Source: Natrinema caseinilyticum
GTDB lineage: Archaea > Halobacteriota > Halobacteria > Halobacteriales > Natrialbaceae
Reading direction: 5' to 3'
Length of the DNA: 64,000 nucleotides
Assembly (NCBI RefSeq): GCF_024227435.1
Contig: NZ_CP100446.1
Span: 372,001 to 436,000 of the forward strand
Positions 1 through 64,000 of this stretch are shown piece after piece. The stretch's first letter is position 1, and each line of letters opens with the position of its first letter. The notes under the pieces were generated by a model. It saw only the letters and a list, made by a program, of their open reading frames with translations, searched no databases and was not told the origin of the DNA. The position numbers and the translations under genes are program-made.

Positions 1-329
1 TGTCCGGCTTCTAGCAACCGCCGGACGATCGATCGATCCGGCTGGAGATCGAGAACGGACGGTCGGTTTATCAGCGCGTAGACGACGAGAATCGGGACGT
101 CGTGTTGCCGTTCGGTGAGCGACTCGTACCGACGTAACTCGAGTTTGTTCTCCGTGTACACGACTTCGTCGGGCGTCTGACCGACGTCGACCGACGCGGC
201 GTCCGTCAGCTGGTCGTCCGCGATAGAGGCCTTGTGGACCGCCTCGGCGGCCGTCTCGAGCACGGTCCGATAACCCGTCAGGGCCGGCTCGAGAGGCGGA
301 CGGATCGGCTTTCGTTCGTCACCCGGCAT
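1..329 (-). CDS. phaC: Poly(3-hydroxyalkanoate) synthase PhaC, N-terminal part (runs off the window)
   Basis: The reading frame starts with ATG at 329 and is open to the first base of the window, giving the first 109 residues. Visible landmarks are VGQTPDEVVYTENKLEL near residues 50-66 and NRPSVLDLQPDRSIVRRLLEAG at the cut end. Both match the start of the class III PHA synthase alpha/beta-hydrolase domain. The family polymerises hydroxyacyl-CoA into storage polyester on the granule surface and is usually about 460-480 residues long in haloarchaea. The catalytic Cys-Asp-His lie outside the window. PhaC normally works with PhaE, which is not visible here. Confidence 0.88.
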   Translation of the reverse strand, partial: MPGDERKPIRPPLEPALTGYRTVLETAAEAVHKASIADDQLTDAASVDVGQTPDEVVYTENKLELRRYESLTERQHDVPILVVYALINRPSVLDLQPDRSIVRRLLEAG

Positions 330-408
330 CGTGATCTCGTGGTTCGAGCATGGTCGTTCTCGCGTGCGATGGGACTCGGACGGACTGGTCCATCGTCCGT
401 TCGACGGC

Positions 409-1293
409 TTACTCCTCCGGCGATGGCGCTTCCGATCGCTCTTTGATCGAGATCACGGGAATCTCGGCGAGGCGGACCACCCGCTCGGTGGTGCTCCCCA
501 GGAGGTATCGGTCCCAGCCGGTTCGCCCGTGGGTTCCCATGACGAGACAGTCCACGTCACGGTCGTCGGCGTAGGCGACGATATCGCGGTGGGGCGACCC
601 GGTCAGGACCGACGCTTCGACGGTCGAGACGTCGGCTTCGTCGGCGCGGTCGACGACCCGATCGATCGCGCGCGTCCCCGCCTTCTCGAGCGCCTCGCGG
701 GCCGTTCCGACGTCGTCGGACCAGAGGATTCCGCTATCGACGACGTTGACGATGTGTAGGGCCGCCCCGGTGGTCTCCGCCAGTTCGATGGCGTGGTCGG
801 CGGCCGCCATCGCGCAGTCGCTCCCGTCGGTCGGCACCAGCACCGAGTCGAAGGCCGACTCGACGACCGTGTCCTCGTGGACGGTCACGACCGGGACGGG
901 AGATTCGCGCAGCGTTCGTTCCGCGACGCTCCCGATGACGAACCGATCGAGACCCGTTCGCCCGTAGGTTCCCATCACGATGCAATCCGCGTCGTGCTCG
1001 TCGGCGTACGCGATGAGCGACCGATGAACCGGTTGGTCCTGCTCGAGTATCGCACCCGACGCGTCGACGCCGGCGTCGGCCGCCAGTTCCGTGGCCCGCT
1101 CCGTCGCCTCTTCGCCGCGATGAGCGAATTCGTCCGCCGCCTCGTCCTCGTAGCCAGGGTGGAGATCGCCCGTCTCGAGGACGTGAACCACGTGTAAATC
1201 AGCGTCGAACAGCTTCGCAAATGTGATGGCCGCCTCGGTCGCGGCGCGTGCGACGTCGCTTCCGTCGGTGGGGTGGAGGATACGATCGTACAT
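409..1293 (-). CDS. Universal stress protein with two tandem UspA domains
   Basis: A 294-residue protein made of two UspA domains (about residues 1-143 and 148-285). Each begins with a strand followed by PTDGSD and each carries the nucleotide-binding signature: MGTYGRTGLDRFVIGS in the first and MGTHGRTGWDRYLLGS in the second, so both halves look ATP-binding. Tandem UspA proteins are cytoplasmic stress or nucleotide-sensing proteins whose targets are generally unknown. It is separated from the PHA synthase gene by about 80 bases in the same direction, so co-transcription is possible but unproven. Confidence 0.92.
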   Translation of the reverse strand: MYDRILHPTDGSDVARAATEAAITFAKLFDADLHVVHVLETGDLHPGYEDEAADEFAHRGEEATERATELAADAGVDASGAILEQDQPVHRSLIAYADEHDADCIVMGTYGRTGLDRFVIGSVAERTLRESPVPVVTVHEDTVVESAFDSVLVPTDGSDCAMAAADHAIELAETTGAALHIVNVVDSGILWSDDVGTAREALEKAGTRAIDRVVDRADEADVSTVEASVLTGSPHRDIVAYADDRDVDCLVMGTHGRTGWDRYLLGSTTERVVRLAEIPVISIKERSEAPSPEE

Positions 1294-1484
1294 CTCGCCT
1301 CACGTTCGAATAGTACCCGGAGCGGCCTTATACTAGGGGGCACGAGGATGGCGATCGAGGTGACACGAATCGTCAGCACCGGAACCGCCTGCAACGGGAC
1401 CGTCGTTCACCGCGCGGACGAGGAGGGGAGGACGGTCCGAGGACGACTCGGCCGCGACCCGGGTCGAAACCTCCCGACTCGCCC

Positions 1485-2147
1485 TCACAGGAGCTCGTCG
1501 ACCGAGTCGTGTCGCTCGATGTCCACGCCGTCGGCCGTAATTTCGGCGACCTGGACACCTTCACCGGTCCACCCGTCACGCTCCGAGGCGCCCTCGACTG
1601 CACGACCCGCGATTCGACGCGCCTCGACCATCGAGGGCGACTCGGGCGCTTCGGCATCGATGCTGCCGTAGACGCTCCCTCGCCCGCTCCCGACCGCCGC
1701 GTACTCGTCCTCGAGGACGCCCCCGTCGCGTTCGAGGGTGAAGACGTGCGGGCCCTCGTGGTCGACGCACCCGAGAACGAACGGGCCAGCCGGCGCTGAG
1801 CGGGAGCGCAGTTTCGCGGCGACGGCCCCGGTGAGGGCCGTCGCGTCCATCGGTTCGCCGCGTCTCTTCTCGTACAGGTCGACCGCGGACCGGATCGTTC
1901 GGAGGACCGATCGTGCACCACCGAGATCGTCGGTCGATCCCATCGCGGCGGTCGGGTGTATCCGGGCGATCTTCCGGACGCCCTCGCTGCACACGACGGA
2001 ATCGCGTCTCGTCCGCGTGTCCGAGACGAGTACCACGCCGTCGATCGTCCGCACGCCCACGAGCGTTCCGCCCGATCCGGTTCCATCGCCATCGGTCAGG
2101 GGGACCGGTTCGGCGGGTCGACGGGTGCTCGTTCGAAAGCGGTCCAT
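1485..2147 (-). CDS. Proteasome beta-subunit-like protein without the canonical N-terminal threonine
   Basis: This 220-residue protein aligns along its length with archaeal proteasome beta subunits: GVVLVSDTR (Asp17 region), VRKIARIHPTAAM (Lys33 retained), YEKRRGEPMD, GPHVFTLERDGG, a GSG turn, and an ERD that keeps the Asp166 position. Aligned without gaps from Asp17, the residue at catalytic Thr1 is Gly27 and the next is Thr28, inside GSGGTLVGV. If processing occurs before Thr28, the nucleophile strand would be one residue short. The protein is therefore either a pseudo-enzyme or an Ntn hydrolase with shifted processing. It is an extra paralogue-type gene, not next to other proteasome genes. 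Confidence 0.8.
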   Translation of the reverse strand: MDRFRTSTRRPAEPVPLTDGDGTGSGGTLVGVRTIDGVVLVSDTRTRRDSVVCSEGVRKIARIHPTAAMGSTDDLGGARSVLRTIRSAVDLYEKRRGEPMDATALTGAVAAKLRSRSAPAGPFVLGCVDHEGPHVFTLERDGGVLEDEYAAVGSGRGSVYGSIDAEAPESPSMVEARRIAGRAVEGASERDGWTGEGVQVAEITADGVDIERHDSVDELL

Positions 2148-2192
2148 GTGTCGATCGATACGGGTGGTACGTTCGCTCCGACGGTAAAACCG

Positions 2193-2507
2193 TCACCTCG
2201 CTCGCGACGGGATCGACGGCCTCCGAGCGAACCACGGGAGTCCGTCGACGACTCCGCAGGCCCGATCGCTCCCGCGCGTTCGAGCGGAGCGCTCGGGTCG
2301 AACCGGGGTCATCTCACGAGTCCCCGCTCTCCGTTTCCGTTGCGGAGTCCGCACCCACGCTTTGACGAGTTCGTTCACGTTGTAGAAGATGATCCCGACG
2401 GTGAGCAGCGTCGTGGCGAGAGAGACGATGAAGCCGGGTGGGCCGCCGACCGTGGCACCGACGATACCACCGGTGGTGCCGACGACCGTGAGTTCGATCC
2501 ACGTCAC
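2193..2507 (-). CDS. Small hypothetical membrane protein
   Basis: A 104-residue frame with a GTG start. Residues 1-50 form one or two hydrophobic glycine-rich segments (WIELTVVGTTGGIVGATVGG and FIVSLATTLLTVGIIFYNV) followed by NELVKAWVRTP. That shape is typical of small haloarchaeal membrane proteins. The last 45 residues are arginine-rich and look like read-through of non-coding sequence, so the natural stop may have been lost by mutation. No family was recognised and no function is proposed. Confidence 0.5.
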   Translation of the reverse strand: MTWIELTVVGTTGGIVGATVGGPPGFIVSLATTLLTVGIIFYNVNELVKAWVRTPQRKRRAGTREMTPVRPERSARTRGSDRACGVVDGLPWFARRPSIPSRAR

Positions 2508-2670
2508 CAGTATCCGAGACGCGAGTCGGGGCTCCGACGGGACGTCCGGCCTCGAGACTGGCCGATCGTCCCGACCGTCGGTGCCGACCGCCCGTCGCCG
2601 TTCGAGTGATGCTGTTGTGGATACACCGAGTGTCGACCCGGCCGCACCCTCAGGGAGTGCGACCTTCGCC

Positions 2671-3360
2671 TCACTCTAACAGGGCGTCGACGAAGGCGGT
2701 GAGATCCGCGACGACGATACTCGGTTCCGCACCGAACGCCTCCCACGGATCCCCGGCTCGATTGACCCACGCGGACTGCATTCCCGCGTTCATGGCACCG
2801 AGAACGTCGGTCCAGCCCGCGGTGACGTGACACAGTCCGTCGATCGGCGTCCCAGTTCGCGCCGCTGCGTGTCGGTAAAGTTCGACGGCCGGCTTGTACG
2901 TCCGTACCTCGTCGGCGCTGATCGTATCCTCGACGAGATCTTCGATACCGACCCGTTCGAGCAGCGACGCGAGCATCTCGGGATCGCCGTTCGAAAGGAT
3001 CCAGCAGTCGTAGCCGGCTGAAACGAGCCGCTCGAAGCTATCGCGGACGTCCTCGTACGGCTCCGGGTCGTGATACACCGAGAGAATCTCCTCGAGTTGC
3101 CGGCTCGTGACATCGACGCCGTGGACCTCGAGTGCGTACTCGAGCGCCGCGCGATTGAAATCGTAGAACGGCCGATATCCGCCGACGTCGTTACTCACTT
3201 TGGCATACTCCAGTGATCGTCGGCGCCAGAGGCGCGCGACCGACCGCGGCTCGTCAGTTACCGGTGCCAGCGCCGCGTCGAACGTCTCCGGAGTGACGTC
3301 GACGAGCGTGCTGTACGAATCGAACGTCACTGTCGTGACCCGCTCTGGCGAGAAGGACAT
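2671..3360 (-). CDS. HAD-superfamily hydrolase, haloacid dehalogenase type II
   Basis: A 229-residue HAD phosphatase/dehalogenase. The nucleophile motif is VTFDSYSTLVDV near residue 12. Motif II is LSNGD near the middle, with the conserved lysine in RTYKPAVELYRHA. A C-terminal GWTDVLGAMNAGMQSAWVNR corresponds to the acidic-loop region. Serine and tyrosine after the nucleophile aspartate resemble type II 2-haloacid dehalogenases rather than phosphatases. The substrate is unknown. The gene starts at ATG 3360 and faces an AT-rich upstream region with possible promoter elements. Confidence 0.85.
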   Translation of the reverse strand: MSFSPERVTTVTFDSYSTLVDVTPETFDAALAPVTDEPRSVARLWRRRSLEYAKVSNDVGGYRPFYDFNRAALEYALEVHGVDVTSRQLEEILSVYHDPEPYEDVRDSFERLVSAGYDCWILSNGDPEMLASLLERVGIEDLVEDTISADEVRTYKPAVELYRHAAARTGTPIDGLCHVTAGWTDVLGAMNAGMQSAWVNRAGDPWEAFGAEPSIVVADLTAFVDALLE

Positions 3361-3778
3361 ACCGTCTTCTCTCCGGGAACGAGCATATACCTACGGGCTC
3401 TCCCCCGTGACTGCGACGTCCTGCGATTCCTATAATATGAGTTATATTTGGCGCTACTATCGGGAAAACAACAGAAATCCATCGGTACCGACACGAGGGG
3501 GTGCTCGGATCGATCGTGACACTCACTCGAGAGCGGAAACATCACTTTCGAGCCACGAGGGGGATACCCGCTCAGACGGAATAGGAGACCACGACTGGAA
3601 ATACAATAATTTGCAGATACATATAATGAAGATGACTGGAACCGAACGGTCGTCCTCGAATAGACGTCGCTCCATCGGACGCCAATCCGCCCACGTGCTA
3701 CCTATCGGACGCCAATCCGCCCACGTTTCGACCCACTGGACGATCGGTATCGACCCCGCACCGGCCATCTCGACGTTC
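3361..3778. other. Gene-free region with an AT-rich stretch and a 23-bp direct repeat
   Basis: No convincing gene was seen here. AT-rich segments around 3430-3480 and 3600-3635 probably hold promoters for the leftward HAD gene. The right half contains the perfect direct repeat described separately. Confidence 0.5.
3674..3726. repeat. Perfect 23-bp direct repeat, two copies, period 30
   Basis: The unit that begins ATCGGACGCCAATCCGCC is present at 3674-3696 and again at 3704-3726, separated by seven bases. It lies between the 3' end of the HxlR-type regulator gene and the HAD gene promoter region. Two copies without spacer-like content do not make a CRISPR array. It could be an operator pair or a replication-slippage duplication. 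Confidence 0.85.
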
Positions 3779-4153
3779 CTACGCGATCGAGTTCGCTTCG
3801 TCCGATGGTGCCGTCAGGTATTCTCTGCCCCATTCGGCCATCTCCTGGATAACCGGCTCGAGTGATTCGCCCAGTTCGGTCAGCGAGTACTCGACCCGGA
3901 CCGGTTTCTCGTTGACGATCTCCCTGTCGACCAACCGCTTCTCCTCGAGGTCCTCGAGTACGTCGGAGAGAACCTTACTCGAGATCCCACCGACTTCCGT
4001 TTTGAGCGCGTTGAACCCGAGCGGGCCGTTCGCGAGCAGTCGGTGGAGGATCACGGTGTGCCACTTCTTTCCGATCAACGTGGCGGTTGACGTGATCGGA
4101 CACCAGTCTTCGCCAGCACACCACACTTCCAGTTGTTGTGACGTCTCGGTCAT
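3779..4153 (-). CDS. HxlR-family winged-helix transcriptional regulator
   Basis: A 124-residue HxlR-type regulator. WCPITSTATLIGKKWHTVILHRLL opens the winged-helix domain at about residues 16-40, followed by GPLGFNALKTEVGGISSKVLSDVLEDLEEKRLVDRE (recognition helix) and the wing VRVEYSLTELGESLEP. Cys10 and Cys18 (CAGEDWC) could sense redox or electrophile stress, as in bacterial HxlR/YodB proteins. It is transcribed divergently from a thioredoxin-reductase-like gene. The shared 217-bp intergenic region holds GTAAC/GTTAC palindromes that are the likely operators. Confidence 0.9.
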   Translation of the reverse strand: MTETSQQLEVWCAGEDWCPITSTATLIGKKWHTVILHRLLANGPLGFNALKTEVGGISSKVLSDVLEDLEEKRLVDREIVNEKPVRVEYSLTELGESLEPVIQEMAEWGREYLTAPSDEANSIA

Positions 4154-4192
4154 ACCGAAAGGGACAGGACAGCGCTACAAATAGTTACCTGT

Positions 4193-4358
4193 TGTAACCA
4201 CGTTACACATGGTTGGTAGCTTTCACATTACGAGTACCGCGTTCTCGCCGCCGGTCGGTCACGCGGTGTCGATGAGAAATACGGCACTTACCGAGCGGTA
4301 ACCCGGTAACGCTCCGATTGGCCAACGTTTATACCTAACGACGAGTAACCGCATTACA
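4193..4358. promoter_or_regulatory. Divergent promoter region with repeated GTAAC/GTTAC palindromes
   Basis: A perfect inverted repeat TGTAAC-CAC-GTTACA occupies 4193-4207, about 40 bases before the HxlR start. A near copy AGTAAC-CGC-ATTACA lies at 4344-4358, between a TATA-like GTTTATACC at 4327-4335 and the start at 4371. A third element, TTACC-GAGC-GGTAA, lies at 4288-4301. The placement suggests autoregulation and repression of the flavoprotein gene by the HxlR protein. This is inference from position and symmetry. Confidence 0.7.
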
Positions 4359-4370
4359 CAACGTTACTTT

Positions 4371-5402
4371 ATGACATCATCCCTCGATTTCGAAGACGAA
4401 TCCCGCTACGAGGTAGCCGTCGTCGGCGGCGGACCGGCCGGTCTGACGACCGCTCTTTACACGACGCGACTCGGCCACGAAACCGCGGTTTTCGATCGCG
4501 GCGGCGGTCGGGCCGCGATGATGCAAGAGACGCACAACGTCATCGGCGTCCCCGAATCCGTCTCCGGCAACGAGTTTCTCGAGACGGCCGTCGATCAGAT
4601 TCGCTCGTACGGCGCGGACTACCGCCAGGAGTTCGTGACCGCAATCGAGCGCCGCGACGGTTCGTTCGAGCTCGAAACGGTGGACGGAACGGCTCTCGCC
4701 GATCGCGTGGTGCTCGCGGCCGGCTTTTCGGACGGGCGTCCCGACCCGCCGCTACCCCGAACGGGACGGGGGCTGCACTACTGTCTCCACTGTGATGCGT
4801 ACATGTTCGTCGACGAACCGGTCTACGTGATGGGCCACGGCGAGAGCGCGGCCCACGTCGGGATGATCATGCTCAACTACACCGACGACGTGGATCTCTT
4901 GCTTCGAGGCGACGAGCCGACGTGGAGCGACGAGACGGCGACGATGCTCGACAACCATCCCGTCGACATCGTTCACGACGACGTGACCGGTGTCCGGAAC
5001 GGCGAGGACGGCTGGCTCGAGGCGCTGGAATTCGAAGACGGAACCGTTCGCGAGTACAGGGGCGGGTTCGCGATGTACGGTTCCGAGTACAACAACGGCC
5101 TGGCGGAGTCACTCGGGGCGGACCTCACGGCCGACGGCACGGTCGACGTCGACGATCACGGGCGGACCTCCGTCGACGGGCTGTTCGCGGTCGGCGATCT
5201 GGTGCCCGGCCACAACCAGGTCCCGGTCGCCATGGGTCAGGGAGCGAAAGCGGGGATCGCGATTCACAAGGACCTCCGCGAATTCCCGAAGTCCGTCGCG
5301 GAACTCGAGGCCGACGGCGCCGTGTCCGTAAGCGACGTTCCCGCGATCGCAGACGGTCTTCGAAGTCGGGCGAACGAGCACTCGTCGGCGGAAGGCGACT
5401 GA
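4371..5402 (+). CDS. Thioredoxin-reductase-like FAD/NAD(P) disulfide oxidoreductase
   Basis: A 343-residue flavoprotein of the TrxB family. The FAD Rossmann motif VVGGGPAG is at about 17-24, VVLAAGFSDGRP near 113, and the redox motif YCLHCD gives Cys138 and Cys141. FAVGDLVPGHNQVPVAMGQGAKAGIAIH is the C-terminal FAD-binding segment. The central NADPH motif normally written GxGxxA is replaced by MGHGESAAH. The CLHC active site differs from the CATC of classical thioredoxin reductase, so the partner may not be thioredoxin. The start at 4371 follows a TATA-like box by about 36 bases. The divergent HxlR regulator suggests redox-responsive control. Confidence 0.87.
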   Translation: MTSSLDFEDESRYEVAVVGGGPAGLTTALYTTRLGHETAVFDRGGGRAAMMQETHNVIGVPESVSGNEFLETAVDQIRSYGADYRQEFVTAIERRDGSFELETVDGTALADRVVLAAGFSDGRPDPPLPRTGRGLHYCLHCDAYMFVDEPVYVMGHGESAAHVGMIMLNYTDDVDLLLRGDEPTWSDETATMLDNHPVDIVHDDVTGVRNGEDGWLEALEFEDGTVREYRGGFAMYGSEYNNGLAESLGADLTADGTVDVDDHGRTSVDGLFAVGDLVPGHNQVPVAMGQGAKAGIAIHKDLREFPKSVAELEADGAVSVSDVPAIADGLRSRANEHSSAEGD

Positions 5403-5520
5403 GCGATTCGCGCCCATCTTCTCTCCCGTCCCGGTGTCGAGTTCCCTCGTCGGATGTGGGTAGCTCGCCCGGTCGGTTTATCAGTTTATTACTAATAGCG
5501 CCGAGGGAATAGCGTCGACT

Positions 5521-6221
5521 ATGGAGTCACCGGAACCGAGTCGTCGAACCCTCGTCCTCGGCGTGTCGTCACAGGCTATCGGGATCGTCGCTACCGGCTG
5601 TCTCGGCACGTCCGATGAATCGGACCCGGGGGGACGAACGGGACCGATGGCGACGGCGGGGAGTCGTCAGTTTCCGTCGACGGACTCGCGTTCGGCAGCG
5701 ACGATGCGTCGTGTGGTATCGTCTTCGTCCCGCAGATCAACATGGACCGAGCGAGTTGGACGGACCAGGCCGAGGCGCTCACGGGGAGCGACCGGTTCGG
5801 GCTCGCGATCGATCCCGACGACGATCGTCCGACGGCGATCCGCGAGGCGGTGGCGCAACTCCGAACGACCGTCGGCGTCGACCACGTCGTCCTGGTCGGA
5901 GCGAGCATCGGTGGCGAAGCGGCGGTCGTCGCTGCCGCAGAAGCCGGCGACGACGTCGACGGGCTGGTCGCGATTTCCCCCGGCGGCGGCACAGACCGCG
6001 GGTCCGAGATCCGAGCACGGTCGCTGTTCGTCGTGGCGGAGAACGACGACGAACGGTTCGTCGAAACGACCAGACGGCTCCACGAGAACGCACCCGATCC
6101 GAGCCGACTCGAGGTGCTGTCGGGTGACGAACACGGCCAGCGATTGTTCGAGACGGCTCGCGGCGACGATCTCGAGGGCTGGATCGACGACGTGATCGAA
6201 ACCGCGTGTCGCGAGGCCTAG
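5521..6221 (+). pseudogene. Alpha/beta-hydrolase-type lipoprotein split by a one-base frameshift
   Basis: The start frame (ATG 5521) encodes a twin-arginine-like signal peptide ending in the lipobox IVATGC, then SDESDPGG. The rest lies in the next frame from about 5631: TNGTDGDGGESS, then VDHVVLVGASIGGEAAV (nucleophile serine elbow), VAENDDERF (acid) and SGDEHGQRLF (histidine), ending at 6221. The frames join at a run of six G at 5629-5634; one additional G would restore a single reading frame of about 230 residues. It is either a recent inactivating deletion, a slippage-controlled gene or a base-calling error. If intact it would be a surface-anchored serine hydrolase of the dienelactone-hydrolase type. 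Confidence 0.75.
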
Positions 6222-6363
6222 TGGGCGGTGCTACCGCAGCGATCCGGAGAGGACCTTCGCAGCCACGAGCACCGGGTCCCACGTCGAATTGAACGGCGGT
6301 GCGTACGCGAGGTCGTAGGTTTCCAGATCGAAGACGGTTGCTCCCCGTTTTCGCTCGGTGCTA

Positions 6364-6627
6364 TCACTTCGTGGCGCCTACCATCTCGTCGGCCGCCACC
6401 GATTCCGGAATCGAATAGAGCGTTTTTCTCGCATCGCGGAACGAAACGCGTTCGTGGAGTATATCGGCGTCACGGAGGTTGCCGAGTGCGTACCGGACGG
6501 TCCGCTTGGCCAGGAAGGATTCGTCCGCGATCTGGCTCTGCGTCATCGTGCCGTTTTCCTCGAGTACTTTGAAGACGAGTTTCGCGCTGGGTGAGAGGTC
6601 GTAAAGGCGGTCTTTGGTATGGCTCAT
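6364..6627 (-). CDS. MarR/HTH-type winged-helix DNA-binding protein
   Basis: An 87-residue single-domain regulator. LSPSAKLVFKVLEENGTMTQSQIADESFLAKRTVRYALGNLRDADIL forms the helix-turn-helix, followed by a wing ending in TLYSIPE. I chose ATG 6627 over an in-frame ATG 48 bases upstream because AGGGGGAAT lies just ahead of it as a purine-rich ribosome-binding site. Small haloarchaeal winged-helix proteins of this kind often act locally. The target is unknown. A TATA-like TATTTAAATA near 6709-6718 lies upstream in the right orientation. Confidence 0.82.
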   Translation of the reverse strand: MSHTKDRLYDLSPSAKLVFKVLEENGTMTQSQIADESFLAKRTVRYALGNLRDADILHERVSFRDARKTLYSIPESVAADEMVGATK

Positions 6628-6900
6628 GTATTCCCCCTGGTTCGGACGGGTGGTATCCGTATACCGGTGCTGCATCGCATGGACACGACCGCCGCTTCGA
6701 CCGGCCCCTATTTAAATAATATGCGTATATATCGCGCCTGATCGAACGGTGCGTCTCGGGCTGATCGCCGCCATCACGCCCGTGCGGCCGCGAATTCGTC
6801 CCGCTCGGGCAGGTCGTCGACGAACGGCGGTCGGCCGGCGGCGTGCCCCGCGGCGGCCGTATTCGAACGGTGCCGGTGGTCGAAATCTGCGCGTGTCGGA

Positions 6901-7914
6901 TCACGCGGAGTTCTGGTCGAAATTCAACGCGTCGAAAAACCGACGAGCGATGTCGTCGAACAGCGTTTCGAGGAGGGAATCGTCGTCCGCGATACTGTCC
7001 GCAAATATGCCGAGTCGGAGCCGACCGCCGGCCATGTCTTGATGACCGCCGGCGCTTCCGACGTCGTCGAACGCTCGCTTCAGAACGTCACCGACGTTAA
7101 TTCGAGGATCGATCGACCGAGCACTTATTCGGACGGTATCGTCGACGACGCCCTCGACGAGCACCGTGTCGACGCCCTCGAGATTCAAGAGGTAGTCGGC
7201 CGCTTGCGGTAGTGCGTCGGTCTCCGTCGTTCGTCCGACGGTGGTAACGAGGCTCGACCCCTGGACCCGCCGTCGCGCGATGGCTTCGCTGATCGCGTCG
7301 ATAGTCGCTGGTGTGTACGCCGAGCCGTAGAGTTGGTCGAGCGTCTCGTTGTCGGCGTACGGGCAAACGAACGAGGCCGCGTGATACTCCCTGCGGGTCG
7401 GATGCCGAACGTAATCCAGCCGTTCGCGATGTAAGGCAAAGAGGAGCGCGGATGCCAGTCGCGACGAGGGTTCGATGTCGAGTTCGGCGAGATACTCGAT
7501 CATGATCGTCGCCGTTGCGCCGTAGTCCGGTCGGCTATCGACGAACTCCGCGAGAGACTGGTCGGTGACCTCGTGATGGTCGATGATGATCTCGATGCGC
7601 GAATCGGGTGTGCGCGGGAGCGACGGGTCGATTTCCGCGTGGTCTACGAGTGCCAACGACTGATAGTTGGTAATCGACGTATCCGTGGACGGATGGCGGA
7701 TCGATACGTCTAGCAAATTTACGAACGCTCGGTTCTGTTGGTGAGAGATCTCACCGCAGTAGAATAATTGCACGTCGTCCACGCCTGATTCGGCCCCGAT
7801 TCGCTCGAGCGCGAGCGCACTCGCGATACAGTCCGGATCCGGGTTCGGGTGGCAAACAATCGCGAGCGAGTCACACGCCTCGAATCGCTCTCGTAACTGG
7901 TTTGTTTCGTTCAT
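6901..7914 (-). CDS. DHH-family phosphoesterase (NrnA/oligoribonuclease-like)
   Basis: A 337-residue DHH-DHHA1 protein. Metal-binding motifs seen are HPNPDPDCIASALAL, LVDHAEID, IIIDHHEVTDQSL and a C-terminal GGHQDMAGGRL, which corresponds to the GGH of the DHHA1 domain. The family includes nanoRNA/cyclic dinucleotide phosphodiesterases and RecJ relatives, all Mn-dependent. This compact architecture fits the NrnA-like group. The ATG at 7914 was preferred to an in-frame GTG at 7929. The upstream region carries a 26-bp tandem repeat. Confidence 0.87.
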   Translation of the reverse strand: MNETNQLRERFEACDSLAIVCHPNPDPDCIASALALERIGAESGVDDVQLFYCGEISHQQNRAFVNLLDVSIRHPSTDTSITNYQSLALVDHAEIDPSLPRTPDSRIEIIIDHHEVTDQSLAEFVDSRPDYGATATIMIEYLAELDIEPSSRLASALLFALHRERLDYVRHPTRREYHAASFVCPYADNETLDQLYGSAYTPATIDAISEAIARRRVQGSSLVTTVGRTTETDALPQAADYLLNLEGVDTVLVEGVVDDTVRISARSIDPRINVGDVLKRAFDDVGSAGGHQDMAGGRLRLGIFADSIADDDSLLETLFDDIARRFFDALNFDQNSA

Positions 7915-7929
7915 CGGTAGCACCGCCAC

Positions 7930-7992
7930 CCGATATCCGGCCGCGGCGCCTCCATCCGATATCCGGTGCCGGCGCTTTCACCTGATATCCGG
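7930..7992. repeat. Three tandem copies of a GATATCCGG element with 26-bp spacing
   Basis: CCGATATCCGG occurs at 7930-7940 and 7956-7966, and CTGATATCCGG at 7982-7992, exactly 26 bases apart. The first two spacers are also similar (GGCGC in each). The array lies immediately upstream of the DHH gene start. It may be a regulator-binding array or a slippage-derived repeat. Confidence 0.85.
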
Positions 7993-8152
7993 TACCGACG
8001 GGACGTGCTGTCACCGCTCCGGGTCGGTCGACAGCAGTTTTCAGGGTGCGAACGAGCATATAATTACCGCCTACGGGTGCGTGATGCTGCTCTCACAGTG
8101 GACCGGTCCCGAACCCGTTCGCACTTCGTCGAAGCCGTTTTCCGCGAGCAAA

Positions 8153-8635
8153 TCAGTGGACGGACTCTTCGATGCGGGTGTAGTACTCCGCTTTCGACCA
8201 GTCGCCCTCGAGAAACGAGTCGGCCCATTCCGGTTCGATGAAGACCATGAATTCTACCGCTCCGTCGGCGTTCTGGGCGGTCGGCATCGCTTTGTGATCG
8301 AACCCTCGATCGGCGACGTCGGCGTAGGCGCTCCCGAGAATCACGACGTCCGCTTCCAGCCCGATGCTATCCGTGTATTCGGGAACGAACATCCCTGGCA
8401 ACTCCCAGCCGGTGACCGTGAGGTCGGTGTCGATGGTTTCGACCATCTCCGCGGCGAGTTCTCTGTCCCGCTCGCTTACATCGCTTCCACCGCCCGCGTC
8501 GTCCGTTCCGTTTCCGTCCTCGGGCGTCCCGGTTACACAGCCCGCGAGGGTTCCGAGTCCGGCGACGGTGGCGGCAGTTAGCACGGATCGTCTCGAGACG
8601 GAGCGGGCTCTCTCGGAAGCTGTCAGATCTGACAT
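8153..8635 (-). CDS. Tat-exported hypothetical lipoprotein
   Basis: A 160-residue protein with a Tat signal (SRRSVLTAATVAGLGTLAGC, lipobox LAGC at about residue 33) and an acidic Gly/Asp-rich linker. The globular domain of about 100 residues contains TVTGWELPGMFVPEY and a C-terminal EFMVFIEPEWADSF. It should be anchored to the outer face of the membrane. I recognise no catalytic motif and propose no function. It is transcribed divergently from the broken beta-propeller lipoprotein gene. Confidence 0.78.
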   Translation of the reverse strand: MSDLTASERARSVSRRSVLTAATVAGLGTLAGCVTGTPEDGNGTDDAGGGSDVSERDRELAAEMVETIDTDLTVTGWELPGMFVPEYTDSIGLEADVVILGSAYADVADRGFDHKAMPTAQNADGAVEFMVFIEPEWADSFLEGDWSKAEYYTRIEESVH

Positions 8636-8819
8636 GGATTCGTTCCTCGATCGGCGTCCGTGTCCAATTCGGTGTGGCTCCGTAAAATAGGTATCTGGTC
8701 ACGCGTCGCGGCCGTACGATCGTCGGACGGGTCGCTTCCTCGATCGTCCGATCGTGATCGTGTGCGGCCGATGCACTGACGCGGTTCGTTATTTACGGTC
8801 GCCCGACCAAGGGGCGACT

Positions 8820-10021
8820 GTGACGCATCACGGAGCGGAGGGGGCGGAAAACGAGTCCGGACGGATTCGAACGAATCCGGACCCGACCGATCCCTTCCGG
8901 AACGGGATCGATCGGCGGCGGGTACTGCAGTCGTCGGCGGCGATCGGAGCGACCGCCATCCTGTCGGGGTGTCTGTCGGACAGCGACGGAGGGCGGGCGC
9001 CGACGGTGTACGTCTTCAACACCGGTGATCGGACGCTGAGCATCATCGACGCCGCGACTGACGAACTGGTCGAGACCGTTCACATCGGAACGACCGCATC
9101 GTTCCCGGCCAATCAGTACGGCACCGGCGTCGATTCGGAGTACGAGACGCTCTGGCTCAACGTGTCCGGCGGCGTCAAAGCGCTCGATCAACACACGCTC
9201 GAGGAGGTCGCGGCGATCGAAACCGGTTTCGGACCGAACTATCCCAACGTGACTCCGGACGGAGCCCACTTGCTCGTCGCTGCCGGTGGAACGACGTCCC
9301 TGGAGCCCGATCCGGTCGATCCCGACGATCACCGCCTCGTTCGCATCGACGCCGATCGCGAGAGCGAGACGTTCGGCGAAGTCACCGGAGAGATCGCGGT
9401 CGGCTACAGCGAGCCGTGCGATATGACGCTCACACCCGACGGGGAATACGGCTTCGTCGCGGACATCACGAACGAGACGGTGACCGTCCTTCGCGTCGAT
9501 CCGTTCGAAATCGCCGCCCGGATCGACGTCGGCGGCAGCGCGATCGCGGGCGCGTGGGGTCCCGCGCGGGGAAAACGCTCGGACCGAGTGCTGATACCTA
9601 CGCGATCACCGCTCGAGACGCCGGCGACATCACGGGCGGGCTCAATACGGCGGACGCCGTACTCGAGATGGACGATGTAAAGGAGACGTTCGCCCGGTTC
9701 TTCAACCAGACGTTCAACAGGGGTCGACTCCAGCGTGTCGAACGCCCGCAGTCCCGCAACGAGGAGGCCCGGTACACGCTGGCCCGGTACACGCTTCCGT
9801 TACCGCCGGCGGCCGGCGGCGAACACGGTCAAGCGGCCGTCTACAACGCCGAAGTCGAGTACGACCCGCACGCCGACGAATGGGCCGTGACCGACGACCG
9901 CTTCGACACCGAGTGGTCGCTGTACCTCGCCAATCAAGACATCTGGATCGGACAGTGGGGCGGGGACTTCTACCAGGGCCGCGGTCGGCCCGGACGCTCC
10001 GATTCACCGCCGAGCGGGTGA
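8820..10021 (+). pseudogene. YVTN-type beta-propeller lipoprotein, disrupted
   Basis: The GTG at 8820 lies about 25 bases after a TATTTACG box and opens a protein with a Tat motif (RRRVLQSSAAIGATAILSGC). Propeller-type repeats follow: VYVFNTGDRTLSIIDAATDELVETV and YGFVADITNETVTVLRVDPFEIAARIDVGG. After residue about 245 the frame turns into arginine-rich nonsense and stops at 9680. A protein-like sequence continues in another frame from about 9560 to 10021 (DTYAITARDAGDITGG and WSLYLANQDIWIGQWGGDFY). Related propellers are usually longer, so I read this as a frameshift, perhaps with a deletion. Its tail was not recognised. Confidence 0.65.
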
Positions 10022-11064
10022 CGACACCAGTCGTCCGTCGCTCTGCAGTCCGCCAGTGACGAGGGGCCGTTCTCGAGCCGGGTCGAGTTCTCGTCTTGGC
10101 GTTCGCTCCGGGTCGCCGTCTCCCCATCGGGTCGGTCCCGGAAGACGAGCGACTGCACCGTCGTTCGCCGGTCCGGGATCGGAAACGGTTCCGCGTTCAA
10201 GGACACTCGGCAACAGTATAATATTGCTGCCATAAGACTGTATGAGGATGTATAGTAGTGGGAAAAATGTGAGATAAAGGGCCACGCGCACGACATTCGA
10301 TCGGCGTCCGGAGAAGTGGCTACCGGGCACGAACTGTCGGTGGACCGTGAAGGACCGTCTGGAGGACCGCAGGGACGTTCGAATACTTCTTCCGACGGTG
10401 TCCTCCCCACAGAATCTCACACCGAGTCGTTTCCCGTGCTCGGTCGACAGCCGACGAATGCGACACCGTCACGAAATAGAACTGATCGAGATCGGCCACT
10501 CTCGGTCGAATACGAGAGCGCGTACCGTTCGTCACGCGTACACGGTCGACGTAGCAGCCCAATCGTAAAACGGGCCCACGTCCCATCGCAGCGAGACGGA
10601 AGACGGGAGAGGAGGGGCATTCTATATTGCATTATTAGCACAATAGTGGCGCAGGATCAAAATATCTGGTTCGAATCATATATGCCGGGTCCGGCTTTGA
10701 CTATCCGGGGCGTACCCGTCCGCCGAACGAAACGCGGGACGTATTTCGCGATTCGGGAGGGATCCGGATCGCTGTCAGGCGTTCGTTTCGACGCCGTGTC
10801 GGACGACGGGTGCCCGCATCGAAGGCCGCTCGACGAGTTGCGCGGACCGCCGAACCGTCCCCGGCGATCGGTCGGTCGACGACCATCGACCGTGGAGATA
10901 GTCCTGGCCCCGATAATTACCCGTGACTGACAGGAACCGTTCGTTTTTGCGACGACGTGCTGTCATTTGCCACCGATTTGGGCCGGTGGCACTCCTCGTC
11001 GTGGACGTGCCAACGTGACAACTCGGCCGAGGTATTATACGGCTGTCCGTGCTGCTCTCCGCTG
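10022..11064. other. Gene-poor kilobase
   Basis: Several open frames cross this stretch, but all are arginine/serine-rich in the way expected of GC-rich non-coding DNA, and none has a recognisable domain. An AT-rich patch at about 10205-10280 and another at 10615-10685 could be promoters or remnants. I see no tRNA fold or terminal inverted repeats. Confidence 0.55.
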
Positions 11065-11208
11065 ATGTTCGACGCTCAGGACGATCCCCGAACGGAGTCC
11101 ACGTACGAGTGCTTGCAGTGCGGCGAAATAGTCCGGTCCGCGTCCCACCCCGGATACTGTCGGGAGTGCGGCGGAGACATTCAGAACCGGGCCAACTCAC
11201 TCGAGTGA
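11065..11208 (+). CDS. Rubrerythrin-like zinc-ribbon microprotein
   Basis: A 47-residue protein with two CxxC knuckles, YECLQCGEIV and YCRECGGDIQNR, the signature of the short haloarchaeal rubrerythrin-like zinc ribbons (DUF7129 type). A 36-codon upstream extension is open but is not part of the family, so ATG 11065 is the better start. Such proteins probably bind one zinc or iron; their role is not established. Confidence 0.82.
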   Translation: MFDAQDDPRTESTYECLQCGEIVRSASHPGYCRECGGDIQNRANSLE

Positions 11209-11431
11209 GACCCGATCGTATCGCACCGGTCACCGCGACGGGTGGCGGACGGCGGGACAGCGAATCGATCGACCGACCTCGCTGAACCGGATGGCTGTGG
11301 CACCTCGAGTTCTCCGGTACACGCCGGTATCCGCGGACGTCGTCGGCCGGGTGCGCGACCGACGCGCACCTGGCGGGTCGGTTCGTCGGTCGACGGACAA
11401 CGTTTTAGTGACTATCAGAATAGGATGAGAC

Positions 11432-12658
11432 ATGGGAACTGATCACGAGGACCTCGTCTGGCGCGAAACCGTCCTGGGAGAGGTGCTGAGCGCCCGACGC
11501 GAATTCGTTTCGGCGGTCGGGACCGAAACGGTCCCTCTCGGTTCGATTTCCGGGCGGGTCCTGGCCGAATCGATCGTCGCCCAGCGAGACGTTCCGGAAC
11601 ACGATTTCGCGACCATGGACGGGTTCGCGTTCGACGCGACCGACTCGTATCCGCTGGCCGTCGTCGACGGCGAGGTCTTTCCGGAAGACGAGCCACCGTC
11701 GATCGGGTCGGGCGAAGCGATCCGCGTCGCGACGGGCGCACCGATTCCGGAGGCGGCGAACGCGGTGTTGAAACGGGAGGAGGCCACCGTCGCGGACGGA
11801 CTGCTTCGCGGAACCGACATCGCCCCGGGGACGTACACGTACGAGCGCGGGAGCAACGTCAGCGAAGGCGACGTCCTCTTCGACGGCGGCGAACGCGTCT
11901 CGGCGAAAGACGCGATTCTTCTCGGGGATCTCGACAGGCCCAGCCTCGAGGTCGCCGATCGTTTCTCGACGGGGGTCCTCGCGACGGGAACGGAGATCCA
12001 CGAGGGACGATCGCGCGACCTCGATTCACCGATGCTGGCCGGCCTCGTCCGCTCGTGGGGCCACGAGGCGACCTACGAGGGCACCGTCCCGGACGAGTAC
12101 GATCGAATCGAGTCGGCGATCGATCGACTCGCGACGGACTACGACGTCGTCGTCACGACGGGCGGGACGAGCGTCGGGCACAAAGACCACGTCGTCCGGG
12201 CGATAGACGAACTCGGGACGGTACTGTTCCACCGGGTTCGAATCCGGCCGGGCAAACCCATCGCGTTCGCCAGACTTCCCGACCACGATGCGGTCGTGTT
12301 CGCTATCCCGGGGAAACCCATCGGCGCCCACACGGTCGCTACCCTCGTGATGCGCCCGTTCTTTACGGGCGAAACGGCGCTCCCGACGGTCACCGCGACC
12401 GTCGAACGAGCGGTCTCACTCGGCCCTGACGGTTTCGAATACGCGATTCCCGTGACGATCTCGAACGAGGACGGCGGTCGTCGGGCCATGCCGCTCGGCC
12501 ATCGCGATTCGCCGCTTCGGGTCTACGACGACCGATTCGACCCGAGCGTGCTGTCCTCGAGTACCCGCGCGAGTCGAGCGGACGGGCTCGTGGTGACGCG
12601 GACGCCGCTCGAGGCCGGTGATGACGTCGAGGTCGTCCCGTATTCGGTGATCGAATGA
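11432..12658 (+). CDS. moeA: Molybdopterin molybdenumtransferase MoeA
   Basis: A 408-residue MoeA. MoeA inserts molybdate into adenylylated molybdopterin to form Mo cofactor. Landmarks are DFATMDGFAFDATD near residues 55-70, RVATGAPIPEAANAVLKRE, GTYTYERGSNVSEGD, and the MoCF-domain motif TTGGTSVGHKDHV near 245. It overlaps the next gene by four bases (ATGA), so moeA and mocA are translationally coupled. Haloarchaea usually carry more than one moeA. This copy's link to mocA suggests dedication to the xanthine-dehydrogenase-type hydroxylases downstream. Confidence 0.93.
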   Translation: MGTDHEDLVWRETVLGEVLSARREFVSAVGTETVPLGSISGRVLAESIVAQRDVPEHDFATMDGFAFDATDSYPLAVVDGEVFPEDEPPSIGSGEAIRVATGAPIPEAANAVLKREEATVADGLLRGTDIAPGTYTYERGSNVSEGDVLFDGGERVSAKDAILLGDLDRPSLEVADRFSTGVLATGTEIHEGRSRDLDSPMLAGLVRSWGHEATYEGTVPDEYDRIESAIDRLATDYDVVVTTGGTSVGHKDHVVRAIDELGTVLFHRVRIRPGKPIAFARLPDHDAVVFAIPGKPIGAHTVATLVMRPFFTGETALPTVTATVERAVSLGPDGFEYAIPVTISNEDGGRRAMPLGHRDSPLRVYDDRFDPSVLSSSTRASRADGLVVTRTPLEAGDDVEVVPYSVIE

Positions 12659-13317
12659 CGCGCGAGGATCTTCCCGTCGTCGACCCGTACCCGGTCGCCG
12701 ATCTCGAACGAGAGGTGGCCGTCCACGGCGTCGTTCTGGCGGCGGGAACCAGCGATCGATACGGGTCGGCGAACAAACTCCTCGAATCCATCGATGGCGA
12801 TCCGTTGATCTGCCGGGCGGTCGAAACGCTCGTCGATACGCCACTCGAAGCCGTCACGGTCGTCCTCGGACACGATGCCGACAGAATTCGATCGGCACTC
12901 CGTGCGTACGACGTCGACTATCGCTACAACGAATCCTACGAGTGCGGTCAGAGCACCTCCGTTCGAACCGGCGTTGCTGCGGCTCGCGACCGGGACGCGG
13001 ACGCCGTTCTCTTCGCGCTCGGCGACATGCCGGCCGTCTCTCCGACCACGGTCGAGTTGCTGGTCGGCGCCTATCGGCGGGGCCGGGGTTCGGCACTTAC
13101 CGCCGGGTACGACGGAACGCGGGGAAATCCGGTTCTGTTCGACGCGCAGCATTTCGACGCACTCGGTTCCGTGTCGGGTGATATCGGCGGACGGGACGTC
13201 CTCCGGGATGCGTCGGACGGAGCCATCGTCGAGACGGGCGATCCGGGTGTTCTTCGGGACATCGACCGACCGGGTGACCGAAAGCCCACGGAGAACGATC
13301 CCGATACGTCGGCGTAA
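12655..13317 (+). CDS. mocA: Molybdenum cofactor cytidylyltransferase-like protein MocA
   Basis: A 220-residue nucleotidyltransferase. VVLAAGTSDRYGSANKLLESIDG is the signature loop (LAAGxSxRxGxxK), ALGDMPAVSPTTVELL the metal-binding region and GNPVLFDAQHF the MocA/MobA-type motif. MocA makes molybdopterin cytosine dinucleotide for xanthine-dehydrogenase-family enzymes; in Se-dependent hydroxylase loci its YgfJ-type homologue is a marker gene. The start overlaps the moeA stop by four bases. Substrate (CTP or GTP) cannot be read with confidence. Confidence 0.87.
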   Translation: MTREDLPVVDPYPVADLEREVAVHGVVLAAGTSDRYGSANKLLESIDGDPLICRAVETLVDTPLEAVTVVLGHDADRIRSALRAYDVDYRYNESYECGQSTSVRTGVAAARDRDADAVLFALGDMPAVSPTTVELLVGAYRRGRGSALTAGYDGTRGNPVLFDAQHFDALGSVSGDIGGRDVLRDASDGAIVETGDPGVLRDIDRPGDRKPTENDPDTSA

Positions 13318-13404
13318 CGAGACGGTGGTCGGCCACGACGGGACCGTGATCGTGTCACGCCCGTTCAGCGTACCGAGGGAGCCGCGACGGACCTCAGGCT
13401 CGCG

Positions 13405-14217
13405 CTATCGAGGGCCGTCCGACCCGTCCCTTTCTTCGACGAAGAGGCTCCGACGGAGGAGCAGCGGCATGAGCGATTCCTTTCCCATGATTTCCGTTTC
13501 CGACTCCCCGGTATCGCTGTCGTATCGCTCGATTCGGTACGTGTCGAGTTCGTTCCGGTTTTCGGTGACGCATTCGAGCACCTCGAGGACGTCACCGGTT
13601 ATCTCGTCCCGATACGTCGTGCCGATTTCGATACCGATGACCGGCACGTCCGACGGCCAGTCCCAGTTGAAGTCGCGCACGTACTGCCCGAACTGCCAGA
13701 CGTGGTGGTCCAGATCGGTATCGTCGGAGACCTCTATCGCCAGTCGCTCGAGTTTTCGATCCCAGTAGTCGATGACGCTGGCTTTGAGATCGTCCTGGAG
13801 CGTCTTTTCGACCAGCCGTTTTTCGATGGGATAGCCGATTTCGATGCCGACGATCGCGTGATGGTCCAGATGCGTGAGACAGCGTTGGCACTCCATTTCG
13901 TAAACGGGGATGTCGATCGGGTTGTCGACCGAGAGGTGTGCCATCTCCTTGCCACAGTTCGGACACCAGAGGAACAGCACCTCGTTATCGACCGTCGTCA
14001 ACTCGTCGAATACCGTCAAGTCGTCGAACGCCTTTTCCTCGGCCACCGGGTCGGATTCGATCGACTCTTCGGTCGGTGCAGTGGTGTGTGCAAACTGCGC
14101 TAATTCGTGGTCTTTCAACAGCGACTTGATGACCGAATCGTGAGACGAGTGTGACTCCGTTTCTTGAATCTCCTCTAATTGTTCTTTCGTCCAGTCCCGT
14201 ATTCTGATGGTGGCCAT
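13405..14217 (-). CDS. Hypothetical protein with ribbon-helix-helix-like N terminus and zinc ribbon
   Basis: A 270-residue protein. Residues 1-40 (ATIRIRDWTKEQLEEI, then SVIKSLLKDHEL) resemble a ribbon-helix-helix DNA-binding segment. A zinc ribbon follows with LWCPNCGKEM and YEMECQRCLTH (two CxxC pairs, about residues 84-115). The C-terminal half includes DWPSDVPVIGIEIGTTYRDE and a basic tail motif ESLMPLLLRRSLF. The arrangement suggests a DNA-binding regulator, but targets are unknown. It is convergent with mocA. Confidence 0.75.
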   Translation of the reverse strand: MATIRIRDWTKEQLEEIQETESHSSHDSVIKSLLKDHELAQFAHTTAPTEESIESDPVAEEKAFDDLTVFDELTTVDNEVLFLWCPNCGKEMAHLSVDNPIDIPVYEMECQRCLTHLDHHAIVGIEIGYPIEKRLVEKTLQDDLKASVIDYWDRKLERLAIEVSDDTDLDHHVWQFGQYVRDFNWDWPSDVPVIGIEIGTTYRDEITGDVLEVLECVTENRNELDTYRIERYDSDTGESETEIMGKESLMPLLLRRSLFVEERDGSDGPR

Positions 14218-14334
14218 ATCATGTACGCTCCGTACAGGTGCAGTTAATTGTTTCTACCGTTCGACGCGCCGAGCGCCGAATCAGCGCCGGGAACCGACCG
14301 CCCTCGCGATCGAATCTCGCGGGTTACCGGGACG

Positions 14335-14523
14335 CTACTGAATCTTTCCGGCGCGTTTTCGCGTGACGTACCCGGCGATTCGATTTTGAATCCGCCTCGA
14401 TTCGACGTCGGTCAGTTTCTCGACCTGTTCTCTGTTCTCCTCGAAGTCGGTCGAAAATCCTTCGGGATACCGCTCGAGGAGCGTGTTTCCGACGCTTATG
14501 ATGTTCTTGGAGTCGGCCGTCAT
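14335..14523 (-). CDS. Ribosomal protein S17e-like small protein, copy 1
   Basis: A 62-residue protein starting at ATG 14523 whose sequence follows archaeal ribosomal protein S17e: GNTLLERYPEGFSTDFEENRE, then VEKLTDVESRRIQNRIAGYVTRK. Genuine haloarchaeal S17e is about 62-65 residues with the same YPDAF, DFExNK and NRIAGYVTRK elements. It does not sit next to the usual S17e neighbour (aspartate-semialdehyde dehydrogenase). A second, more diverged copy lies 2 kb away at 16459-16641. It may be a specialised paralogue rather than the structural ribosomal protein. Confidence 0.8.
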   Translation of the reverse strand: MTADSKNIISVGNTLLERYPEGFSTDFEENREQVEKLTDVESRRIQNRIAGYVTRKRAGKIQ

Positions 14524-14946
14524 TTTTCGTGTGTGCATGCGAGTGCCAAACACAATAACGTTTGCCAAACGAACCCCGAATCGCCACGCAGTGTGGGCGG
14601 AGATCGTGCGACCCGTTGTCGGATCCGATTCCACGGGGCCCGACCGATGCAGTGTCTCGATGACACCGGCCGAATGGAGGCTGCGATCGGTTCCTCCTCG
14701 CGGTCGTCATCTGGCGGACCGCGACGTCGCGGTCCGGTGCAGAGGGGTTTCACTGTGGACGGCGACTCTCTCCTGCCGGTCTCTCGGTACGAGGGCCTGT
14801 GTCGAAAGCAGCTGTATACGAGCACTGTACGTTGCGTAGATCGAACGTATCAATCGGGCTTGTTTCGATGGCTTCTACCTACTTTCGGTACACGCACCCC
14901 TTCGAAACGGCCGCACACCCGTCTCGATGCGGTATATTGAATAGCG
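14524..14946. other. Intergenic region with promoter for the next gene
   Basis: No gene was recognised in this 420-bp stretch. A TATA-like GGTATATTGA at 14931-14940 precedes the start at 14965 by about 25 bases, which fits a leaderless transcript. Confidence 0.6.
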
Positions 14947-14964
14947 ATGCGAGAGAGAAGAGTA

Positions 14965-15222
14965 ATGGTAGCAGTTAGCATGCAATCGCGAGTTACAGTA
15001 ACCCCGATCGAATCGATTCCGCCGACGGTGGACGTCAGACATATCGACGAACTCTCCAACAAAGCCAGGGAGTTCCTCTATCAGGTCGTGTGGGAAGACG
15101 GCCAGATAGCCGTCGAACCCGAAGTCGAAGCGGAGCTCACCCGCTACGACGTCGTCAAATTCACCGAGTACTATCGTATCACGGTCGTCGAACCGCACGC
15201 GAGCGGTCACGTCACCGCCTGA
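14965..15222 (+). CDS. Conserved haloarchaeal hypothetical protein
   Basis: An 85-residue acidic protein containing VTPIESIPPTVDVRHIDELSNKAREFLYQVVWEDGQIAVEPEVEAELTRYDVVKFTEYYRITV. Composition and even spacing of hydrophobics suggest a small folded cytoplasmic domain, without Cys pairs or membrane segments. It resembles a short haloarchaeal-only family with no assigned role (DUF7979-like, from memory). ATG 14965 was chosen because a TATA box lies about 25 bases upstream. Confidence 0.72.
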   Translation: MVAVSMQSRVTVTPIESIPPTVDVRHIDELSNKAREFLYQVVWEDGQIAVEPEVEAELTRYDVVKFTEYYRITVVEPHASGHVTA

Positions 15223-15327
15223 AAGTCGCGGTTCGGATCGGGGAGGTGAACGGATCGTTCCGACTCGGGCCGCCGTAGCCAGTCCGGAGCACGGTGGCGA
15301 GCGAAACGATGCCGGATCGGGATGGTA

Positions 15328-16305
15328 TTATCCGTTCCGCACGCACCGTTCGACGTCGGCGAGCGTGATATCGTCCCGGGGATCGGTGAGTCGGCCGGTG
15401 ACGAACGAGATGACCCCGAGTTCGTTCAAAACCCGACGCGTCTGGTCGTGATCCAGATCGAGCGCGCGTTTGACTTCGGAGACCGTCCTCGATCGCTCGA
15501 GTATCTCCGTCAGATCTGCGACGGTCAGATTTCGCTGAACACCGACGCCATCGGCGACGAGTGACTCGTCCTCTTCGAGGTTCGTTTCGGCGAGAATCTC
15601 GGCGACGGACCGCTCGCCGAATTCCGACGGTTCGGGCTCGTCGGCGGTCGATTCCGACTCCGTACCGTCCTCCGGCGCGGGTGACTCGTCGACAGGTGAA
15701 GATGCGGCGTTCGAGTCCGCCGACGGATCCTTCGCCCGTTCGCCCCCTCCCGTCGCATCGTCACCACTCACCGTTTCGCGCTCGTCGCCCGTCCGATCGG
15801 TCGCGTCGGCGCTCGAGTCGTCCGGATCGTGGATGCCGTATTTCACCATGTATCGCCGGACCGTTTCGGACGTGACGTCGACCCCCAGCGCTTCGGTCAT
15901 CTTCGGGAACGAATCGTATCGCTCGTACACCGTTTCGAGGACGTCCGGGTCTTTGTACGATGCAGTGCCGGCAGTCGACTCGTACGTTTCGGTCTGTTTC
16001 ACGGCCCCCTGGAGTTGACGAGACTGACGCGACTCGAACGCGACTTCACCGGCGCCAGCGGGAATCGTGAACTCGAGTGTGACGTCGACGCGGCCGTCGG
16101 TCAGTTCGGATTCGGCGGCCTCGACCGTCACGTCGTCGCTCAGGGTCCCGCCGTCAATTACCGGGGTACTCACCCCGACGCGAGCGGTTACCGTTTCCGC
16201 GTCGCCGTCCGTTTCCGAAAGCGCAACACTTCGTACCTCTCTGTCGGTCTGCTCGAGCCGTGCGAGGATCTCGGCGAGTTCCCCAATCGCGGCGCTAACC
16301 ACCAT
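15328..16305 (-). CDS. Hypothetical protein with HTH-like motifs and an acidic linker
   Basis: A 325-residue protein in three parts. Residues 1-110 look beta-rich (TARVGVSTPVIDGG and VDVTLEFTIPAGAGEVAFES). At about 118-165 a helix-turn-helix-like stretch reads VLETVYERYDSF, then TEALGVDVTSETVRRYMVKYGIH. A roughly 80-residue Asp/Glu/Ser-rich linker leads to a second helical pair near the C terminus (NLTVADLTEILERS, then LDLDHDQTRRVLNELGVI). The layout suggests a DNA-binding regulator. No partner is apparent, and the function is not proposed further. Confidence 0.68.
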   Translation of the reverse strand: MVVSAAIGELAEILARLEQTDREVRSVALSETDGDAETVTARVGVSTPVIDGGTLSDDVTVEAAESELTDGRVDVTLEFTIPAGAGEVAFESRQSRQLQGAVKQTETYESTAGTASYKDPDVLETVYERYDSFPKMTEALGVDVTSETVRRYMVKYGIHDPDDSSADATDRTGDERETVSGDDATGGGERAKDPSADSNAASSPVDESPAPEDGTESESTADEPEPSEFGERSVAEILAETNLEEDESLVADGVGVQRNLTVADLTEILERSRTVSEVKRALDLDHDQTRRVLNELGVISFVTGRLTDPRDDITLADVERCVRNG

Positions 16306-16458
16306 ACACTCTTGTTACCCAATAACATACTAACTGTGTATGGGTACGAGCAATATTATCCTGCTCCCGTCGAACGTCGGCCGAGGTATCGCTCTCACCC
16401 TCTCGTTCCCGGACACACGTCGGCATCTCTGGACCGCGCGAAATCCCCGATAGAAGTA

Positions 16459-16641
16459 TCAACTGGACCGTTTTTGCCGGGTAATGTATCCGGCGATACG
16501 ATTGCGGAGACGACTCGAGCTGACGTAGGTCATGTTTTGGACGACCTGCTTGTTCGTACTAAATTCGGTCGAAAACGCGTCGGGATACTGTTTGAGGAGC
16601 CGATTTCCGATATTCATGACGTCGTTCGGGTCGGATGTCAT
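16459..16641 (-). CDS. Ribosomal protein S17e-like small protein, copy 2
   Basis: A 60-residue protein with GNRLLKQYPDAFSTEFSTNK and NRIAGYITRQKRSS, clearly related to archaeal S17e and to the copy at 14335-14523. Both share a YP(D/E)xFSTxF core and an IAGY(V/I)TR end, but this copy lacks the usual acidic residue after the second phenylalanine and has Ser-rich replacements. Two non-adjacent S17e-like genes pointing the same way suggest an old duplication and diversification. Confidence 0.78.
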   Translation of the reverse strand: MTSDPNDVMNIGNRLLKQYPDAFSTEFSTNKQVVQNMTYVSSSRLRNRIAGYITRQKRSS

Positions 16642-16833
16642 TCACGACCACCATTTCCCCGAAGCGAGGTTAAAGGCTTGGTTTGCGGATCCCGTCGTCC
16701 GCTATCCTGCCGTCCGGCTTACCGTTCTGGGGCGTCACGATCCGACAGGGCGTTTCGTGACGGTGTCGTCGTCGGCTGTCGATCGTTTCGTGCGATAGTG
16801 GGGACGATCGACTCGTCGAGTTCCGCATGGCTC

Positions 16834-18624
16834 TCAGTCGGCGTCGATCGCGTCACGACTCGCGACCGACCACGTCGTCGGATCGATCGTCTGGCCATCA
16901 CCGGTCGTGTGTTCCGGATAGGTGGTGAAAACGAGGTACTCCGTTCGCTCGTCGAGATACTCGACGAGCGTTCGTAGATTTTCGTCCGCGAGGCTCCCGA
17001 CTCCGTCGACGAGCATGATCGGCACCGCCTCGTCGACGTCGAACGATTCGTATCCCGCGAGTGCCGCGATGAATCCGATCAGTTCGAGTTCACCCTCGCT
17101 GAGCGCCTCGAGGTTCGCTTCGCGTCCGTCCCGAGCCACTACGAGATCGAACCCGCCGGTCAGATGGGCGGATTCGAACCCGGTTTCGAACCGGTCGCTG
17201 ATATCGCGGATCGAGTCGCTGAACTCGTCGCGCGCCCGTTGTTTGATCTCCTGTTTGCGGTTTCTGAGCTCCGCTATTTCGTGTTGAATCTCTTCACGTT
17301 CGTCTTCTAACAGCTCTATCTGGTCGGCCCGTGATTCGAGTTCGTCGAGTTCGGTGCGCGCATCCTTGAGTTCCGCTTCCCGATATTTAATTTCGCTCTC
17401 GACGTCGGTAATCTCGTCGACTGTTTCGTCGACCGCCTCGCTGAGCGCCTCGACGCGCTCGTCCGCTCGTTCGAAGCGATCGCGGGCCTCTTCGAGGCTC
17501 TGTTTCCGATCGGCGAGTTTCTCCTCGAGATCCTCTATTTTCGTCTCTATGTCCCGTTTCTGTCGCCGCGCCTGGGCACGCTCCTCCCGCTGTGCCTCGA
17601 GTTCTTCGACTCGATCGCGATGGGTTTCGAGCTGGGCGCGCTTCTCGGTGATTTTCTCCCCGAGCGCGTCGAGTCGATTCTCGAGGTCCGTTCGGGAAAC
17701 CGTCGAATCGCAGGTCCAGCAGACGACCGAGTCGCCGGAGAGTTCCCGGTCGACGGTGGTGATGAGATCGAGCTGGTCCTCTTCGAGTACCATCTCGTTG
17801 GCCGAGTACACGTTTTGTAGCACTTCCAGGGCCCGATTCACTTCCTTGCGGTCCGAGCGTGCATCGGCCAGTTCGGACTCGACGGAATCGGATTCGTCGA
17901 TTTCGATGGTCTCGAGTTCCGATCGACGGTCCTCGAGACGGGTCTCGACGCGGTCGATGGTCTGTGTCAGGCGCTCGACCTGGCTTTCCGCCTGGCTGCG
18001 GTTCGCCTGAGCCTGACTCAGCTCGCTCTGTACGGAGTCGGCCCGGTCCTCGGTGGCGCCGCCGGCTGAAAGCTCCTCGCGTCGGTCCTGGAGCTCCTCG
18101 ACTTCGGTTTCGAGTTGCGTCACGCGCTCCTGGAGGCCGGGGAGCCGTTTCCGCGCCTCTCGCGCCTGTGCCAGCTCGGAATCGATTCCGTCCCGCTCGG
18201 CTTTCAGGTCCGCGATCTGAACGTCGATATTCTGGAAGTCGAGCGGCCGCAACAGTACGTCCTCCAGGTTTCGCCCCTCCCGAACGGCCCGTCTGATTTC
18301 GTTTTGTTCACCGAGACAGGCGAACAACGAGGTTCGAGCGACGTCGTATTCGGTCTCGAGATAGGGCGTTCCCTCGACGTTTACGACGCCGTTAGAGCGA
18401 CTGAGATCGAGCGAAACCGCCCTTTCGGGCGTCTCGAGGCGGACGTGTCCGTGGTCTCTTCCTTCGGTGAGCGTCGCGGTCGTCCCGAGACCGGTCTTGA
18501 TGGCCTCGATGAAACTCGACTTCCCCTGCCAGTTCGAGCCTTTGACCGCGTTCAGTCCGGGCTCGAGTTCCGCGCTTCCCTCGTATATCCCGGCGATGTT
18601 CTCGATATCGATTTTCCAGGTCAT
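16834..18624 (-). CDS. sph3: Archaea-specific SMC-related protein (Sph3-like)
   Basis: A 596-residue Rad50/SMC-like ATPase. Walker A GSNWQGKSS lies at 29-37. Two long coiled coils (about 130-290 and 310-440) flank a hinge with CWTC (Cys302 and Cys305), reminiscent of a Rad50 zinc hook. The C-terminal head has EALSEGELELIGFIAAL and a Walker B-like IMLVDGVG. It is shorter than true SMC and matches the haloarchaeal Sph group. Its stop region overlaps nothing downstream, while its ATG overlaps the rdfA stop by four bases. In Haloferax volcanii the homologous Sph3/RdfA pair controls rod-disk cell shape; I infer the same here. Confidence 0.88.
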   Translation of the reverse strand: MTWKIDIENIAGIYEGSAELEPGLNAVKGSNWQGKSSFIEAIKTGLGTTATLTEGRDHGHVRLETPERAVSLDLSRSNGVVNVEGTPYLETEYDVARTSLFACLGEQNEIRRAVREGRNLEDVLLRPLDFQNIDVQIADLKAERDGIDSELAQAREARKRLPGLQERVTQLETEVEELQDRREELSAGGATEDRADSVQSELSQAQANRSQAESQVERLTQTIDRVETRLEDRRSELETIEIDESDSVESELADARSDRKEVNRALEVLQNVYSANEMVLEEDQLDLITTVDRELSGDSVVCWTCDSTVSRTDLENRLDALGEKITEKRAQLETHRDRVEELEAQREERAQARRQKRDIETKIEDLEEKLADRKQSLEEARDRFERADERVEALSEAVDETVDEITDVESEIKYREAELKDARTELDELESRADQIELLEDEREEIQHEIAELRNRKQEIKQRARDEFSDSIRDISDRFETGFESAHLTGGFDLVVARDGREANLEALSEGELELIGFIAALAGYESFDVDEAVPIMLVDGVGSLADENLRTLVEYLDERTEYLVFTTYPEHTTGDGQTIDPTTWSVASRDAIDAD

Positions 18625-19271
18625 TGTTCGGTTTTCGTCTCGTTGGTCGTCTCGCTGTGCGTCTCGCAGACGTATCCACGCTCGAGTGCCACATCCAGTG
18701 GGACTCGCGTGGGGCAGTTGTCACACCGCACGTGGATCTGTACCTCGACGGTAGACGACGACGTGCCGTCGAGTTCGCCCTTCGAGGCGAGCGAGGAGAG
18801 TGCTTCGTCGACTTTTTCGGTTGCGATGTCCCGTGCGACGGCGATGCTGTTTTGCTCCCAGTCCGTGCGGGCCTCCGCGTGCTCTTTCGAGCCCTCGAGG
18901 CACTCGTTCAGGTGCGTTCGCATCGTTCCCCACGACACCATATCGTCCAGTACTTGCTCGCCGTCGATCCCTGCCGTGGCGAGTCGTTCGATCATCTCGT
19001 CGCGGACCAGGTCGTCGTCGCCGGAAAGCGCCTCGTAGTCGGCATCGATCCGTGCATCGAGCGCCTCTCTGCCGTGCTCGTCGTAGATGCGCTTCAGGAG
19101 CCGTTTGTTGAACCACTCGGTCAGCGTCCGATAGCCGACGCCCGTGTGTCCGTCCGTCCCGTTCCACCGTGCGAGAAGCCCGTCGTCGAGCGATTCGTGG
19201 CGAGGATCGGCCGTCTCGAGGCTGTACTGATCGATCGTTGCGTCGACCTTGCAACCGTGATCAGTAGGCAT
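18621..19271 (-). CDS. rdfA: Rod-determining factor RdfA
   Basis: A 216-residue RdfA-type protein. The N terminus has CKVDATIDQYSL. A conserved GYRTLTEWFNKRLLKRIYDEHG follows near residues 45-66, then a helical middle. A C-terminal zinc-binding segment reads VRCDNCPTRVPLDVALERGYVCETH (two CxxC-like pairs). RdfA is needed for the rod shape in Haloferax volcanii and is encoded with an SMC-like protein. Here the two genes overlap by ATGA, so they should be made together. Palindromic repeats about 135-220 bases upstream may regulate them. Confidence 0.85.
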   Translation of the reverse strand: MPTDHGCKVDATIDQYSLETADPRHESLDDGLLARWNGTDGHTGVGYRTLTEWFNKRLLKRIYDEHGREALDARIDADYEALSGDDDLVRDEMIERLATAGIDGEQVLDDMVSWGTMRTHLNECLEGSKEHAEARTDWEQNSIAVARDIATEKVDEALSSLASKGELDGTSSSTVEVQIHVRCDNCPTRVPLDVALERGYVCETHSETTNETKTEQ

Positions 19272-19809
19272 CTTCTGATACTTTCGGCCGTGATCTTATA
19301 AGCCTGACTATGCGTACACTGCTCGTTCGCACCCATCGGTCCCCGAGGGGTTCTGTGAGGGATGTCCGCGTGTCACACACCGTCTCTCGGAGTGATCGAC
19401 AAATATCACACCCTAAGGGTGTATATTATTGGCGAACGATCCCCCGTCCGCGCCCGTCAAAAAATCACACCCTAAGGGTGTATATTACTGGCAGGGCGCG
19501 GACTGACCGATCCCGTTCACCGAGCACAGATACCGCGTACCGACTCGAAGCGACGGTTCGTTTTCCGACGGCGACCGGAGTACCGCCACGTCGCGATTCT
19601 CGTCTTCGGACGATCCGCGACTCCGTCGCCTCTCGTCGGCGCTCGGAGTCGCGTGGCTTCGGTTTCGGGGACCCGACCACGGGATGTGTACGAGCCGTTT
19701 ACGCGGACACTGCGTGTCGTCTACAAAACGAGAGCGGATACTGCGGTCGGCGCGACCGTGTCGTCGTGCGCTTCCTCGCGAGTCTACGAGGGGAGCGGGT
19801 CGAGGCGGC
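19272..19809. other. Gene-free region between rdfA and the amidohydrolase gene
   Basis: No supported gene lies here. The left part holds the rdfA promoter and the paired palindromic repeats at 19405-19492. The rest is GC-rich with only composition-driven open frames. Confidence 0.55.
19405..19492. repeat. Paired promoter-like repeats each containing the palindrome ACACCCT-A-AGGGTGT
   Basis: Two nearly identical 28-29-base units occupy 19405-19433 and 19464-19492. Each starts ATCACACCCTAAGGGTGT and continues into a TATA-like TATATTA and a TGGC end. Only one base differs across the units (TTATT versus TTACT). The palindrome abutting a TATA-like box is what one expects of a repressor operator. 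The nearest genes are rdfA (leftward) and nothing recognisable rightward. Confidence 0.85.
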
Positions 19810-21108
19810 TCACAGGCGATCCCAGAGTTCGGCGCTCGCGGCTCCGACGGCGTCCAGGTCCGCGGAATCGACCGACCGAACACCCTCGCCGCGTTCGTAG
19901 ACCGTGTCGCCGTCGACGATCGTTCGGGTCACGTCGGCCCGGCTCGCCGCGCTGACCACGTAATACGGCGCGCTCTCGGGGAGCACCGGATTCGGTCCGA
20001 GATCGAGCGTCACGAGGTCGCCACGCTTGCCTTCCTCGATGCTCCCGATCCGATCGTCCATTCCCATCACGGTCGCACTGCCGATCGTCGCCCACTCGAG
20101 GGCGACGGCGTTGTCGAATCCGCTCGGGTTCGTCTGTTTCAATTTGTGGATACCGACGGCCGTCCGCATCGTCTCGAACATGTCCGGGTCCCACCCGTCG
20201 CCACCGATTCCGATCGTCACGCCTTCCTCCTGCATCTTCTCGACGTTCGCGATGCCGACCGCGTTGTTCGTATTCGAGTACGGGTTGTGCGCCACGGCGA
20301 CGTCGTTCTCGCCTAAAATCTCGATCTCCTCGTCGGTCGCGTGGACGCAGTGTGCTGCGATGACGTCGGCGTCGAAGAACCCCATCGATTCGAGGGCGGG
20401 AACCGGTCGTTCACCGTACTCTTCGATCGATTTGTGAACGTCGACCAGTCCCTCCTCGAGGTGGATCTGGATCGGCCGGTCGTCGGTCGTCGCTCGGTCG
20501 ACGCACTCCTCTACGATCTCTTCCGGGTTGGTAAACAGCGTGTGGAGACAGTAGTGTCCCGTCACCCGATCGTAGTCGTCCTCCGATTCGCGGATGAAGC
20601 GTTCGTTCTCGTCGATTCCTGCGAGCGCCTCGTCTCGGGAGTTACGGGCGGTCGTCTCGAACGCGATCATGCCGCGGATCGGCGTCTGTGCGACCCCCTC
20701 GGCGACGGCGTCCATCGCACCTGGCAACGTGTTCGGGCCGGAGTAGTTGTCACAGAACGCGGTCACGCCGCTCTCGAGCATCTCCGTGCACGATCCGAGC
20801 GCCGAGAGTCGCGCGTCATCCATCGTGAACGCTTCGTCTACTTCCCACCAGATGTCGACCAGCGCCTCGTAGAAGCTCTGTGGCGACACCGACAGCGGGG
20901 CCCCCCGGATCGGCAGCGCGTACATGTGGGTGTGGCAGTTGACCAAACCGGGAATGACGACTTCCGAACGGGCATCGATCACGTCGTTTCCCGATGCGTA
21001 CCCGTCGGCGATGTCGACGATTTCTCCGTCTTCGACGACCACGTGTACCTCTTCTCTGACCTCGCGCTCGTCGTTCATGGTGACGAGCGTCCCAGCGTTG
21101 AGTATCAC
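19810..21108 (-). CDS. SsnA-like amidohydrolase
   Basis: A metal-dependent amidohydrolase of about 432 residues from GTG 21108 (an in-frame TTG at 21135 is less likely). Metal ligands are visible as VNCHTHMY, the HLEE segment, AAHCVHATDEE and GIGGDGWDPDMFE. The strand order fits the TrzA/SsnA/guanine-deaminase branch. In bacterial purine-degradation loci SsnA is a conserved neighbour of Se-dependent hydroxylases and has been proposed to hydrolyse a ring-opened purine intermediate. Context here supports an aminohydrolase acting on a purine or imidazole compound; the substrate is not determined. Confidence 0.83.
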   Translation of the reverse strand: MILNAGTLVTMNDEREVREEVHVVVEDGEIVDIADGYASGNDVIDARSEVVIPGLVNCHTHMYALPIRGAPLSVSPQSFYEALVDIWWEVDEAFTMDDARLSALGSCTEMLESGVTAFCDNYSGPNTLPGAMDAVAEGVAQTPIRGMIAFETTARNSRDEALAGIDENERFIRESEDDYDRVTGHYCLHTLFTNPEEIVEECVDRATTDDRPIQIHLEEGLVDVHKSIEEYGERPVPALESMGFFDADVIAAHCVHATDEEIEILGENDVAVAHNPYSNTNNAVGIANVEKMQEEGVTIGIGGDGWDPDMFETMRTAVGIHKLKQTNPSGFDNAVALEWATIGSATVMGMDDRIGSIEEGKRGDLVTLDLGPNPVLPESAPYYVVSAASRADVTRTIVDGDTVYERGEGVRSVDSADLDAVGAASAELWDRL

Positions 21109-21296
21109 AACGTGTGAATCTCTATCGACTACCAAAAAACTATCTCCCGTCCGCTCCGTCGATCGATCTGGACTCGGTCCCCGCGGGTAGTGCGAGGTGG
21201 CGCGTGAACGAAAGCGACGGGAACGCGCAAGATGCGGGCGACCCGGACCGGGGCGTACCTGAACTGTTATGACAGCCGCGCGTGAGTATGGTAATC

Positions 21297-22652
21297 ATGA
21301 CCGATTGTCTCGTGGAGAACGCTCGCATCGTAACCGACGCGGGGCTCCGGCACGGGTCGATCGCGATCGAAGACGGAACGATCGCGGCGATCGGACCGGA
21401 GCTCTCGGTGTCCGGGGCGGACGCCGATCGGGTCCTTCGGGCCGACGGTATGGTCGCGCTCCCGGGCGCCGTCGACGTCCACACGCACATGCACGACCCG
21501 TCGTTGTTCCCGGACGACATCGATTTCGCGTCCCAGACCGAGAGCGCCGTCGCCGGTGGCGTGACGACCGTCATCGAATTACCGACGCAAACACCGGTTA
21601 CCACGCCCGCGGCGGTCCGGGAGAAGCGAGACGAATGTGCCAAGTTGGCACACATCGATTTCGGACTCGTCGCCGGAAACGTCCAGGAAACCGGGACCGA
21701 CGTCGCGGGGCTCCTCGAGGCGGGCGTTCCGGATTTCAAGACCTTCACGGCCGAGCCGTACCGCGCGGACGACGGCGTGATCGTCGACCTGATGCGCGAC
21801 GTGGGGGCGGCCGGCGGCTCGGTCCGCGTCCACTGCGAATCACAGGCGATTCTGGACCGCGCGCGGGCCCGACTCGAGGGGACTGACCCGACGCTCTACC
21901 CCGAGTCGCGTCCGCTCGAGGCCGAACTCGAGGCCATCAGTCGCGTGGGGTGGTTCGCGGAGTACGCGGACTGTCCCCTTCACGTCGTCCACATTTCGAG
22001 CGGGAGCGCCGCGACGGTCGCCGACCGGTTCACGTCTCGCGCGAACGTCCCCGTGACGCTCGAGACGTGTCCGCAGTACCTCGCGTTCTCCGCCGACGAC
22101 GTCGAGGCGCGCGGTCCGTTTCTGAAGGTCAATCCGAGTCTGAAATCCGCCGAGGAAGTCGAGCGGTTGTGGCAGGCGCTTCGGGACGGGACGATCGATC
22201 TCGTCGCGACGGATCACTTCCCGACGCACCGGGCGGACCGCGTGCGAGGCTGGGAGGATATCTGGGAGCCGTACGCGGGGGTACCGGGCGTCGAGACGAT
22301 GCTCGAGTTTCTGGTCAGCGAGGGCGTCCACGAGGGCCGGATTTCGTGGGCTCGACTCCTCGAACTCGTCTGTGCGAGACCCGCGCGCGAGAGCGGTGTG
22401 TACCCGCGGAAGGGGTCGCTCGCGGTGGGGACGGATGCCGATATCGTGCTCCTCCGAAACGACCCGTGGAACGTCTCCGCGGACGAGTTGACGTTCAACG
22501 GCGGGTGGACGCCGTTCGAGGGCCGGACCTGGAGCTGGCGGGTCGATACTGTCATTGCCGACGGAGCGGTCGCGGCACGTGATCACGACGTGTCCGCAGA
22601 GCCGGGTGACGGGTCGTTCCTTGCAAGGGGCCCGTGCGCGACGGGAGAGTAA
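21297..22652 (+). CDS. Hydantoinase/allantoinase-like cyclic amidohydrolase
   Basis: A dihydroorotase-family amidohydrolase of about 451 residues. DVHTHMHDP gives the HxH pair, GVPDFKTFTAEPY contains the lysine expected to be carbamylated, VHCES and LHVVHISSGSA carry the other histidines, and LVATDHFPTH holds the catalytic aspartate. The family opens cyclic ureides such as dihydropyrimidines, hydantoins and allantoin. Next to an SsnA-like enzyme and an M20 carbamoylase it parallels HyuA of the bacterial purine locus. In-frame GTG 21282 and ATG 21288 are alternative starts. Confidence 0.85.
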   Translation: MTDCLVENARIVTDAGLRHGSIAIEDGTIAAIGPELSVSGADADRVLRADGMVALPGAVDVHTHMHDPSLFPDDIDFASQTESAVAGGVTTVIELPTQTPVTTPAAVREKRDECAKLAHIDFGLVAGNVQETGTDVAGLLEAGVPDFKTFTAEPYRADDGVIVDLMRDVGAAGGSVRVHCESQAILDRARARLEGTDPTLYPESRPLEAELEAISRVGWFAEYADCPLHVVHISSGSAATVADRFTSRANVPVTLETCPQYLAFSADDVEARGPFLKVNPSLKSAEEVERLWQALRDGTIDLVATDHFPTHRADRVRGWEDIWEPYAGVPGVETMLEFLVSEGVHEGRISWARLLELVCARPARESGVYPRKGSLAVGTDADIVLLRNDPWNVSADELTFNGGWTPFEGRTWSWRVDTVIADGAVAARDHDVSAEPGDGSFLARGPCATGE

Positions 22653-22704
22653 CGGAGCGAACGGCGGATGGCAGTGGAAATGGGGCGAGCGGCGGAATCT
22701 CGAG

Positions 22705-24426
22705 TCAGTCAGTCGCGCTCGAGGCCGAGGGTTGAAGCGTTTCAGCGTCCTGGAGGTGTGCGAGCAGCGTGTCGTGGAGCGGACCGTTCGAACCGAGCAG
22801 CTCGTTTCTCGTATCGAGGGCGGTGTTCGGGTCGTAGGGGTTGCCGTCGGCGTTCGTTATCGTCGCACCGGCCGTGCGCGCGATGACGATTCCGGCGTTG
22901 ACGTCCCACGGATAGGTGTCGTACTCCCAGACGGCGTCCGCGCTGCCGGCCGCGAGGTAACAGAGGTTCAGTGCGGCCGAGCCGAGTCGTCGAACGCCGC
23001 GGGCTTCGTGATAACTGTGCGAGAGGAACGTCCCGTCCGGATCGTACCCCGAGAGTAGCATGCACTCGTCGAGTGACGTTCGATCGGTCGTCGAGAGCGG
23101 TTTCCCGTTGAGCATCGCGTGTTCGCCGCTGATCGCGCTGAACATCTCGTCAGTTTCGGGCGCGTACACGACCCCGACGACGGGCGTGTCGTTCTCGAGG
23201 AGGGCGAGCGAGACGGAGTAATTCGGATTCCCGTGGGCGAAGTTCCCGGTGCCGTCGAGCGGATCGACGGACCACGTGTATTCACCGGCAGCGTCCCGCT
23301 GTACGGTCTCTTCCGACCGGATTCCGTGGTCCGGGAACTCGCTTTCGAGGACCGTCGTGATTATGTTCTCGGCTTTGTAGTCAGCCTCGGTGACGATATC
23401 CGACTTGTCCGTCTTGAACTCGACCGACTCCGTCTGTCCGTGAAGCTCGCGAAGCGCGGGTCCGGCCGCACGGGCGGCCTCCGTTGCCACCCGTTTCGCT
23501 CGCTCGAGCAGTGCGGCGTCACGCTGGTCTCGCGTCCGGCGGGTCCACACCTGTTCCGAGCCCGTGTCGTCCTTTCCGTCACGGACGCCCCAGCCGAGTT
23601 TCTCGGAGACGGACGTGAAGAAGTCGTCGTCGTAACTCGTGTTGACGACGTGTGCCGGCGTCTCCGCTCCTTCGATCGCGACGACGGCGTCCTCGTCGAG
23701 GGTCGTCTGGGTTCGACCGCCGTCGACGAGCAGGTTCGCCGGGCCGGCGGAGACGATCCGAACGGTCGTGTCCGCGTCGACGATGAGGGGTCGGACACCG
23801 AGCCGGTGGGTGTGAAGCGGAACGACCTGGAGTGAGGCGTTGTTTTTCGGGTAATGGATCGGGCCGCCGGCGGAGAGCGACACGCCGGTCGATCCCGTCG
23901 GCGTCGAGACCGCGAGCCCGCTGCCCTCGTACTGGCCGATGAACTCCTCGTCGGCGAACACCTCGAGTCGGGTGATCTTACGATCGACCGGGTTCTCCGG
24001 CGGGACGTGTTCGATCATCACGTCGTTGATGCCCGTACAATCGACGCCGTCGGCGTCGACGTGCAGTTGCTGGCGCTGATCGATGGTCGCTTTCCCGGTG
24101 ACCGCCTCCGTCAATGCGTCGGTGAGGTCCGACGGCGAGATACTCGCGAGAAACGCGAGACTCCCGGCGTTGATCCCCAGTATCGGGATTTGCCTGGGGC
24201 TGAACTGCCGGACCCCCTCGAGGTAGGTCCCGTCGCCGCCGAGGGTGACGCCGAGGTACTCCGTTCCGGGCTCGTAGACCGGGTCGATATCGTCGCCCAC
24301 GTTCACCGCGTTGACGGGGACGTTCTGCTTGTGCCCCCACGCTTCGATCGTTGCGAGTTCCTCGTCGCTGTCGGGGCTGACGAGGACGATGAGTTCTTCC
24401 GTCGTGGCTAATCGTCTTCCAATCAT
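22705..24426 (-). CDS. NAD kinase fused to an inositol-monophosphatase-family (probable NADP phosphatase) domain
   Basis: A 573-residue two-domain protein. The N-terminal NAD kinase has GGDGT at 63-67, GINAGSLAFL, INDVMIEH and STPTGSTGVSLSAGGPI. The C-terminal IMPase domain has ESEFPDHGIRSEET, DPLDGTGN near residues 387-394 and YPWDVNAG (metal ligands). A fusion of the same two activities is known in Methanocaldococcus MJ0917 (NADP phosphatase/NAD kinase), but there the phosphatase comes first; here the order is reversed. It could tune the NAD/NADP balance. A 9-bp inverted repeat lies just upstream. Confidence 0.9.
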   Translation of the reverse strand: MIGRRLATTEELIVLVSPDSDEELATIEAWGHKQNVPVNAVNVGDDIDPVYEPGTEYLGVTLGGDGTYLEGVRQFSPRQIPILGINAGSLAFLASISPSDLTDALTEAVTGKATIDQRQQLHVDADGVDCTGINDVMIEHVPPENPVDRKITRLEVFADEEFIGQYEGSGLAVSTPTGSTGVSLSAGGPIHYPKNNASLQVVPLHTHRLGVRPLIVDADTTVRIVSAGPANLLVDGGRTQTTLDEDAVVAIEGAETPAHVVNTSYDDDFFTSVSEKLGWGVRDGKDDTGSEQVWTRRTRDQRDAALLERAKRVATEAARAAGPALRELHGQTESVEFKTDKSDIVTEADYKAENIITTVLESEFPDHGIRSEETVQRDAAGEYTWSVDPLDGTGNFAHGNPNYSVSLALLENDTPVVGVVYAPETDEMFSAISGEHAMLNGKPLSTTDRTSLDECMLLSGYDPDGTFLSHSYHEARGVRRLGSAALNLCYLAAGSADAVWEYDTYPWDVNAGIVIARTAGATITNADGNPYDPNTALDTRNELLGSNGPLHDTLLAHLQDAETLQPSASSATD

Positions 24427-24436
24427 GGGTGTACTC

Positions 24437-24498
24437 GGTGCTAACCGTCTCCGGCGAACCGTCGCTTCGCGCGACGTCTCTTGTGGGTCGTTAGCACC
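24437..24498 (-). promoter_or_regulatory. Long-range 9-bp inverted repeat upstream of the NAD kinase/phosphatase gene
   Basis: GGTGCTAAC at 24437-24445 is the exact reverse complement of GTTAGCACC at 24490-24498, with 44 bases between. It lies 11-72 bases before the leftward start at 24426. It could be a pair of half-operators or the stem of a leader RNA. Confidence 0.65.
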
Positions 24499-24848
24499 CG
24501 GAAATCAAGACGCGCGTCGGTCCTATAAAAACTGGGTGCTGTGGAGCCGCTTGCGGCCGATGTGGCGGTGTTTGTGTCGGATCACACGGGATCTGGTCCG
24601 GTCACAAACGATCGACGATCACGTCTCGACTCGAGCAACGGCGTTCGATCGGATGCCGGCTCGAGTGTCGGTCCGACCGGTGACTCCGACGGATCGATTC
24701 GCCGTTGGACGGTCGGGGAGTTCGTACCGTTGGGATATCTTCGCTGCCGCTCCCGCGTCGCGTCGTTTCGATCGTCGATTTCGCAGTTTCGGGGCCGGAC
24801 GGGACGTGGAAGCTAGTCTTTATGTGAGCCGCCTCCTTTGGTTGTGCC

Positions 24849-26108
24849 ATGGCGATGGACCACGTTACCACACTCGAGTGTACGATTTGTGGGAAAGAGT
24901 ACGATCCGGACCAGATCATCTACACCTGCCCGGAGCACGAGGGTGTCTCGGGCATCCTCGAAGTGACGTACGATTACGACGTCATCGACGACAACTTCGA
25001 CGCCGAACTCGACGGAAACATCACGAGTCAGTGGAAGTACGAGGCCTTCCTCCCGGTGGACGACGACGCCGATATCGTGACGCTCAACGAAGGCGGCACG
25101 GATCTCTTCGACGCGCCGAATCTCACCGCGGAACTCGGTGTTACGACGCTGGTCAAGGACGACGGTCGGAATCCGACCGGCTGTTTCAAAGACCGGGCGA
25201 GTTCCGTCGCGGTCACGAAGGCGAAACACGCCGGTCGTGACATCATCACCTGTGCGTCGACCGGGAACGCTGCGGCCTCGCTGTCCGGGTACGCCGCTCG
25301 CGGGGGGCTCGACTGTCGAATCTTCGTTCCCGGCGACGCCCCCGCCGGAAAGCTCGCACAGCCGCTCGTCTACGGTGCCGACGTTCTGGCCGTCAACGGA
25401 TCGTACGACGAGGCCTACGATCTGAGCGTCGAGGTTACCGACGAGTACGGCTGGTACAACCGCAACGCCGCGATCAACCCGTTCCAGGTCGAGGGCAAAC
25501 GCACCGTCGGCCACGAACTCGCCGAACAATCGAGGGTCCGCGGCGAGATTCCGGACTGGGTCGTCTTCTCGATGGGTGATGGCTGTACGATCGCCGGCGC
25601 CTGGAAAGGATTCCGGGAGTTCTACGACCTCGGGTACGTCGAAGACACGCCGAAGATGCTCGGCGTGCAAGCTGAGGGCGCGTCCGCGATCCACGACGCG
25701 TTCCACGACCACGACGACGTCGACGACCTCGCCGACACGCTCGCCGACAGCATCGCCGTCGGTCGACCCCGAAACACGATCAAAGCCTGCCGTGCGCTAG
25801 AAGAAAGCGGCGGCACCGCCTTGCTCGTCGAGGACGAGGAAATTCTCGAGGCCGAAAAGCTGCTCGGGAGCACCGAAGGCATTTACACCGAACCGGCCGG
25901 CGCAACGCCGCTCGCCGGCGTCAGGCGCGCGATCGACGAGGGAATCGTCGGGTCCGACGAGACGGTCGTCATCAACTCGACCGGGTTCGGGCTCAAAGAC
26001 ACCGAGAGCGCGAAACGGGCGACCGGCGACGTCGTGCGGATCGATCCTGACATCGCCGAAGTCCAGCAGCGCTACGACGTCCCGACGTCGGCGGCCGCCG
26101 ACGACTGA
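24849..26108 (+). CDS. Threonine-synthase-like PLP enzyme
   Basis: A 419-residue fold-type II PLP enzyme. An N-terminal zinc-ribbon-like segment (LECTICGKEYDPDQIIYTCPEH) precedes the PLP lysine in TGCFKDRASS and the phosphate-loop STGNAAASLSGYAARGG; VVFSMGDGCTIAGAWKGFREF and VINSTGFGLKD lie toward the end. By sequence it is a ThrC paralogue, making threonine from phosphohomoserine. By context it sits where bacteria place ygeX, a fold-type II diaminopropionate ammonia-lyase, and a RidA gene lies in the same locus. Which reaction it performs is open; threonine synthase is the conservative name. Confidence 0.82.
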   Translation: MAMDHVTTLECTICGKEYDPDQIIYTCPEHEGVSGILEVTYDYDVIDDNFDAELDGNITSQWKYEAFLPVDDDADIVTLNEGGTDLFDAPNLTAELGVTTLVKDDGRNPTGCFKDRASSVAVTKAKHAGRDIITCASTGNAAASLSGYAARGGLDCRIFVPGDAPAGKLAQPLVYGADVLAVNGSYDEAYDLSVEVTDEYGWYNRNAAINPFQVEGKRTVGHELAEQSRVRGEIPDWVVFSMGDGCTIAGAWKGFREFYDLGYVEDTPKMLGVQAEGASAIHDAFHDHDDVDDLADTLADSIAVGRPRNTIKACRALEESGGTALLVEDEEILEAEKLLGSTEGIYTEPAGATPLAGVRRAIDEGIVGSDETVVINSTGFGLKDTESAKRATGDVVRIDPDIAEVQQRYDVPTSAAADD

Positions 26109-26358
26109 GCGCCGTCCGCCGAGAGTCGGGTCGACCTATTTTTCGATCCCGTTCGTCCTCACCCTCGAGTCACGCCGTCTCTGATAGCGCCTCGAGTCAC
26201 GCCGTCACCCTCGAGACTCGCCCGCCATCGGAACGCCACGTCGGAGTGGGCGGATCTCAGCCCGAGCCGAAAACGGCGCACGAAAATGGTGCGAGCGCAA
26301 ACGACAGCAGCCCCGGCACACGACTCCCCCGTCGCGGATTCCAGCGTCCCGTACTCGA
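26109..26358. other. Convergent intergenic region with a 16-bp direct repeat
   Basis: CTCGAGTCACGCCGTC is repeated at 26164-26179 and 26191-26206. No gene was seen between the two convergent 3' ends. Confidence 0.6.
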
Positions 26359-27396
26359 TCAGCGGTAGCCGTCCGCGAACTCGTCGATCATGAGTTCCGG
26401 ATCGTCACCGAGGGGGTACAGGATCGGGCAGAGACAGCCGTTGTCCGCGTACTCTCGAACTTTCGCGCGACACTGCTCGGGGGTCCCGCTCGCCGTCAAC
26501 TTGTGGACGACCTCGTCCGGGATGAGGTCCATCCCCTTCCGGATGTCGTCCTTGTCGGCCGGCCAGCCGCCGATGGCCTCGCCGACCTCGTCGATCAGGT
26601 CCTGGCTCACGCCGCTGGCTTTCATGATGTGGGGCTGTTGGCCCAGATACTGCGTGATGAGTTCCCGGGCGTTGTCGAGCGCCTTCTCTTCGTCGTGGTC
26701 CATCGAACAGACGATCAGTTGCGGTCGATCGATCTCGTCTACGGACCTGTCGGAGCGGTCCGCTCCCGTCTGGAGTGCGTCCAGGGCTTTCTGGTTGTAC
26801 TCCGGACTGACGAGGTAGTTCATGAGGGCCCCGTCGGCGAAGTGGCCCGTCAACTCCATCATCTTGAACCCGGTGGCGCCGACGTAGACGGGCACGGTTC
26901 GGGGGCCGGAATCGCCGTGAACGACGTCCAGTTCGATGTCACGGACGTTGACGTGGTCGCCGTCGTAGGTCACGTTCTCCATCTCGAGTAAGCGTTTCGT
27001 CACTTCGACGCACTCGCGCATCGCACGCAGCGAATCGGAGCGATCGATGCCGACCTTCTCGGCGAGGGGGTCCCACCAGGCGCCGATCCCACAGAGGATT
27101 CGGTTCGGACCGGCCAGCTCCTCGAGGGTACTCATCGTCTGTGCGATGAGGGCCGTGTTCCGCGTCCAGTTGTTGATGACGCCGGAGCCGATTTTGATGT
27201 CGTCGGTGACGGCGGCGTAGGCTGCCATCGGGGTGATGGCGTCCCGGGCGAGGCGCGATTCGGCCTGCCAGACTTCGTCGAACCCCCGTTCTTCGGCGTA
27301 CTGTACCAGTTCCATATTCTCGCGAATCGGGTGCTTGTCCTGAAGGTAAATTCCGACTCTGTCGCTCCCGTCGCTTGCCTCGTGACTGTAGCTCAT
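26359..27396 (-). CDS. Luciferase-like (LLM class) F420/flavin-dependent oxidoreductase
   Basis: A 345-residue TIM-barrel oxidoreductase. [33 protein letters not shown] opens it; [40 protein letters not shown] and [20 protein letters not shown] are typical of F420-dependent LLM enzymes. The TATA box at 27425-27432 and start at 27396 suit a leaderless mRNA. The substrate is not known. Because it lies between the PLP enzyme and the D-aminoacylase, it may act on a purine- or amide-derived intermediate. An open 81-codon upstream extension was judged non-coding. Confidence 0.86.
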
Positions 27397-27424
27397 GGAG
27401 TCGTTCACAAATAGCAGCGCAGGT

Positions 27425-27432
27425 GATATATA
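27425..27432 (-). promoter_or_regulatory. TATA box of the LLM oxidoreductase gene
   Basis: GATATATA on the plus strand (TATATATC in the direction of transcription) is centred about 32 bases ahead of ATG 27396. This supports that start over the longer frame. Confidence 0.65.
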
Positions 27433-27660
27433 ACTATGGGGCAAGGTAGCACAGACGCGACGGCCGGACGGCGCGTGTTCGTTTTGACGTCCGAGCGTGG
27501 TCTCCGCGAGTGTGAATCGTCGTCTCTCGCCCGGGCGCAATCTACCCGCCTCGAGTGCCGTCCCGTGGGGCACAGAGCCGACACGGAAACGGGATCTGCG
27601 CGTTAGCGGTACGTTGCCAGCGGAGTGGCTCGTTGCCACACGGTGTGCGTTCCGTGTGGC

Positions 27661-29298
27661 TCAGAACACGCTGCGCGAACGGGACGGGCGCGTCCCGCCG
27701 TCCCACTCCTCGGTCGAGCGGAGGACGGATCCGTTCCGTTCGCCGGTCGGGGTTCCGTCTTCGACCGCGACGTCGCCGCCGACGAGGACGTACTCGAGAT
27801 CCTCCGTCAGCCGGTTCGGGTCCTCGTACGTCGGTCGCTCGACGACGACGTCGGGGTCGAACGCGACGAGGTCGGCCACGTAGCCCTCTTTCACGTAGCC
27901 GCGGTCCGGAAGCCCGAGAAGGTCCGCCGGGCGGCCGGCCGCCTTGTACACCATGCGTTCGAGCGACAGCGTGTCGCGTTCTCGAACGTATCGCTCGAGG
28001 ATCCGCGGGAACGTTCCGATCGCGCGTGGGTGGGGTTTCCCACCGAAGATACCGTCGCTGCAGAAGGTCCCTCGTGGATCGGCGAGGAAGCGCTCGATAT
28101 CGTCTTCGGACATGATGAAGTCGGCCATCGTCACGTCGAGGTCCTCTTCGACGAGGAGGTCACACATCGCGTCGACCGGATCGAGATCTCGTTCGGCGGC
28201 GATTTCCGCGACCGTTTCGCCCTGGTGGCGTCCGCTTTCCGTCCGTGTGATCAGGATGTTGTCCCACGTCCCGGCCGCGCGGGCGAGGTTCTCCCACTCC
28301 CCGGGTTCCGCGATGTCTGCCGCGATGCGCTCTCGCGCCGTCTCCTCGCGGAGGCGCTCGAGTATCGCGTCCGAATCGTCCTGGCGCGCCCACGGCGGCA
28401 ACAGCGCCGTGAGCATCGTCGACCCGGCGGTGTAGGGATACTGATCGAAGGAGACGGATTGCCCCCGCGCTTCGGCGTCGTCGAACAGCGAGAGAACGTC
28501 CTCGGAGGCCCCCCAGTTGTGCTGTCCCCCGACCTTGAGATGGGAGACGTGCGCGTCACACCCGCCGCGATGGCAAATGTCGAGGTAGCGTTCGATGGAT
28601 TCGACGACGTAGTCGGTTTCGTTCCACACGTGCGAAACCATGAAAGAATCGTACTCGCCGACGGTTTCCGCCAGCGCTTCCAGTTCCGGGTCGCGGCCGT
28701 AGGAACTCGGCGGGTAGATCATTCCCTTCGACAGCCCGAAGGCGCCCTCCTCGAGCGCCGCGGCCAGGTCCTCCTGGAGGGACTCGAGTTCGTCGTCTTC
28801 GAGGGGGCGGTCTTCGAATCCGGCCTGCAGCGACCGGAGGTTTCCGTGGGGGGCGTAGAAGGCGGCGTTGACGGCCGGTTCCGCGTCACTCAGTTCGTCG
28901 AGAAAACCGCGGACGGTCGTCCAGGGCCACTCCCGGTCGATCGTGCCGTCGAGCGACTGGATTCGGTTCGCCCACTCCGCTTTGAGCGCCGCCGGAACCG
29001 GCGCGACGCTGACGCCGTCCTGTCCGAGGACCTCCGTCGTTACGCCCTGCGTTATCTTTTCGGCCGCGTCGGGCCTTTCGAACAGTCGCAACTCGGAGTG
29101 TGCGTGCATATCGATGAATCCCGGGGCGAGGACCGATCCCTCGAGGTCGATTTCGCGGTCGGCCCCGGCCGGCTCGTCGGCGATTCGCCGAATCCGGCCG
29201 TCGTCGACCAGGACGGTGGCGGTGTCGGCGTCACCGCCGCTCCCGTCTACGACCCGCGCGTTACGGAATTCTATCGATTCCGTGGTAAGAGACGACAT
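27661..29298 (-). CDS. N-acyl-D-amino-acid deacylase (D-aminoacylase family amidohydrolase)
   Basis: A 545-residue amidohydrolase. PGFIDMHAHSELRL gives the HxH motif; TTEVLGQDGVSVAP carries the cysteine-substituted position of the family as Gly-Gln-Asp; HVSHLKVGG and FDQYPYTAGSTML follow, and the catalytic aspartate is in TFCSDGIFGGKPHPRAIG, all in D-aminoacylase order. The family removes N-acyl or N-carbamoyl-like groups from D-amino acids and related amides. ATG 29298 was chosen over one 42 bases upstream. In this locus it may act after ring opening, but that is inference. Confidence 0.85.
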   Translation of the reverse strand: MSSLTTESIEFRNARVVDGSGGDADTATVLVDDGRIRRIADEPAGADREIDLEGSVLAPGFIDMHAHSELRLFERPDAAEKITQGVTTEVLGQDGVSVAPVPAALKAEWANRIQSLDGTIDREWPWTTVRGFLDELSDAEPAVNAAFYAPHGNLRSLQAGFEDRPLEDDELESLQEDLAAALEEGAFGLSKGMIYPPSSYGRDPELEALAETVGEYDSFMVSHVWNETDYVVESIERYLDICHRGGCDAHVSHLKVGGQHNWGASEDVLSLFDDAEARGQSVSFDQYPYTAGSTMLTALLPPWARQDDSDAILERLREETARERIAADIAEPGEWENLARAAGTWDNILITRTESGRHQGETVAEIAAERDLDPVDAMCDLLVEEDLDVTMADFIMSEDDIERFLADPRGTFCSDGIFGGKPHPRAIGTFPRILERYVRERDTLSLERMVYKAAGRPADLLGLPDRGYVKEGYVADLVAFDPDVVVERPTYEDPNRLTEDLEYVLVGGDVAVEDGTPTGERNGSVLRSTEEWDGGTRPSRSRSVF

Positions 29299-29554
29299 AC
29301 TACTGTTATCGTGTATCGATGATTTGGTTCTTTTGGTCACTGTATCTTACACGCCGTGTGGGGTATCGAACTCGGCGTGACAACCCGGCTAGCGGTTCGA
29401 TCGTGGCAGGTGGGCGAAGAGAAATCGCCGTGCCCCGCCGGCTATCGAAGTCTCCTGTCACGATCGACGACCGAACCCCGCGCGTCGGTTCGAACGGGCG
29501 GTCAGTCCGTCGCTCGTCGGAATGTTAAAGACGGTGGGCTAGGTGTGATGAGGT

Positions 29555-30787
29555 ATGACATCCGCTACGATAGACGACGGTCGGTTCCGCGAGCGGTTCG
29601 ACGAATTCAGCCGGATCGGGGCGACCGATGCGGGGGGCGTAAACCGCCCCTCGCTCTCCGACGAGAACAGAGAAGCGCGCGACACGCTGGTCGAGTGGTT
29701 CCGCGAGGCGGGCCTCGAGGTGCGCATCGACGAGATGGGCAACATCTTCGGCCGCCGGGAGGGGCGCGATCCCTCGGCCGCTCCGGTCGTGTCAGGCTCT
29801 CATATCGACAGTCAGTACAACGGCGGTCGGTACGACGGCGTCGTCGGCGTCTTGAGCGCTCTCGAGGTCGTCGAAGCGTTGAACGACGCCGGCGTCGAAA
29901 CGAAACGGCCGATCGACGTCGTCGCCTGGAGCGACGAGGAAGGCGTTCGGTTCCAGCCGGACATGCTCGGCAGCGGCGTCTATACCGGCGTCTTCGACCT
30001 CGAGTACGCCTACGACCGGGAAGACAAGGACGGGAATCGGTTCGGTGACGAACTCGAACGGATCGGGTACAAGGGCGACGAACCGTGTTCCGCGGACGAT
30101 ATCCACTGCTATTTCGAACTCCACGTCGAGCAAGGGCCGTTTCTCGAGCAGGCGGATCTCAGCGTGGGCGTCGTCGAGGGGGTCTTCGGCTTTTCGTGGA
30201 TGAACGTCGCGTTCGAGGGCCAGGCGAACCACGCCGGCCCCACGCCGATGAACATGCGCCACGATGCGTTCGTCGCCACGGCGGACGTGACGAAGGCCGT
30301 CCGCGAGATAACGGCGACCGAAGGGACCGATCTCGTCGGGACGGTCGGCAGCGTCGACGTGTGGCCGAACGCGATCAACGTCATTCCCGAACGCGTCGAA
30401 TTCACCCTCGATTTCCGCTCGTACGACAACGCCGTCGTCGACGCGGCCGTCGAGCGGATCGAAAACGAGATCCAGTGGGCTGCCGACCGGGAGGGACTCG
30501 AGTACGAACTCGAGGAGATCATGCGGGTCGACGCCGATCCGTTCGACGACGGCTGTATCGAGACCGTCGCGAACGCGGCCGAGGACGCCGGTTGCGAGTA
30601 CACTCGACTGGTGAGCGGCGCGGGCCACGACGCGAACTACCTCAACAAGATCGCGCCGACGAGCATGATCTTCGTTCCGAGCGTCGACGGAATCAGCCAC
30701 CGGGAGAGCGAGTACACCGAGTGGGACGACATCGTTACCGGCGCCGACGTCCTCCTCCGTGCGATACGCGAACGGGCGTCCGAGTGA
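29555..30787 (+). CDS. M20-family amidohydrolase (N-carbamoyl-amino-acid hydrolase/allantoate amidohydrolase type)
   Basis: A 410-residue binuclear zinc hydrolase. Metal ligands are visible in SGSHIDSQYNGGRYDG, AWSDEEGVRF, the HVEQGPFLEQ segment and GAGHDANYL near the C terminus; the dimer domain contains NHAGPTPMNMRHDA. This is the HyuC/AllC branch, which hydrolyses N-carbamoyl amino acids, ureidopropionate or allantoate with release of ammonia and CO2. It would follow the hydantoinase-like enzyme, and parallels YgeY of bacterial purine loci. A TATA-like box lies upstream of ATG 29555. Confidence 0.88.
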   Translation: MTSATIDDGRFRERFDEFSRIGATDAGGVNRPSLSDENREARDTLVEWFREAGLEVRIDEMGNIFGRREGRDPSAAPVVSGSHIDSQYNGGRYDGVVGVLSALEVVEALNDAGVETKRPIDVVAWSDEEGVRFQPDMLGSGVYTGVFDLEYAYDREDKDGNRFGDELERIGYKGDEPCSADDIHCYFELHVEQGPFLEQADLSVGVVEGVFGFSWMNVAFEGQANHAGPTPMNMRHDAFVATADVTKAVREITATEGTDLVGTVGSVDVWPNAINVIPERVEFTLDFRSYDNAVVDAAVERIENEIQWAADREGLEYELEEIMRVDADPFDDGCIETVANAAEDAGCEYTRLVSGAGHDANYLNKIAPTSMIFVPSVDGISHRESEYTEWDDIVTGADVLLRAIRERASE

Positions 30788-30893
30788 ACCGTCCCTCGCC
30801 CGTCCGAGCGGCCCGCTCCTCGGTCGGTGTCGCGCACGATACCTGTCTCGGAAGTAGTAATCATTTTACCTTTCCGGGAAGAGCAAGGAACGT

Positions 30894-32222
30894 ATGATAC
30901 TATCTGGCACGGTAATCGCGGACTCCGAGACAGTCCTCGACGACGGCAGCGTGGTGGTCGACGGGTCACGAATCGAGGCGGTGGGACGACGCGCGGAAAT
31001 CGTCGATCGGTATCCGGATCGGGAAGAGCGATCCTACAACGTCCTCCTTCCCGGTCTCGTCGGGGGCCACATCCACTCGGTCCAGAGCCTCGGGCGCGGC
31101 ATCGCGGACGATTCGGAACTGCTCGACTGGCTCTTCGAATACATCCTGCCGATGGAAGCGTCGCTGTCGGAGACGGAGATGGAAATCGCGGCGAAACTCG
31201 GCTACCTCGAGATGATCGAGAGCGGGACGACGACGTGTATCGATCACCTCTCTGTGAACCACGCGGATCGCGCGTTCGAGGCGGCCGGCACGATGGGGAT
31301 CCGCGGCCTGCTCGGAAAGGTCATGATGGACCAACGGTCGCCGGAGGGTCTCGACGAAGCGACCGACGACGCACTGGCCGAGACCGAACGACTCATTCGG
31401 ACGTACCACGGCTCGTTCGACGACCGCATCCGGTACGCGGTCACGCCCCGATTCGCCGTCTCGTGTACCGAGGAGTGCCTCCGCGGCGCTCGCGAACTCG
31501 CGGACAAATACGACGGCGTTCGAATCCACACGCACGCGAGCGAGAACCGAAGCGAGATCGAAACGGTCGAATCGGACACCGGGATGCGAAACATCCACTG
31601 GCTGGACGAGGTCGGTCTCACCGGAGAGGACGTCGTGCTCGCTCACTGCGTCTGGACGGACGAGAGCGAACGCGAGGTGCTGGCCGAGACCGGGACGCAC
31701 GTCACCCACTGCCCCTCGTCGAATATGAAACTGGCGAGCGGCATCGCGCCCATCGTGGACTACCTGGATCGCGGAATCAACGTCGCACTCGGCAACGACG
31801 GGCCGCCCTGTAACAACACGCTCGATCCGTTCACGGAGATGCGCCAGGGGAGCCTCCTCCAGAAGGTCGACCGTCTCGACCCCGTCGCCGCACCTGCCGA
31901 GACGCTCTTCGAGATGGCGACGATCAACGGCGCGAAAGCTGCCGGCTTCGACCGACTCGGCGAGCTCAAACCGGGCTGGCGTGCGGACATTGTCGGCGTT
32001 CGGACCGACGTGACCCGTGCGACGCCGCTGCACGATCCGCTCTCCCACCTCGTCTTCGCGGCCCACGGCGACGACGTCGTCTTCTCGATGGTCGACGGTG
32101 AGGTGCTCATGGACGACGGCGAGGTAACGACCGTCGATGCGGACGATATCCGCCAGCAGGCACGCGACGTCGGGCTCTCGCTCGAGGACCATCGAGACGC
32201 TGCGGAGGAAGTGCGGCCATAG
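30894..32222 (+). CDS. Guanine/8-oxoguanine-deaminase-like amidohydrolase
   Basis: A 442-residue amidohydrolase of the ATZ/TRZ/guanine-deaminase group. PGLVGGHIHSVQSLGRG is the HxH motif; HTHASENRSE, VLAHCVWTDE and ALGNDGPPCNNTLD complete the metal and catalytic set, and THCPSSNMKLASGIAP is the signature of the deaminase branch. Likely reaction: hydrolytic deamination of guanine or a related aminopurine. Candidates from the same family include 5-deoxyadenosine deaminase and S-adenosylhomocysteine deaminase. Context in a purine locus favours guanine or 8-oxoguanine. Confidence 0.83.
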   Translation: MILSGTVIADSETVLDDGSVVVDGSRIEAVGRRAEIVDRYPDREERSYNVLLPGLVGGHIHSVQSLGRGIADDSELLDWLFEYILPMEASLSETEMEIAAKLGYLEMIESGTTTCIDHLSVNHADRAFEAAGTMGIRGLLGKVMMDQRSPEGLDEATDDALAETERLIRTYHGSFDDRIRYAVTPRFAVSCTEECLRGARELADKYDGVRIHTHASENRSEIETVESDTGMRNIHWLDEVGLTGEDVVLAHCVWTDESEREVLAETGTHVTHCPSSNMKLASGIAPIVDYLDRGINVALGNDGPPCNNTLDPFTEMRQGSLLQKVDRLDPVAAPAETLFEMATINGAKAAGFDRLGELKPGWRADIVGVRTDVTRATPLHDPLSHLVFAAHGDDVVFSMVDGEVLMDDGEVTTVDADDIRQQARDVGLSLEDHRDAAEEVRP

Positions 32223-32226
32223 CGGG

Positions 32227-32830
32227 TTAGCGCAGCGCCGTTCGCAATCGACTCGAGAGATAATCACAGCCCACGACGAGGACGAATACGGCGCCGATCG
32301 CGGTCAGCAACTTCCGATACTGGAGCCGCTGTATCGTGATCGTGAGGTAATACCCGAGTCCGCCGGCACCGACGAATCCGAGTACGGTCGCCGCCCGGAT
32401 CGAACACTCCCATCGATACAGCGTGTACAACACCAGCGTCGGCGTGATCTGCGGGACCATTCCGTGGACGCTCCGTCGTCCCGTCCTTTTCGCCGACGGC
32501 GAACGCGTTGACGTCGGCGCGCTGACTCGCGACGACGTACGAGACGCCGCCGAAGTATGCGATGTCGACGTGCTCTCCGGTCGTCGCCTGGACCAGACCC
32601 GCGTAATCGGACGTCGTATCCAGATCGATTTCGGTCCCGAGTTCCTCCTCGAGGTGATTTGCGAGCGGAACGTTCCTGTCGATCGCCGTTTCCGGATCGA
32701 CGTCCGGAATGACGCCGACGGAGAGTTCCTCGCCGTCCGCACTTCCGAGACAGCCTGCCGTGAGACCGATAGACGCCCCGATCACGCCGAGAAACGAACG
32801 TCTGGTCGGCCCGCTTCGAACGTGCACCAT
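32227..32830 (-). pseudogene. phnD-phnE deletion chimera (phosphonate ABC transporter remnant)
   Basis: The leftward ATG 32830 starts a phosphonate-binding lipoprotein (RRSFLGVIGASIGLTAGC lipobox, then VGVIPDVDPETAIDRNVPLANHLEEELG and YFGGVSYVVASQ) that breaks off at about codon 118. From about 32475 down to 32227 another frame encodes the C terminus of a PhnE permease: GMVPQITPTLVLYTLYRWE and RAATVLGFVGAGGLGYYL. The end of phnD, all of phnC and the start of phnE are therefore missing. The promoter (TTTTATA about 20 bases upstream) is still present. It is a fossil of a deletion within a phnDCE-type operon. Confidence 0.85.
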
Positions 32831-33007
32831 CGTACGTGATAGTATCTCACTCCCGGTATAAAATTCGCCTCCAGCCGACCGTGTTCCACTGGCGTCGCAA
32901 ACCGTTTGCGACGGTGTTTCGAGCATTCCCTCGTTTTCGACGGGGCCCACACACCGCCGCCGAACCGGCCACCAACTGTTATTACCGGCGTGCCCGTACC
33001 TGGGGAC

Positions 33008-33277
33008 GTGCACGTCGACGTCAGTGGAATGGTCTGCCCGCAGCCGGTGAGCATCGTCCGGCGCTGTCTCGAGGAACTCGAGCCGGGTGACGAACTCGTC
33101 GTCACCGGCGATTATCCGCCCGCTGAGCGGAGTATTTGCAGAACGTGCTACAAACACGGATACGCGGTGGCCGATGCCACCGCGACCGACTCCGAGGGGA
33201 CGGAGACGTTCTCCCTCCGGATCCGCGTCCCCGAACGGGCCACCCCATCAGCGGACGAGACCGTTCCGCGAAGCTGA
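33008..33277 (+). CDS. TusA/YedF-type sulfur (selenium) carrier protein, copy 1
   Basis: An 89-residue TusA-domain protein with GTG start: VDVSGMVCPQPVSIV carries the active cysteine (Cys10) in the CPxP motif. A subfamily feature shared with the copy at 51639 is GDYPPAERS, then ICRTCYKHGYAV. TusA-like proteins pass persulfide or perselenide sulfur/selenium through this cysteine. YedF in bacterial Se loci has the same domain. TATA-like TTATTA near 32981 fits a leaderless transcript. It is placed between a transporter fossil and the hydroxylase genes. Confidence 0.85.
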   Translation: MHVDVSGMVCPQPVSIVRRCLEELEPGDELVVTGDYPPAERSICRTCYKHGYAVADATATDSEGTETFSLRIRVPERATPSADETVPRS

Positions 33278-33375
33278 CGTTCGAGCGGCTCCGAAATCGT
33301 CCCGTTTCACCCGCTCTCGTTCGGATCGCGGCTCGACTCTCGGTTGGCCCGCGCAACGGTTCCTCGTCGAGTTCG

Positions 33376-34194
33376 TCAGTCGGGACGCGTCCCGCCGTCG
33401 TCGAGCCGCCACGCCAGTATCACTTCGTCGACGGGCCCCGATTCCGTGCGATAGCGATCCTCGCGTCTGGCGTCGATTTCCCAGCCCTCGGATTCGAGGG
33501 TCTCGATGGCAGCCGCGTTCGTGGCCGGAAGCGAGCGATAGACCTTCCCGTATCCTCGGGATCGTGCCCACTCGAGACCGTACTCTCGGAGGCGCCGCTC
33601 GAGACCGCCGTCGCTCTCACGAGTTCGATTCTCGCGGGCGCCGCTCGTCAGCGACACCGTGTGTCCGCCCCGCGGCCGAGACGAACTGAGAAGGACCCAC
33701 CCGCGGAGTTCGTCCGCCGTGTACGCGGCGTATGCGACACGTTCACAGACCCCGTCCTGGCGAAACAGTCGCCCCTCGGACGCGACTCGCCGAGCGATCC
33801 GTTCCGCCGCGACGTCGGGAGTCTCGCCGTCGTGCTGTCGAAGACGGGAACGCAGGTCACCGTACTCGGCACACCGCACCGGTCGAATCGTGACTTCCAC
33901 GTCGGCTTCGGGAGAGGTGATCGATTTCGGCTCGGAGAGCGTTTCGACGTCGAATCCGATTCGAAGTCGGTCCCCATCGGCCGCGAGAAACCCGAGTCGT
34001 TTGAGCGCGGCACAGTGGTGGACGACACCGCGTTGCTCGGTCACGGAACCGAACCGCTGGACCAGTCGCTCACCGGTCACCGGCTCGTATTCGCGGACGA
34101 ACTGATAGACGCGTCGCTGGCGCTCGCTGAAATAGCGTTGCTCCTGATCGAACCGGGGGGTTCCCTGTGCCTTCCGTTGGTCGTCCGTTCCCAT
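33376..34194 (-). CDS. Regulator-like protein: winged helix plus GNAT acetyltransferase domain
   Basis: A 272-residue two-domain protein. Residues 15-75 (SERQRRVYQFVREYEPVTGERLVQRFGSVTEQRGVVHHCAALKRLGFLA) form a winged helix. The C-terminal 190 residues form a GNAT fold with LRGWVLLSS, an LEWARSRGYGKVYRSLPATNAAAIETLESEGWEI acetyl-CoA segment, and an arginine-rich end. GGAGGAAGAAC just ahead of ATG 34194 is a strong ribosome-binding site and excludes the longer 294-residue frame. Targets are unknown. It is divergent from tusA and downstream of the hydroxylase operon. Confidence 0.78.
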   Translation of the reverse strand: MGTDDQRKAQGTPRFDQEQRYFSERQRRVYQFVREYEPVTGERLVQRFGSVTEQRGVVHHCAALKRLGFLAADGDRLRIGFDVETLSEPKSITSPEADVEVTIRPVRCAEYGDLRSRLRQHDGETPDVAAERIARRVASEGRLFRQDGVCERVAYAAYTADELRGWVLLSSSRPRGGHTVSLTSGARENRTRESDGGLERRLREYGLEWARSRGYGKVYRSLPATNAAAIETLESEGWEIDARREDRYRTESGPVDEVILAWRLDDGGTRPD

Positions 34195-34431
34195 GTTCTT
34201 CCTCCGACGGTCGCGTGCCTCCCTTCGAGAGCAGGTCCCGTCCGCGTAGTCCGTCTCCACGGCGTAGCGCTATTTAACTCCTCAGCCGTGTGGCAATTAT
34301 GTCCCTTCGTCACAGATACTGGAGCGACGGCCACACCGAGTGGCACGCGGTACGCAAGGGCACGGCCACCGAAGCATCCGTCACCGGCTCTCCCGAGAGG
34401 AGACGTCGAAAATAACGGTCACTCCACGGCG

Positions 34432-36885
34432 TTACGAATCGCGACGGTCGAGTGCCGCTTTGACGTCCGCCGCGGTGATCGGCAACGACGTCACGCGCAC
34501 CCCGACGGCGTCGCGGATGGCGTTGCTGAGTGCGGGCGGGATCCCGTTCGTCGGCAGTTCGCCGATGGATTTCGCGCCGAACGGACCCGTCGGTTCGTGC
34601 GTTTCCACGAGGATCGTCTCCATCGGCGGGTGGTCCGTCGTCCGCGGCATCCCGTACTGACGGAACCCGGTCGTCTGCGGGTTCCCCTCGTCGTCGAAAT
34701 CCAGTCCGCCGCTCGTCGCGTACTCGAGGCTCATGTGTTGGCCGCCCTCGACCTGTCCCTCCGCGAGCGGGGGGTTGATGGCGACTCCGCAGTCGGCCGC
34801 GTAGACCAGTTTGTTCAGTTCGAACTCGCCGGTCTCCTCGTCGACGGTCACGTCCACGAACTGCGCGCCGAACGGCGGCGGACTCTCGTCCGTCGAGTGG
34901 TGTCCGTCGCCCATGATCTGTTCGCGCTCGTCGTGGCCGTAGGTTGCCTCGTAGCCGATCTCCTCTAAGTCGACGCTCGCGCCCGTCTCCTCGCTGTAGA
35001 CTTCCCCGTCTCCGGTCTCGAGGTTCGATTCAGGCTCCTCTATGAGTTTCGCGCCCCAGTACAGCAGTCGATCTCTGGCGTCTTCGGCGGCCTTCTTGAC
35101 GGCGGTTCCGCTGATGTACGTCGTCGAGGAGGCGTAGGATCCGTAGTCGAACGGGGTGACGTCGGTATCCGAGGACTCGACGACGATGTCTGCGGGGCGA
35201 CAGCCAAGCACTTCGGCTGCGACCTGGCTGAACATCGTGTCGTTTCCGGTCCCGGTGTCGACGCCGCCGACGTGGAGGTGAAACGAGCCGTCCTCGTTCA
35301 TCTTGAGTTTCGCAGCGCCGAGTTCCTTGCCCGCGACGCCGCTTCCCTGTGCACAGATCGCCATCCCGACCCCGCGATGACGGTGGTCCTCGTCGGGTTG
35401 CTCGATATCGTCCCAGTCGATGGCCTCCATGCCCCGTTCGATACACTCTCGAAGGCCGCAGGAGCGGATTCGCCTGGCGAACCGATCGTCGTCTTTGAGG
35501 ATGGTCGAGACGTCGTCGAGGTCCCCCTCTCGGATCGCATTTCGCCGTTTGAACTCGACGGGATCGATCCCGAGGTCTCGCGCCACCTCGTCGACGTGCG
35601 ACTCGACGGCGAAGTGTCCCTGCGGTGCGCCGTAGCCGCGCATCGCAGCACCCATCGGAAGATTCGTGTGGACGACGTCGCCCTCGAACCGGATGTTCGG
35701 CACGCGCGGATACAGGGGTAGCGCCTTGGTCCCGACGTTCGTGGCCACCGTCATTCCGTGCGTGCCGTAGGCGCCGGAATTCGAGCGCGCGTAGAGGTCC
35801 ATCGCCACGATCGTTCCGTCTTCGGTCACCGCCGATCGCATCGTCATGTCCATCGGATGGCGCGACCGCAACGCGTAGAACTCCTCCTGTCTCGTCATCT
35901 CGAGTTTGACGGGCCGGTCGGCTTTCAGGTGCAGTGCGAACGCGATCGGTTCGATCGCCATCTCCTGTTTCGCGCCGAAGCCGGCGCCGACGCGCGGTTT
36001 CTCGACGCGAATATCCCGGATCGGAACGTCGAAGACGTGCGCGAGTTGCCGTCGCGTGTGGTTGGGCACCTGCGTCGCCGTGATGAAGGTATAGCGGTCG
36101 TCTTCGTCCGTGTAGGCGATCGTCGTGTGCGGCTCCGGGACGCAGTGGGACTGATACGGCGTGTCCAGGTCGGTCTCGTGAACGCGAACGTCGTCGCGCT
36201 CGAGTGCGGCGTCGACGTCGCCGATTTCGCCTTCGAAGTGCGACTCGAGGTTGCGGTCGTAGTCCGATCCGCTCTGTGCGTTCTCGACGTCGTCGTCATC
36301 GAACAGTTGCGGGGCCTCGGGTTCCATCGCCGCCTCGACGTCGAAGACGGCGTCGCGTTCCTCGTACTCGACTTCGATCGCGCGGGCGGCGCGATCGGCG
36401 ATCTCGCCTGTCTCGGCGGCCACGGCCGCGATCGGGTCGCCGACGAACCGCACGTGTCTCCGGAGGACCCGCATGTCCCACGGACTCGGCTCCGGGTAGG
36501 ACTGGCCCGAACTCGAGTACAGCGTCCCGGGAACGACGTCGTCCCAGGGCGTGACGACCGCGTACACGCCCTCCATCTCCTCGGCGGCGCTCGTGTCGAC
36601 GTTCGTCACGTCGCCGTGTGCGATATCGCTGCGGACGACCGTCCCGTGGACGAGGTCCGGAAATCGACGGCTGTAATCGGCCGTGTATCGGGCCTCGCCC
36701 GTCACGATCTTCCGCGCGTCGTCCTTCTCGACGTCCGTCGTGAGGTTCTCGCGTTCGTCCTCGCTCTTGCGATTGTTCTCCGGTTCGTCCCACTCCATCG
36801 GGGACCGCTCGGCATCCGCGCTTCGCTGACGGCTCTCCTCGGCCGTGCCCTCTTCGGGACGGTCTCGTTCGGTGGGCGTACTCAT
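34432..36885 (-). CDS. Xanthine-dehydrogenase-family molybdopterin-binding subunit, copy 1
   Basis: An 817-residue CoxL/XdhD-type subunit. It holds an N-terminal aldehyde oxidase/xanthine dehydrogenase a/b hammerhead segment (about 55-170), VGAGFGAKQEMAIEP, a DTGTGNDTMFSQVAAEVLGC Mo-cofactor contact region near 540, and AKSIGELPTNGIPPAL near the C terminus holding the conserved catalytic glutamate. It is co-transcribed with a 2Fe-2S subunit overlapping by four bases. No FAD-binding medium subunit is encoded in the pair or nearby, so electrons must leave by another route. Candidate substrates are purines (xanthine, hypoxanthine). Confidence 0.9.
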   Translation of the reverse strand: MSTPTERDRPEEGTAEESRQRSADAERSPMEWDEPENNRKSEDERENLTTDVEKDDARKIVTGEARYTADYSRRFPDLVHGTVVRSDIAHGDVTNVDTSAAEEMEGVYAVVTPWDDVVPGTLYSSSGQSYPEPSPWDMRVLRRHVRFVGDPIAAVAAETGEIADRAARAIEVEYEERDAVFDVEAAMEPEAPQLFDDDDVENAQSGSDYDRNLESHFEGEIGDVDAALERDDVRVHETDLDTPYQSHCVPEPHTTIAYTDEDDRYTFITATQVPNHTRRQLAHVFDVPIRDIRVEKPRVGAGFGAKQEMAIEPIAFALHLKADRPVKLEMTRQEEFYALRSRHPMDMTMRSAVTEDGTIVAMDLYARSNSGAYGTHGMTVATNVGTKALPLYPRVPNIRFEGDVVHTNLPMGAAMRGYGAPQGHFAVESHVDEVARDLGIDPVEFKRRNAIREGDLDDVSTILKDDDRFARRIRSCGLRECIERGMEAIDWDDIEQPDEDHRHRGVGMAICAQGSGVAGKELGAAKLKMNEDGSFHLHVGGVDTGTGNDTMFSQVAAEVLGCRPADIVVESSDTDVTPFDYGSYASSTTYISGTAVKKAAEDARDRLLYWGAKLIEEPESNLETGDGEVYSEETGASVDLEEIGYEATYGHDEREQIMGDGHHSTDESPPPFGAQFVDVTVDEETGEFELNKLVYAADCGVAINPPLAEGQVEGGQHMSLEYATSGGLDFDDEGNPQTTGFRQYGMPRTTDHPPMETILVETHEPTGPFGAKSIGELPTNGIPPALSNAIRDAVGVRVTSLPITAADVKAALDRRDS

Positions 36886-37448
36886 CGATCCGTCTCACCT
36901 CGCGAATCGCCCTCGAGTCGTTCATGGACGCGGTCACACGAGCGCCCGAACTCCGTACCACCGCGTCCCCCGTCCGCCGCGACCGTCCGTTCGTCCACGT
37001 TCTCCGCCGCCTCGAGGACCGCTTCGACGATTTTCTTGTACCCGGTGCACCGACACAGGTTGTCCGACAGCGCCTCTCTGACCTCCGCTTCGCTCGGTGA
37101 CGGGTTCTCCTCGAGCAGCGCCTTCGATCGCATGATCATGCCCGGGATACAGAACCCACACTGGAGCGCCGAGTTGTCGACGAAGGCTTGCTGTACCGGG
37201 TGAAGGTCGTCCTGTGTCCCGAGGCCCTCGATCGTTTCGACGGCCGCACCGTCGGCTTTCGCGACCGGCGTTATACACGACATCGTCGGTTCGCCGTCGA
37301 TCTGGACCGTACACATGCCACACGCGCCGGTGTCACAGCCGCGCTTGGCGCCGGTGTACCCGTTTCGACGTAACACGTCGAGCAGGAGGTCGGATTTCGA
37401 TGCCTCGAACGAGCGTTCGGTACCGTTGAGTGTACATTCGATGTGCAT
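36882..37448 (-). CDS. 2Fe-2S iron-sulfur subunit of molybdenum hydroxylase, copy 1
   Basis: A 188-residue CoxS/XdhC-type small subunit. The plant-type ferredoxin cluster motif is TGACGMCTVQIDG, the second cluster CGFCIPGM and CRCTGYKKIVEAV. The N-terminal HIECTLNGTERSFEA matches family start, so ATG 37448 was taken over an earlier one. Two 2Fe-2S clusters carry electrons from the Mo site. The stop overlaps the large subunit start (ATGA). This pair and the second pair (37736-40725) lie head-to-tail. Confidence 0.9.
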   Translation of the reverse strand: MHIECTLNGTERSFEASKSDLLLDVLRRNGYTGAKRGCDTGACGMCTVQIDGEPTMSCITPVAKADGAAVETIEGLGTQDDLHPVQQAFVDNSALQCGFCIPGMIMRSKALLEENPSPSEAEVREALSDNLCRCTGYKKIVEAVLEAAENVDERTVAADGGRGGTEFGRSCDRVHERLEGDSRGETDR

Positions 37449-37735
37449 ATGGCTCCCTCTATGGGTGATGCTACCACTATACCTCACACGTCACGTACGG
37501 GACCCTTAAGATTTGTCGAGGTTTCTGCTCTCTATCACTCTGTAAAAAAACATGTTCTGCGATCGCCCAATCACCGACGGTCGAACTGGACGGCAGGGGC
37601 GGTGAACGTCACGCAATCGAGAGAATCAAACGAAACGGTCGATCCGGCCGCGACCTCGAATGCGCGGATCGGGAGGGCAAAAACGAGAGCAGAAGCGGGA
37701 GAGGGCCGACCGAAGTGTCAGGTAAGGGACTCGGT

Positions 37736-40180
37736 TCACTCGTCGTCTTCGAGGGCGGCTCTGATCTTCTCCGGGGTGATCGGCATGTCGGTGATCCGAA
37801 CGCCGACCGCCTCGCGGACGGCGTTGCTCAGCGCCGGCGGCACCGTGTTCGTCGGCACCTCCGCGACGGATTTCGCGCCGAACGGACCGGTCGGCTCGTG
37901 GGTTTCGACCAGGATCGACTCGATCGGGGGCGTCTCCGACGCCGTCGGCCAGTCGTACTCGTCGAAGCTCGTCACCGCCGACCGGCCATCGTCGTCGAAC
38001 GTGATGCCCTCGCAGACCGCCATCTCGTAGCTCATGTGGTTCGCGCCTTCGACTTGCCCCTCCGCCATGCCGGGGTTAATGGCGACCCCGCAGTCGACCG
38101 CGACGACGAGTTTGTTGACCTCGAACTCGCCGGTTTCCTCGTCGACGGTGACGTCCGCGAACTGCGCGGCAAACGGCGGCGGACTCTCCTCCGTGCAGTG
38201 GGTCCCCTTTCCGAGGATGTGTTCGCGTTCGTCGTGGCCGTACGCGGCCTCGTAGCCGATCTCTTCGAGATCGACGCTCGCATCCGTCTCTTCGCTGTAG
38301 ACCTTGCCGTTTCCGGTCTCGAGGTTCGATTCGGGCTCCTCTATGAGTTTCGAGCCCCAGTAGAGGATGCGCTCTTTCGCGTCTTCGGCGGCCTTCTTGA
38401 CCGCCATGCCGCTGATGTACGTCGTCGAGGAGGCGTACGCCCCGTAGTCGAAGGGAGTGACGTCCGTGTCGGACGATTTGATCACGATGTCCGTTTCGGG
38501 ACAGCCCAGTACTTCGGCTGCGATCTGGATGAACGCCGTGTCCGCTCCGGTTCCGATGTCGACGCCGCCGACGTGGAGGTGAAACGAGCCGTCCTCGTTC
38601 ATCATGAGCTGGGCGGCGCCGAGTTCGTCGCCCGCGACGCCGGTTCCCTGCGCCGAGAGTGCCATCCCGATGCCGCGGTGAAGTTGTGCCTCGTCGGGTT
38701 GCTCGAGGTCGTCCCAGCCGATCGCCTCTTTCCCGCGTTCGATACATTCGTCGAGTCCACAGGATCGAATCCGGCGCTCTGCGCCTTCGCCGCCCATCAT
38801 GCCGGCGATCTCGTCGAGATCGCCGACCTCCATGTAGTGGTTCTGACGGAACTCGATGGGATCTATGTCGAGGTCGCGGGCCACCTCGTCCAGGTGTCCC
38901 TCGAGCGCGAGGGTGCCCTGCGGCGCGCCGTAGCCGCGCATCGCACCGGTCTGTGGAGTGTTCGTGTGGACGATGTCGGCTTTGAATCGCGCGTTCGGGA
39001 CCTTCGAGTACAGCGGCATCGGCTTGCTGCCGACGTTTCCGGCGACCGTCATCCCGTGGCTCCCGTACGCGCCCGTGTTCGAGAGCGCGTACAGATCGAG
39101 GGCTTCGATCGATCCGTCGTCGGTGACCGCGGTCCGCGCGCGGACTTTCATCGGGTGTCGCGACCGCATCGCGGAGAACTCCTCTTCGCGCGTGGCCTCG
39201 TAGATCACGGGTCGATCGGTCGCGAGCGAGAGCGCGAGCGGGATCGGCTCGACGACCATGGCCTGTTTGCCGCCGAAGCCGCCACCGACCCGCGGTTTCG
39301 AGACGCGGATGTCCCGAATGGGGATGTCGAACAGGTGAGCTAACTGCCGGCGCGTGTGGTTTGGCACCTGCGTACTCGTGACGAGAACGTGTCGGTCGTC
39401 CTCGTCGGTGTACGCGAGGGTGGTGTGTGTCTCGATCTGGGCGTGTGACTGTCGGATCGTCTCCCACTCGCTCTCGTGGACGTGGACGTCGTCGCGGTCG
39501 ACGGTCTCGTCGACGTCGCCGATCTCGCCTTCGATCTGGGACATCCGATTGCGGCTGTAATCGTGCCCGACGATTTCGTTCTCGACCTCGTCGTCGCCGA
39601 ACAACTGCGGTGCGTCCTCGGAGTAGGCGTCCTCGGGATCGAGCACGTACTCGTCTTCCTCGTACTCGACTGCGATGCGCTCGGCCGCGGCGCGTGCGGT
39701 TTCGGCGTCGTCAGCCGCGACCGCCGCGATGGGATCGCCGACGTAGCGGACGTGCTCGTTTAACACGTTCATGTCCCACGGACTCGGTTCGGGGTAGGAC
39801 TGGCCCGCACTGGTGTACTTCGCGTCGGGCGTCTCTTCGGACCACGGCGTCAGGACGGTGCGGACGCCGTCCATCTCCTCGGCGGCGCTCGTGTCGACGT
39901 CCGTCACGTAGCCGTGTGGTATCTCGCTCCGGACGACGGCGGCGTATGCGAGACCGGGGAACTGCGTCTCGTAATCCGCGGTGTACTTCGCCTGCCCGGT
40001 GACGAGTTTCGGGTCGTCGTCTTTCTCGGCCGGCCGCGAGACGCTGGCTCGCTCGTCCGGCGCCAGGTTGTTGTTCTCCGGTTCGTCCCACTCGAGGGGA
40101 TGGTCCTCGAGCGCCGCGACGTCCTGTTCTGTGTGCGATGCCGTCCCGCCATCGGGTTTTGGATCGTCTTCGGTAGTCAT
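37736..40180 (-). CDS. Xanthine-dehydrogenase-family molybdopterin-binding subunit, copy 2
   Basis: An 814-residue paralogue of the subunit at 34432-36885, alignable end to end: VVRSEIPHGYVTDVDTSAAEEMDG, VGGGFGGKQAMVVEP, DIGTGADTAFIQIAAEVLGC and AKSVAEVPTNTVPPAL with the catalytic glutamate. Differences at Mo-site positions (FGG versus FGA in the second motif, VAE versus IGE in the fourth) may change specificity. It also has a four-base overlap with its iron-sulfur partner and no FAD subunit. The two copies suggest related but distinct purine substrates, or alternative acceptors. Confidence 0.9.
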   Translation of the reverse strand: MTTEDDPKPDGGTASHTEQDVAALEDHPLEWDEPENNNLAPDERASVSRPAEKDDDPKLVTGQAKYTADYETQFPGLAYAAVVRSEIPHGYVTDVDTSAAEEMDGVRTVLTPWSEETPDAKYTSAGQSYPEPSPWDMNVLNEHVRYVGDPIAAVAADDAETARAAAERIAVEYEEDEYVLDPEDAYSEDAPQLFGDDEVENEIVGHDYSRNRMSQIEGEIGDVDETVDRDDVHVHESEWETIRQSHAQIETHTTLAYTDEDDRHVLVTSTQVPNHTRRQLAHLFDIPIRDIRVSKPRVGGGFGGKQAMVVEPIPLALSLATDRPVIYEATREEEFSAMRSRHPMKVRARTAVTDDGSIEALDLYALSNTGAYGSHGMTVAGNVGSKPMPLYSKVPNARFKADIVHTNTPQTGAMRGYGAPQGTLALEGHLDEVARDLDIDPIEFRQNHYMEVGDLDEIAGMMGGEGAERRIRSCGLDECIERGKEAIGWDDLEQPDEAQLHRGIGMALSAQGTGVAGDELGAAQLMMNEDGSFHLHVGGVDIGTGADTAFIQIAAEVLGCPETDIVIKSSDTDVTPFDYGAYASSTTYISGMAVKKAAEDAKERILYWGSKLIEEPESNLETGNGKVYSEETDASVDLEEIGYEAAYGHDEREHILGKGTHCTEESPPPFAAQFADVTVDEETGEFEVNKLVVAVDCGVAINPGMAEGQVEGANHMSYEMAVCEGITFDDDGRSAVTSFDEYDWPTASETPPIESILVETHEPTGPFGAKSVAEVPTNTVPPALSNAVREAVGVRITDMPITPEKIRAALEDDE

Positions 40181-40725
40181 GTGTCTCGCGTCTCACCGGG
40201 TCGGTCGGTCGCCTCGTGGGCGGTCGATTCGGACGGCGCGCCGCCGTCCGTCGCGACGGCTCCGTCGCCGTGTACGCGCTCTGCGGCGTCGAGGATCGCT
40301 TCGACGGGCTTCTGGTAGCCGGTACACCGACACAGATTGTCGTCGATCGCCTCCCGGACCTCCCCCTCGGTCGGGTTCGGGGTCTCCTCGAGCAGTTCCT
40401 TCGTCTGGACGATCATGCCCGGGATACAGAACCCACACTGGACCGCGAAGTGATCGACGAACGCCTGCTGAATCGGGTGCAGATCGTCCTGGCTCCCGAA
40501 GCCTTCGATCGTCCGGATGGTCGCGCCGTCGGCCTCCCGGACTGCTTTCCCGCAGGCCATCTCCGCGCTCCCTTCGATGAGCACTTTCGAAGCGCCACAG
40601 ACACCGCCGTCACAGCCGCATTTCACGCCGGTGTACCCTTCGCGTCGGAGTACCGATGCGAGGTCGTCGTCCGGCGCTGCTTCGATTTCGAGCGATTCGC
40701 CGTTGACGGTCAGGCTGAACTGCAC
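40177..40725 (-). CDS. 2Fe-2S iron-sulfur subunit of molybdenum hydroxylase, copy 2
   Basis: A 182-residue small subunit with two 2Fe-2S motifs: [17 protein letters not shown] and [11 protein letters not shown] with [12 protein letters not shown]. The GTG at 40725 follows AGGAGGGATCACT, a strong ribosome-binding site that overrides a much longer frame upstream. Its cysteine spacing ([11 protein letters not shown]) differs from copy 1 at one residue after the second cysteine, so the two pairs are distinct. The gene overlaps the large subunit by four bases. Confidence 0.9.
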
Positions 40726-40979
40726 AGTGATCCCTCCTGTAAGCGTGTCACTAGCATACGTGTCGTTGTGATAGATGTGAGACAGCGCTACATATAAGTA
40801 TGGTTGTCTCGGTTCGCCGCGGTCGAGCCGGCGCGTCCGTCGTCGGACCCTCTCCACGAGTCCGGATCGCGACCCGACCCGTCGTGGCATACCGTGTGCC
40901 GGATGCGCACACGGGTATGGAGCGGCCGCACACGCCCGCAGACGGATACTTCTAAGAACGCGACCCTCGATTCGCCCTC

Positions 40980-41279
40980 ATGGAGATTGCACTCCTCGGC
41001 GGAACCGGAGATATCGGCGAAGGACTGGCGCTGCGATGGGCTCGTGACACGGATCACTCAGTCATCGTCGGCTCGAGAGACCCGGAGAAAGCGACGCGTC
41101 GAGCGAACGACTACGAGGCGCTCCTTTCGGAACGCGGTGCGGACGCAGACGTCGTCGGCGTCGGAAACGCCGAAGCCGCGGCGACCGCCGACGTCGTCGT
41201 CGAGAGCGTGACGCCGCTTCTGATCAACCTCGCGATGAACAACGACGGGATGCACGACCTGGGCGTTCGATTTCGGTGA
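40980..41279 (+). pseudogene. npdG (F420H2:NADP oxidoreductase) remnant with in-frame internal deletion
   Basis: A 99-residue product: residues 1-73 match the NADP-binding start of NADPH-dependent F420 reductase (IALLGGTGDIGEGLALRWARDTDH, then VGSRDPEKATRRA). The last 25 match its very end (VTPLLINLAMNNDGMHDLGVRFR). About 120 residues that should lie between them are absent, with the reading frame intact. The F420-binding part is lost, so activity is unlikely. It lies close to cofC and to a pdxS fossil. Confidence 0.85.
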
Positions 41280-41468
41280 CGCAGCCGGACGATCCGGAGT
41301 CGATCGTCCCGCTGGTAGTTCCCGTTCTCGCGGCTGATACCGGGAGCAGTCGCCCCGCACGATCGAATCCGCGTTCTCGACTGTCGGTCTCTCGAGTGCG
41401 GGGCCGATACGGTCGGCTCCGTCTCGACGTTCGGAAAAGGGGATGAGAACCCGAGTATCGCGGCCGAT

Positions 41469-41849
41469 TCAGTCGTGTGCGGCGATCGCTTCGATTTCCA
41501 CGCCGACGCCCTTCGGCAGGTTCGCCACCTCGACGGCGCTTCGGGCCGGCGGTTCCTCGTCGAAGAAGTCGGCGTACGTCTCGTTCATCTCGTCGAAGGC
41601 GTCGATGTCGTCGAGAAAGACCGTGACCTTGAGGACGTCGCTCATCTCGAGGTCCGCTTCGGCCAGCACCGCCTCGACGTTTGTCAGCGATTGCTCGGTC
41701 TGGACGGCGATCGGCTCGTCGTCCAGTAACTCTCCAGCCGGCGTCATCGGAATTTGACCGGCGGTGAACGTGATGTCGCCGTTGGTCGTCGCCTGACTGT
41801 ACGCACCGACCGCAGCCGGGGCGTCGTCGGTACTGAGGATGCGCTTCAT
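41469..41849 (-). CDS. ridA: RidA-family enamine/imine deaminase
   Basis: A 126-residue RidA protein: GAYSQATTNGDITFTAGQIPMTPAG at the start, LTNVEAVLAEADLEMSDVLKVTVFL in the middle, and RSAVEVANLPKGVGVEIEAIA with the catalytic arginine of the family at the end. RidA hydrolyses 2-aminoacrylate to pyruvate and ammonia, protecting PLP enzymes. A PLP ammonia-lyase in the same locus would produce this compound, which supports a lyase role for the gene at 24849. ATG 41849 fits the family; an upstream ATG would add 44 unrelated residues. Confidence 0.9.
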   Translation of the reverse strand: MKRILSTDDAPAAVGAYSQATTNGDITFTAGQIPMTPAGELLDDEPIAVQTEQSLTNVEAVLAEADLEMSDVLKVTVFLDDIDAFDEMNETYADFFDEEPPARSAVEVANLPKGVGVEIEAIAAHD

Positions 41850-41896
41850 ACAGCGTGCATACAGGTACGAACGCTTAAACGTTACCCAGCGAGGAT

Positions 41897-42529
41897 TTAC
41901 GCGGTCATCTCGTCCGAGATTCTGACGGCGGTAACGCGTCCACTCTGCGAGTCGAGCCGAAAGCCCGCATCGCGAAGCCACGCGTCAGCCCGTCCCGATC
42001 CGTGAAGCAACACTTCGACGATATCCGCCGGCTCGTCGACGTCGACCCCGAGGCGGAACGAATCGACCGTCGCGACTGACGCGCCGACGGCCCGTGCAGC
42101 ATCGCGGTGATCGAGATACGACGACCCGTGATAGTCGACCCTGAAGTCGGGGTGCCGTATCGCGAGCGCGTTCGTTCCCCCGCCGAGTCCCGGCGCGATC
42201 ACGATATCGGCGGCGGGCTCGAGCAGTCGGTCGATCGCCTTACACGTCACGAGCGGGAGGTCGGCCAGGAGCACGCAGAGCGGCCCCGTCGTCTCCCGTC
42301 GATACGCGTTGACGGCCGGCGAAAGCGGCCGCTCGTCGACGCGGACGGACACTCCGTCCAGTTCGATTTCAGCGGTCGAGAGCACCAGCGGGGTCGCATC
42401 CGCGTTCCGCACCGCCCCGAGGACGTCTCGGAGCATCGCCTCCGCGAACGCTCGCCGCTCGTCGGCGGACAGGACGCCGCCGAGTCTCGTTTTCGGCTTC
42501 CGGGGATCGAACGGGATCAGCACGCGCAT
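41897..42529 (-). CDS. cofC: 2-phospho-L-lactate guanylyltransferase CofC
   Basis: A 210-residue nucleotidyltransferase of coenzyme F420 synthesis. [32 protein letters not shown] at the start, [28 protein letters not shown] and [15 protein letters not shown] are the CofC landmarks. It activates phospholactate (or phosphoenolpyruvate) with GTP. Its start overlaps the pdxS remnant by 13 bases. The normal haloarchaeal neighbour cofG is not in this window. Confidence 0.92.
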
Positions 42530-42846
42530 GCATACGTCTCTCGAGCCCCGCGTCTTACGTATTCGCAATCTGCTGACCCGGTGAACTCGTGCTCGTCGAT
42601 GTGGGAGGCGTCGTCGGCGGGGTCTGCCATCCGGGCGACGCCGCCGCGCTTTCTGATGTTCGCCGGGACGGCCTCGAGGGCCATGACGGCAACCGCGCCG
42701 GCGTCTTCGGCGATGCGCGCCTGTTCGGGGTCGACGACGTCCATGATGACGCCGCCTTTCTGCATCCGCGCGAACCCGCGCTTGACGAGTTCCGTTCCGC
42801 GTCGCAATCCCTCGAAATCGGCGTCTGCGTTTCTCGGCGTAGCCAT
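42517..42846 (-). pseudogene. pdxS remnant with internal deletion
   Basis: Residues 10-76 are unmistakably the start of PLP synthase lyase subunit PdxS ([24 protein letters not shown], then [28 protein letters not shown]). HIDEHEFT, which normally lies about 50 residues later, follows within five residues. After that the sequence no longer matches and runs into cofC. Full PdxS is about 300 residues, so the catalytic lysines and barrel are gone. Confidence 0.85.
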
Positions 42847-43010
42847 TACGGTTCATAGCTCCGGCAGGACCGCCATCAACGTGTCGTCGGACGCCCAATT
42901 GCGTCCGTGTGCCACGAGAGAGACGCCGTTTGCCACACTCGAGGCGGTCCGTTGCAAAACCGTCCGGACAATAACTTACCCAGGAAACCTTTTTATTGAT
43001 ATGGTTTAAC

Positions 43011-44417
43011 ATGGGTCATATGTCAGATTCGACTGGCAGCAATTCGCGGGTGGCGGGGTTCTTCGGGTTCGAAGAACACGGTACCGACTTGAAAACAGAG
43101 GTGGTCGCGGGGATAACGACGTTCCTCACGATGTCGTACATCATCGTCGTCAACCCCGCGATTCTCTCCGCGGCGATCCAGATAGACGGATACAGTTCGC
43201 AGGAGGTGTTCCAGATGATCGCCATCGCGACGATCCTTTCGTCGGTGATCGGCATTCTCGTAATGGCCCTGTACGCGAATCGTCCGTTCGGTCTGGCGCC
43301 GGGGATGGGGCTGAACGCGTACTTCGCATTTACCGTCGTCATCGGGCTCGGGGTACCGTGGCAAACGGCACTCGCGGCCGTCTTCGTCGAGGGGATCGTT
43401 TTCGTTCTGCTGACGGCCGTCGGTGCGAGGCGGTACATCATCGAACTGTTCCCGGAGCCGGTCAAGTTCGCTGTCGGCGCCGGTATCGGGTTGTTCCTCC
43501 TGTTGCTCGGCCTCATCGAGATGAACGTTATCGTCGCGGCCGATGCGACGCTGGTCCAGTTGAACGATATCGCGACGGACCCGGTCGCGCTTCTCTCGCT
43601 CGCGGGGCTCGGATTGACGCTCGTTCTCTACGCGAAGGGTATCACCGGTGCGATCATCGTGGGGATACTCACGACGGCGCTCGCCGGTTGGGGGCTTACG
43701 CTGGGTGGCGTCGTAGATCGAGGGGTGCTCGCGCCGGAAAGCCTCTCCTCGGCGCAATACGATATCACGCCGCTGTTCGGCGCGTTCGTCGACGGCTTCG
43801 GCGATATCGAACCGGCGACGTTCGCGCTCGTCGTGTTCACGTTCTTCTTCGTCGACTTCTTCGATACCGCGGGCACGTTGATCGGCGTCTCCCAGTTCGG
43901 GGGATTCCTCGACGATAACGGCGACTTGCCCGAGATGGAGAAACCGCTCATGGCCGACGCGGTCGGCACCACGGCCGGCGCGATACTCGGGACGTCGACG
44001 GTGACGACCTTCGTCGAGAGTTCGTCCGGGGTCGAAGAGGGCGGCCGGACGGGGATGACGGCGCTTACGGTCGGCGTTTGCTTCCTGGTGTCCCTCCTGG
44101 CCGTCCCTCTCATTACCGCAGTCCCGCAGTACGCGTCCTATCTCGCGCTCGTCGTCGTCGGACTCATCATGCTGGGGGGTGTGACGGACATCGACTGGGG
44201 CAACTCGGCCTGGCTCATCCCGAGCGGCCTCACGATTACCGTCATGCCGCTTACGGCCTCCATCGCGGACGGACTCGCGGCAGGGATCGTCAGTTATCCG
44301 ATTGTCAAGGCGTCGATGGGAGAACTGGACGACGTCCGCCCGGGGCAGTGGGCGCTCGCCGTGGCGTTCGTCCTCTATTACTACGTCACCGCGGGAGGTA
44401 TCATATCTGGAACGTGA
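43011..44417 (+). CDS. NCS2-family purine permease (AzgA/PbuG type)
   Basis: A 468-residue permease with about 12 hydrophobic segments. TTFLTMSYIIVVNPAIL in the first, GLAPGMGLNAYFAF, FFFVDFFDTAGTLIGV and GTSTVTTFVESSSGVEEGGRTG are signatures of the AzgA-like hypoxanthine/guanine/adenine branch. It should import purines by proton or sodium symport. ATG 43011 was chosen since a CTTTTTATTG box lies 20-25 bases upstream; ATG 43020 is possible. It starts divergently from the pdxS remnant. Confidence 0.9.
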   Translation: MGHMSDSTGSNSRVAGFFGFEEHGTDLKTEVVAGITTFLTMSYIIVVNPAILSAAIQIDGYSSQEVFQMIAIATILSSVIGILVMALYANRPFGLAPGMGLNAYFAFTVVIGLGVPWQTALAAVFVEGIVFVLLTAVGARRYIIELFPEPVKFAVGAGIGLFLLLLGLIEMNVIVAADATLVQLNDIATDPVALLSLAGLGLTLVLYAKGITGAIIVGILTTALAGWGLTLGGVVDRGVLAPESLSSAQYDITPLFGAFVDGFGDIEPATFALVVFTFFFVDFFDTAGTLIGVSQFGGFLDDNGDLPEMEKPLMADAVGTTAGAILGTSTVTTFVESSSGVEEGGRTGMTALTVGVCFLVSLLAVPLITAVPQYASYLALVVVGLIMLGGVTDIDWGNSAWLIPSGLTITVMPLTASIADGLAAGIVSYPIVKASMGELDDVRPGQWALAVAFVLYYYVTAGGIISGT

Positions 44418-44591
44418 TCGATCGGTTGGCGTTCGTACATTCGAATCCACGATACGGCCAATAGATCCCGAAATAATACGATAGTACACCTATTTGTGTC
44501 TATGTGCCGTCCTTTTCCGAAATTCATTGGCTAAACTCCCTCCTTACAAAGAATTTATCAAGGACGGGAGTGATCTGGAGTATGTTAGCCT

Positions 44592-45977
44592 ATGTCATCC
44601 AGTGACGGATCGATAGACCTGGCGTACGAATTAGAAGACAAACCACCAATACCAGAGGCAATTTTACTCGGATTGCAACACGTCTCGGCGATGTTCGTCC
44701 CGACGGTCGCCGTCGCGATCATCGTCGCCGGTGCGGTCGGTGTCAGCGGCGGTGACACGACGTACCTCATTCAGATGGTACTGGTATTCTCCGGCCTGGC
44801 GACGCTCGTCCAGGTCTTCCCGGTCGGCCCGGTCGGTGCGAGACTCCCGATCGTAATGGGGACGAGTTTCGCGTTCGTCGGCGCGGCGATAGCCATCGGC
44901 GGACAGTACGGACTCGATGCGGTCTTCGGCGCGGTCGTCATCGGTGCGCTGGTCGAAATCCTGATCGGCTGGCAGTACGAGCGGATCAAGGGGCTGTTCC
45001 CGCCGCTCGTCACCGGCCTCATCGTCATGATCCTCGGTCTGTACCTGATACCGGTCGGGATGGACTACATGGCGGGCGGCGTCGGCGCGTCCGATTACGG
45101 CTCGTACACGAACCTCGGCCTCGCGTTGCTCGTTCTGGGGATCACCGTCGGGATGAACCTGTTCATGGAGGGGATCTGGCGACTCCTCAGCATTCTGATC
45201 GGCATCGTCGTCGGCTACGTCGTCGCCGTCGCCCTGGGTGTCGTCGATTTCTCCACGGTCGCGGACGCGGGCTGGTTCGCACTCCCGGTTCCGGGCCGAT
45301 TCGGGTTCCAGTTCGAACCGGTCGCCATCCTGACGATCACCGCGATTCACATTACCGCGGCGATAGAGTCGATCGGTGACATGTCCGGGATCACGGCCGC
45401 AGAGGGTCGAAACCCTGACGACGACGAAATCGGCGGCGGGCTGTTCGTCGACGGTCTCGGCAGTTCGCTGGGCGCCATTTTCGGCGCGTTCCCGCTGACG
45501 ACGTTCTCGCAGAACGTAGGGATTATCAACTTCACCGGCGTCATGAGCCGCTACGTGGTCGGCATCAGCGGGGCCGTGCTGCTGGTGCTCGGATTCATTC
45601 CGAAAGTCAGCGCCGTCGTCGCGACGATCCCCAGCGCCGTTCTCGGCGGCGCGGTGATCGTCATGTTCGGCATGGTGATGGCGAGCGGCCTCCGGCTCAT
45701 CTTCCTGAACGAACGCATGAATCGGCGGAACATGGTCATCATGGCCGTCTCGATCGGCCTCGGTCTCGGCGTCGAAGTGCGGGCCGAGATCTTCGAGGCC
45801 ATGCCGACCGGCGTCAGCATCTTCTTCGGCAACGCGATCATCGTGACCGCGATCTGTGCGGTCGTGCTCAACACGCTCGTCCCGCGACCGGACGGCGGCT
45901 ACGAGATGGGCCTCGAGGAACCGGTCGACGGGGACGACCCGTCACCGGCCGAGCCCGCTGCCACGCAGGAAGACTAA
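44592..45977 (+). CDS. NCS2-family uracil/xanthine permease
   Basis: A 461-residue permease with about 12-14 membrane spans. GLQHVSAMFVPTVAVAIIVAG at the start, GTSFAFVGAAIAI, LFPPLVTGLIVMILGLYLIPVG and EGRNPDDDEIGGGLFVDGLGSSLGAIFGAFPLTTFSQNVGI (the signature helix region with the QNVG motif) place it in the UraA/XanQ group. In this context xanthine or uric acid is likely. It follows the AzgA-type permease in the same direction with 174 bases between. Confidence 0.9.
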   Translation: MSSSDGSIDLAYELEDKPPIPEAILLGLQHVSAMFVPTVAVAIIVAGAVGVSGGDTTYLIQMVLVFSGLATLVQVFPVGPVGARLPIVMGTSFAFVGAAIAIGGQYGLDAVFGAVVIGALVEILIGWQYERIKGLFPPLVTGLIVMILGLYLIPVGMDYMAGGVGASDYGSYTNLGLALLVLGITVGMNLFMEGIWRLLSILIGIVVGYVVAVALGVVDFSTVADAGWFALPVPGRFGFQFEPVAILTITAIHITAAIESIGDMSGITAAEGRNPDDDEIGGGLFVDGLGSSLGAIFGAFPLTTFSQNVGIINFTGVMSRYVVGISGAVLLVLGFIPKVSAVVATIPSAVLGGAVIVMFGMVMASGLRLIFLNERMNRRNMVIMAVSIGLGLGVEVRAEIFEAMPTGVSIFFGNAIIVTAICAVVLNTLVPRPDGGYEMGLEEPVDGDDPSPAEPAATQED

Positions 45978-46170
45978 CCGCTGGCAACCCGCCGACCGTT
46001 CCGTCTTGCACGAAGAGTAATGGCCCACGAAATACGTAGTATACACGAAACTCAGTCATGATCACAGAGTGGACACCCACCGAACGGCTGTCTGGACCAG
46101 TTCGGAACGATCGCACGTTCGGTACGGCAACGATCACTGCAGCACGTGCCAGTCACGGTCGGATCCGCCC

Positions 46171-47841
46171 ATGAGCCGCGTCGACACCCTCGTTCGAGGC
46201 ACGCTCGTCAACGTCAACACCGGCGTCCTCGAGGACCGGGCGATCGCGATAGACGACGGAGAGATCGTGGCACTCGAGGAACGGCCGGCGGACCGTGAAC
46301 TCGAGGCCGAGTACGTGGCACCGGGGCTGATCGACGCACACGTCCACGTCGAATCGAGCATGGTCACGGTGGCGCAGTACGGCGAAGCGATGGTTCCGCG
46401 CGGGGTAACCAGCATCGTCCACGATCCCCACGAGATCGCCAACGTCCTCGGCGCCGACGGCGTCCGGGCCGCCTTCGACGACGCGAGACAGACCCCGTTG
46501 AAGGTCCGGTTCGGCGTCCCGTCGAGCGTTCCCGCGTCGACCTTACAGGACGGCGGTGCGACGCTCGACGCCGACGCCGTCGCCTCCCTGCTCGATCACG
46601 AACTCGTCGTCGCGCTCGCGGAGGTGATGGACCTCCCCGCCCTCGTCGGTGGGGACGAGGATCTCCACGCGAAGATCGAAGCCGCACGCGAGCGCGACCT
46701 GACGGTCGACGGCCATCTCCCGCGGGTGTCCGGATCGGACCTCCAGGAAGCCGCGCGATTCCTCGACAACGATCACGAGAGCATCACCCGAACCGAGGCT
46801 CGAGAGAAAATCGACCTCGGGTTCAGAGTCTATCTGCGCGAAGGATCCTCGACGAAGAACCTCGCCGACCTCGTCGGTCTCGTCGACGACGTTCCCACGC
46901 GTCGGCTGTCGCTGTGTACGGACGACCGCGACGTGGTCGATCTGGTCGAAAACGGCGGCGTCGACTTCGCGGTGCGAAAGGCGATCGACGAGGGCGTCGA
47001 CCCGGTCGAGGCCGTTCAAATGGCGACGCTGAACACCGCCGAATCGTACGACCTTCCGTTCGGCCGGATCGAACCCGGCGCACCGGCCGATCTGGTGCTG
47101 CTAGAGGACCTCGAGTCGTGGCGCGTCGAGCACGTGCTCGTCGACGGGGACATCGATCCCACGGCTACCGAGCGCGACCCGCCGTCGACCGCGCTTTCGA
47201 CGGGAACCGTCGATTTCGAACCGGTCACGGCTGCCGACCTCGCACTCGCCGCCCCGGCGTCGACCGCGGAGCGCGCCGAGGTCCGCGTTATCGACCTCGT
47301 CGAGGGGATTCAGACGGGACGGGCCGAGGCCTCCCTTCCCGTCGTCGACGGAACGATCCACCCGGCGCCCGACGAGGACGTGCTTCCGATCGCGGTCGTC
47401 GAACGACACGGTACCGACGCGGGTATCGGTCGCGGCTTCGTCAGCGGGCTTGGCCTCGAACGCGGCGCGATCGGGTCGACGGTCGCCCACGACGCGCACA
47501 ACTGCGTCGTCGCGGGCGCGTCGTACGATACGATGGCTCGAGTCGCGAACCACCTCCGGGACGTCGACGGTGGGATCGCCGTGTGCGAACCGGACGGCGA
47601 CGGAGCCGAGATGTCGTCGATTCCGCTACCGGTCGCGGGCCTGATGTCCGACGATCCGCTGGCGGCCGTCTACGAGCGGTTCAAGGCGGTCACCGACCGC
47701 GCGGAGGCCCTCGGTCTCGACCGTCACGGACTGATGACCCTCTCGTTTCTCGCCCTCGAAGTGATCCCCGAGTACCGGCTGACGAATCGGGGACTGGTCG
47801 ACGTCGAGCGCTGGGACCACGTCGACGTCGTGATCGAGTAA
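46171..47841 (+). CDS. ade: Adenine deaminase
   Basis: A 556-residue Ade-type adenine deaminase. Metal ligands are PGLIDAHVHVESSM, VHDPHEIAN and DGHLPRVSG; LSLCTDDRD carries the catalytic aspartate, and the C-terminal part holds GSTVAHDAHNCVVAG and GGIAVCEPDGD. It converts adenine to hypoxanthine and ammonia, feeding the molybdenum hydroxylases. An open extension upstream of ATG 46171 is not family-like. The start lies between the permease and Tus-type genes, all in one direction. Confidence 0.9.
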   Translation: MSRVDTLVRGTLVNVNTGVLEDRAIAIDDGEIVALEERPADRELEAEYVAPGLIDAHVHVESSMVTVAQYGEAMVPRGVTSIVHDPHEIANVLGADGVRAAFDDARQTPLKVRFGVPSSVPASTLQDGGATLDADAVASLLDHELVVALAEVMDLPALVGGDEDLHAKIEAARERDLTVDGHLPRVSGSDLQEAARFLDNDHESITRTEAREKIDLGFRVYLREGSSTKNLADLVGLVDDVPTRRLSLCTDDRDVVDLVENGGVDFAVRKAIDEGVDPVEAVQMATLNTAESYDLPFGRIEPGAPADLVLLEDLESWRVEHVLVDGDIDPTATERDPPSTALSTGTVDFEPVTAADLALAAPASTAERAEVRVIDLVEGIQTGRAEASLPVVDGTIHPAPDEDVLPIAVVERHGTDAGIGRGFVSGLGLERGAIGSTVAHDAHNCVVAGASYDTMARVANHLRDVDGGIAVCEPDGDGAEMSSIPLPVAGLMSDDPLAAVYERFKAVTDRAEALGLDRHGLMTLSFLALEVIPEYRLTNRGLVDVERWDHVDVVIE

Positions 47842-47965
47842 GTGGGCGCCGCCGGCGCAGTCTCGCGTCCCGTTCGGACGGACGCGAACTCCGATCGTCG
47901 TCCCGCCTGCCCCGAACGTTGTGGGATGCTAACTCTTATTATCGCAGTCGGCCAACGTCTCGGAT

Positions 47966-48337
47966 ATGATCCACGTGGGGTTTTTGCTCACCGGCGGCCC
48001 CTTCGACAGCGAACGGTGGCGGACCGCCTACGAACTCGGCCGGGCGGCGCTCGACGCCGGCCACGAGGTCACGTACTTTCACTATCTCGACGGCGCGTAC
48101 GTCCCGGTATCCGACCAGCACCTCCCCGACTGTTCGGACGCGGGGCTGTACGACGAGATGCCCACGGAGAAGTTCCAGGACCTGATCGACGACGGCGCGA
48201 CGGTCTTCTGTTGCGGTCTCTGCGTGAACGCACGCGGTATCGACGCCGAAACCGACTACCCCGACGGCGTCGAGGTCGGCTTGCTACCGGATCTGGCGGA
48301 TATCCTCGGGGAAGCCGACAGGGTGATCTCCCTGTGA
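47966..48337 (+). CDS. DsrE/TusD-like sulfur relay subunit
   Basis: A 123-residue DsrE-fold protein: VGFLLTGGPFDSERWRTAYELGRAALDAGHEVTYFHYLDG at the start, and ATVFCCGLCVNARGI with three cysteines (82, 83, 86); Cys86 corresponds to the active cysteine of TusD. The gene starts a four-gene coupled run (tusD-tusC-tusB-xdhC/yqeB) with overlaps of four bases or a two-base gap. The TATA-like TTATTA near 47936 is the likely promoter. It probably carries persulfide or perselenide. Confidence 0.82.
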   Translation: MIHVGFLLTGGPFDSERWRTAYELGRAALDAGHEVTYFHYLDGAYVPVSDQHLPDCSDAGLYDEMPTEKFQDLIDDGATVFCCGLCVNARGIDAETDYPDGVEVGLLPDLADILGEADRVISL

Positions 48338-48687
48338 AACGAGACGTCGTCGTCTTGCTCACCCGGGGCCCGTACGGGCGCGTTCACGTCCCCGAAGGAC
48401 TCCGGGCGGCCCGCGGGGTCGCGGCCGGTTTCGACCGGCACGACGTCTCGGTCGTGTTCACACAGGACGGAATCTACGCCGCTCGAGCGGCCGTCGACCG
48501 CGATGCGCTCAACATGACCGGCCACCTCGTCGATCTGGCCGAGGAGGACGGCGACCTGTTCGTCGACGGGGCGTCGATGGCGGCGCGAGACGTGACGCCC
48601 GACGAGATCGCGGCCGACGTCGGTGTCCGTTCCGGCGAGGAAATCGCGACGATGATCGAACGAGCGGATCACACCCTCGACTTTTGA
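48334..48687 (+). CDS. DsrF/TusC-like sulfur relay subunit
   Basis: A 117-residue protein with a GTG start overlapping the preceding stop (GTGA). VVVLLTRGPYGRVHVPEGLRAARGVAAGFDRHDVSVVFTQDGIYAA is the DsrF-like core, ending in SGEEIATMIERADHTLDF. It contains no cysteine, which is usual in the TusC role of structural partner for TusB and TusD. It belongs to the coupled group leading to the XdhC-YqeB gene. Confidence 0.82.
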   Translation: MKRDVVVLLTRGPYGRVHVPEGLRAARGVAAGFDRHDVSVVFTQDGIYAARAAVDRDALNMTGHLVDLAEEDGDLFVDGASMAARDVTPDEIAADVGVRSGEEIATMIERADHTLDF

Positions 48688-48689
48688 CA

Positions 48690-48935
48690 ATGTTGTACCT
48701 GATAGACAAACCGATGGCGGAAGTCGGATTGCGAACGGCGGCGAACGACGCCGACGGAATCGTCGTCCTGATCCAGGACGGCGTCCTGCTCGACCCGGAC
48801 CTCGACGCGCCGACGCTGGCGGTCGAACGGGACGTCGAAATGCGCGGTCTGTGCCTCCCCGAACGAATCGATACCGTCACGTACGACGAACTGATCTCGC
48901 TCATGGTCGATCACGAGGTGACGTCGTTCGTATGA
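48690..48935 (+). CDS. DsrH/TusB-like sulfur relay subunit
   Basis: An 81-residue protein; MLYLIDKP and GIVVLIQDGVLL are the TusB/DsrH hallmarks. Its single cysteine, Cys55 in RGLCLPERID, lies in the usual region for the DsrH active cysteine's neighbour rather than at the N-terminal part. Its stop overlaps the XdhC-YqeB ATG (ATGA). Three Tus subunits together suggest a TusBCD-like hexamer. Confidence 0.82.
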   Translation: MLYLIDKPMAEVGLRTAANDADGIVVLIQDGVLLDPDLDAPTLAVERDVEMRGLCLPERIDTVTYDELISLMVDHEVTSFV

Positions 48936-50509
48936 CGCTGTTCGATCGCGTGGACGACCTCGTCGCGCAGGGACGACCGGCCGCGATGCTGACGATCGTG
49001 GCCAAAGACGGCAGCGCGCCGCGGGACGTCGGGGCGAAAATGCTCGTGACCGACGACGACGAGTACGGGACGATCGGCGGCGGGACGGTCGAGGGACTGG
49101 CCGTCGAGGACGCCCGCGACGTCCTCCGCGGTGACGTGAATCCGGGCGTCCGGACGTACGAACTGCGCCCCGGTGGAAATACCGGCATGGTCTGTGGCGG
49201 TTCCATGGACGTCTTCATCGATCGGATCCGCGGCCGGGCGCGTCTCTACGTCGCGGGCGGCGGGCACATCGGCGTCGAACTCGCGGCGATGGCAACGCGA
49301 CTCGGCTACGACGTCACCGTCGTCGACGACCGCGAGGAGTACGCCGCTCCGGAGCGATTTTCCGCGGACGTCGACGTCGTTTGCGGCTCCTACGACGAGG
49401 TCCTCGCGGAACGTCCGATGACGTCGGAAACGGCGGTCGCCGTCGCGACGCGAAGCGGAACGTTCGACCGGCAGGCCGTCGCCGCCGCCCTCGACGGCGG
49501 CGCCGGCTACGTCGGCGTCGTCGCAAGCGTTGACAAGACGGCGCACATCTTCGACTCGTTGCTCGAGGACGGGTACTCGCGTCGAGACCTCGTTCGGGTC
49601 CGCGCGCCCGTCGGTCTCGACCTCGGCGGGGGCGGGCCCGCGGACGTCGCGCTCTCGATCCTCGCGGAGTTGCACCGCGATCGCCACGGTGCGACCGGCG
49701 AGCGCGCGAACCGACACGACGTCGAGGACCTCGTCGTCCTTCGGGGCGGCGGAGACCTCGGCAGCGGCGTGGCCTACCGCCTCCATCAGGCGGGCTTTCC
49801 GGTTATCGTGACCGAGACGGCCCGACCGACCGTCGTCCGACGCGCAGTCGCGTTCGGGACGGCGATGTACGACGGCGACGTCACCGTTCAGGGCGTGACG
49901 GGCCGTCGCGTTGCGGACGCGGACGAGGCGCTCGCCGTTCTCGCCGACGACGAGGTCCCGGTGCTCGAGGACCCCGACGGGACCGTCGTCGACGAACTGG
50001 AGCCCAGGGCCGTCGTCGATGCGATCATGGCCAAAGGAAAATTCGACACCGGAACGCGGCGAGACCTCGCAGACGTCGTCGTCGGCCTCGGTCCGGGGTT
50101 CGAGGCCGGCGAGAACGTGGACGCGGTCGTCGAAACCGATCGCGGACACGAACTCGGCCACGTCATTTACGACGGCGAACCCAGCCCGTACGACGGCGAA
50201 CCGGGCGAACGTCGCGGGTACACCCACGAACGCGTGCTCCGCGCACCGAGCGACGGCGTGTGGTCACCGTCGGTCGAAATCGGCGAGGCCGTCGAGGCGG
50301 AAACGACCGTCGGCTCCGTCGACGACGACCCCGTCGTCACGGAGATCGGGGGACTCGTCCGGGGGCTCGTTCACGACGGCGTTTCGGTTTCCGCCGGCGC
50401 GAAACTCGGCGACGTCGATCCCCGCGACGACGTCGACTACACGAAGATTTCGGACAAGGCGCTCTGTCTCGGCGGTGGCGTCCTGGAAGCGGTGCTCAAG
50501 CTCTCCTAG
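48932..50509 (+). CDS. XdhC-YqeB fusion: molybdenum hydroxylase maturation protein
   Basis: A 525-residue two-part protein. Residues 1-255 are XdhC: GSAPRDVGAKMLVTDDDEYGTIGGGTVEG and the NAD-type Rossmann LYVAGGGHIGVELAAMATRLGY. From about 266 a YqeB (EF2563-type) domain starts with VVLRGGGDLGSGVAYRLHQAGFPVIVTE and continues with TVVRRAVAFGTAMYDG, VVDAIMAKGKFDT, VVGLGPGFEAGENVDAVVET and RVLRAPSDGVW. In bacteria YqeB marks selenium-dependent molybdenum hydroxylases, and XdhC inserts sulfurated Mo cofactor. The fusion puts both in one chain, coupled by ATGA to the TusB-like gene. Confidence 0.88.
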   Translation: MTLFDRVDDLVAQGRPAAMLTIVAKDGSAPRDVGAKMLVTDDDEYGTIGGGTVEGLAVEDARDVLRGDVNPGVRTYELRPGGNTGMVCGGSMDVFIDRIRGRARLYVAGGGHIGVELAAMATRLGYDVTVVDDREEYAAPERFSADVDVVCGSYDEVLAERPMTSETAVAVATRSGTFDRQAVAAALDGGAGYVGVVASVDKTAHIFDSLLEDGYSRRDLVRVRAPVGLDLGGGGPADVALSILAELHRDRHGATGERANRHDVEDLVVLRGGGDLGSGVAYRLHQAGFPVIVTETARPTVVRRAVAFGTAMYDGDVTVQGVTGRRVADADEALAVLADDEVPVLEDPDGTVVDELEPRAVVDAIMAKGKFDTGTRRDLADVVVGLGPGFEAGENVDAVVETDRGHELGHVIYDGEPSPYDGEPGERRGYTHERVLRAPSDGVWSPSVEIGEAVEAETTVGSVDDDPVVTEIGGLVRGLVHDGVSVSAGAKLGDVDPRDDVDYTKISDKALCLGGGVLEAVLKLS

Positions 50510-50569
50510 CGTTCGTTTCCGGCGACCATCCTGCAAAGCCCGAATCGAACACTGGCGCCGTGTGGACGG

Positions 50570-51646
50570 TTAGCCCCGGATTCGTTCGACCGTCGGATCG
50601 ACCAGCGACGCGCCCGAGCTGGAGGTGACGCGGCCGACCTGGCGGTAGAAGACGTTCGCCGCCGAGAGGGCGGATTCGAACGCGTCGGTGCGTCCGTCCG
50701 GAACAGAGAGCAAGAGGCCACCGCTGGTCTCCGCGCTCTCGCCGTCCTCGAGACCGTAGCCGAAGAGCCGCGAGAGTTCGAGGGTGCCGTCGATGAGCGG
50801 AAGGTGCGTGAGTTCGACGCCGACGCCGGCGTTCTCCGCGAGGACGCGGGCCTGTCCGAGCAACCCGAAGCCGGTGATATCGGTCGCGGCCGTCGCGTAC
50901 TCGCGGGCCGCGAGCATCGCATCCCTGTTGGGCGTCGTCATCCACGCGAGCGCTTCGTCGGCGATGTCCTGGACGGGTCGCGCCGCCGTTTCGGCGATCG
51001 TGTCGCCGAACTCGCCGTCCCGCACGCGGAGTGCGCCCATCGCCGGTTGCGTTCCGAGGGGTTTCGTCAGATACAGCCGATCGGCCGCCGCGGCGCCGCT
51101 CGTTCGAAGAATGCGATCCGACGGTGCCGTGGCCACGACGGTGCCGCCGGCGATCGGCCACGGGTTCATGATGGTGTGCCCGCCCCCGACGACCCCGCCC
51201 ATTTCGTTCACCGCGTCGACGATCCCCCGCAGAACGTCCGTGGCTGCGCCCGTTACCTCCCGCGGAAGCCCGAGAACGACGAGGAACGTCAGATCGTCGC
51301 CGGCCCCGGTCGCGAAGGCGTCGCTGGCCGCATTACACGCGGCGACGCGGCCGAACTCGTACGGGTCGTCCACGATCGGCGTGAAGAAATCGATCGTCGA
51401 TACCAGACTGAGCCCGTCCGCGATCACGCGTGCGCTCGCATCCTCTCCGACGCCGACCTGCAGGTCCTCCTGCGCGCTCGATAATCCGACGTCCGCGAGC
51501 AACGAGTCGAGTTCGGCCTGTCCGACCTTGCACGAACAGCCGTGGAGTTCCGCGTATTCGGTCAGGGCAGGCGGCCGGTCGTCGCCGCCCTCGGCCACCC
51601 GGTCGTTTCCACCCTCGGCCGACCGATCGTCGCCGCCCTCAGTCAT
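50570..51646 (-). CDS. selD: SelD-like selenophosphate synthetase (orphan)
   Basis: A 358-residue ATP-dependent selenophosphate synthetase. The active motif ELHGCSCKVG (Cys37, Cys39, Lys40) matches the GCxCK of characterised SelD. GEDASARVIADGLSLVSTIDFFTPIVDDPYEFGRVAACNAASD carries the nucleotide and Mg ligands. The start overlaps the TusA stop by eight bases. Before the motif lies a threefold imperfect EGGDDR-type repeat. With no selA, selB or Sec gene visible, selenophosphate would serve another use, as in orphan-SelD organisms with Se-dependent Mo hydroxylases. Confidence 0.9.
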   Translation of the reverse strand: MTEGGDDRSAEGGNDRVAEGGDDRPPALTEYAELHGCSCKVGQAELDSLLADVGLSSAQEDLQVGVGEDASARVIADGLSLVSTIDFFTPIVDDPYEFGRVAACNAASDAFATGAGDDLTFLVVLGLPREVTGAATDVLRGIVDAVNEMGGVVGGGHTIMNPWPIAGGTVVATAPSDRILRTSGAAAADRLYLTKPLGTQPAMGALRVRDGEFGDTIAETAARPVQDIADEALAWMTTPNRDAMLAAREYATAATDITGFGLLGQARVLAENAGVGVELTHLPLIDGTLELSRLFGYGLEDGESAETSGGLLLSVPDGRTDAFESALSAANVFYRQVGRVTSSSGASLVDPTVERIRG

Positions 51647-51899
51647 CCGCATCCCCCGATGGGCTCGAGTCGCCTGGTGGACGGATAAGCAATTCGAAGC
51701 CGCCGTCGACGTCGTCGGGGACCGGTCGATCCTCGACTTCGTATCCGTGTTTCGTACACGTTCGTCGGAGATTCGACTCCGCTGGCGGGTAATCGCCTCG
51801 GACGAGCAGTTCGTCGCTCCGATCGAGTTCGGACAACCGCTCCCGGACGATGAGGGCGGGGCGCGGACACACTTCCCCCGTGACGTCCACACGTTCCAT
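51639..51899 (-). CDS. TusA/YedF-type sulfur (selenium) carrier protein, copy 2
   Basis: An 86-residue protein: VDVTGEVCPRPALIV holds Cys11 of CPxP, and GDYPPAESNLRRTCTKHGYEV is shared with the copy at 33008. In bacterial Se loci YedF has TusA followed by a DsrE domain; here TusA stands alone, and DsrE-type proteins are nearby in another operon. Gene order tusA then selD with an eight-base overlap implies coupled expression and supports a perselenide-carrier role. Confidence 0.87.
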   Translation of the reverse strand: MERVDVTGEVCPRPALIVRERLSELDRSDELLVRGDYPPAESNLRRTCTKHGYEVEDRPVPDDVDGGFELLIRPPGDSSPSGDADD

Positions 51900-52062
51900 A
51901 GGCTCTCTACCGAGTCCGTCCGAATAATTGTATCGCCGCAGCGGTCTGCGGGCCCGCCTCAGCCGTTTCTCGTGGACTCGCGTTGTGGGTCCTCGCTGCC
52001 CGCCTCGTCCGGCCTCCCGTTCGCGCCGTAACGCTCATGCCGTCGGCCAGTGAGTGATCGCT

Positions 52063-52815
52063 ATGGACCTCGCCGATGGGCTCGGACTCGAGGACGACGA
52101 ACTCGTCTCGTTCGTCGGCGCAGGGGGGAAAAAGACCGCCATGGGTCACCTGGTCGCCGAGGCGGCCGACCGCGGTCTCGATGCGGGATACACCACGTCG
52201 GTGCAGATGCCGCCGCCACCGGACGTTCCGCTCGCGCTCACCGACGGCGAGCGCCCTTCGGCCGACCTGGACGATGTGACGGCGCCGGTCGCGATTGCGA
52301 GGGCTCGCGTGTCCGATCCGGACCGGGTCGACGAGAAGGTGCGTGGATACGCGCCGGACGTGTTGAGTTCGGTCTTCGCGGGCGGCCGGTTCGACTGGCT
52401 CCTCGTCAAGGCCGACGGTGCGAGAATGCGCGAATTCAAAGCGCCGGGCGCCGACGAACCGCAAATCCCCACCGCGAGTACGGTCGTCGTCCCGGTCGTC
52501 TCCGTTCGGGCCATCGGCCAGCCGCTCACGGACGATATCGTTCACCGAGTCGACCGGATCGAACGGTGTACAGCCCTCTCCGCTGGCGAGCGGATCACCG
52601 CCGCCGCCGTCGGCCAGGTGCTCGCACACCCCGACGGGGGGCTGAAGAACGTTCCCGCGGACGCGACCGTCGTCCCGCTCGTGAACAAAGCCGACACGGC
52701 CACCCTCGAGCGGCGGGCGACGGACGCGCTTTCGACCGCGCTCGCGCGCACCTCGCGTTTCGATCGCGGACTCGTCACGTCCTTCGAGACCGACCGCCTC
52801 GTCGTCGTCAACTGA
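52063..52815 (+). CDS. yqeC: YqeC-like selenium-dependent hydroxylase accessory protein
   Basis: A 250-residue P-loop-type protein: LVSFVGAGGKKTAMGHLVAEA is the YqeC nucleotide loop, then FDWLLVKADGARMREFKAPGADEPQIP and VVPVVSVRAIGQPL, GLKNVPADATVVPLVNKAD and a C-terminal LARTSRFDRGLV. YqeC is the marker partner of YqeB and SelD in the Se-dependent Mo-hydroxylase trait; its exact reaction is not established. It is divergent from tusA-selD, sharing a 160-bp promoter region. ATG 52063 chosen over an upstream GTG. Confidence 0.87.
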   Translation: MDLADGLGLEDDELVSFVGAGGKKTAMGHLVAEAADRGLDAGYTTSVQMPPPPDVPLALTDGERPSADLDDVTAPVAIARARVSDPDRVDEKVRGYAPDVLSSVFAGGRFDWLLVKADGARMREFKAPGADEPQIPTASTVVVPVVSVRAIGQPLTDDIVHRVDRIERCTALSAGERITAAAVGQVLAHPDGGLKNVPADATVVPLVNKADTATLERRATDALSTALARTSRFDRGLVTSFETDRLVVVN

Positions 52816-53094
52816 GCGGTGTCGTGATGCGCCCCCTCCGGGCACGCCCCTCGCCTCCCGCTCGCGTGCTGTCGGGGGCCGATCGCAGATTTCCCCCCGT
52901 CCGGTTCCGACGGGAGGGAACGGAATTTTTTATTCGCTCGAACGATTCGTGTGGAACGAACGACGAGTGATAGAACCAACCGTGTCCCCGTTCGGTCGTC
53001 GATTCTTCCCGCGCGTCCCTGGTCACGACTCCGCTCACCACAGGCGACTCGAGCGGTGGACGAGTGGAACTGCCGTGCGCCCTCGCGCCATCAC

Positions 53095-54309
53095 ATGACG
53101 AACCAGCGTCCCAGCGAGACCGAACCTCGATCCGTTCCGTGGCGGTCCCCGTCGCTGCACGTCGTGTTGGGGAGTTCGTTGGTCGGCGTCATGGGCGTCT
53201 CCTTGCTCAGTCCGGTTCTGCCGTCGCTCAGAGCCGCCTTCGGCATTACCGACGCACAGGTCGGTCTGATCGTCACCGTCTATACGTTGCCGGGGATATT
53301 TTTGACGCCGTTCGTCGGCCTCGTCGCCGACAGACTCGGCCGACGCCGAACGCTCATTCCGTTGCTGTTCATCTTCGGGATCGCCGGAACTGCGATCGCG
53401 TTCACGACGACCTACGAGACGGTGCTCGTGCTCCGATTTTGTCAGGGAGTCGGTGCCAGTGCGTTGATCACGCTCGCCATCACGCTCATCGGGGATTACT
53501 ACGACGGGCCCCGACAGCGATCGATTATCGGGATCAACAGCAGCGCCATCGGTACCGGAGCGGCGCTGTACCCCCTGATCGGCGGCGCCCTCGCGGCGAT
53601 CCGGTGGAACGTTCCGTTCCTCTTTTTCGGGGTCGCCGTGGTCGTCGGAATCGCCGCCGCTGTGATCCTCGAGGAACCGGCGGTCGATGCGCCGCCGTCG
53701 CTCCGAACGTACGCGAAACGCGTCGGACGAGCGGTAACGGCACGGGACGCGTTCGGCATTTATATCGCTTCACTCTCCACGTTTTTCCTGTTCTACGGTG
53801 GTGTGCTCACTGCGATCCCGCTCTTGCTCACCGACGAGTACGGGGTCGTCGAACCGTCTCTCGGCGGTATCCTCGCAGTCGTTTCGTTCTCGAACGCCGT
53901 GATCGCGTCGTTCTACGGCCGTCTCGAGCCCTACTTCGATCTGTCGACGCTGATCGCGATCGGGTTCTCGTGTTTCGGCCTCGCGTTGCTCGGGATTCGA
54001 ATCGTGACCTCGCCCGCACAGGTCGCCCTGTTGCTCGCGGTTTTCGGTGTCGGGTTCGGTCTCGTCATGCCCTCGCTCAACGATACGATCGTCACGATCG
54101 CCCCCGACCACCTGCGCGCGAGTATGCTCGGGACGCAGACGAGCATGCTTCGGATCGGACAGACGATCGGTCCGATCGCGTTCACCTGGCTCGCCGAGTT
54201 CGGATTCGCGACACCACTCGCAGGGTATCGCGTCGTCCTCCCCGTCGCCGGGGTACTTTCGATCGGGTGTGCGGCGGGCGGGTGGGTCCTTCTCCGACTC
54301 GAGGTGTGA
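53095..54309 (+). CDS. MFS transporter, copy 1
   Basis: A 404-residue major facilitator with 12 predicted helices. The loop 2-3 motif [18 protein letters not shown] and [27 protein letters not shown] are typical of the drug/sugar efflux branch. A related carrier lies at 57276-58535. The upstream 48 codons lack family similarity, so ATG 53095 was used. Substrate is unknown; the position beside hpt and the Se genes suggests a metabolite linked to purine use. Confidence 0.87.
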
Positions 54310-54719
54310 CTCGCCGTCCGTCGGGCCGCACCGGTATCGAAGTATTCTCCTCCGGATACGTTTCCGTCGAACTCATAATTTCAGTATATGATATGCGGAA
54401 CGAAAGGCAGCCGCATCCCGACAGGGATGGTGGAAAAGTGCAACAAAATCGCCGATATAGTGCAAAAATCAAATTTGGTGTGATGTTTCTAACACTCGCA
54501 TATTTGGGTCTGAGGAGGGTACAAACAGCATATAATTTGGAAAAAATACAAAAATATTGCTCGAGTAATTCCTATAGGCGGTTACTCGACAAAATCCTAC
54601 TGGTGAAGATTATCAGATATTTTTCAGTTTCCCCATCTTATTTTCTGATTCGACTTTCGACACTCGACTCTGAGACGCCGCAACCAACATCTTTTATTGG
54701 CATTGTGGCAAGTACCGAT
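54310..54719. other. AT-rich island upstream of the phosphoribosyltransferase gene
   Basis: The stretch 54370-54680 is visibly much richer in A and T than the rest of the window. One frame, in phase with hpt, is open without stops from ATG 54393 through the island. A TATA-like TTTTATTGG near 54692-54700 lies about 25 bases before ATG 54720. It may be a regulatory region or a fragment of imported DNA. Confidence 0.6.
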
Positions 54720-55271
54720 ATGGAAAAATTGGAACGTTCGGTCCACGAGGCGCCCATCATCAACAAAGGTGACTACGAGTATCTCGTTCATCCGATCAGT
54801 AACTGCGTCCCGAAACTCGAGCCGGCCCTCCTTCGAGAGGTTGCGTCGCGCATCGTGGCGGTCGCCGATCTCGAGGACGTCGACAAGATCGTCACCCCCG
54901 CAGCGATGGGGATTCACATTTCGACCGCCGTGTCCCTTCTCTCTGACATTCCGCTGGTCGTTATTCGGAAACGCGAGTACGGACTGGACGGTGAGGTTTC
55001 GTTGACACAGCAGACGGGCTACTCGGAGAGCGAGATGTACATCAACGACGTCGACGAAACGGATTCGGTTCTCCTGCTCGACGACATGCTCAGCACTGGG
55101 GGTACGCTCCGGGCGATCACCGACGTTCTCGACTCCATGGGGGTCGATATCGTCGATGTTATCGTCGTGTTACGAAAAGTGAGCGGCGAAGACGCGTTGG
55201 CCGATATTTCACACGACGTGACGTCGCTTCTCGATATCACTGTCCAGAACGGTAACGTCGAAATCGTGTAG
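54720..55271 (+). CDS. hpt: Hypoxanthine/guanine phosphoribosyltransferase
   Basis: A 183-residue PRTase. It salvages hypoxanthine and guanine with PRPP. Motifs: [70 protein letters not shown] and the PRPP loop [20 protein letters not shown] 54720 matches the family start and has a TATA-like box about 25 bases ahead; the frame is open further upstream but that part is not conserved. It competes with degradation for hypoxanthine. Confidence 0.92.
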
Positions 55272-55554
55272 TCCACGATCGTCTGCCACAGTGTGTTCTG
55301 GATCTGATACATATCCGGAACGGACGACCGGTGATCGAAATCCACACTGTCCGTTCGGACGGCCATCGGTGCGCCGCGGTTTTATCGCGACCGATCGATC
55401 CACCGGGGAGCGGTTCGGCGACGTCCTGCGGCGACGAACCCTGTTCGGAGTGCGCTACCGCACACCGAATTCCACCTCCGAACGGCGGTCCTTCTCGCCC
55501 ACGACCGACCACTCGAGTTCGGTGGAACGGTCGTGTCCGGGACCCGACCCCGGC

Positions 55555-55746
55555 TCACCACAATTGCACGTAGTTCCCGAGTGCCAGAAACGTAAATAAG
55601 AGGAAGGCCAGAAAGACGAGCGTCGAGATCGCCTGTGACTCCGGTGTCGCCATCACTCGAGCCGGGGTTGCCGTCAGTCGCGCGACCATCTGACTCCGCA
55701 CACCACTCTCCGGCCTCTCCCACTCCGACCCGTTCGTTTGTGACAT
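55555..55746 (-). CDS. Small single-span membrane protein
   Basis: A 63-residue protein from ATG 55746: a 34-residue polar N terminus (SQTNGSEWERPESGVRSQMVARL) and one hydrophobic helix (ISTLVFLAFLLFTFLALGNYVQLW). The end is hydrophobic, so it may insert into the membrane with the N terminus inside. An AT-rich promoter-like stretch precedes it. No function is proposed. Confidence 0.62.
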   Translation of the reverse strand: MSQTNGSEWERPESGVRSQMVARLTATPARVMATPESQAISTLVFLAFLLFTFLALGNYVQLW

Positions 55747-55848
55747 ATGGTCGCATACCACATAATAACATTTATGTCTATTCCATCTTTCCCAACAATT
55801 ACGCCGGGGTGGATCGGTCGGCCCGTCGTTTTGCTGGGGGTCGACGCG

Positions 55849-57036
55849 TCACGATTCGGAAAACTCGACGTCGACGACGACGTCTCGAATATCCTCCCGG
55901 ACCTCTCGCGGATTGGTCGCGAGGCGGCGGTCCTGAACGAGCGTGTTCGTCACGATGTCGTCGACGTCGGCGACCGAGAGATCGAATTCCGTCACCGAAC
56001 CCGGGAGTCCGATCGCCGATCGCACCCGATCGCACTCGTCGATCAGCGCGATCGAGTCGGGCGTTCCGTCCCTCTCGACGCCGAGCGCCCGAGCGATCTC
56101 TCCATACTGCTCCCGCCTGACGGGGAGGTTGTACCGGAGTCCGGTCCGAACGGACGCGGCCAGACAGTCACCGTGTGGCTTTCCTGTGAGTCCGCCGTAC
56201 GTACTCGCGAGCGCGTGAACGGCACCCAGGCCCGAGACGGAAAACGCGGTCCCAGCGAGGTGTGCACCGAGACTCATCGATCGACGTGCGTCGCGGTCGT
56301 TCCCGTCGAAGACGGCCCGCTCGAGCGACCCGTGAATCAACTGGAGGGCTCGCCACGCGAGGGCGCGGGAGATCGGATTCGCACCCTGGTAGGTGATGGG
56401 ACGCGATTCGACCCACCGGTAGTCGCGGGCGGTGAGCGACTCGAGCGCGTGGACGAAGGCGTCGAACCCCGAACGGGCGGTCACCGACCGCGGAAGATCG
56501 AACGTGAGGGTGGGATCGACGAGCGCAACGTCGGGACGAAGGTGGCCGTCACTCACGCCTCGCTTGACGTTGTCGTGGGAGATGACGGCGGTCTGTGTCG
56601 CTTGCGATCCGGTCCCGCTCGTCGTCGGCACCGCAATGAGTGGCTCGATCGGTCCCGGCACGGAATCGACGCCGAGGTAGTCGACGGGGTCTCCGCCGTG
56701 GGCGAGCAGTGTGGCCGCCAGCTTTGCCGTATCGATACACGAACCGCCGCCGATTGCGACGACTCCGTCGACGGCTTCGGTCGGCAGTTTCTCGAAGTCG
56801 TCGGTGGACGGTTCGGTCGACGCGTGATAGACCGTGGCGGCCGGGTCGATTTCGTCGCGGATTCGGTCGAGTATTCCGACCGATTCGATTCCCGCGTCGG
56901 TCACGATGAGCGGATCCCGGATTCGATACCGCGAGAGCGTTTCCTGAAGGGCCGCCGCGACACCGTCGCCGAACCTCACGTCGGGCGACAGAAACGACAG
57001 GGGTGTCGATCCCGGTTGCCCGTCGAGCGATTGCAT
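55849..57036 (-). CDS. Iron-containing alcohol dehydrogenase
   Basis: A 395-residue group III alcohol dehydrogenase. VVAIGGGSCIDTAKLAATLLAHGG is the NAD site, PTTSGTGSQATQTAVI, SGFDAFVHALESLTARD (Asp and His metal ligands), GAVHALAST and GKPHGDCLA (further His ligands) follow in the usual order. The metal is Fe or Zn. Substrate may be a glycerol, maleylacetate or other alcohol. It is divergent from the second MFS gene, sharing 240 bases of promoter DNA. Confidence 0.88.
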   Translation of the reverse strand: MQSLDGQPGSTPLSFLSPDVRFGDGVAAALQETLSRYRIRDPLIVTDAGIESVGILDRIRDEIDPAATVYHASTEPSTDDFEKLPTEAVDGVVAIGGGSCIDTAKLAATLLAHGGDPVDYLGVDSVPGPIEPLIAVPTTSGTGSQATQTAVISHDNVKRGVSDGHLRPDVALVDPTLTFDLPRSVTARSGFDAFVHALESLTARDYRWVESRPITYQGANPISRALAWRALQLIHGSLERAVFDGNDRDARRSMSLGAHLAGTAFSVSGLGAVHALASTYGGLTGKPHGDCLAASVRTGLRYNLPVRREQYGEIARALGVERDGTPDSIALIDECDRVRSAIGLPGSVTEFDLSVADVDDIVTNTLVQDRRLATNPREVREDIRDVVVDVEFSES

Positions 57037-57275
57037 ATCACACCATCACCGACGACGAAAATACAGTTACTCCTTTGTTTCACCCGATTCGTGACCGACT
57101 CGATCGGAACACGAACTGCAGGTCTCGACTGGAATCGTGCGACGTGCCTCGAACCGTGCCGGCCGTGGGGCGATGCGGAGTAGTCGAACGTTCGCCGGAA
57201 ATAACTCCCAATCGACATTTAGGATACAACTCGGATGATTTAACTGTCCGTCGATGCTCCCAGCATTGCATACGC

Positions 57276-58535
57276 GTGGACTCACTGACCTCGTTATTCG
57301 GAGCGGACGCGGACATCATTCGGGAACGGAACTTTCAGTTATTGTTGCTATCGAACGTTCCACCGGTCGTCGGAACGGCGCTGCTCTCGCCGGTGCTCAA
57401 TTCTCTCATCGAGCCCTTCGGGACGTCTGCCGCGAACGTCGGATTGATAATCTCGGTGTTCACGGCGCCGGGTATTTTCATCATCCCCGTTATCGGGGGA
57501 CTCGCCGATCGGTTCGGACGGAAACCGATTCTGGTCGCTTCCCTGCTCCTGTTCGGGGTAACCGGACCGGCGGTCGCCTTTACGACCGACTTTCGCGTCG
57601 TGCTCGTGTTACGGCTCCTGCAGGGTATCGGCTTCGCCGGCGTCGTCCCGACGATCATCACGAGCATCGGCGACCTATACGAAGGGTCGCGCGAGGCGAC
57701 TGCACAGGGGCTCAGATTTTCGGTTTCCGGACTGAGCCAGGCCGTGTTTCCGTTGGCGGCCGGGCTCTTGGTCACGCTGGCCTGGCAATACCCGTTTCTC
57801 CTGTACGCCGTCGCGTTGCCGTGTGCCGTCCTCGTGTACTTCTATTTCGACGAACCGACCGCGACCGTCGCCGATGGCGGCGAAGCCCCGTCGTACAGCC
57901 GCGAACTGTTCGGACTGGTTCGCCAACCTCGGGTCCTTTCGTTCGTCGTTGCCCGGACGTTACCGGTCGTCGTCTGGGTCGGGTTTCTCACGTACAATTC
58001 GATCATCGTCGTCGACCTCATGGACGGTACGCCGGCGCAAGCCGGTCTCCTGTCCGCGATCGGTAGCTTCGCCTTCGCTGGCGCTGCGAGCCAGGCGGGA
58101 CAGATCACGGCACTGTTCGATTCGCGTTACTATCCCCTCCTCGCGGCAAACGGCTGTCTCGGCGTCGGTCTCGCCACCGTCCTCGTTGCGCCCACTATCG
58201 TCGTGGCCTGTCTCGGGATCGGCGTCACGGGAATCGGTTTCGGGGCCACCCTCTCGCTCTACCGGACGATTATCACGGGCCTGGCGCCGCCGTCGCTCCG
58301 GGCCGGTCTGGTGAGCCTCTCGGAGGCCGGCGGCCGCGTGACCGCGACCGGGACCCCCATCGCGATGGGAGCCGTAATCGCCACCGCTACGCCCGCGCTC
58401 GGATTCGAGGGTGCCGTCCAGGTGACCGGTCTCGGCGCCGCCCTCATCGGCGGCGGCGGTGGCGTTCTCTGTCTCGTCGTCGCTCGGCTCTCGTCACCAG
58501 TCTCCGCGGAACGGGATCGCACGGCACAGGGATAG
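57276..58535 (+). CDS. MFS transporter, copy 2
   Basis: A 419-residue 12-helix carrier related to that at 53095-54309: GLADRFGRKPILVASLLLFG and VVLVLRLLQGIGFAGVVPTIITSIGDLYEG align with the same positions. GTG 57276 is likely (TATA-like ATTTAACTG about 40 bases ahead), and the longer frame upstream has no match. It probably exports or imports a substrate related to that of copy 1. Confidence 0.86.
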   Translation: MDSLTSLFGADADIIRERNFQLLLLSNVPPVVGTALLSPVLNSLIEPFGTSAANVGLIISVFTAPGIFIIPVIGGLADRFGRKPILVASLLLFGVTGPAVAFTTDFRVVLVLRLLQGIGFAGVVPTIITSIGDLYEGSREATAQGLRFSVSGLSQAVFPLAAGLLVTLAWQYPFLLYAVALPCAVLVYFYFDEPTATVADGGEAPSYSRELFGLVRQPRVLSFVVARTLPVVVWVGFLTYNSIIVVDLMDGTPAQAGLLSAIGSFAFAGAASQAGQITALFDSRYYPLLAANGCLGVGLATVLVAPTIVVACLGIGVTGIGFGATLSLYRTIITGLAPPSLRAGLVSLSEAGGRVTATGTPIAMGAVIATATPALGFEGAVQVTGLGAALIGGGGGVLCLVVARLSSPVSAERDRTAQG

Positions 58536-58878
58536 GCCCGCTCGGTTCGGTCACTCGGTTCAGTCGCACTTCGCCACGTGAACGGCTCCGTTCGTCGAAC
58601 GCTCGCGATTTCGTAATTACTACACAATAATCAGTCATGTTTACATCGAAACGCTATTCAGAAAGTAAAGATACGTGGGAGTGAAGACAGATGCTGAGAC
58701 CACCAAATCGTATTCGTCTGACATTCTTGGATCGGAACGGCCGCTGGGGAAGCAGTGTACCGGGGGAACTATCCGACCGTGGTGGGGCAAACGTCGTCCC
58801 GTTCACCGAGACAGCTGTACAAACCAGTAGCAGGGCCGGAACCGCTCGAGCGTCGAGCACTCGAGGCCTGGACGACTG
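58536..58878. other. Intergenic region
   Basis: No supported gene. AT-rich sequence at 58610-58680 is probably the promoter region for the following gene. Confidence 0.5.
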
Positions 58879-59457
58879 ATGTGGCCGTGGGGCCATCTCG
58901 CAGCCGGGTATCTCCTCTATTCGATTTCGATCCGCGCCTTGCTTCGTCGGCCGCCGAGCGACCGAGCCGCGATTACGCTCGCCGTCGCGACGCAGGTCCC
59001 GGACCTCGTCGATAAGCCGCTCGCGTGGATGCTGGCGATCGTTCCAGGGCGCTCGCTTGGTCACTCGTTCTTTTTCGTCGGCCCGCTGGTACTGATCGGC
59101 ATGCTGGTCGCCGGCAGATACGGCCGACCGCAGGCTGGGGCCGCCTGGGCAATCGGTCTTCTCTCGCATCTCTTTACCGACGTGTTCTCTCCGCTAGCGA
59201 TCCTCCAGATGGACGTCTCGCTCGGCTTCCTGTTCTGGCCCCTCATTCCGGTCCCGATGAGCACCCACGGCGGGTTTTTCGAGACGATACTGTTCTATCT
59301 GAACGCGTCGATATCGCTCTTGTTCACGCCGATTGGGGTCCTCTTTGCACTCTCTCAGGTCATTCCGCTCACTGTCATGCTGACCGTCTGGGTGTACGAC
59401 GGCTGTCCCGGCCTGAGGCTTCTCACTGCGCGGGTCTCCGGCGCGCAGTCGGGGTAA
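58879..59457 (+). CDS. YdjM-like membrane-bound metal-dependent hydrolase
   Basis: A 192-residue membrane protein of the YdjM/LexA-binding type. WPWGHLAAGYLLY, ATQVPDLVDKPLAWML, PGRSLGHSFFF and GLLSHLFTDVFSPL carry the conserved His/Asp residues. Four to five hydrophobic segments. Enzymatic activity has not been established for the family. Confidence 0.8.
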   Translation: MWPWGHLAAGYLLYSISIRALLRRPPSDRAAITLAVATQVPDLVDKPLAWMLAIVPGRSLGHSFFFVGPLVLIGMLVAGRYGRPQAGAAWAIGLLSHLFTDVFSPLAILQMDVSLGFLFWPLIPVPMSTHGGFFETILFYLNASISLLFTPIGVLFALSQVIPLTVMLTVWVYDGCPGLRLLTARVSGAQSG

Positions 59458-59577
59458 CCGGACCCGGTCTCTCCGACAGGGATTTACATTCGATGCGGCG
59501 AACGGCGGTACGAGCCTCCTCGAACTAGCCACCGAAACTATGCGTTTCGCGTCAGTGGTGGGTAGCAGAGACCGACC

Positions 59578-59901
59578 ATGTCCCCCGAGCCGCCGACTCC
59601 ACCGACCGAGCTTCCGACCGACGTCGTCGAGAGGCTCGACGACTACTCGCCCGAGCGGCTCCGCACGCTCGCCAGGTACGCGGAGACGCTCGCCGAATAC
59701 CGAGCGCGTAACGCCCGCATCGCCGAGGGAGCCGACGGAGACGAGATCGAGGATCGCCCCGAGGATCTCCCGGACGGCGTTCCGTCGAAGGCGACGATTA
59801 CGATAAAAGAGATCAACGAGAATCGCTACTACTACTGGCAGTGGCGAGACGGCGACGAGATCAAGTCGAAGTACAAGGGGCCGGTCGACTCGAGCGGGTA
59901 G
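59578..59901 (+). CDS. Conserved hypothetical protein
   Basis: A 107-residue acidic protein: PTDVVERLDDYSPERLRTLARYAETLAEY is a helical N terminus, and the end has ITIKEINENRYYYWQWRDGDEIKSKYKGP. The tyrosine/tryptophan-rich tail recalls small proteins (DUF6788-like) that may bind nucleic acid, but the role is unknown. ATG 59578 is the only reasonable start. Confidence 0.75.
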   Translation: MSPEPPTPPTELPTDVVERLDDYSPERLRTLARYAETLAEYRARNARIAEGADGDEIEDRPEDLPDGVPSKATITIKEINENRYYYWQWRDGDEIKSKYKGPVDSSG

Positions 59902-60194
59902 TTCCGATATCGATCGATACCCCGGAATCCCGAGTTCGCCGTCGGAACCGACGAGCCAATACTCGCAGTCGGTGATGCGGGGACGAGTCTCGTCTCTGTC
60001 CGACGGTTCTCGCCCGTCTACTCGTCGCGGCGCGAATGCGCCTCGACGCCGTGTCGAGACAGCCCATCTCGAGTGCACCTCTCGAATGAGCGTCCGTGAA
60101 AGTGGCGCCTGTCGATCCGTCGGTCGCTTTCGAAGCGACTTCGGTGTTTCCGTCTCTGCCCGCCTTTGATGTGGTTTGCAGGTGGCAGTGAACT

Positions 60195-61523
60195 ATGCGT
60201 CACGTCGAGATTTCCCTCCGTTCGGATTCGCGCGACCCGATCCTGGAAGTACTCGAGGCGAAATCGATCGACTATACCGTCGTTTCGGCCGACGAGGACA
60301 GCGAGTACGCGGCCCTCGTGACGTTTACCCTCCCGAAAAACGCAGTCGAGACCGTTCTCGATGAACTCCGTGATGCGGGCCTCGACGAGGAGGATCACAC
60401 CGTCATCGTCACCGCGGACATGGTTATCTCGCGCCGATTCGGTGATTTCAAGGAGGGATTCGAGAACCGCGTTCTGGGAGACGAGCGCCTCGATCGCCGC
60501 GAACTCTATGCCGACGCGGACGCCCTCATTCCGACGATTCCGGTGTACGTTACCATGACGTTGCTCAGTTCGATCGTCGCGACGGCCGGGTTGTTGCTCG
60601 ATTCGCCCGCCGTCGTCGTCGGTTCGATGGTCATCGCGCCGCTGATCGGACCCGCTCTCGCGGCCAGCGTCGGAACCGTCCTCGACGAAACCGAACTCTT
60701 CTTGACGGGAATCAAGTATCAAGCGCTGGGTATCGGCGTCGCGGTCGTCGGTGCCACGGCGTTCGCCTGGCTCGCGAAATCGCTGTTTCTCGTTCCCCCG
60801 GGCGTCAACGTGGTGGAAATCGAGGAGGTCGGAAAGCGGTTCCTTCCGGATCTCCTGTCGCTGTTCGTCGCGTTCGGCGCGGGAATCGCGGGCGTTCTCA
60901 GCCTCGCGACCGGACTGTCCACCGCACTGGTCGGCGTGATGATCGCGGCCGCACTGATTCCGCCAGCGGCAGCGACAGGCATCGCGATCGCCTGGGGAAT
61001 CCCGACCGCCGCGGTCGGTTCGATCGTCCTCGTCTTCGTAAATTTCCTCGGCATCAATATCACCGGTCTGCTCGCGCTCTGGAGTATCGGATACCGTCCC
61101 GAGGTCTGGGGCGAGGCGGGACGGACTCGCCTGAAAGTCCGCCGACACATCGTCGTGTTTGCGGTCGCTACGATCGTCCTGTCGACGTTTCTGGTCGGCG
61201 TGACGTGGGCATCCTACGAACGTGCGACCCTCGAAAACGACATTTCGGCGGAGGCGGAAACGGTGCTCGAGTCGCCGGCTTACCGGACCGTCTACCTCCT
61301 CGATGTCGAACTGTTTCTCGAGCAAGGCGTTCCGTTCGAACCCGCGGCGGTACTCGAAGAAGGTGACGGGTTCGACGGGCCCCAACGCGTCGTCATCTCG
61401 GTGGAACAACCGGTCGGGGATTCGAATCCGGACCTGGCTTCGGCGTTGAGCGAGAAAATCAATCGCGGACGGGGGGCCGAGATAACGGTCCACGTCAGGT
61501 TCACCGAGTACGACACGGCCTGA
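60195..61523 (+). CDS. DUF389 (TIGR00341) membrane protein
   Basis: A 442-residue protein. An N-terminal soluble ferredoxin-like domain (residues 1-85, ending in DHTVIVTAD) leads to a membrane domain with about seven helices containing LDSPAVVVGSMVIAPLIGPALAAS and ALIPPAAATGIAIAWGIP, the DUF389 hallmarks. A C-terminal cytosolic domain of about 110 residues ends the protein. Function is unknown. Confidence 0.87.
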   Translation: MRHVEISLRSDSRDPILEVLEAKSIDYTVVSADEDSEYAALVTFTLPKNAVETVLDELRDAGLDEEDHTVIVTADMVISRRFGDFKEGFENRVLGDERLDRRELYADADALIPTIPVYVTMTLLSSIVATAGLLLDSPAVVVGSMVIAPLIGPALAASVGTVLDETELFLTGIKYQALGIGVAVVGATAFAWLAKSLFLVPPGVNVVEIEEVGKRFLPDLLSLFVAFGAGIAGVLSLATGLSTALVGVMIAAALIPPAAATGIAIAWGIPTAAVGSIVLVFVNFLGINITGLLALWSIGYRPEVWGEAGRTRLKVRRHIVVFAVATIVLSTFLVGVTWASYERATLENDISAEAETVLESPAYRTVYLLDVELFLEQGVPFEPAAVLEEGDGFDGPQRVVISVEQPVGDSNPDLASALSEKINRGRGAEITVHVRFTEYDTA

Positions 61524-61697
61524 GGGGCGGCCCTGTCACAGGTAGTGGTCGATTCGTGAACGGAGGTGGACAGTCGGGTGATTCGACCGACTCTCTTACA
61601 CTGTCCGACGTCTTCCGGTACGACGTCCGGTCTCCACTCTCACCGCCACTGCGCAGGTCCGTCGGAGACGCTGCACTTCCCAAACCGGAAAACAAAT

Positions 61698-61713
61698 TTT
61701 AGGATGGCCTAAA
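61698..61713. promoter_or_regulatory. DtxR-family-like operator TTTAGG-ATGG-CCTAAA
   Basis: A perfect inverted repeat with a four-base spacer lies 52-67 bases before the ZIP transporter start. TTAGG/CCTAA is similar to archaeal DtxR/SirR/Idr boxes for metal-dependent repressors. Metal-regulated expression of the downstream ZIP gene is inferred. Confidence 0.7.
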
Positions 61714-61764
61714 TATTGTTAGAGAATTAGAAATACTTTTCCGGACTTAGAACCAACACGGTGT

Positions 61765-62667
61765 ATGGCCTTACTGGAAAACCTCGTGCTCGTATTCGTC
61801 GCTGGTCTGCTCACGGCGGTAGCGACCGGCATCGGAGCGCTTCCGTTCTTCTTCGTCGACGACTTCAGCGACCGTTGGAACGTCGGGCTGTGGGGGGTGG
61901 CGTCGGGGATCATGGTGACCGTGTCGGTATTCGGCCTGGTCAACGAGGGGCTGGCCTCCGCTTCGAGTGGCTTCCCGACCCTGTTGGTCGGCGGTCTGCT
62001 CGCGGGCGTCGTGCTGGTCGAAGTCTCCGACAGGGTGCTCGACAGATTCGATTTCGGTACCGACGATGCGTCCCACCACGCCGGAGAACCGGACACCGAC
62101 GGGGGAGTCCCGATCGATAATCCGGGCCACGATCACGACGAAATCGCGCTCGAGGCGAAAGCGTTCGCCGAGGGCGACCTGAAGAAACTCGTGCTCATCC
62201 TCGGCATCCTCACGGTTCACAGTTTCCCCGAGGGCGTGGCGGTCGGCGTCTCGTTCGCCAGGCTGGGGCTCGACGGGGGCGTGCCCGTACTCGGGTTCGC
62301 GGTTCCGTTACTCGCGGTGTTCATGACCGTCGCCATCGCCATTCACAACGTCCCCGAGGGAACCGCGATCGCCATTCCGATGCGAGCGATGGGGCTGTCG
62401 AACTGGCGGATGGTCGGTGCGGCGATCTTCTCCAGTCTCCCTCAGCCGATCGGGGCGGTCATCGCGTTCGTGTTCGTCTCGTGGGCCGAGTCGTTCCTCC
62501 CGTTCGGCTACGGGTTCGCCGCCGGCGCGATGGTCTATCTGGTCGCGACGGAGTTTATCCCCGAAGCGCTCGAGACCGGCGCCGAACTCCCGACCCACGG
62601 CCACCGAGAGTTACTGGTCGGGTTCGCCGTCGGCGTTCTTTCGATGCTACCTATCGTCTACGTGTGA
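61765..62667 (+). CDS. ZIP-family divalent metal transporter
   Basis: A 300-residue ZIP protein with about eight helices. Helix IV carries VHSFPEGVAVGVSF and helix V IHNVPEGTAIAIPM, with the His/Glu metal path; the cytosolic loop between helices III and IV is His/Asp rich (NPGHDHDE). It imports Zn, Fe or Mn. The operator just upstream suggests metal regulation. Confidence 0.9.
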   Translation: MALLENLVLVFVAGLLTAVATGIGALPFFFVDDFSDRWNVGLWGVASGIMVTVSVFGLVNEGLASASSGFPTLLVGGLLAGVVLVEVSDRVLDRFDFGTDDASHHAGEPDTDGGVPIDNPGHDHDEIALEAKAFAEGDLKKLVLILGILTVHSFPEGVAVGVSFARLGLDGGVPVLGFAVPLLAVFMTVAIAIHNVPEGTAIAIPMRAMGLSNWRMVGAAIFSSLPQPIGAVIAFVFVSWAESFLPFGYGFAAGAMVYLVATEFIPEALETGAELPTHGHRELLVGFAVGVLSMLPIVYV

Positions 62668-62821
62668 ATCGTGACTAGGACGTCGTCGTAGCGCCACTCG
62701 CCGTACTCGGACGACGCCCGTCGTTCGGCCGGAGTATTGGGATTGTAGCGGCTGATCGATCATCGACGGCCGGTACCGATCGAACTTCGTGCTGCAGTGG
62801 CGTTGTTCGCGGGTTACAGAA

Positions 62822-62857
62822 GATCAAGGAGAAAGCCCACGTCTTCAGTCGTGGGTG
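62822..62857 (+). mobile_element. Probable IS200/IS605 (IS1341-type) right-end remnant
   Basis: GAAAGCCCACGTCTTCAGTCGTGGG forms a stem CCCACG (62836-62841) with CGTGGG (62850-62855), extended by two more pairs after a T-T mismatch. GAAAGCCC followed by such a hairpin is what I associate with haloarchaeal TnpB-element right ends and the omega-RNA 3' scaffold. No tnpB or tnpA frame is present, so this would be a fossil. Confidence 0.55.
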
Positions 62858-63206
62858 CAGTCAGGAGCTGCCAGAACCCCTGAACGCGTCTTCCGATCGT
62901 CGAGGGCACCCACTCGGGGCGCTCGTCGGCGGCAGGTGCGGATACTCGAAGACGGAGGTCCCGCCATCACCAGACACCGTCGCGAACCGTGACGTGATCG
63001 GGGTTGGAGGGGCCGCTCGAGCGCCTCCGAGGATCGGAGTACCCTGTGACGAGATACACGGGGTGTTCTCCGCGAGACGGTGCGGCCGATCGTGTCCGTC
63101 GAAAACGGTGCCGTGGCATCCCCTTCGGCGAACGGGAACGGGCCGACTCACGGCATCGTGAGTCGAACGCCCCCGGGTCGGCACTCCCATCCGTGCGCTC
63201 GAACGG

Positions 63207-64000
63207 TCAGTTCGGTGCCGTCGTCCGGAGCCGCACCTCGATACCGTCCGCGTCGGTAACCGCGAGGCCGTCGTCCGTCTCGGTCGCCGCAACTCCGCGG
63301 GCCGCTATCCGCTCTCGAACTGCGTCGAGTGCATCCCGGTCCGGCACGACGATCTCGAACCACGACAGCCCTCGTCCCTCGACCGGTGTCGTCCGGTCGT
63401 GCCACGTGTTCGCGCCGAGGTGATGGTGATATCCGCCCGCCGAAACGAAGCACGCGTCCGGGACGGTCGTTTGCACCTCGAACCCGAGGACGTCCACGTA
63501 GAATTCCCTGAACGCCTCCAGCGAGGTGACCTCGAGATGGACGTGACCGACATCCGTTCCGGTGGGTGCTCGGTCGGCACCCGTGGCAGCGGCTTCGATG
63601 CTGGCGAGATCGAGCGGCTCGGTGCCGATTCGAACGGTTCCGTCGTCGGCGATGGGCCATTCGTCGCGGGGGAAATCGCGGTACATCTCGACGCCGTTCC
63701 CTTCGGGGTCCCTGAAATAGAGCGCCTCGCTGACCAGATGATCGGAGGCTCCACTGAGTCGCCAGCCGTCCCGAATCCGAGCGAGCGAATCACCGAGTGC
63801 CTCGCGGGAGGGCACTCTGAAGGCGTTGTGGTAGAGGCCGGCCCCTGATCTCTGTCGCTCGAGTGCGTCTCCGGCTCCGTCCAGGACGAGGAGCGGTGTT
63901 CCGGCGACCCCGAGAACCGAGCCGGTCTCGGATCGGTGTCGCACACTGAGACCAACGACGTCTCGGTAGAACTCGGTCATCTCCTCGACGTCGGTGACAC
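63207..64000 (-). CDS. VOC-family (glyoxalase/dioxygenase-like) protein, N terminus outside the window
   Basis: Two tandem VOC domains in about 263 visible residues. The frame is open through the last base; VTDVEEMTEFYRDVVGL is typical of domain 1 entry, so the true start lies beyond the window. Domain 2 starts GHVHLEVTSLEAFREFYVDVLGF near residue 145. Metal ligands: the Glu in VEMYRDFP closes domain 1, and HVHLE and a late glutamate belong to domain 2. Bidomain VOC proteins include ring-cleaving dioxygenases; substrate unknown. Confidence 0.85.
   Translation of the reverse strand, partial: VTDVEEMTEFYRDVVGLSVRHRSETGSVLGVAGTPLLVLDGAGDALERQRSGAGLYHNAFRVPSREALGDSLARIRDGWRLSGASDHLVSEALYFRDPEGNGVEMYRDFPRDEWPIADDGTVRIGTEPLDLASIEAAATGADRAPTGTDVGHVHLEVTSLEAFREFYVDVLGFEVQTTVPDACFVSAGGYHHHLGANTWHDRTTPVEGRGLSWFEIVVPDRDALDAVRERIAARGVAATETDDGLAVTDADGIEVRLRTTAPN

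Follow-up and report, generated by a model that had tools for sequence, protein, structure and literature searches.

Among the uses of selenium, its insertion into molybdenum hydroxylases has been called the least understood, YqeB and YqeC being proteins without an established mechanism (PMC11448449). A 64,000-nt stretch of a haloarchaeal genome (the window), on a contig of 0.7 Mb, raises a question that bears directly on this step. Three small genes resembling those of the DsrEFH and TusBCD complexes, whose known members carry sulfur (PMC3397948, PMC13293266), run into a gene that fuses xdhC to yqeB. What would proteins of this kind do beside a maturation gene for selenium-dependent molybdenum enzymes? 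The initial annotation suggested a chalcogen relay, with TusA, to the molybdenum cofactor. This article considers the identity of the three proteins, their genomic setting and distribution, the cysteines available to them, and the role that these suggest.

Organization of the Coupled Gene Block

The features of the cluster are collected in Table 1. Coordinates and junctions proved to be as first described: dsrE and dsrF overlap by 4 nt, a gap of 2 nt separates dsrF from dsrH, and dsrH again overlaps xdhC-yqeB by 4 nt. An alternative in-frame TTG start for dsrH at 48684 would replace the gap with a 4-nt overlap with dsrF. The TATA-like element ahead of dsrE is a putative leaderless promoter of dsrE-F-H-xdhC-yqeB, and an A/T-rich element is similarly placed before dsrE in most of the 37 loci compared below. 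Estimates of dN/dS are approximately 0.08-0.17 for DsrE and DsrF and 0.2-0.6 for DsrH.

Table 1. Features of the cluster, in window coordinates
Feature	Position	Strand	Remarks
Mo hydroxylase 2, Mo-binding large subunit	34432..36885	-	likely client
Mo hydroxylase 2, [2Fe-2S] small subunit	36882..37487	-	likely client
Mo hydroxylase 1, Mo-binding large subunit, XdhA-like	37736..40180	-	likely client
Mo hydroxylase 1, [2Fe-2S] small subunit	40177..40722	-	likely client
TATA-like TTATTAT	47936..47942	+	predicted element, 24-30 nt 5' of dsrE start
dsrE-like (TusD/YchN-like) subunit	47966..48337	+	ATG, 123 aa; PF02635, 5e-20; YchN/DsrE by profile and fold
dsrF-like (TusC-like) subunit	48334..48687	+	GTG start, 117 aa; PF02635, 5.5e-13
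dsrH-like (TusB-like) subunit	48690..48935	+	ATG, 81 aa; TM0979 profile match, TusB fold match
xdhC-yqeB fusion (Mo-cofactor chaperone domain and selenium-dependent Mo-cofactor protein YqeB)	48932..50509	+	ATG, 525 aa; TIGR03309
selD, selenophosphate synthetase	50570..51640	-	NF010705, 311 bits; TIGR00476, 251 bits; invariant Cys35/Cys37
tusA-like carrier	51639..51899	-	CPRP motif (C11) and cluster-specific invariant C48; overlaps selD
yqeC, selenium cofactor biosynthesis protein	52054..52815	+	TIGR03172, 175 bits (cut-off 73)
second tusA-like gene, two-cysteine type	33008..33277	+	CPQP and RTCYKHGY; 15 kb from Dsr set

Identity of the Three Dsr-Like Subunits

The Pfam DsrE family (cut-off 22.7 bits) is matched by DsrE with 72 bits and by DsrF with 49 bits, and the third protein reaches 21.7 bits on Pfam DsrH, slightly below the cut-off of 24.4. 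The profile of this third protein matches Thermotoga TM0979 (1rhx, E 9e-8), and its predicted model (pLDDT 88) folds like TusB (2d1p_C, TM 0.78) and also matches the structure of DsrH. The DsrF profile finds DsrF of A. vinosum (2hy5_B, 1.6e-7), and the best matches of DsrE, by both profile and fold, are YchN (1jx7, over the full length) and DsrE (2hy5_A), its own model being of low confidence (pLDDT 67). The label "TusBCD-like" thus stands as a statement of remote homology; membership of TusB, TusC and TusD proper was ruled out, the three proteins scoring 19 (TusD), 34 (TusC) and 23 bits (TusB) against NCBIfam equivalog cut-offs of 89, 94 and 49. Judged by these scores, the trio is best regarded as a set of remote relatives of TusB/C/D.

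The customary roles of such proteins fit this genome poorly. For tRNA thiolation, the normal task of TusBCD, speak the fold and the subunit order, which match TusD-TusC-TusB, but a search of the genome returned neither TusE/DsrC nor MnmA and did return an NcsA-type enzyme, so that the Tus route is not available; dsrF of this type is moreover absent from approximately 360 of 391 haloarchaea, and the role is most improbable here. Much the same applies to sulfur oxidation or disproportionation, the usual service of DsrEFH types I and II to Dsr pathways: since DsrC is absent, the known DsrEFH-to-DsrC route is not available, the genes lie instead in a purine/Mo-hydroxylase/SelD cluster, and this role is likewise most improbable.

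The Selenium-Cofactor Setting

The joint presence of SelD, YqeB and YqeC marks the selenium-cofactor (SDMH) trait, and all three exceed their curated cut-offs here, the XdhC-YqeB protein with 344 bits on TIGR03309 (cut-off 220). The cluster is therefore of the selenium-cofactor type, which supports this part of the initial interpretation. Neither the selenouridine synthase SelU nor SepSecS was found in the genome by searches that were positive in control genomes, which leaves SelD without a visible use other than the cofactor; an orphan SelD of this kind is typical of archaeal SDMH cases. With these two absent, in addition to TusE/DsrC and MnmA, and with NcsA present, selenouridine and selenocysteine join Tus-type tRNA thiolation and Dsr sulfur oxidation as poor explanations for the locus.

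Other neighbors include an adenine deaminase, a RidA protein, SsnA-like and allantoate-hydrolase-like genes, and two nucleobase permeases, one of which exceeds a xanthine permease cut-off. The remnant of a phosphonate/selenate-type ABC transporter lies at 32227-32830 (-), where the N-terminal part of a PhnD-like binding protein precedes the PhnE C-terminus and the intervening portion is missing; the region downstream of the Haloarcula marismortui cluster has phnD and phnE flanking an ABC ATPase gene. F420 genes occur beside the Mo hydroxylase (41900-42846, -, and 40980-41276, +), namely cofC, which is intact, and npdG, which like an accompanying copy of pdxS is truncated; in some other genera, too, the surroundings of the cluster contain cofC-like matches, weak in the scan used.

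Distribution and Conservation Among Haloarchaea

A class-wide search covered 391 haloarchaeal genomes for YqeB and SelD over their cut-offs, a strong intact DsrF and the cluster-type TusA. The four genes occur in an identical set of 31 genomes from 9 genera and 5 families, and intact in no other. Haloarcula hispanica ATCC 33960 is among the carriers, its cluster lying on a 406-kb plasmid. Presence and absence follow one unit, within single genera as well. The Fisher probability of this co-occurrence, computed ignoring shared ancestry, is approximately 1e-46, a value that overstates independence given the relatedness of the genomes and the frequent location of the cluster on plasmids. Often found on megaplasmids, the cluster may travel as a block, so that the 31 genomes are not independent cases.

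Within these genomes, dsrF lies approximately 1400 nt 5' of the yqeB domain in every instance (31/31). Of the 37 loci compared, a few of which may represent one strain entered from two collections, 36 retain the coupled arrangement, with 4-nt overlaps at the dsrE-F and dsrH-xdhC junctions and a gap of 1-8 nt, nearly always 2, between dsrF and dsrH. The one exception is a MAG contig that carries dsrEFH elsewhere in the cluster. The gene order, whose lack of conservation in relatives would have spoken against the initial proposal, is thus maintained. While the Mo hydroxylase genes vary between genera in strand and distance, the dsrEFH-xdhC-yqeB block stays fixed, and in one locus (L098) selD and yqeC have drifted away with dsrEFH still overlapping xdhC. 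A scan with XdhC-YqeB as query, blind to the Dsr genes, returned seven loci, and in each of them the cluster includes the Dsr trio. In pairwise comparisons, the divergence of DsrEFH follows that of XdhC-YqeB (r = 0.96) and of SelD (r = 0.95).

The block also decays as one. Genome G073, in which no SelD above cut-off was found, retains a relic comprising a 3' fragment of dsrE and a frameshifted, internally deleted dsrF that runs into fragments of xdhC and yqeB. The relic occupies 8800-9400 of locus L102 (reverse-complement orientation), with a permease gene on one side and an npdG-like gene on the other. Perfect co-occurrence, conserved coupling and joint decay bear out the original assignment of the Dsr set to Mo-hydroxylase maturation, and its membership of the SDMH maturation pathway is well supported.

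Two weak dsrF matches elsewhere (26 bits each) were rejected: that in G176 lies on the strand opposite a solitary DsrE-like frame of CGTC type, and a repeated search of G287 was empty. Further afield in the phylum, DsrE genes with a CxxC motif were recorded in other genomes (L118-L137), probably mostly methanogens, many beside dsrF and dsrH matches and some with tusA; the role of these sets is apparently undescribed. Their existence implies that a DsrEFH-type complex is not confined to selenium use and that the fold is not selenium-specific.

Cysteines and the Cluster-Specific TusA

The motif C83-G-L-C86 of DsrE is invariant across the family and is the predicted chalcogen-carrying site. Both cysteines align with the YchN motif, and a possible correspondence to Cys78 of TusD was judged by eye only. 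DsrF and DsrH each have no conserved cysteine across the family; Cys55 of the DsrH in the window, considered as a carrier, was rejected on these grounds. A transfer from cysteine to cysteine through all three proteins, as originally imagined, is consequently unlikely. A DsrE that is the sole subunit with conserved cysteines fits the known complexes, in which it is specifically the DsrE subunit that carries sulfur, and DsrF would presumably be a scaffold subunit. In XdhC-YqeB, C88 is invariant and C512 is present in 37 of 38 sequences.

The TusA encoded in the cluster is a likely partner of the Dsr set, as had been suggested. It is a cluster-specific two-cysteine form in which C11 and C48 are both invariant: the second cysteine, C48, is missing in the three TusAs outside the cluster (chromosomal or other). 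Fifteen of the 31 genomes have a second copy of the cluster type, which in three cases contains an in-frame stop. In DsrEFH type II, the active cysteine of DsrE is charged by TusA in its persulfidated form (PMC13293266). On the largest contig, two more lone DsrE-family proteins are encoded (L003 and L004), the latter adjoining a TusA gene (L146).

These features bear on whether the cargo might be sulfur rather than selenium, the complex delivering sulfur to the Mo hydroxylase, for the Mo=S intermediate or the sulfido form, with selenium arriving by another route. Sulfuration of the Mo cofactor is served by proteins of the XdhC family, which, like the sulfur cargo of the known complexes, counts in favor of this role. 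However, across the class the set occurs exactly where SelD and YqeB do, and the TusA is the two-cysteine form restricted to the cluster, and a sulfur role is accordingly rather improbable.

A Proposed Route of Selenium to the Molybdenum Cofactor

Haloarchaea with the known selenium-molybdenum genes always have the Dsr trio overlapping the maturation gene, and this makes the trio a strong candidate, apparently not described before, for the carrier delivering selenium to the Mo enzyme. On balance, it is probable that the trio encodes a DsrEFH-like complex dedicated to placing selenium on the Mo cofactor of the selenium-dependent Mo hydroxylases of haloarchaea. From the company of SelD we infer that selenium is the cargo, and we likewise infer that the E, F and H subunits form a complex, which way the transfer runs and that the Mo cofactor accepts the cargo. 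In such a scheme, SelD would make selenophosphate, and the activated chalcogen would be taken up by C11 of the two-cysteine TusA and then by C83/C86 of DsrE, DsrF and DsrH providing scaffold and docking functions. From DsrE it would reach the Mo cofactor bound to XdhC-YqeB, a protein translated together with the Dsr set, and XdhC-YqeB would then load the hydroxylase.

The same proteins could instead act upstream. DsrEFH and TusA might work ahead of SelD, feeding or buffering the synthetase by binding selenium or by reducing it from perselenide to selenide; tusA overlaps selD here and adjoins it in the other loci, a CGLC pair is as well suited to reduction as to carriage, and the bacterial TusA-DsrE fusion YedF is linked to SelD generally (PMC5322559). 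Against this, dsrEFH is coupled to xdhC-yqeB, and not to selD-tusA, in 36 of the 37 loci, including the one from which selD has moved away. Such a supply-side function is therefore unlikely, though less so than a sulfur role, and delivery to the Mo cofactor is favored because of the coupling to xdhC-yqeB.

A more specific version of delivery can be offered tentatively, at a little under even chances: that a perselenide relay from the two-cysteine TusA via DsrE(CGLC)FH to XdhC-YqeB is the missing selenium-to-Mo step, that YedF is its fused counterpart, and that the haloarchaeal set constitutes a third functional class of DsrEFH, in addition to those of tRNA thiolation and sulfur oxidation. Whatever its detail, a conserved DsrEFH set overlapping xdhC-yqeB provides named proteins and named cysteines to test.

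Comparison With Known Systems

DsrEFH systems of types I and II (A. vinosum; cable bacteria) share with the haloarchaeal set three small syntenic genes in the order E-F-H, the same folds (DsrF being assigned by sequence only, DsrE and DsrH also by fold), a single cysteine site on DsrE and a TusA nearby. They differ in being surrounded by Dsr genes, whereas the present set lies in a SelD/YqeB/Mo hydroxylase cluster in a genome lacking DsrC, and its DsrE has a CxxC pair. The short DsrH, devoid of a conserved cysteine, contrasts with type I, in which DsrH has Cys20. In H. marismortui, no yeeE/yedE transporter, which type II has in synteny, is annotated within 12 kb, and no other Dsr-pathway genes were found in the 24-kb stretch around the cluster. 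TusBCD of E. coli resembles the set in its subunit order D-C-B, its folds (2d1p) and an essential cysteine on a single subunit, but equivalog scores fall far below cut-off, and the genome has neither of the TusBCD acceptors, TusE and MnmA.

The locus is of the type from which the SDMH trait was defined (Haft and Self 2008, PMC2276186; Zhang 2008, PMC2432076). Plasmid pNG700 of H. marismortui is a founding example, with SelD (pNG7239), YqeB (pNG7241) and a TusA-like protein (pNG7238), and the passages searched in these two reports list for that locus SelD, the TusA-like gene, YqeB, YqeC and the hydroxylases, leaving the three Dsr genes unnamed (PMC2276186, PMC2432076). On the plasmid itself, the trio lies directly 5' of yqeB, two of its members carrying the annotation "DsrE family protein" and the third "hypothetical protein". 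Text searches of a 2026 survey of DsrEFH types for selenium, molybdenum and Halobacteria had no hits, and a literature search on DsrEFH/TusBCD with selenium and on YqeB with DsrE, mostly of papers available without subscription, returned none that makes the present assignment, in keeping with the initial remark that no such assignment was known.

The closest functional parallel may be YedF (TIGR03527), which likewise brings TusA and DsrE modules together beside selD, yqeB and yqeC; in E. faecalis, yedF lies between selD and yqeC-yqeB. In the haloarchaeal locus, by contrast, the two modules are encoded by separate genes, dsrF and dsrH are present besides, and the score on TIGR03527 is 26 bits against a cut-off of 110. 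The DsrE domain of E. faecalis YedF has CGAC where haloarchaeal DsrE has CGLC, in a weak alignment (hhalign probability 14%); given the shared motif and the weak score, homology to YedF by profile was used as a lead only. Bacterial YqeB clusters exist without DsrEFH nearby, and archaea are reported to lack YedF (PMC5322559). The simplest reading would be that haloarchaea use a separate TusA and DsrEFH for the job that the fused YedF may perform in bacteria. If this is true, DsrEFH/TusBCD would be extended to a third kind of client, and a possible task would be suggested for the DsrE half of bacterial YedF.
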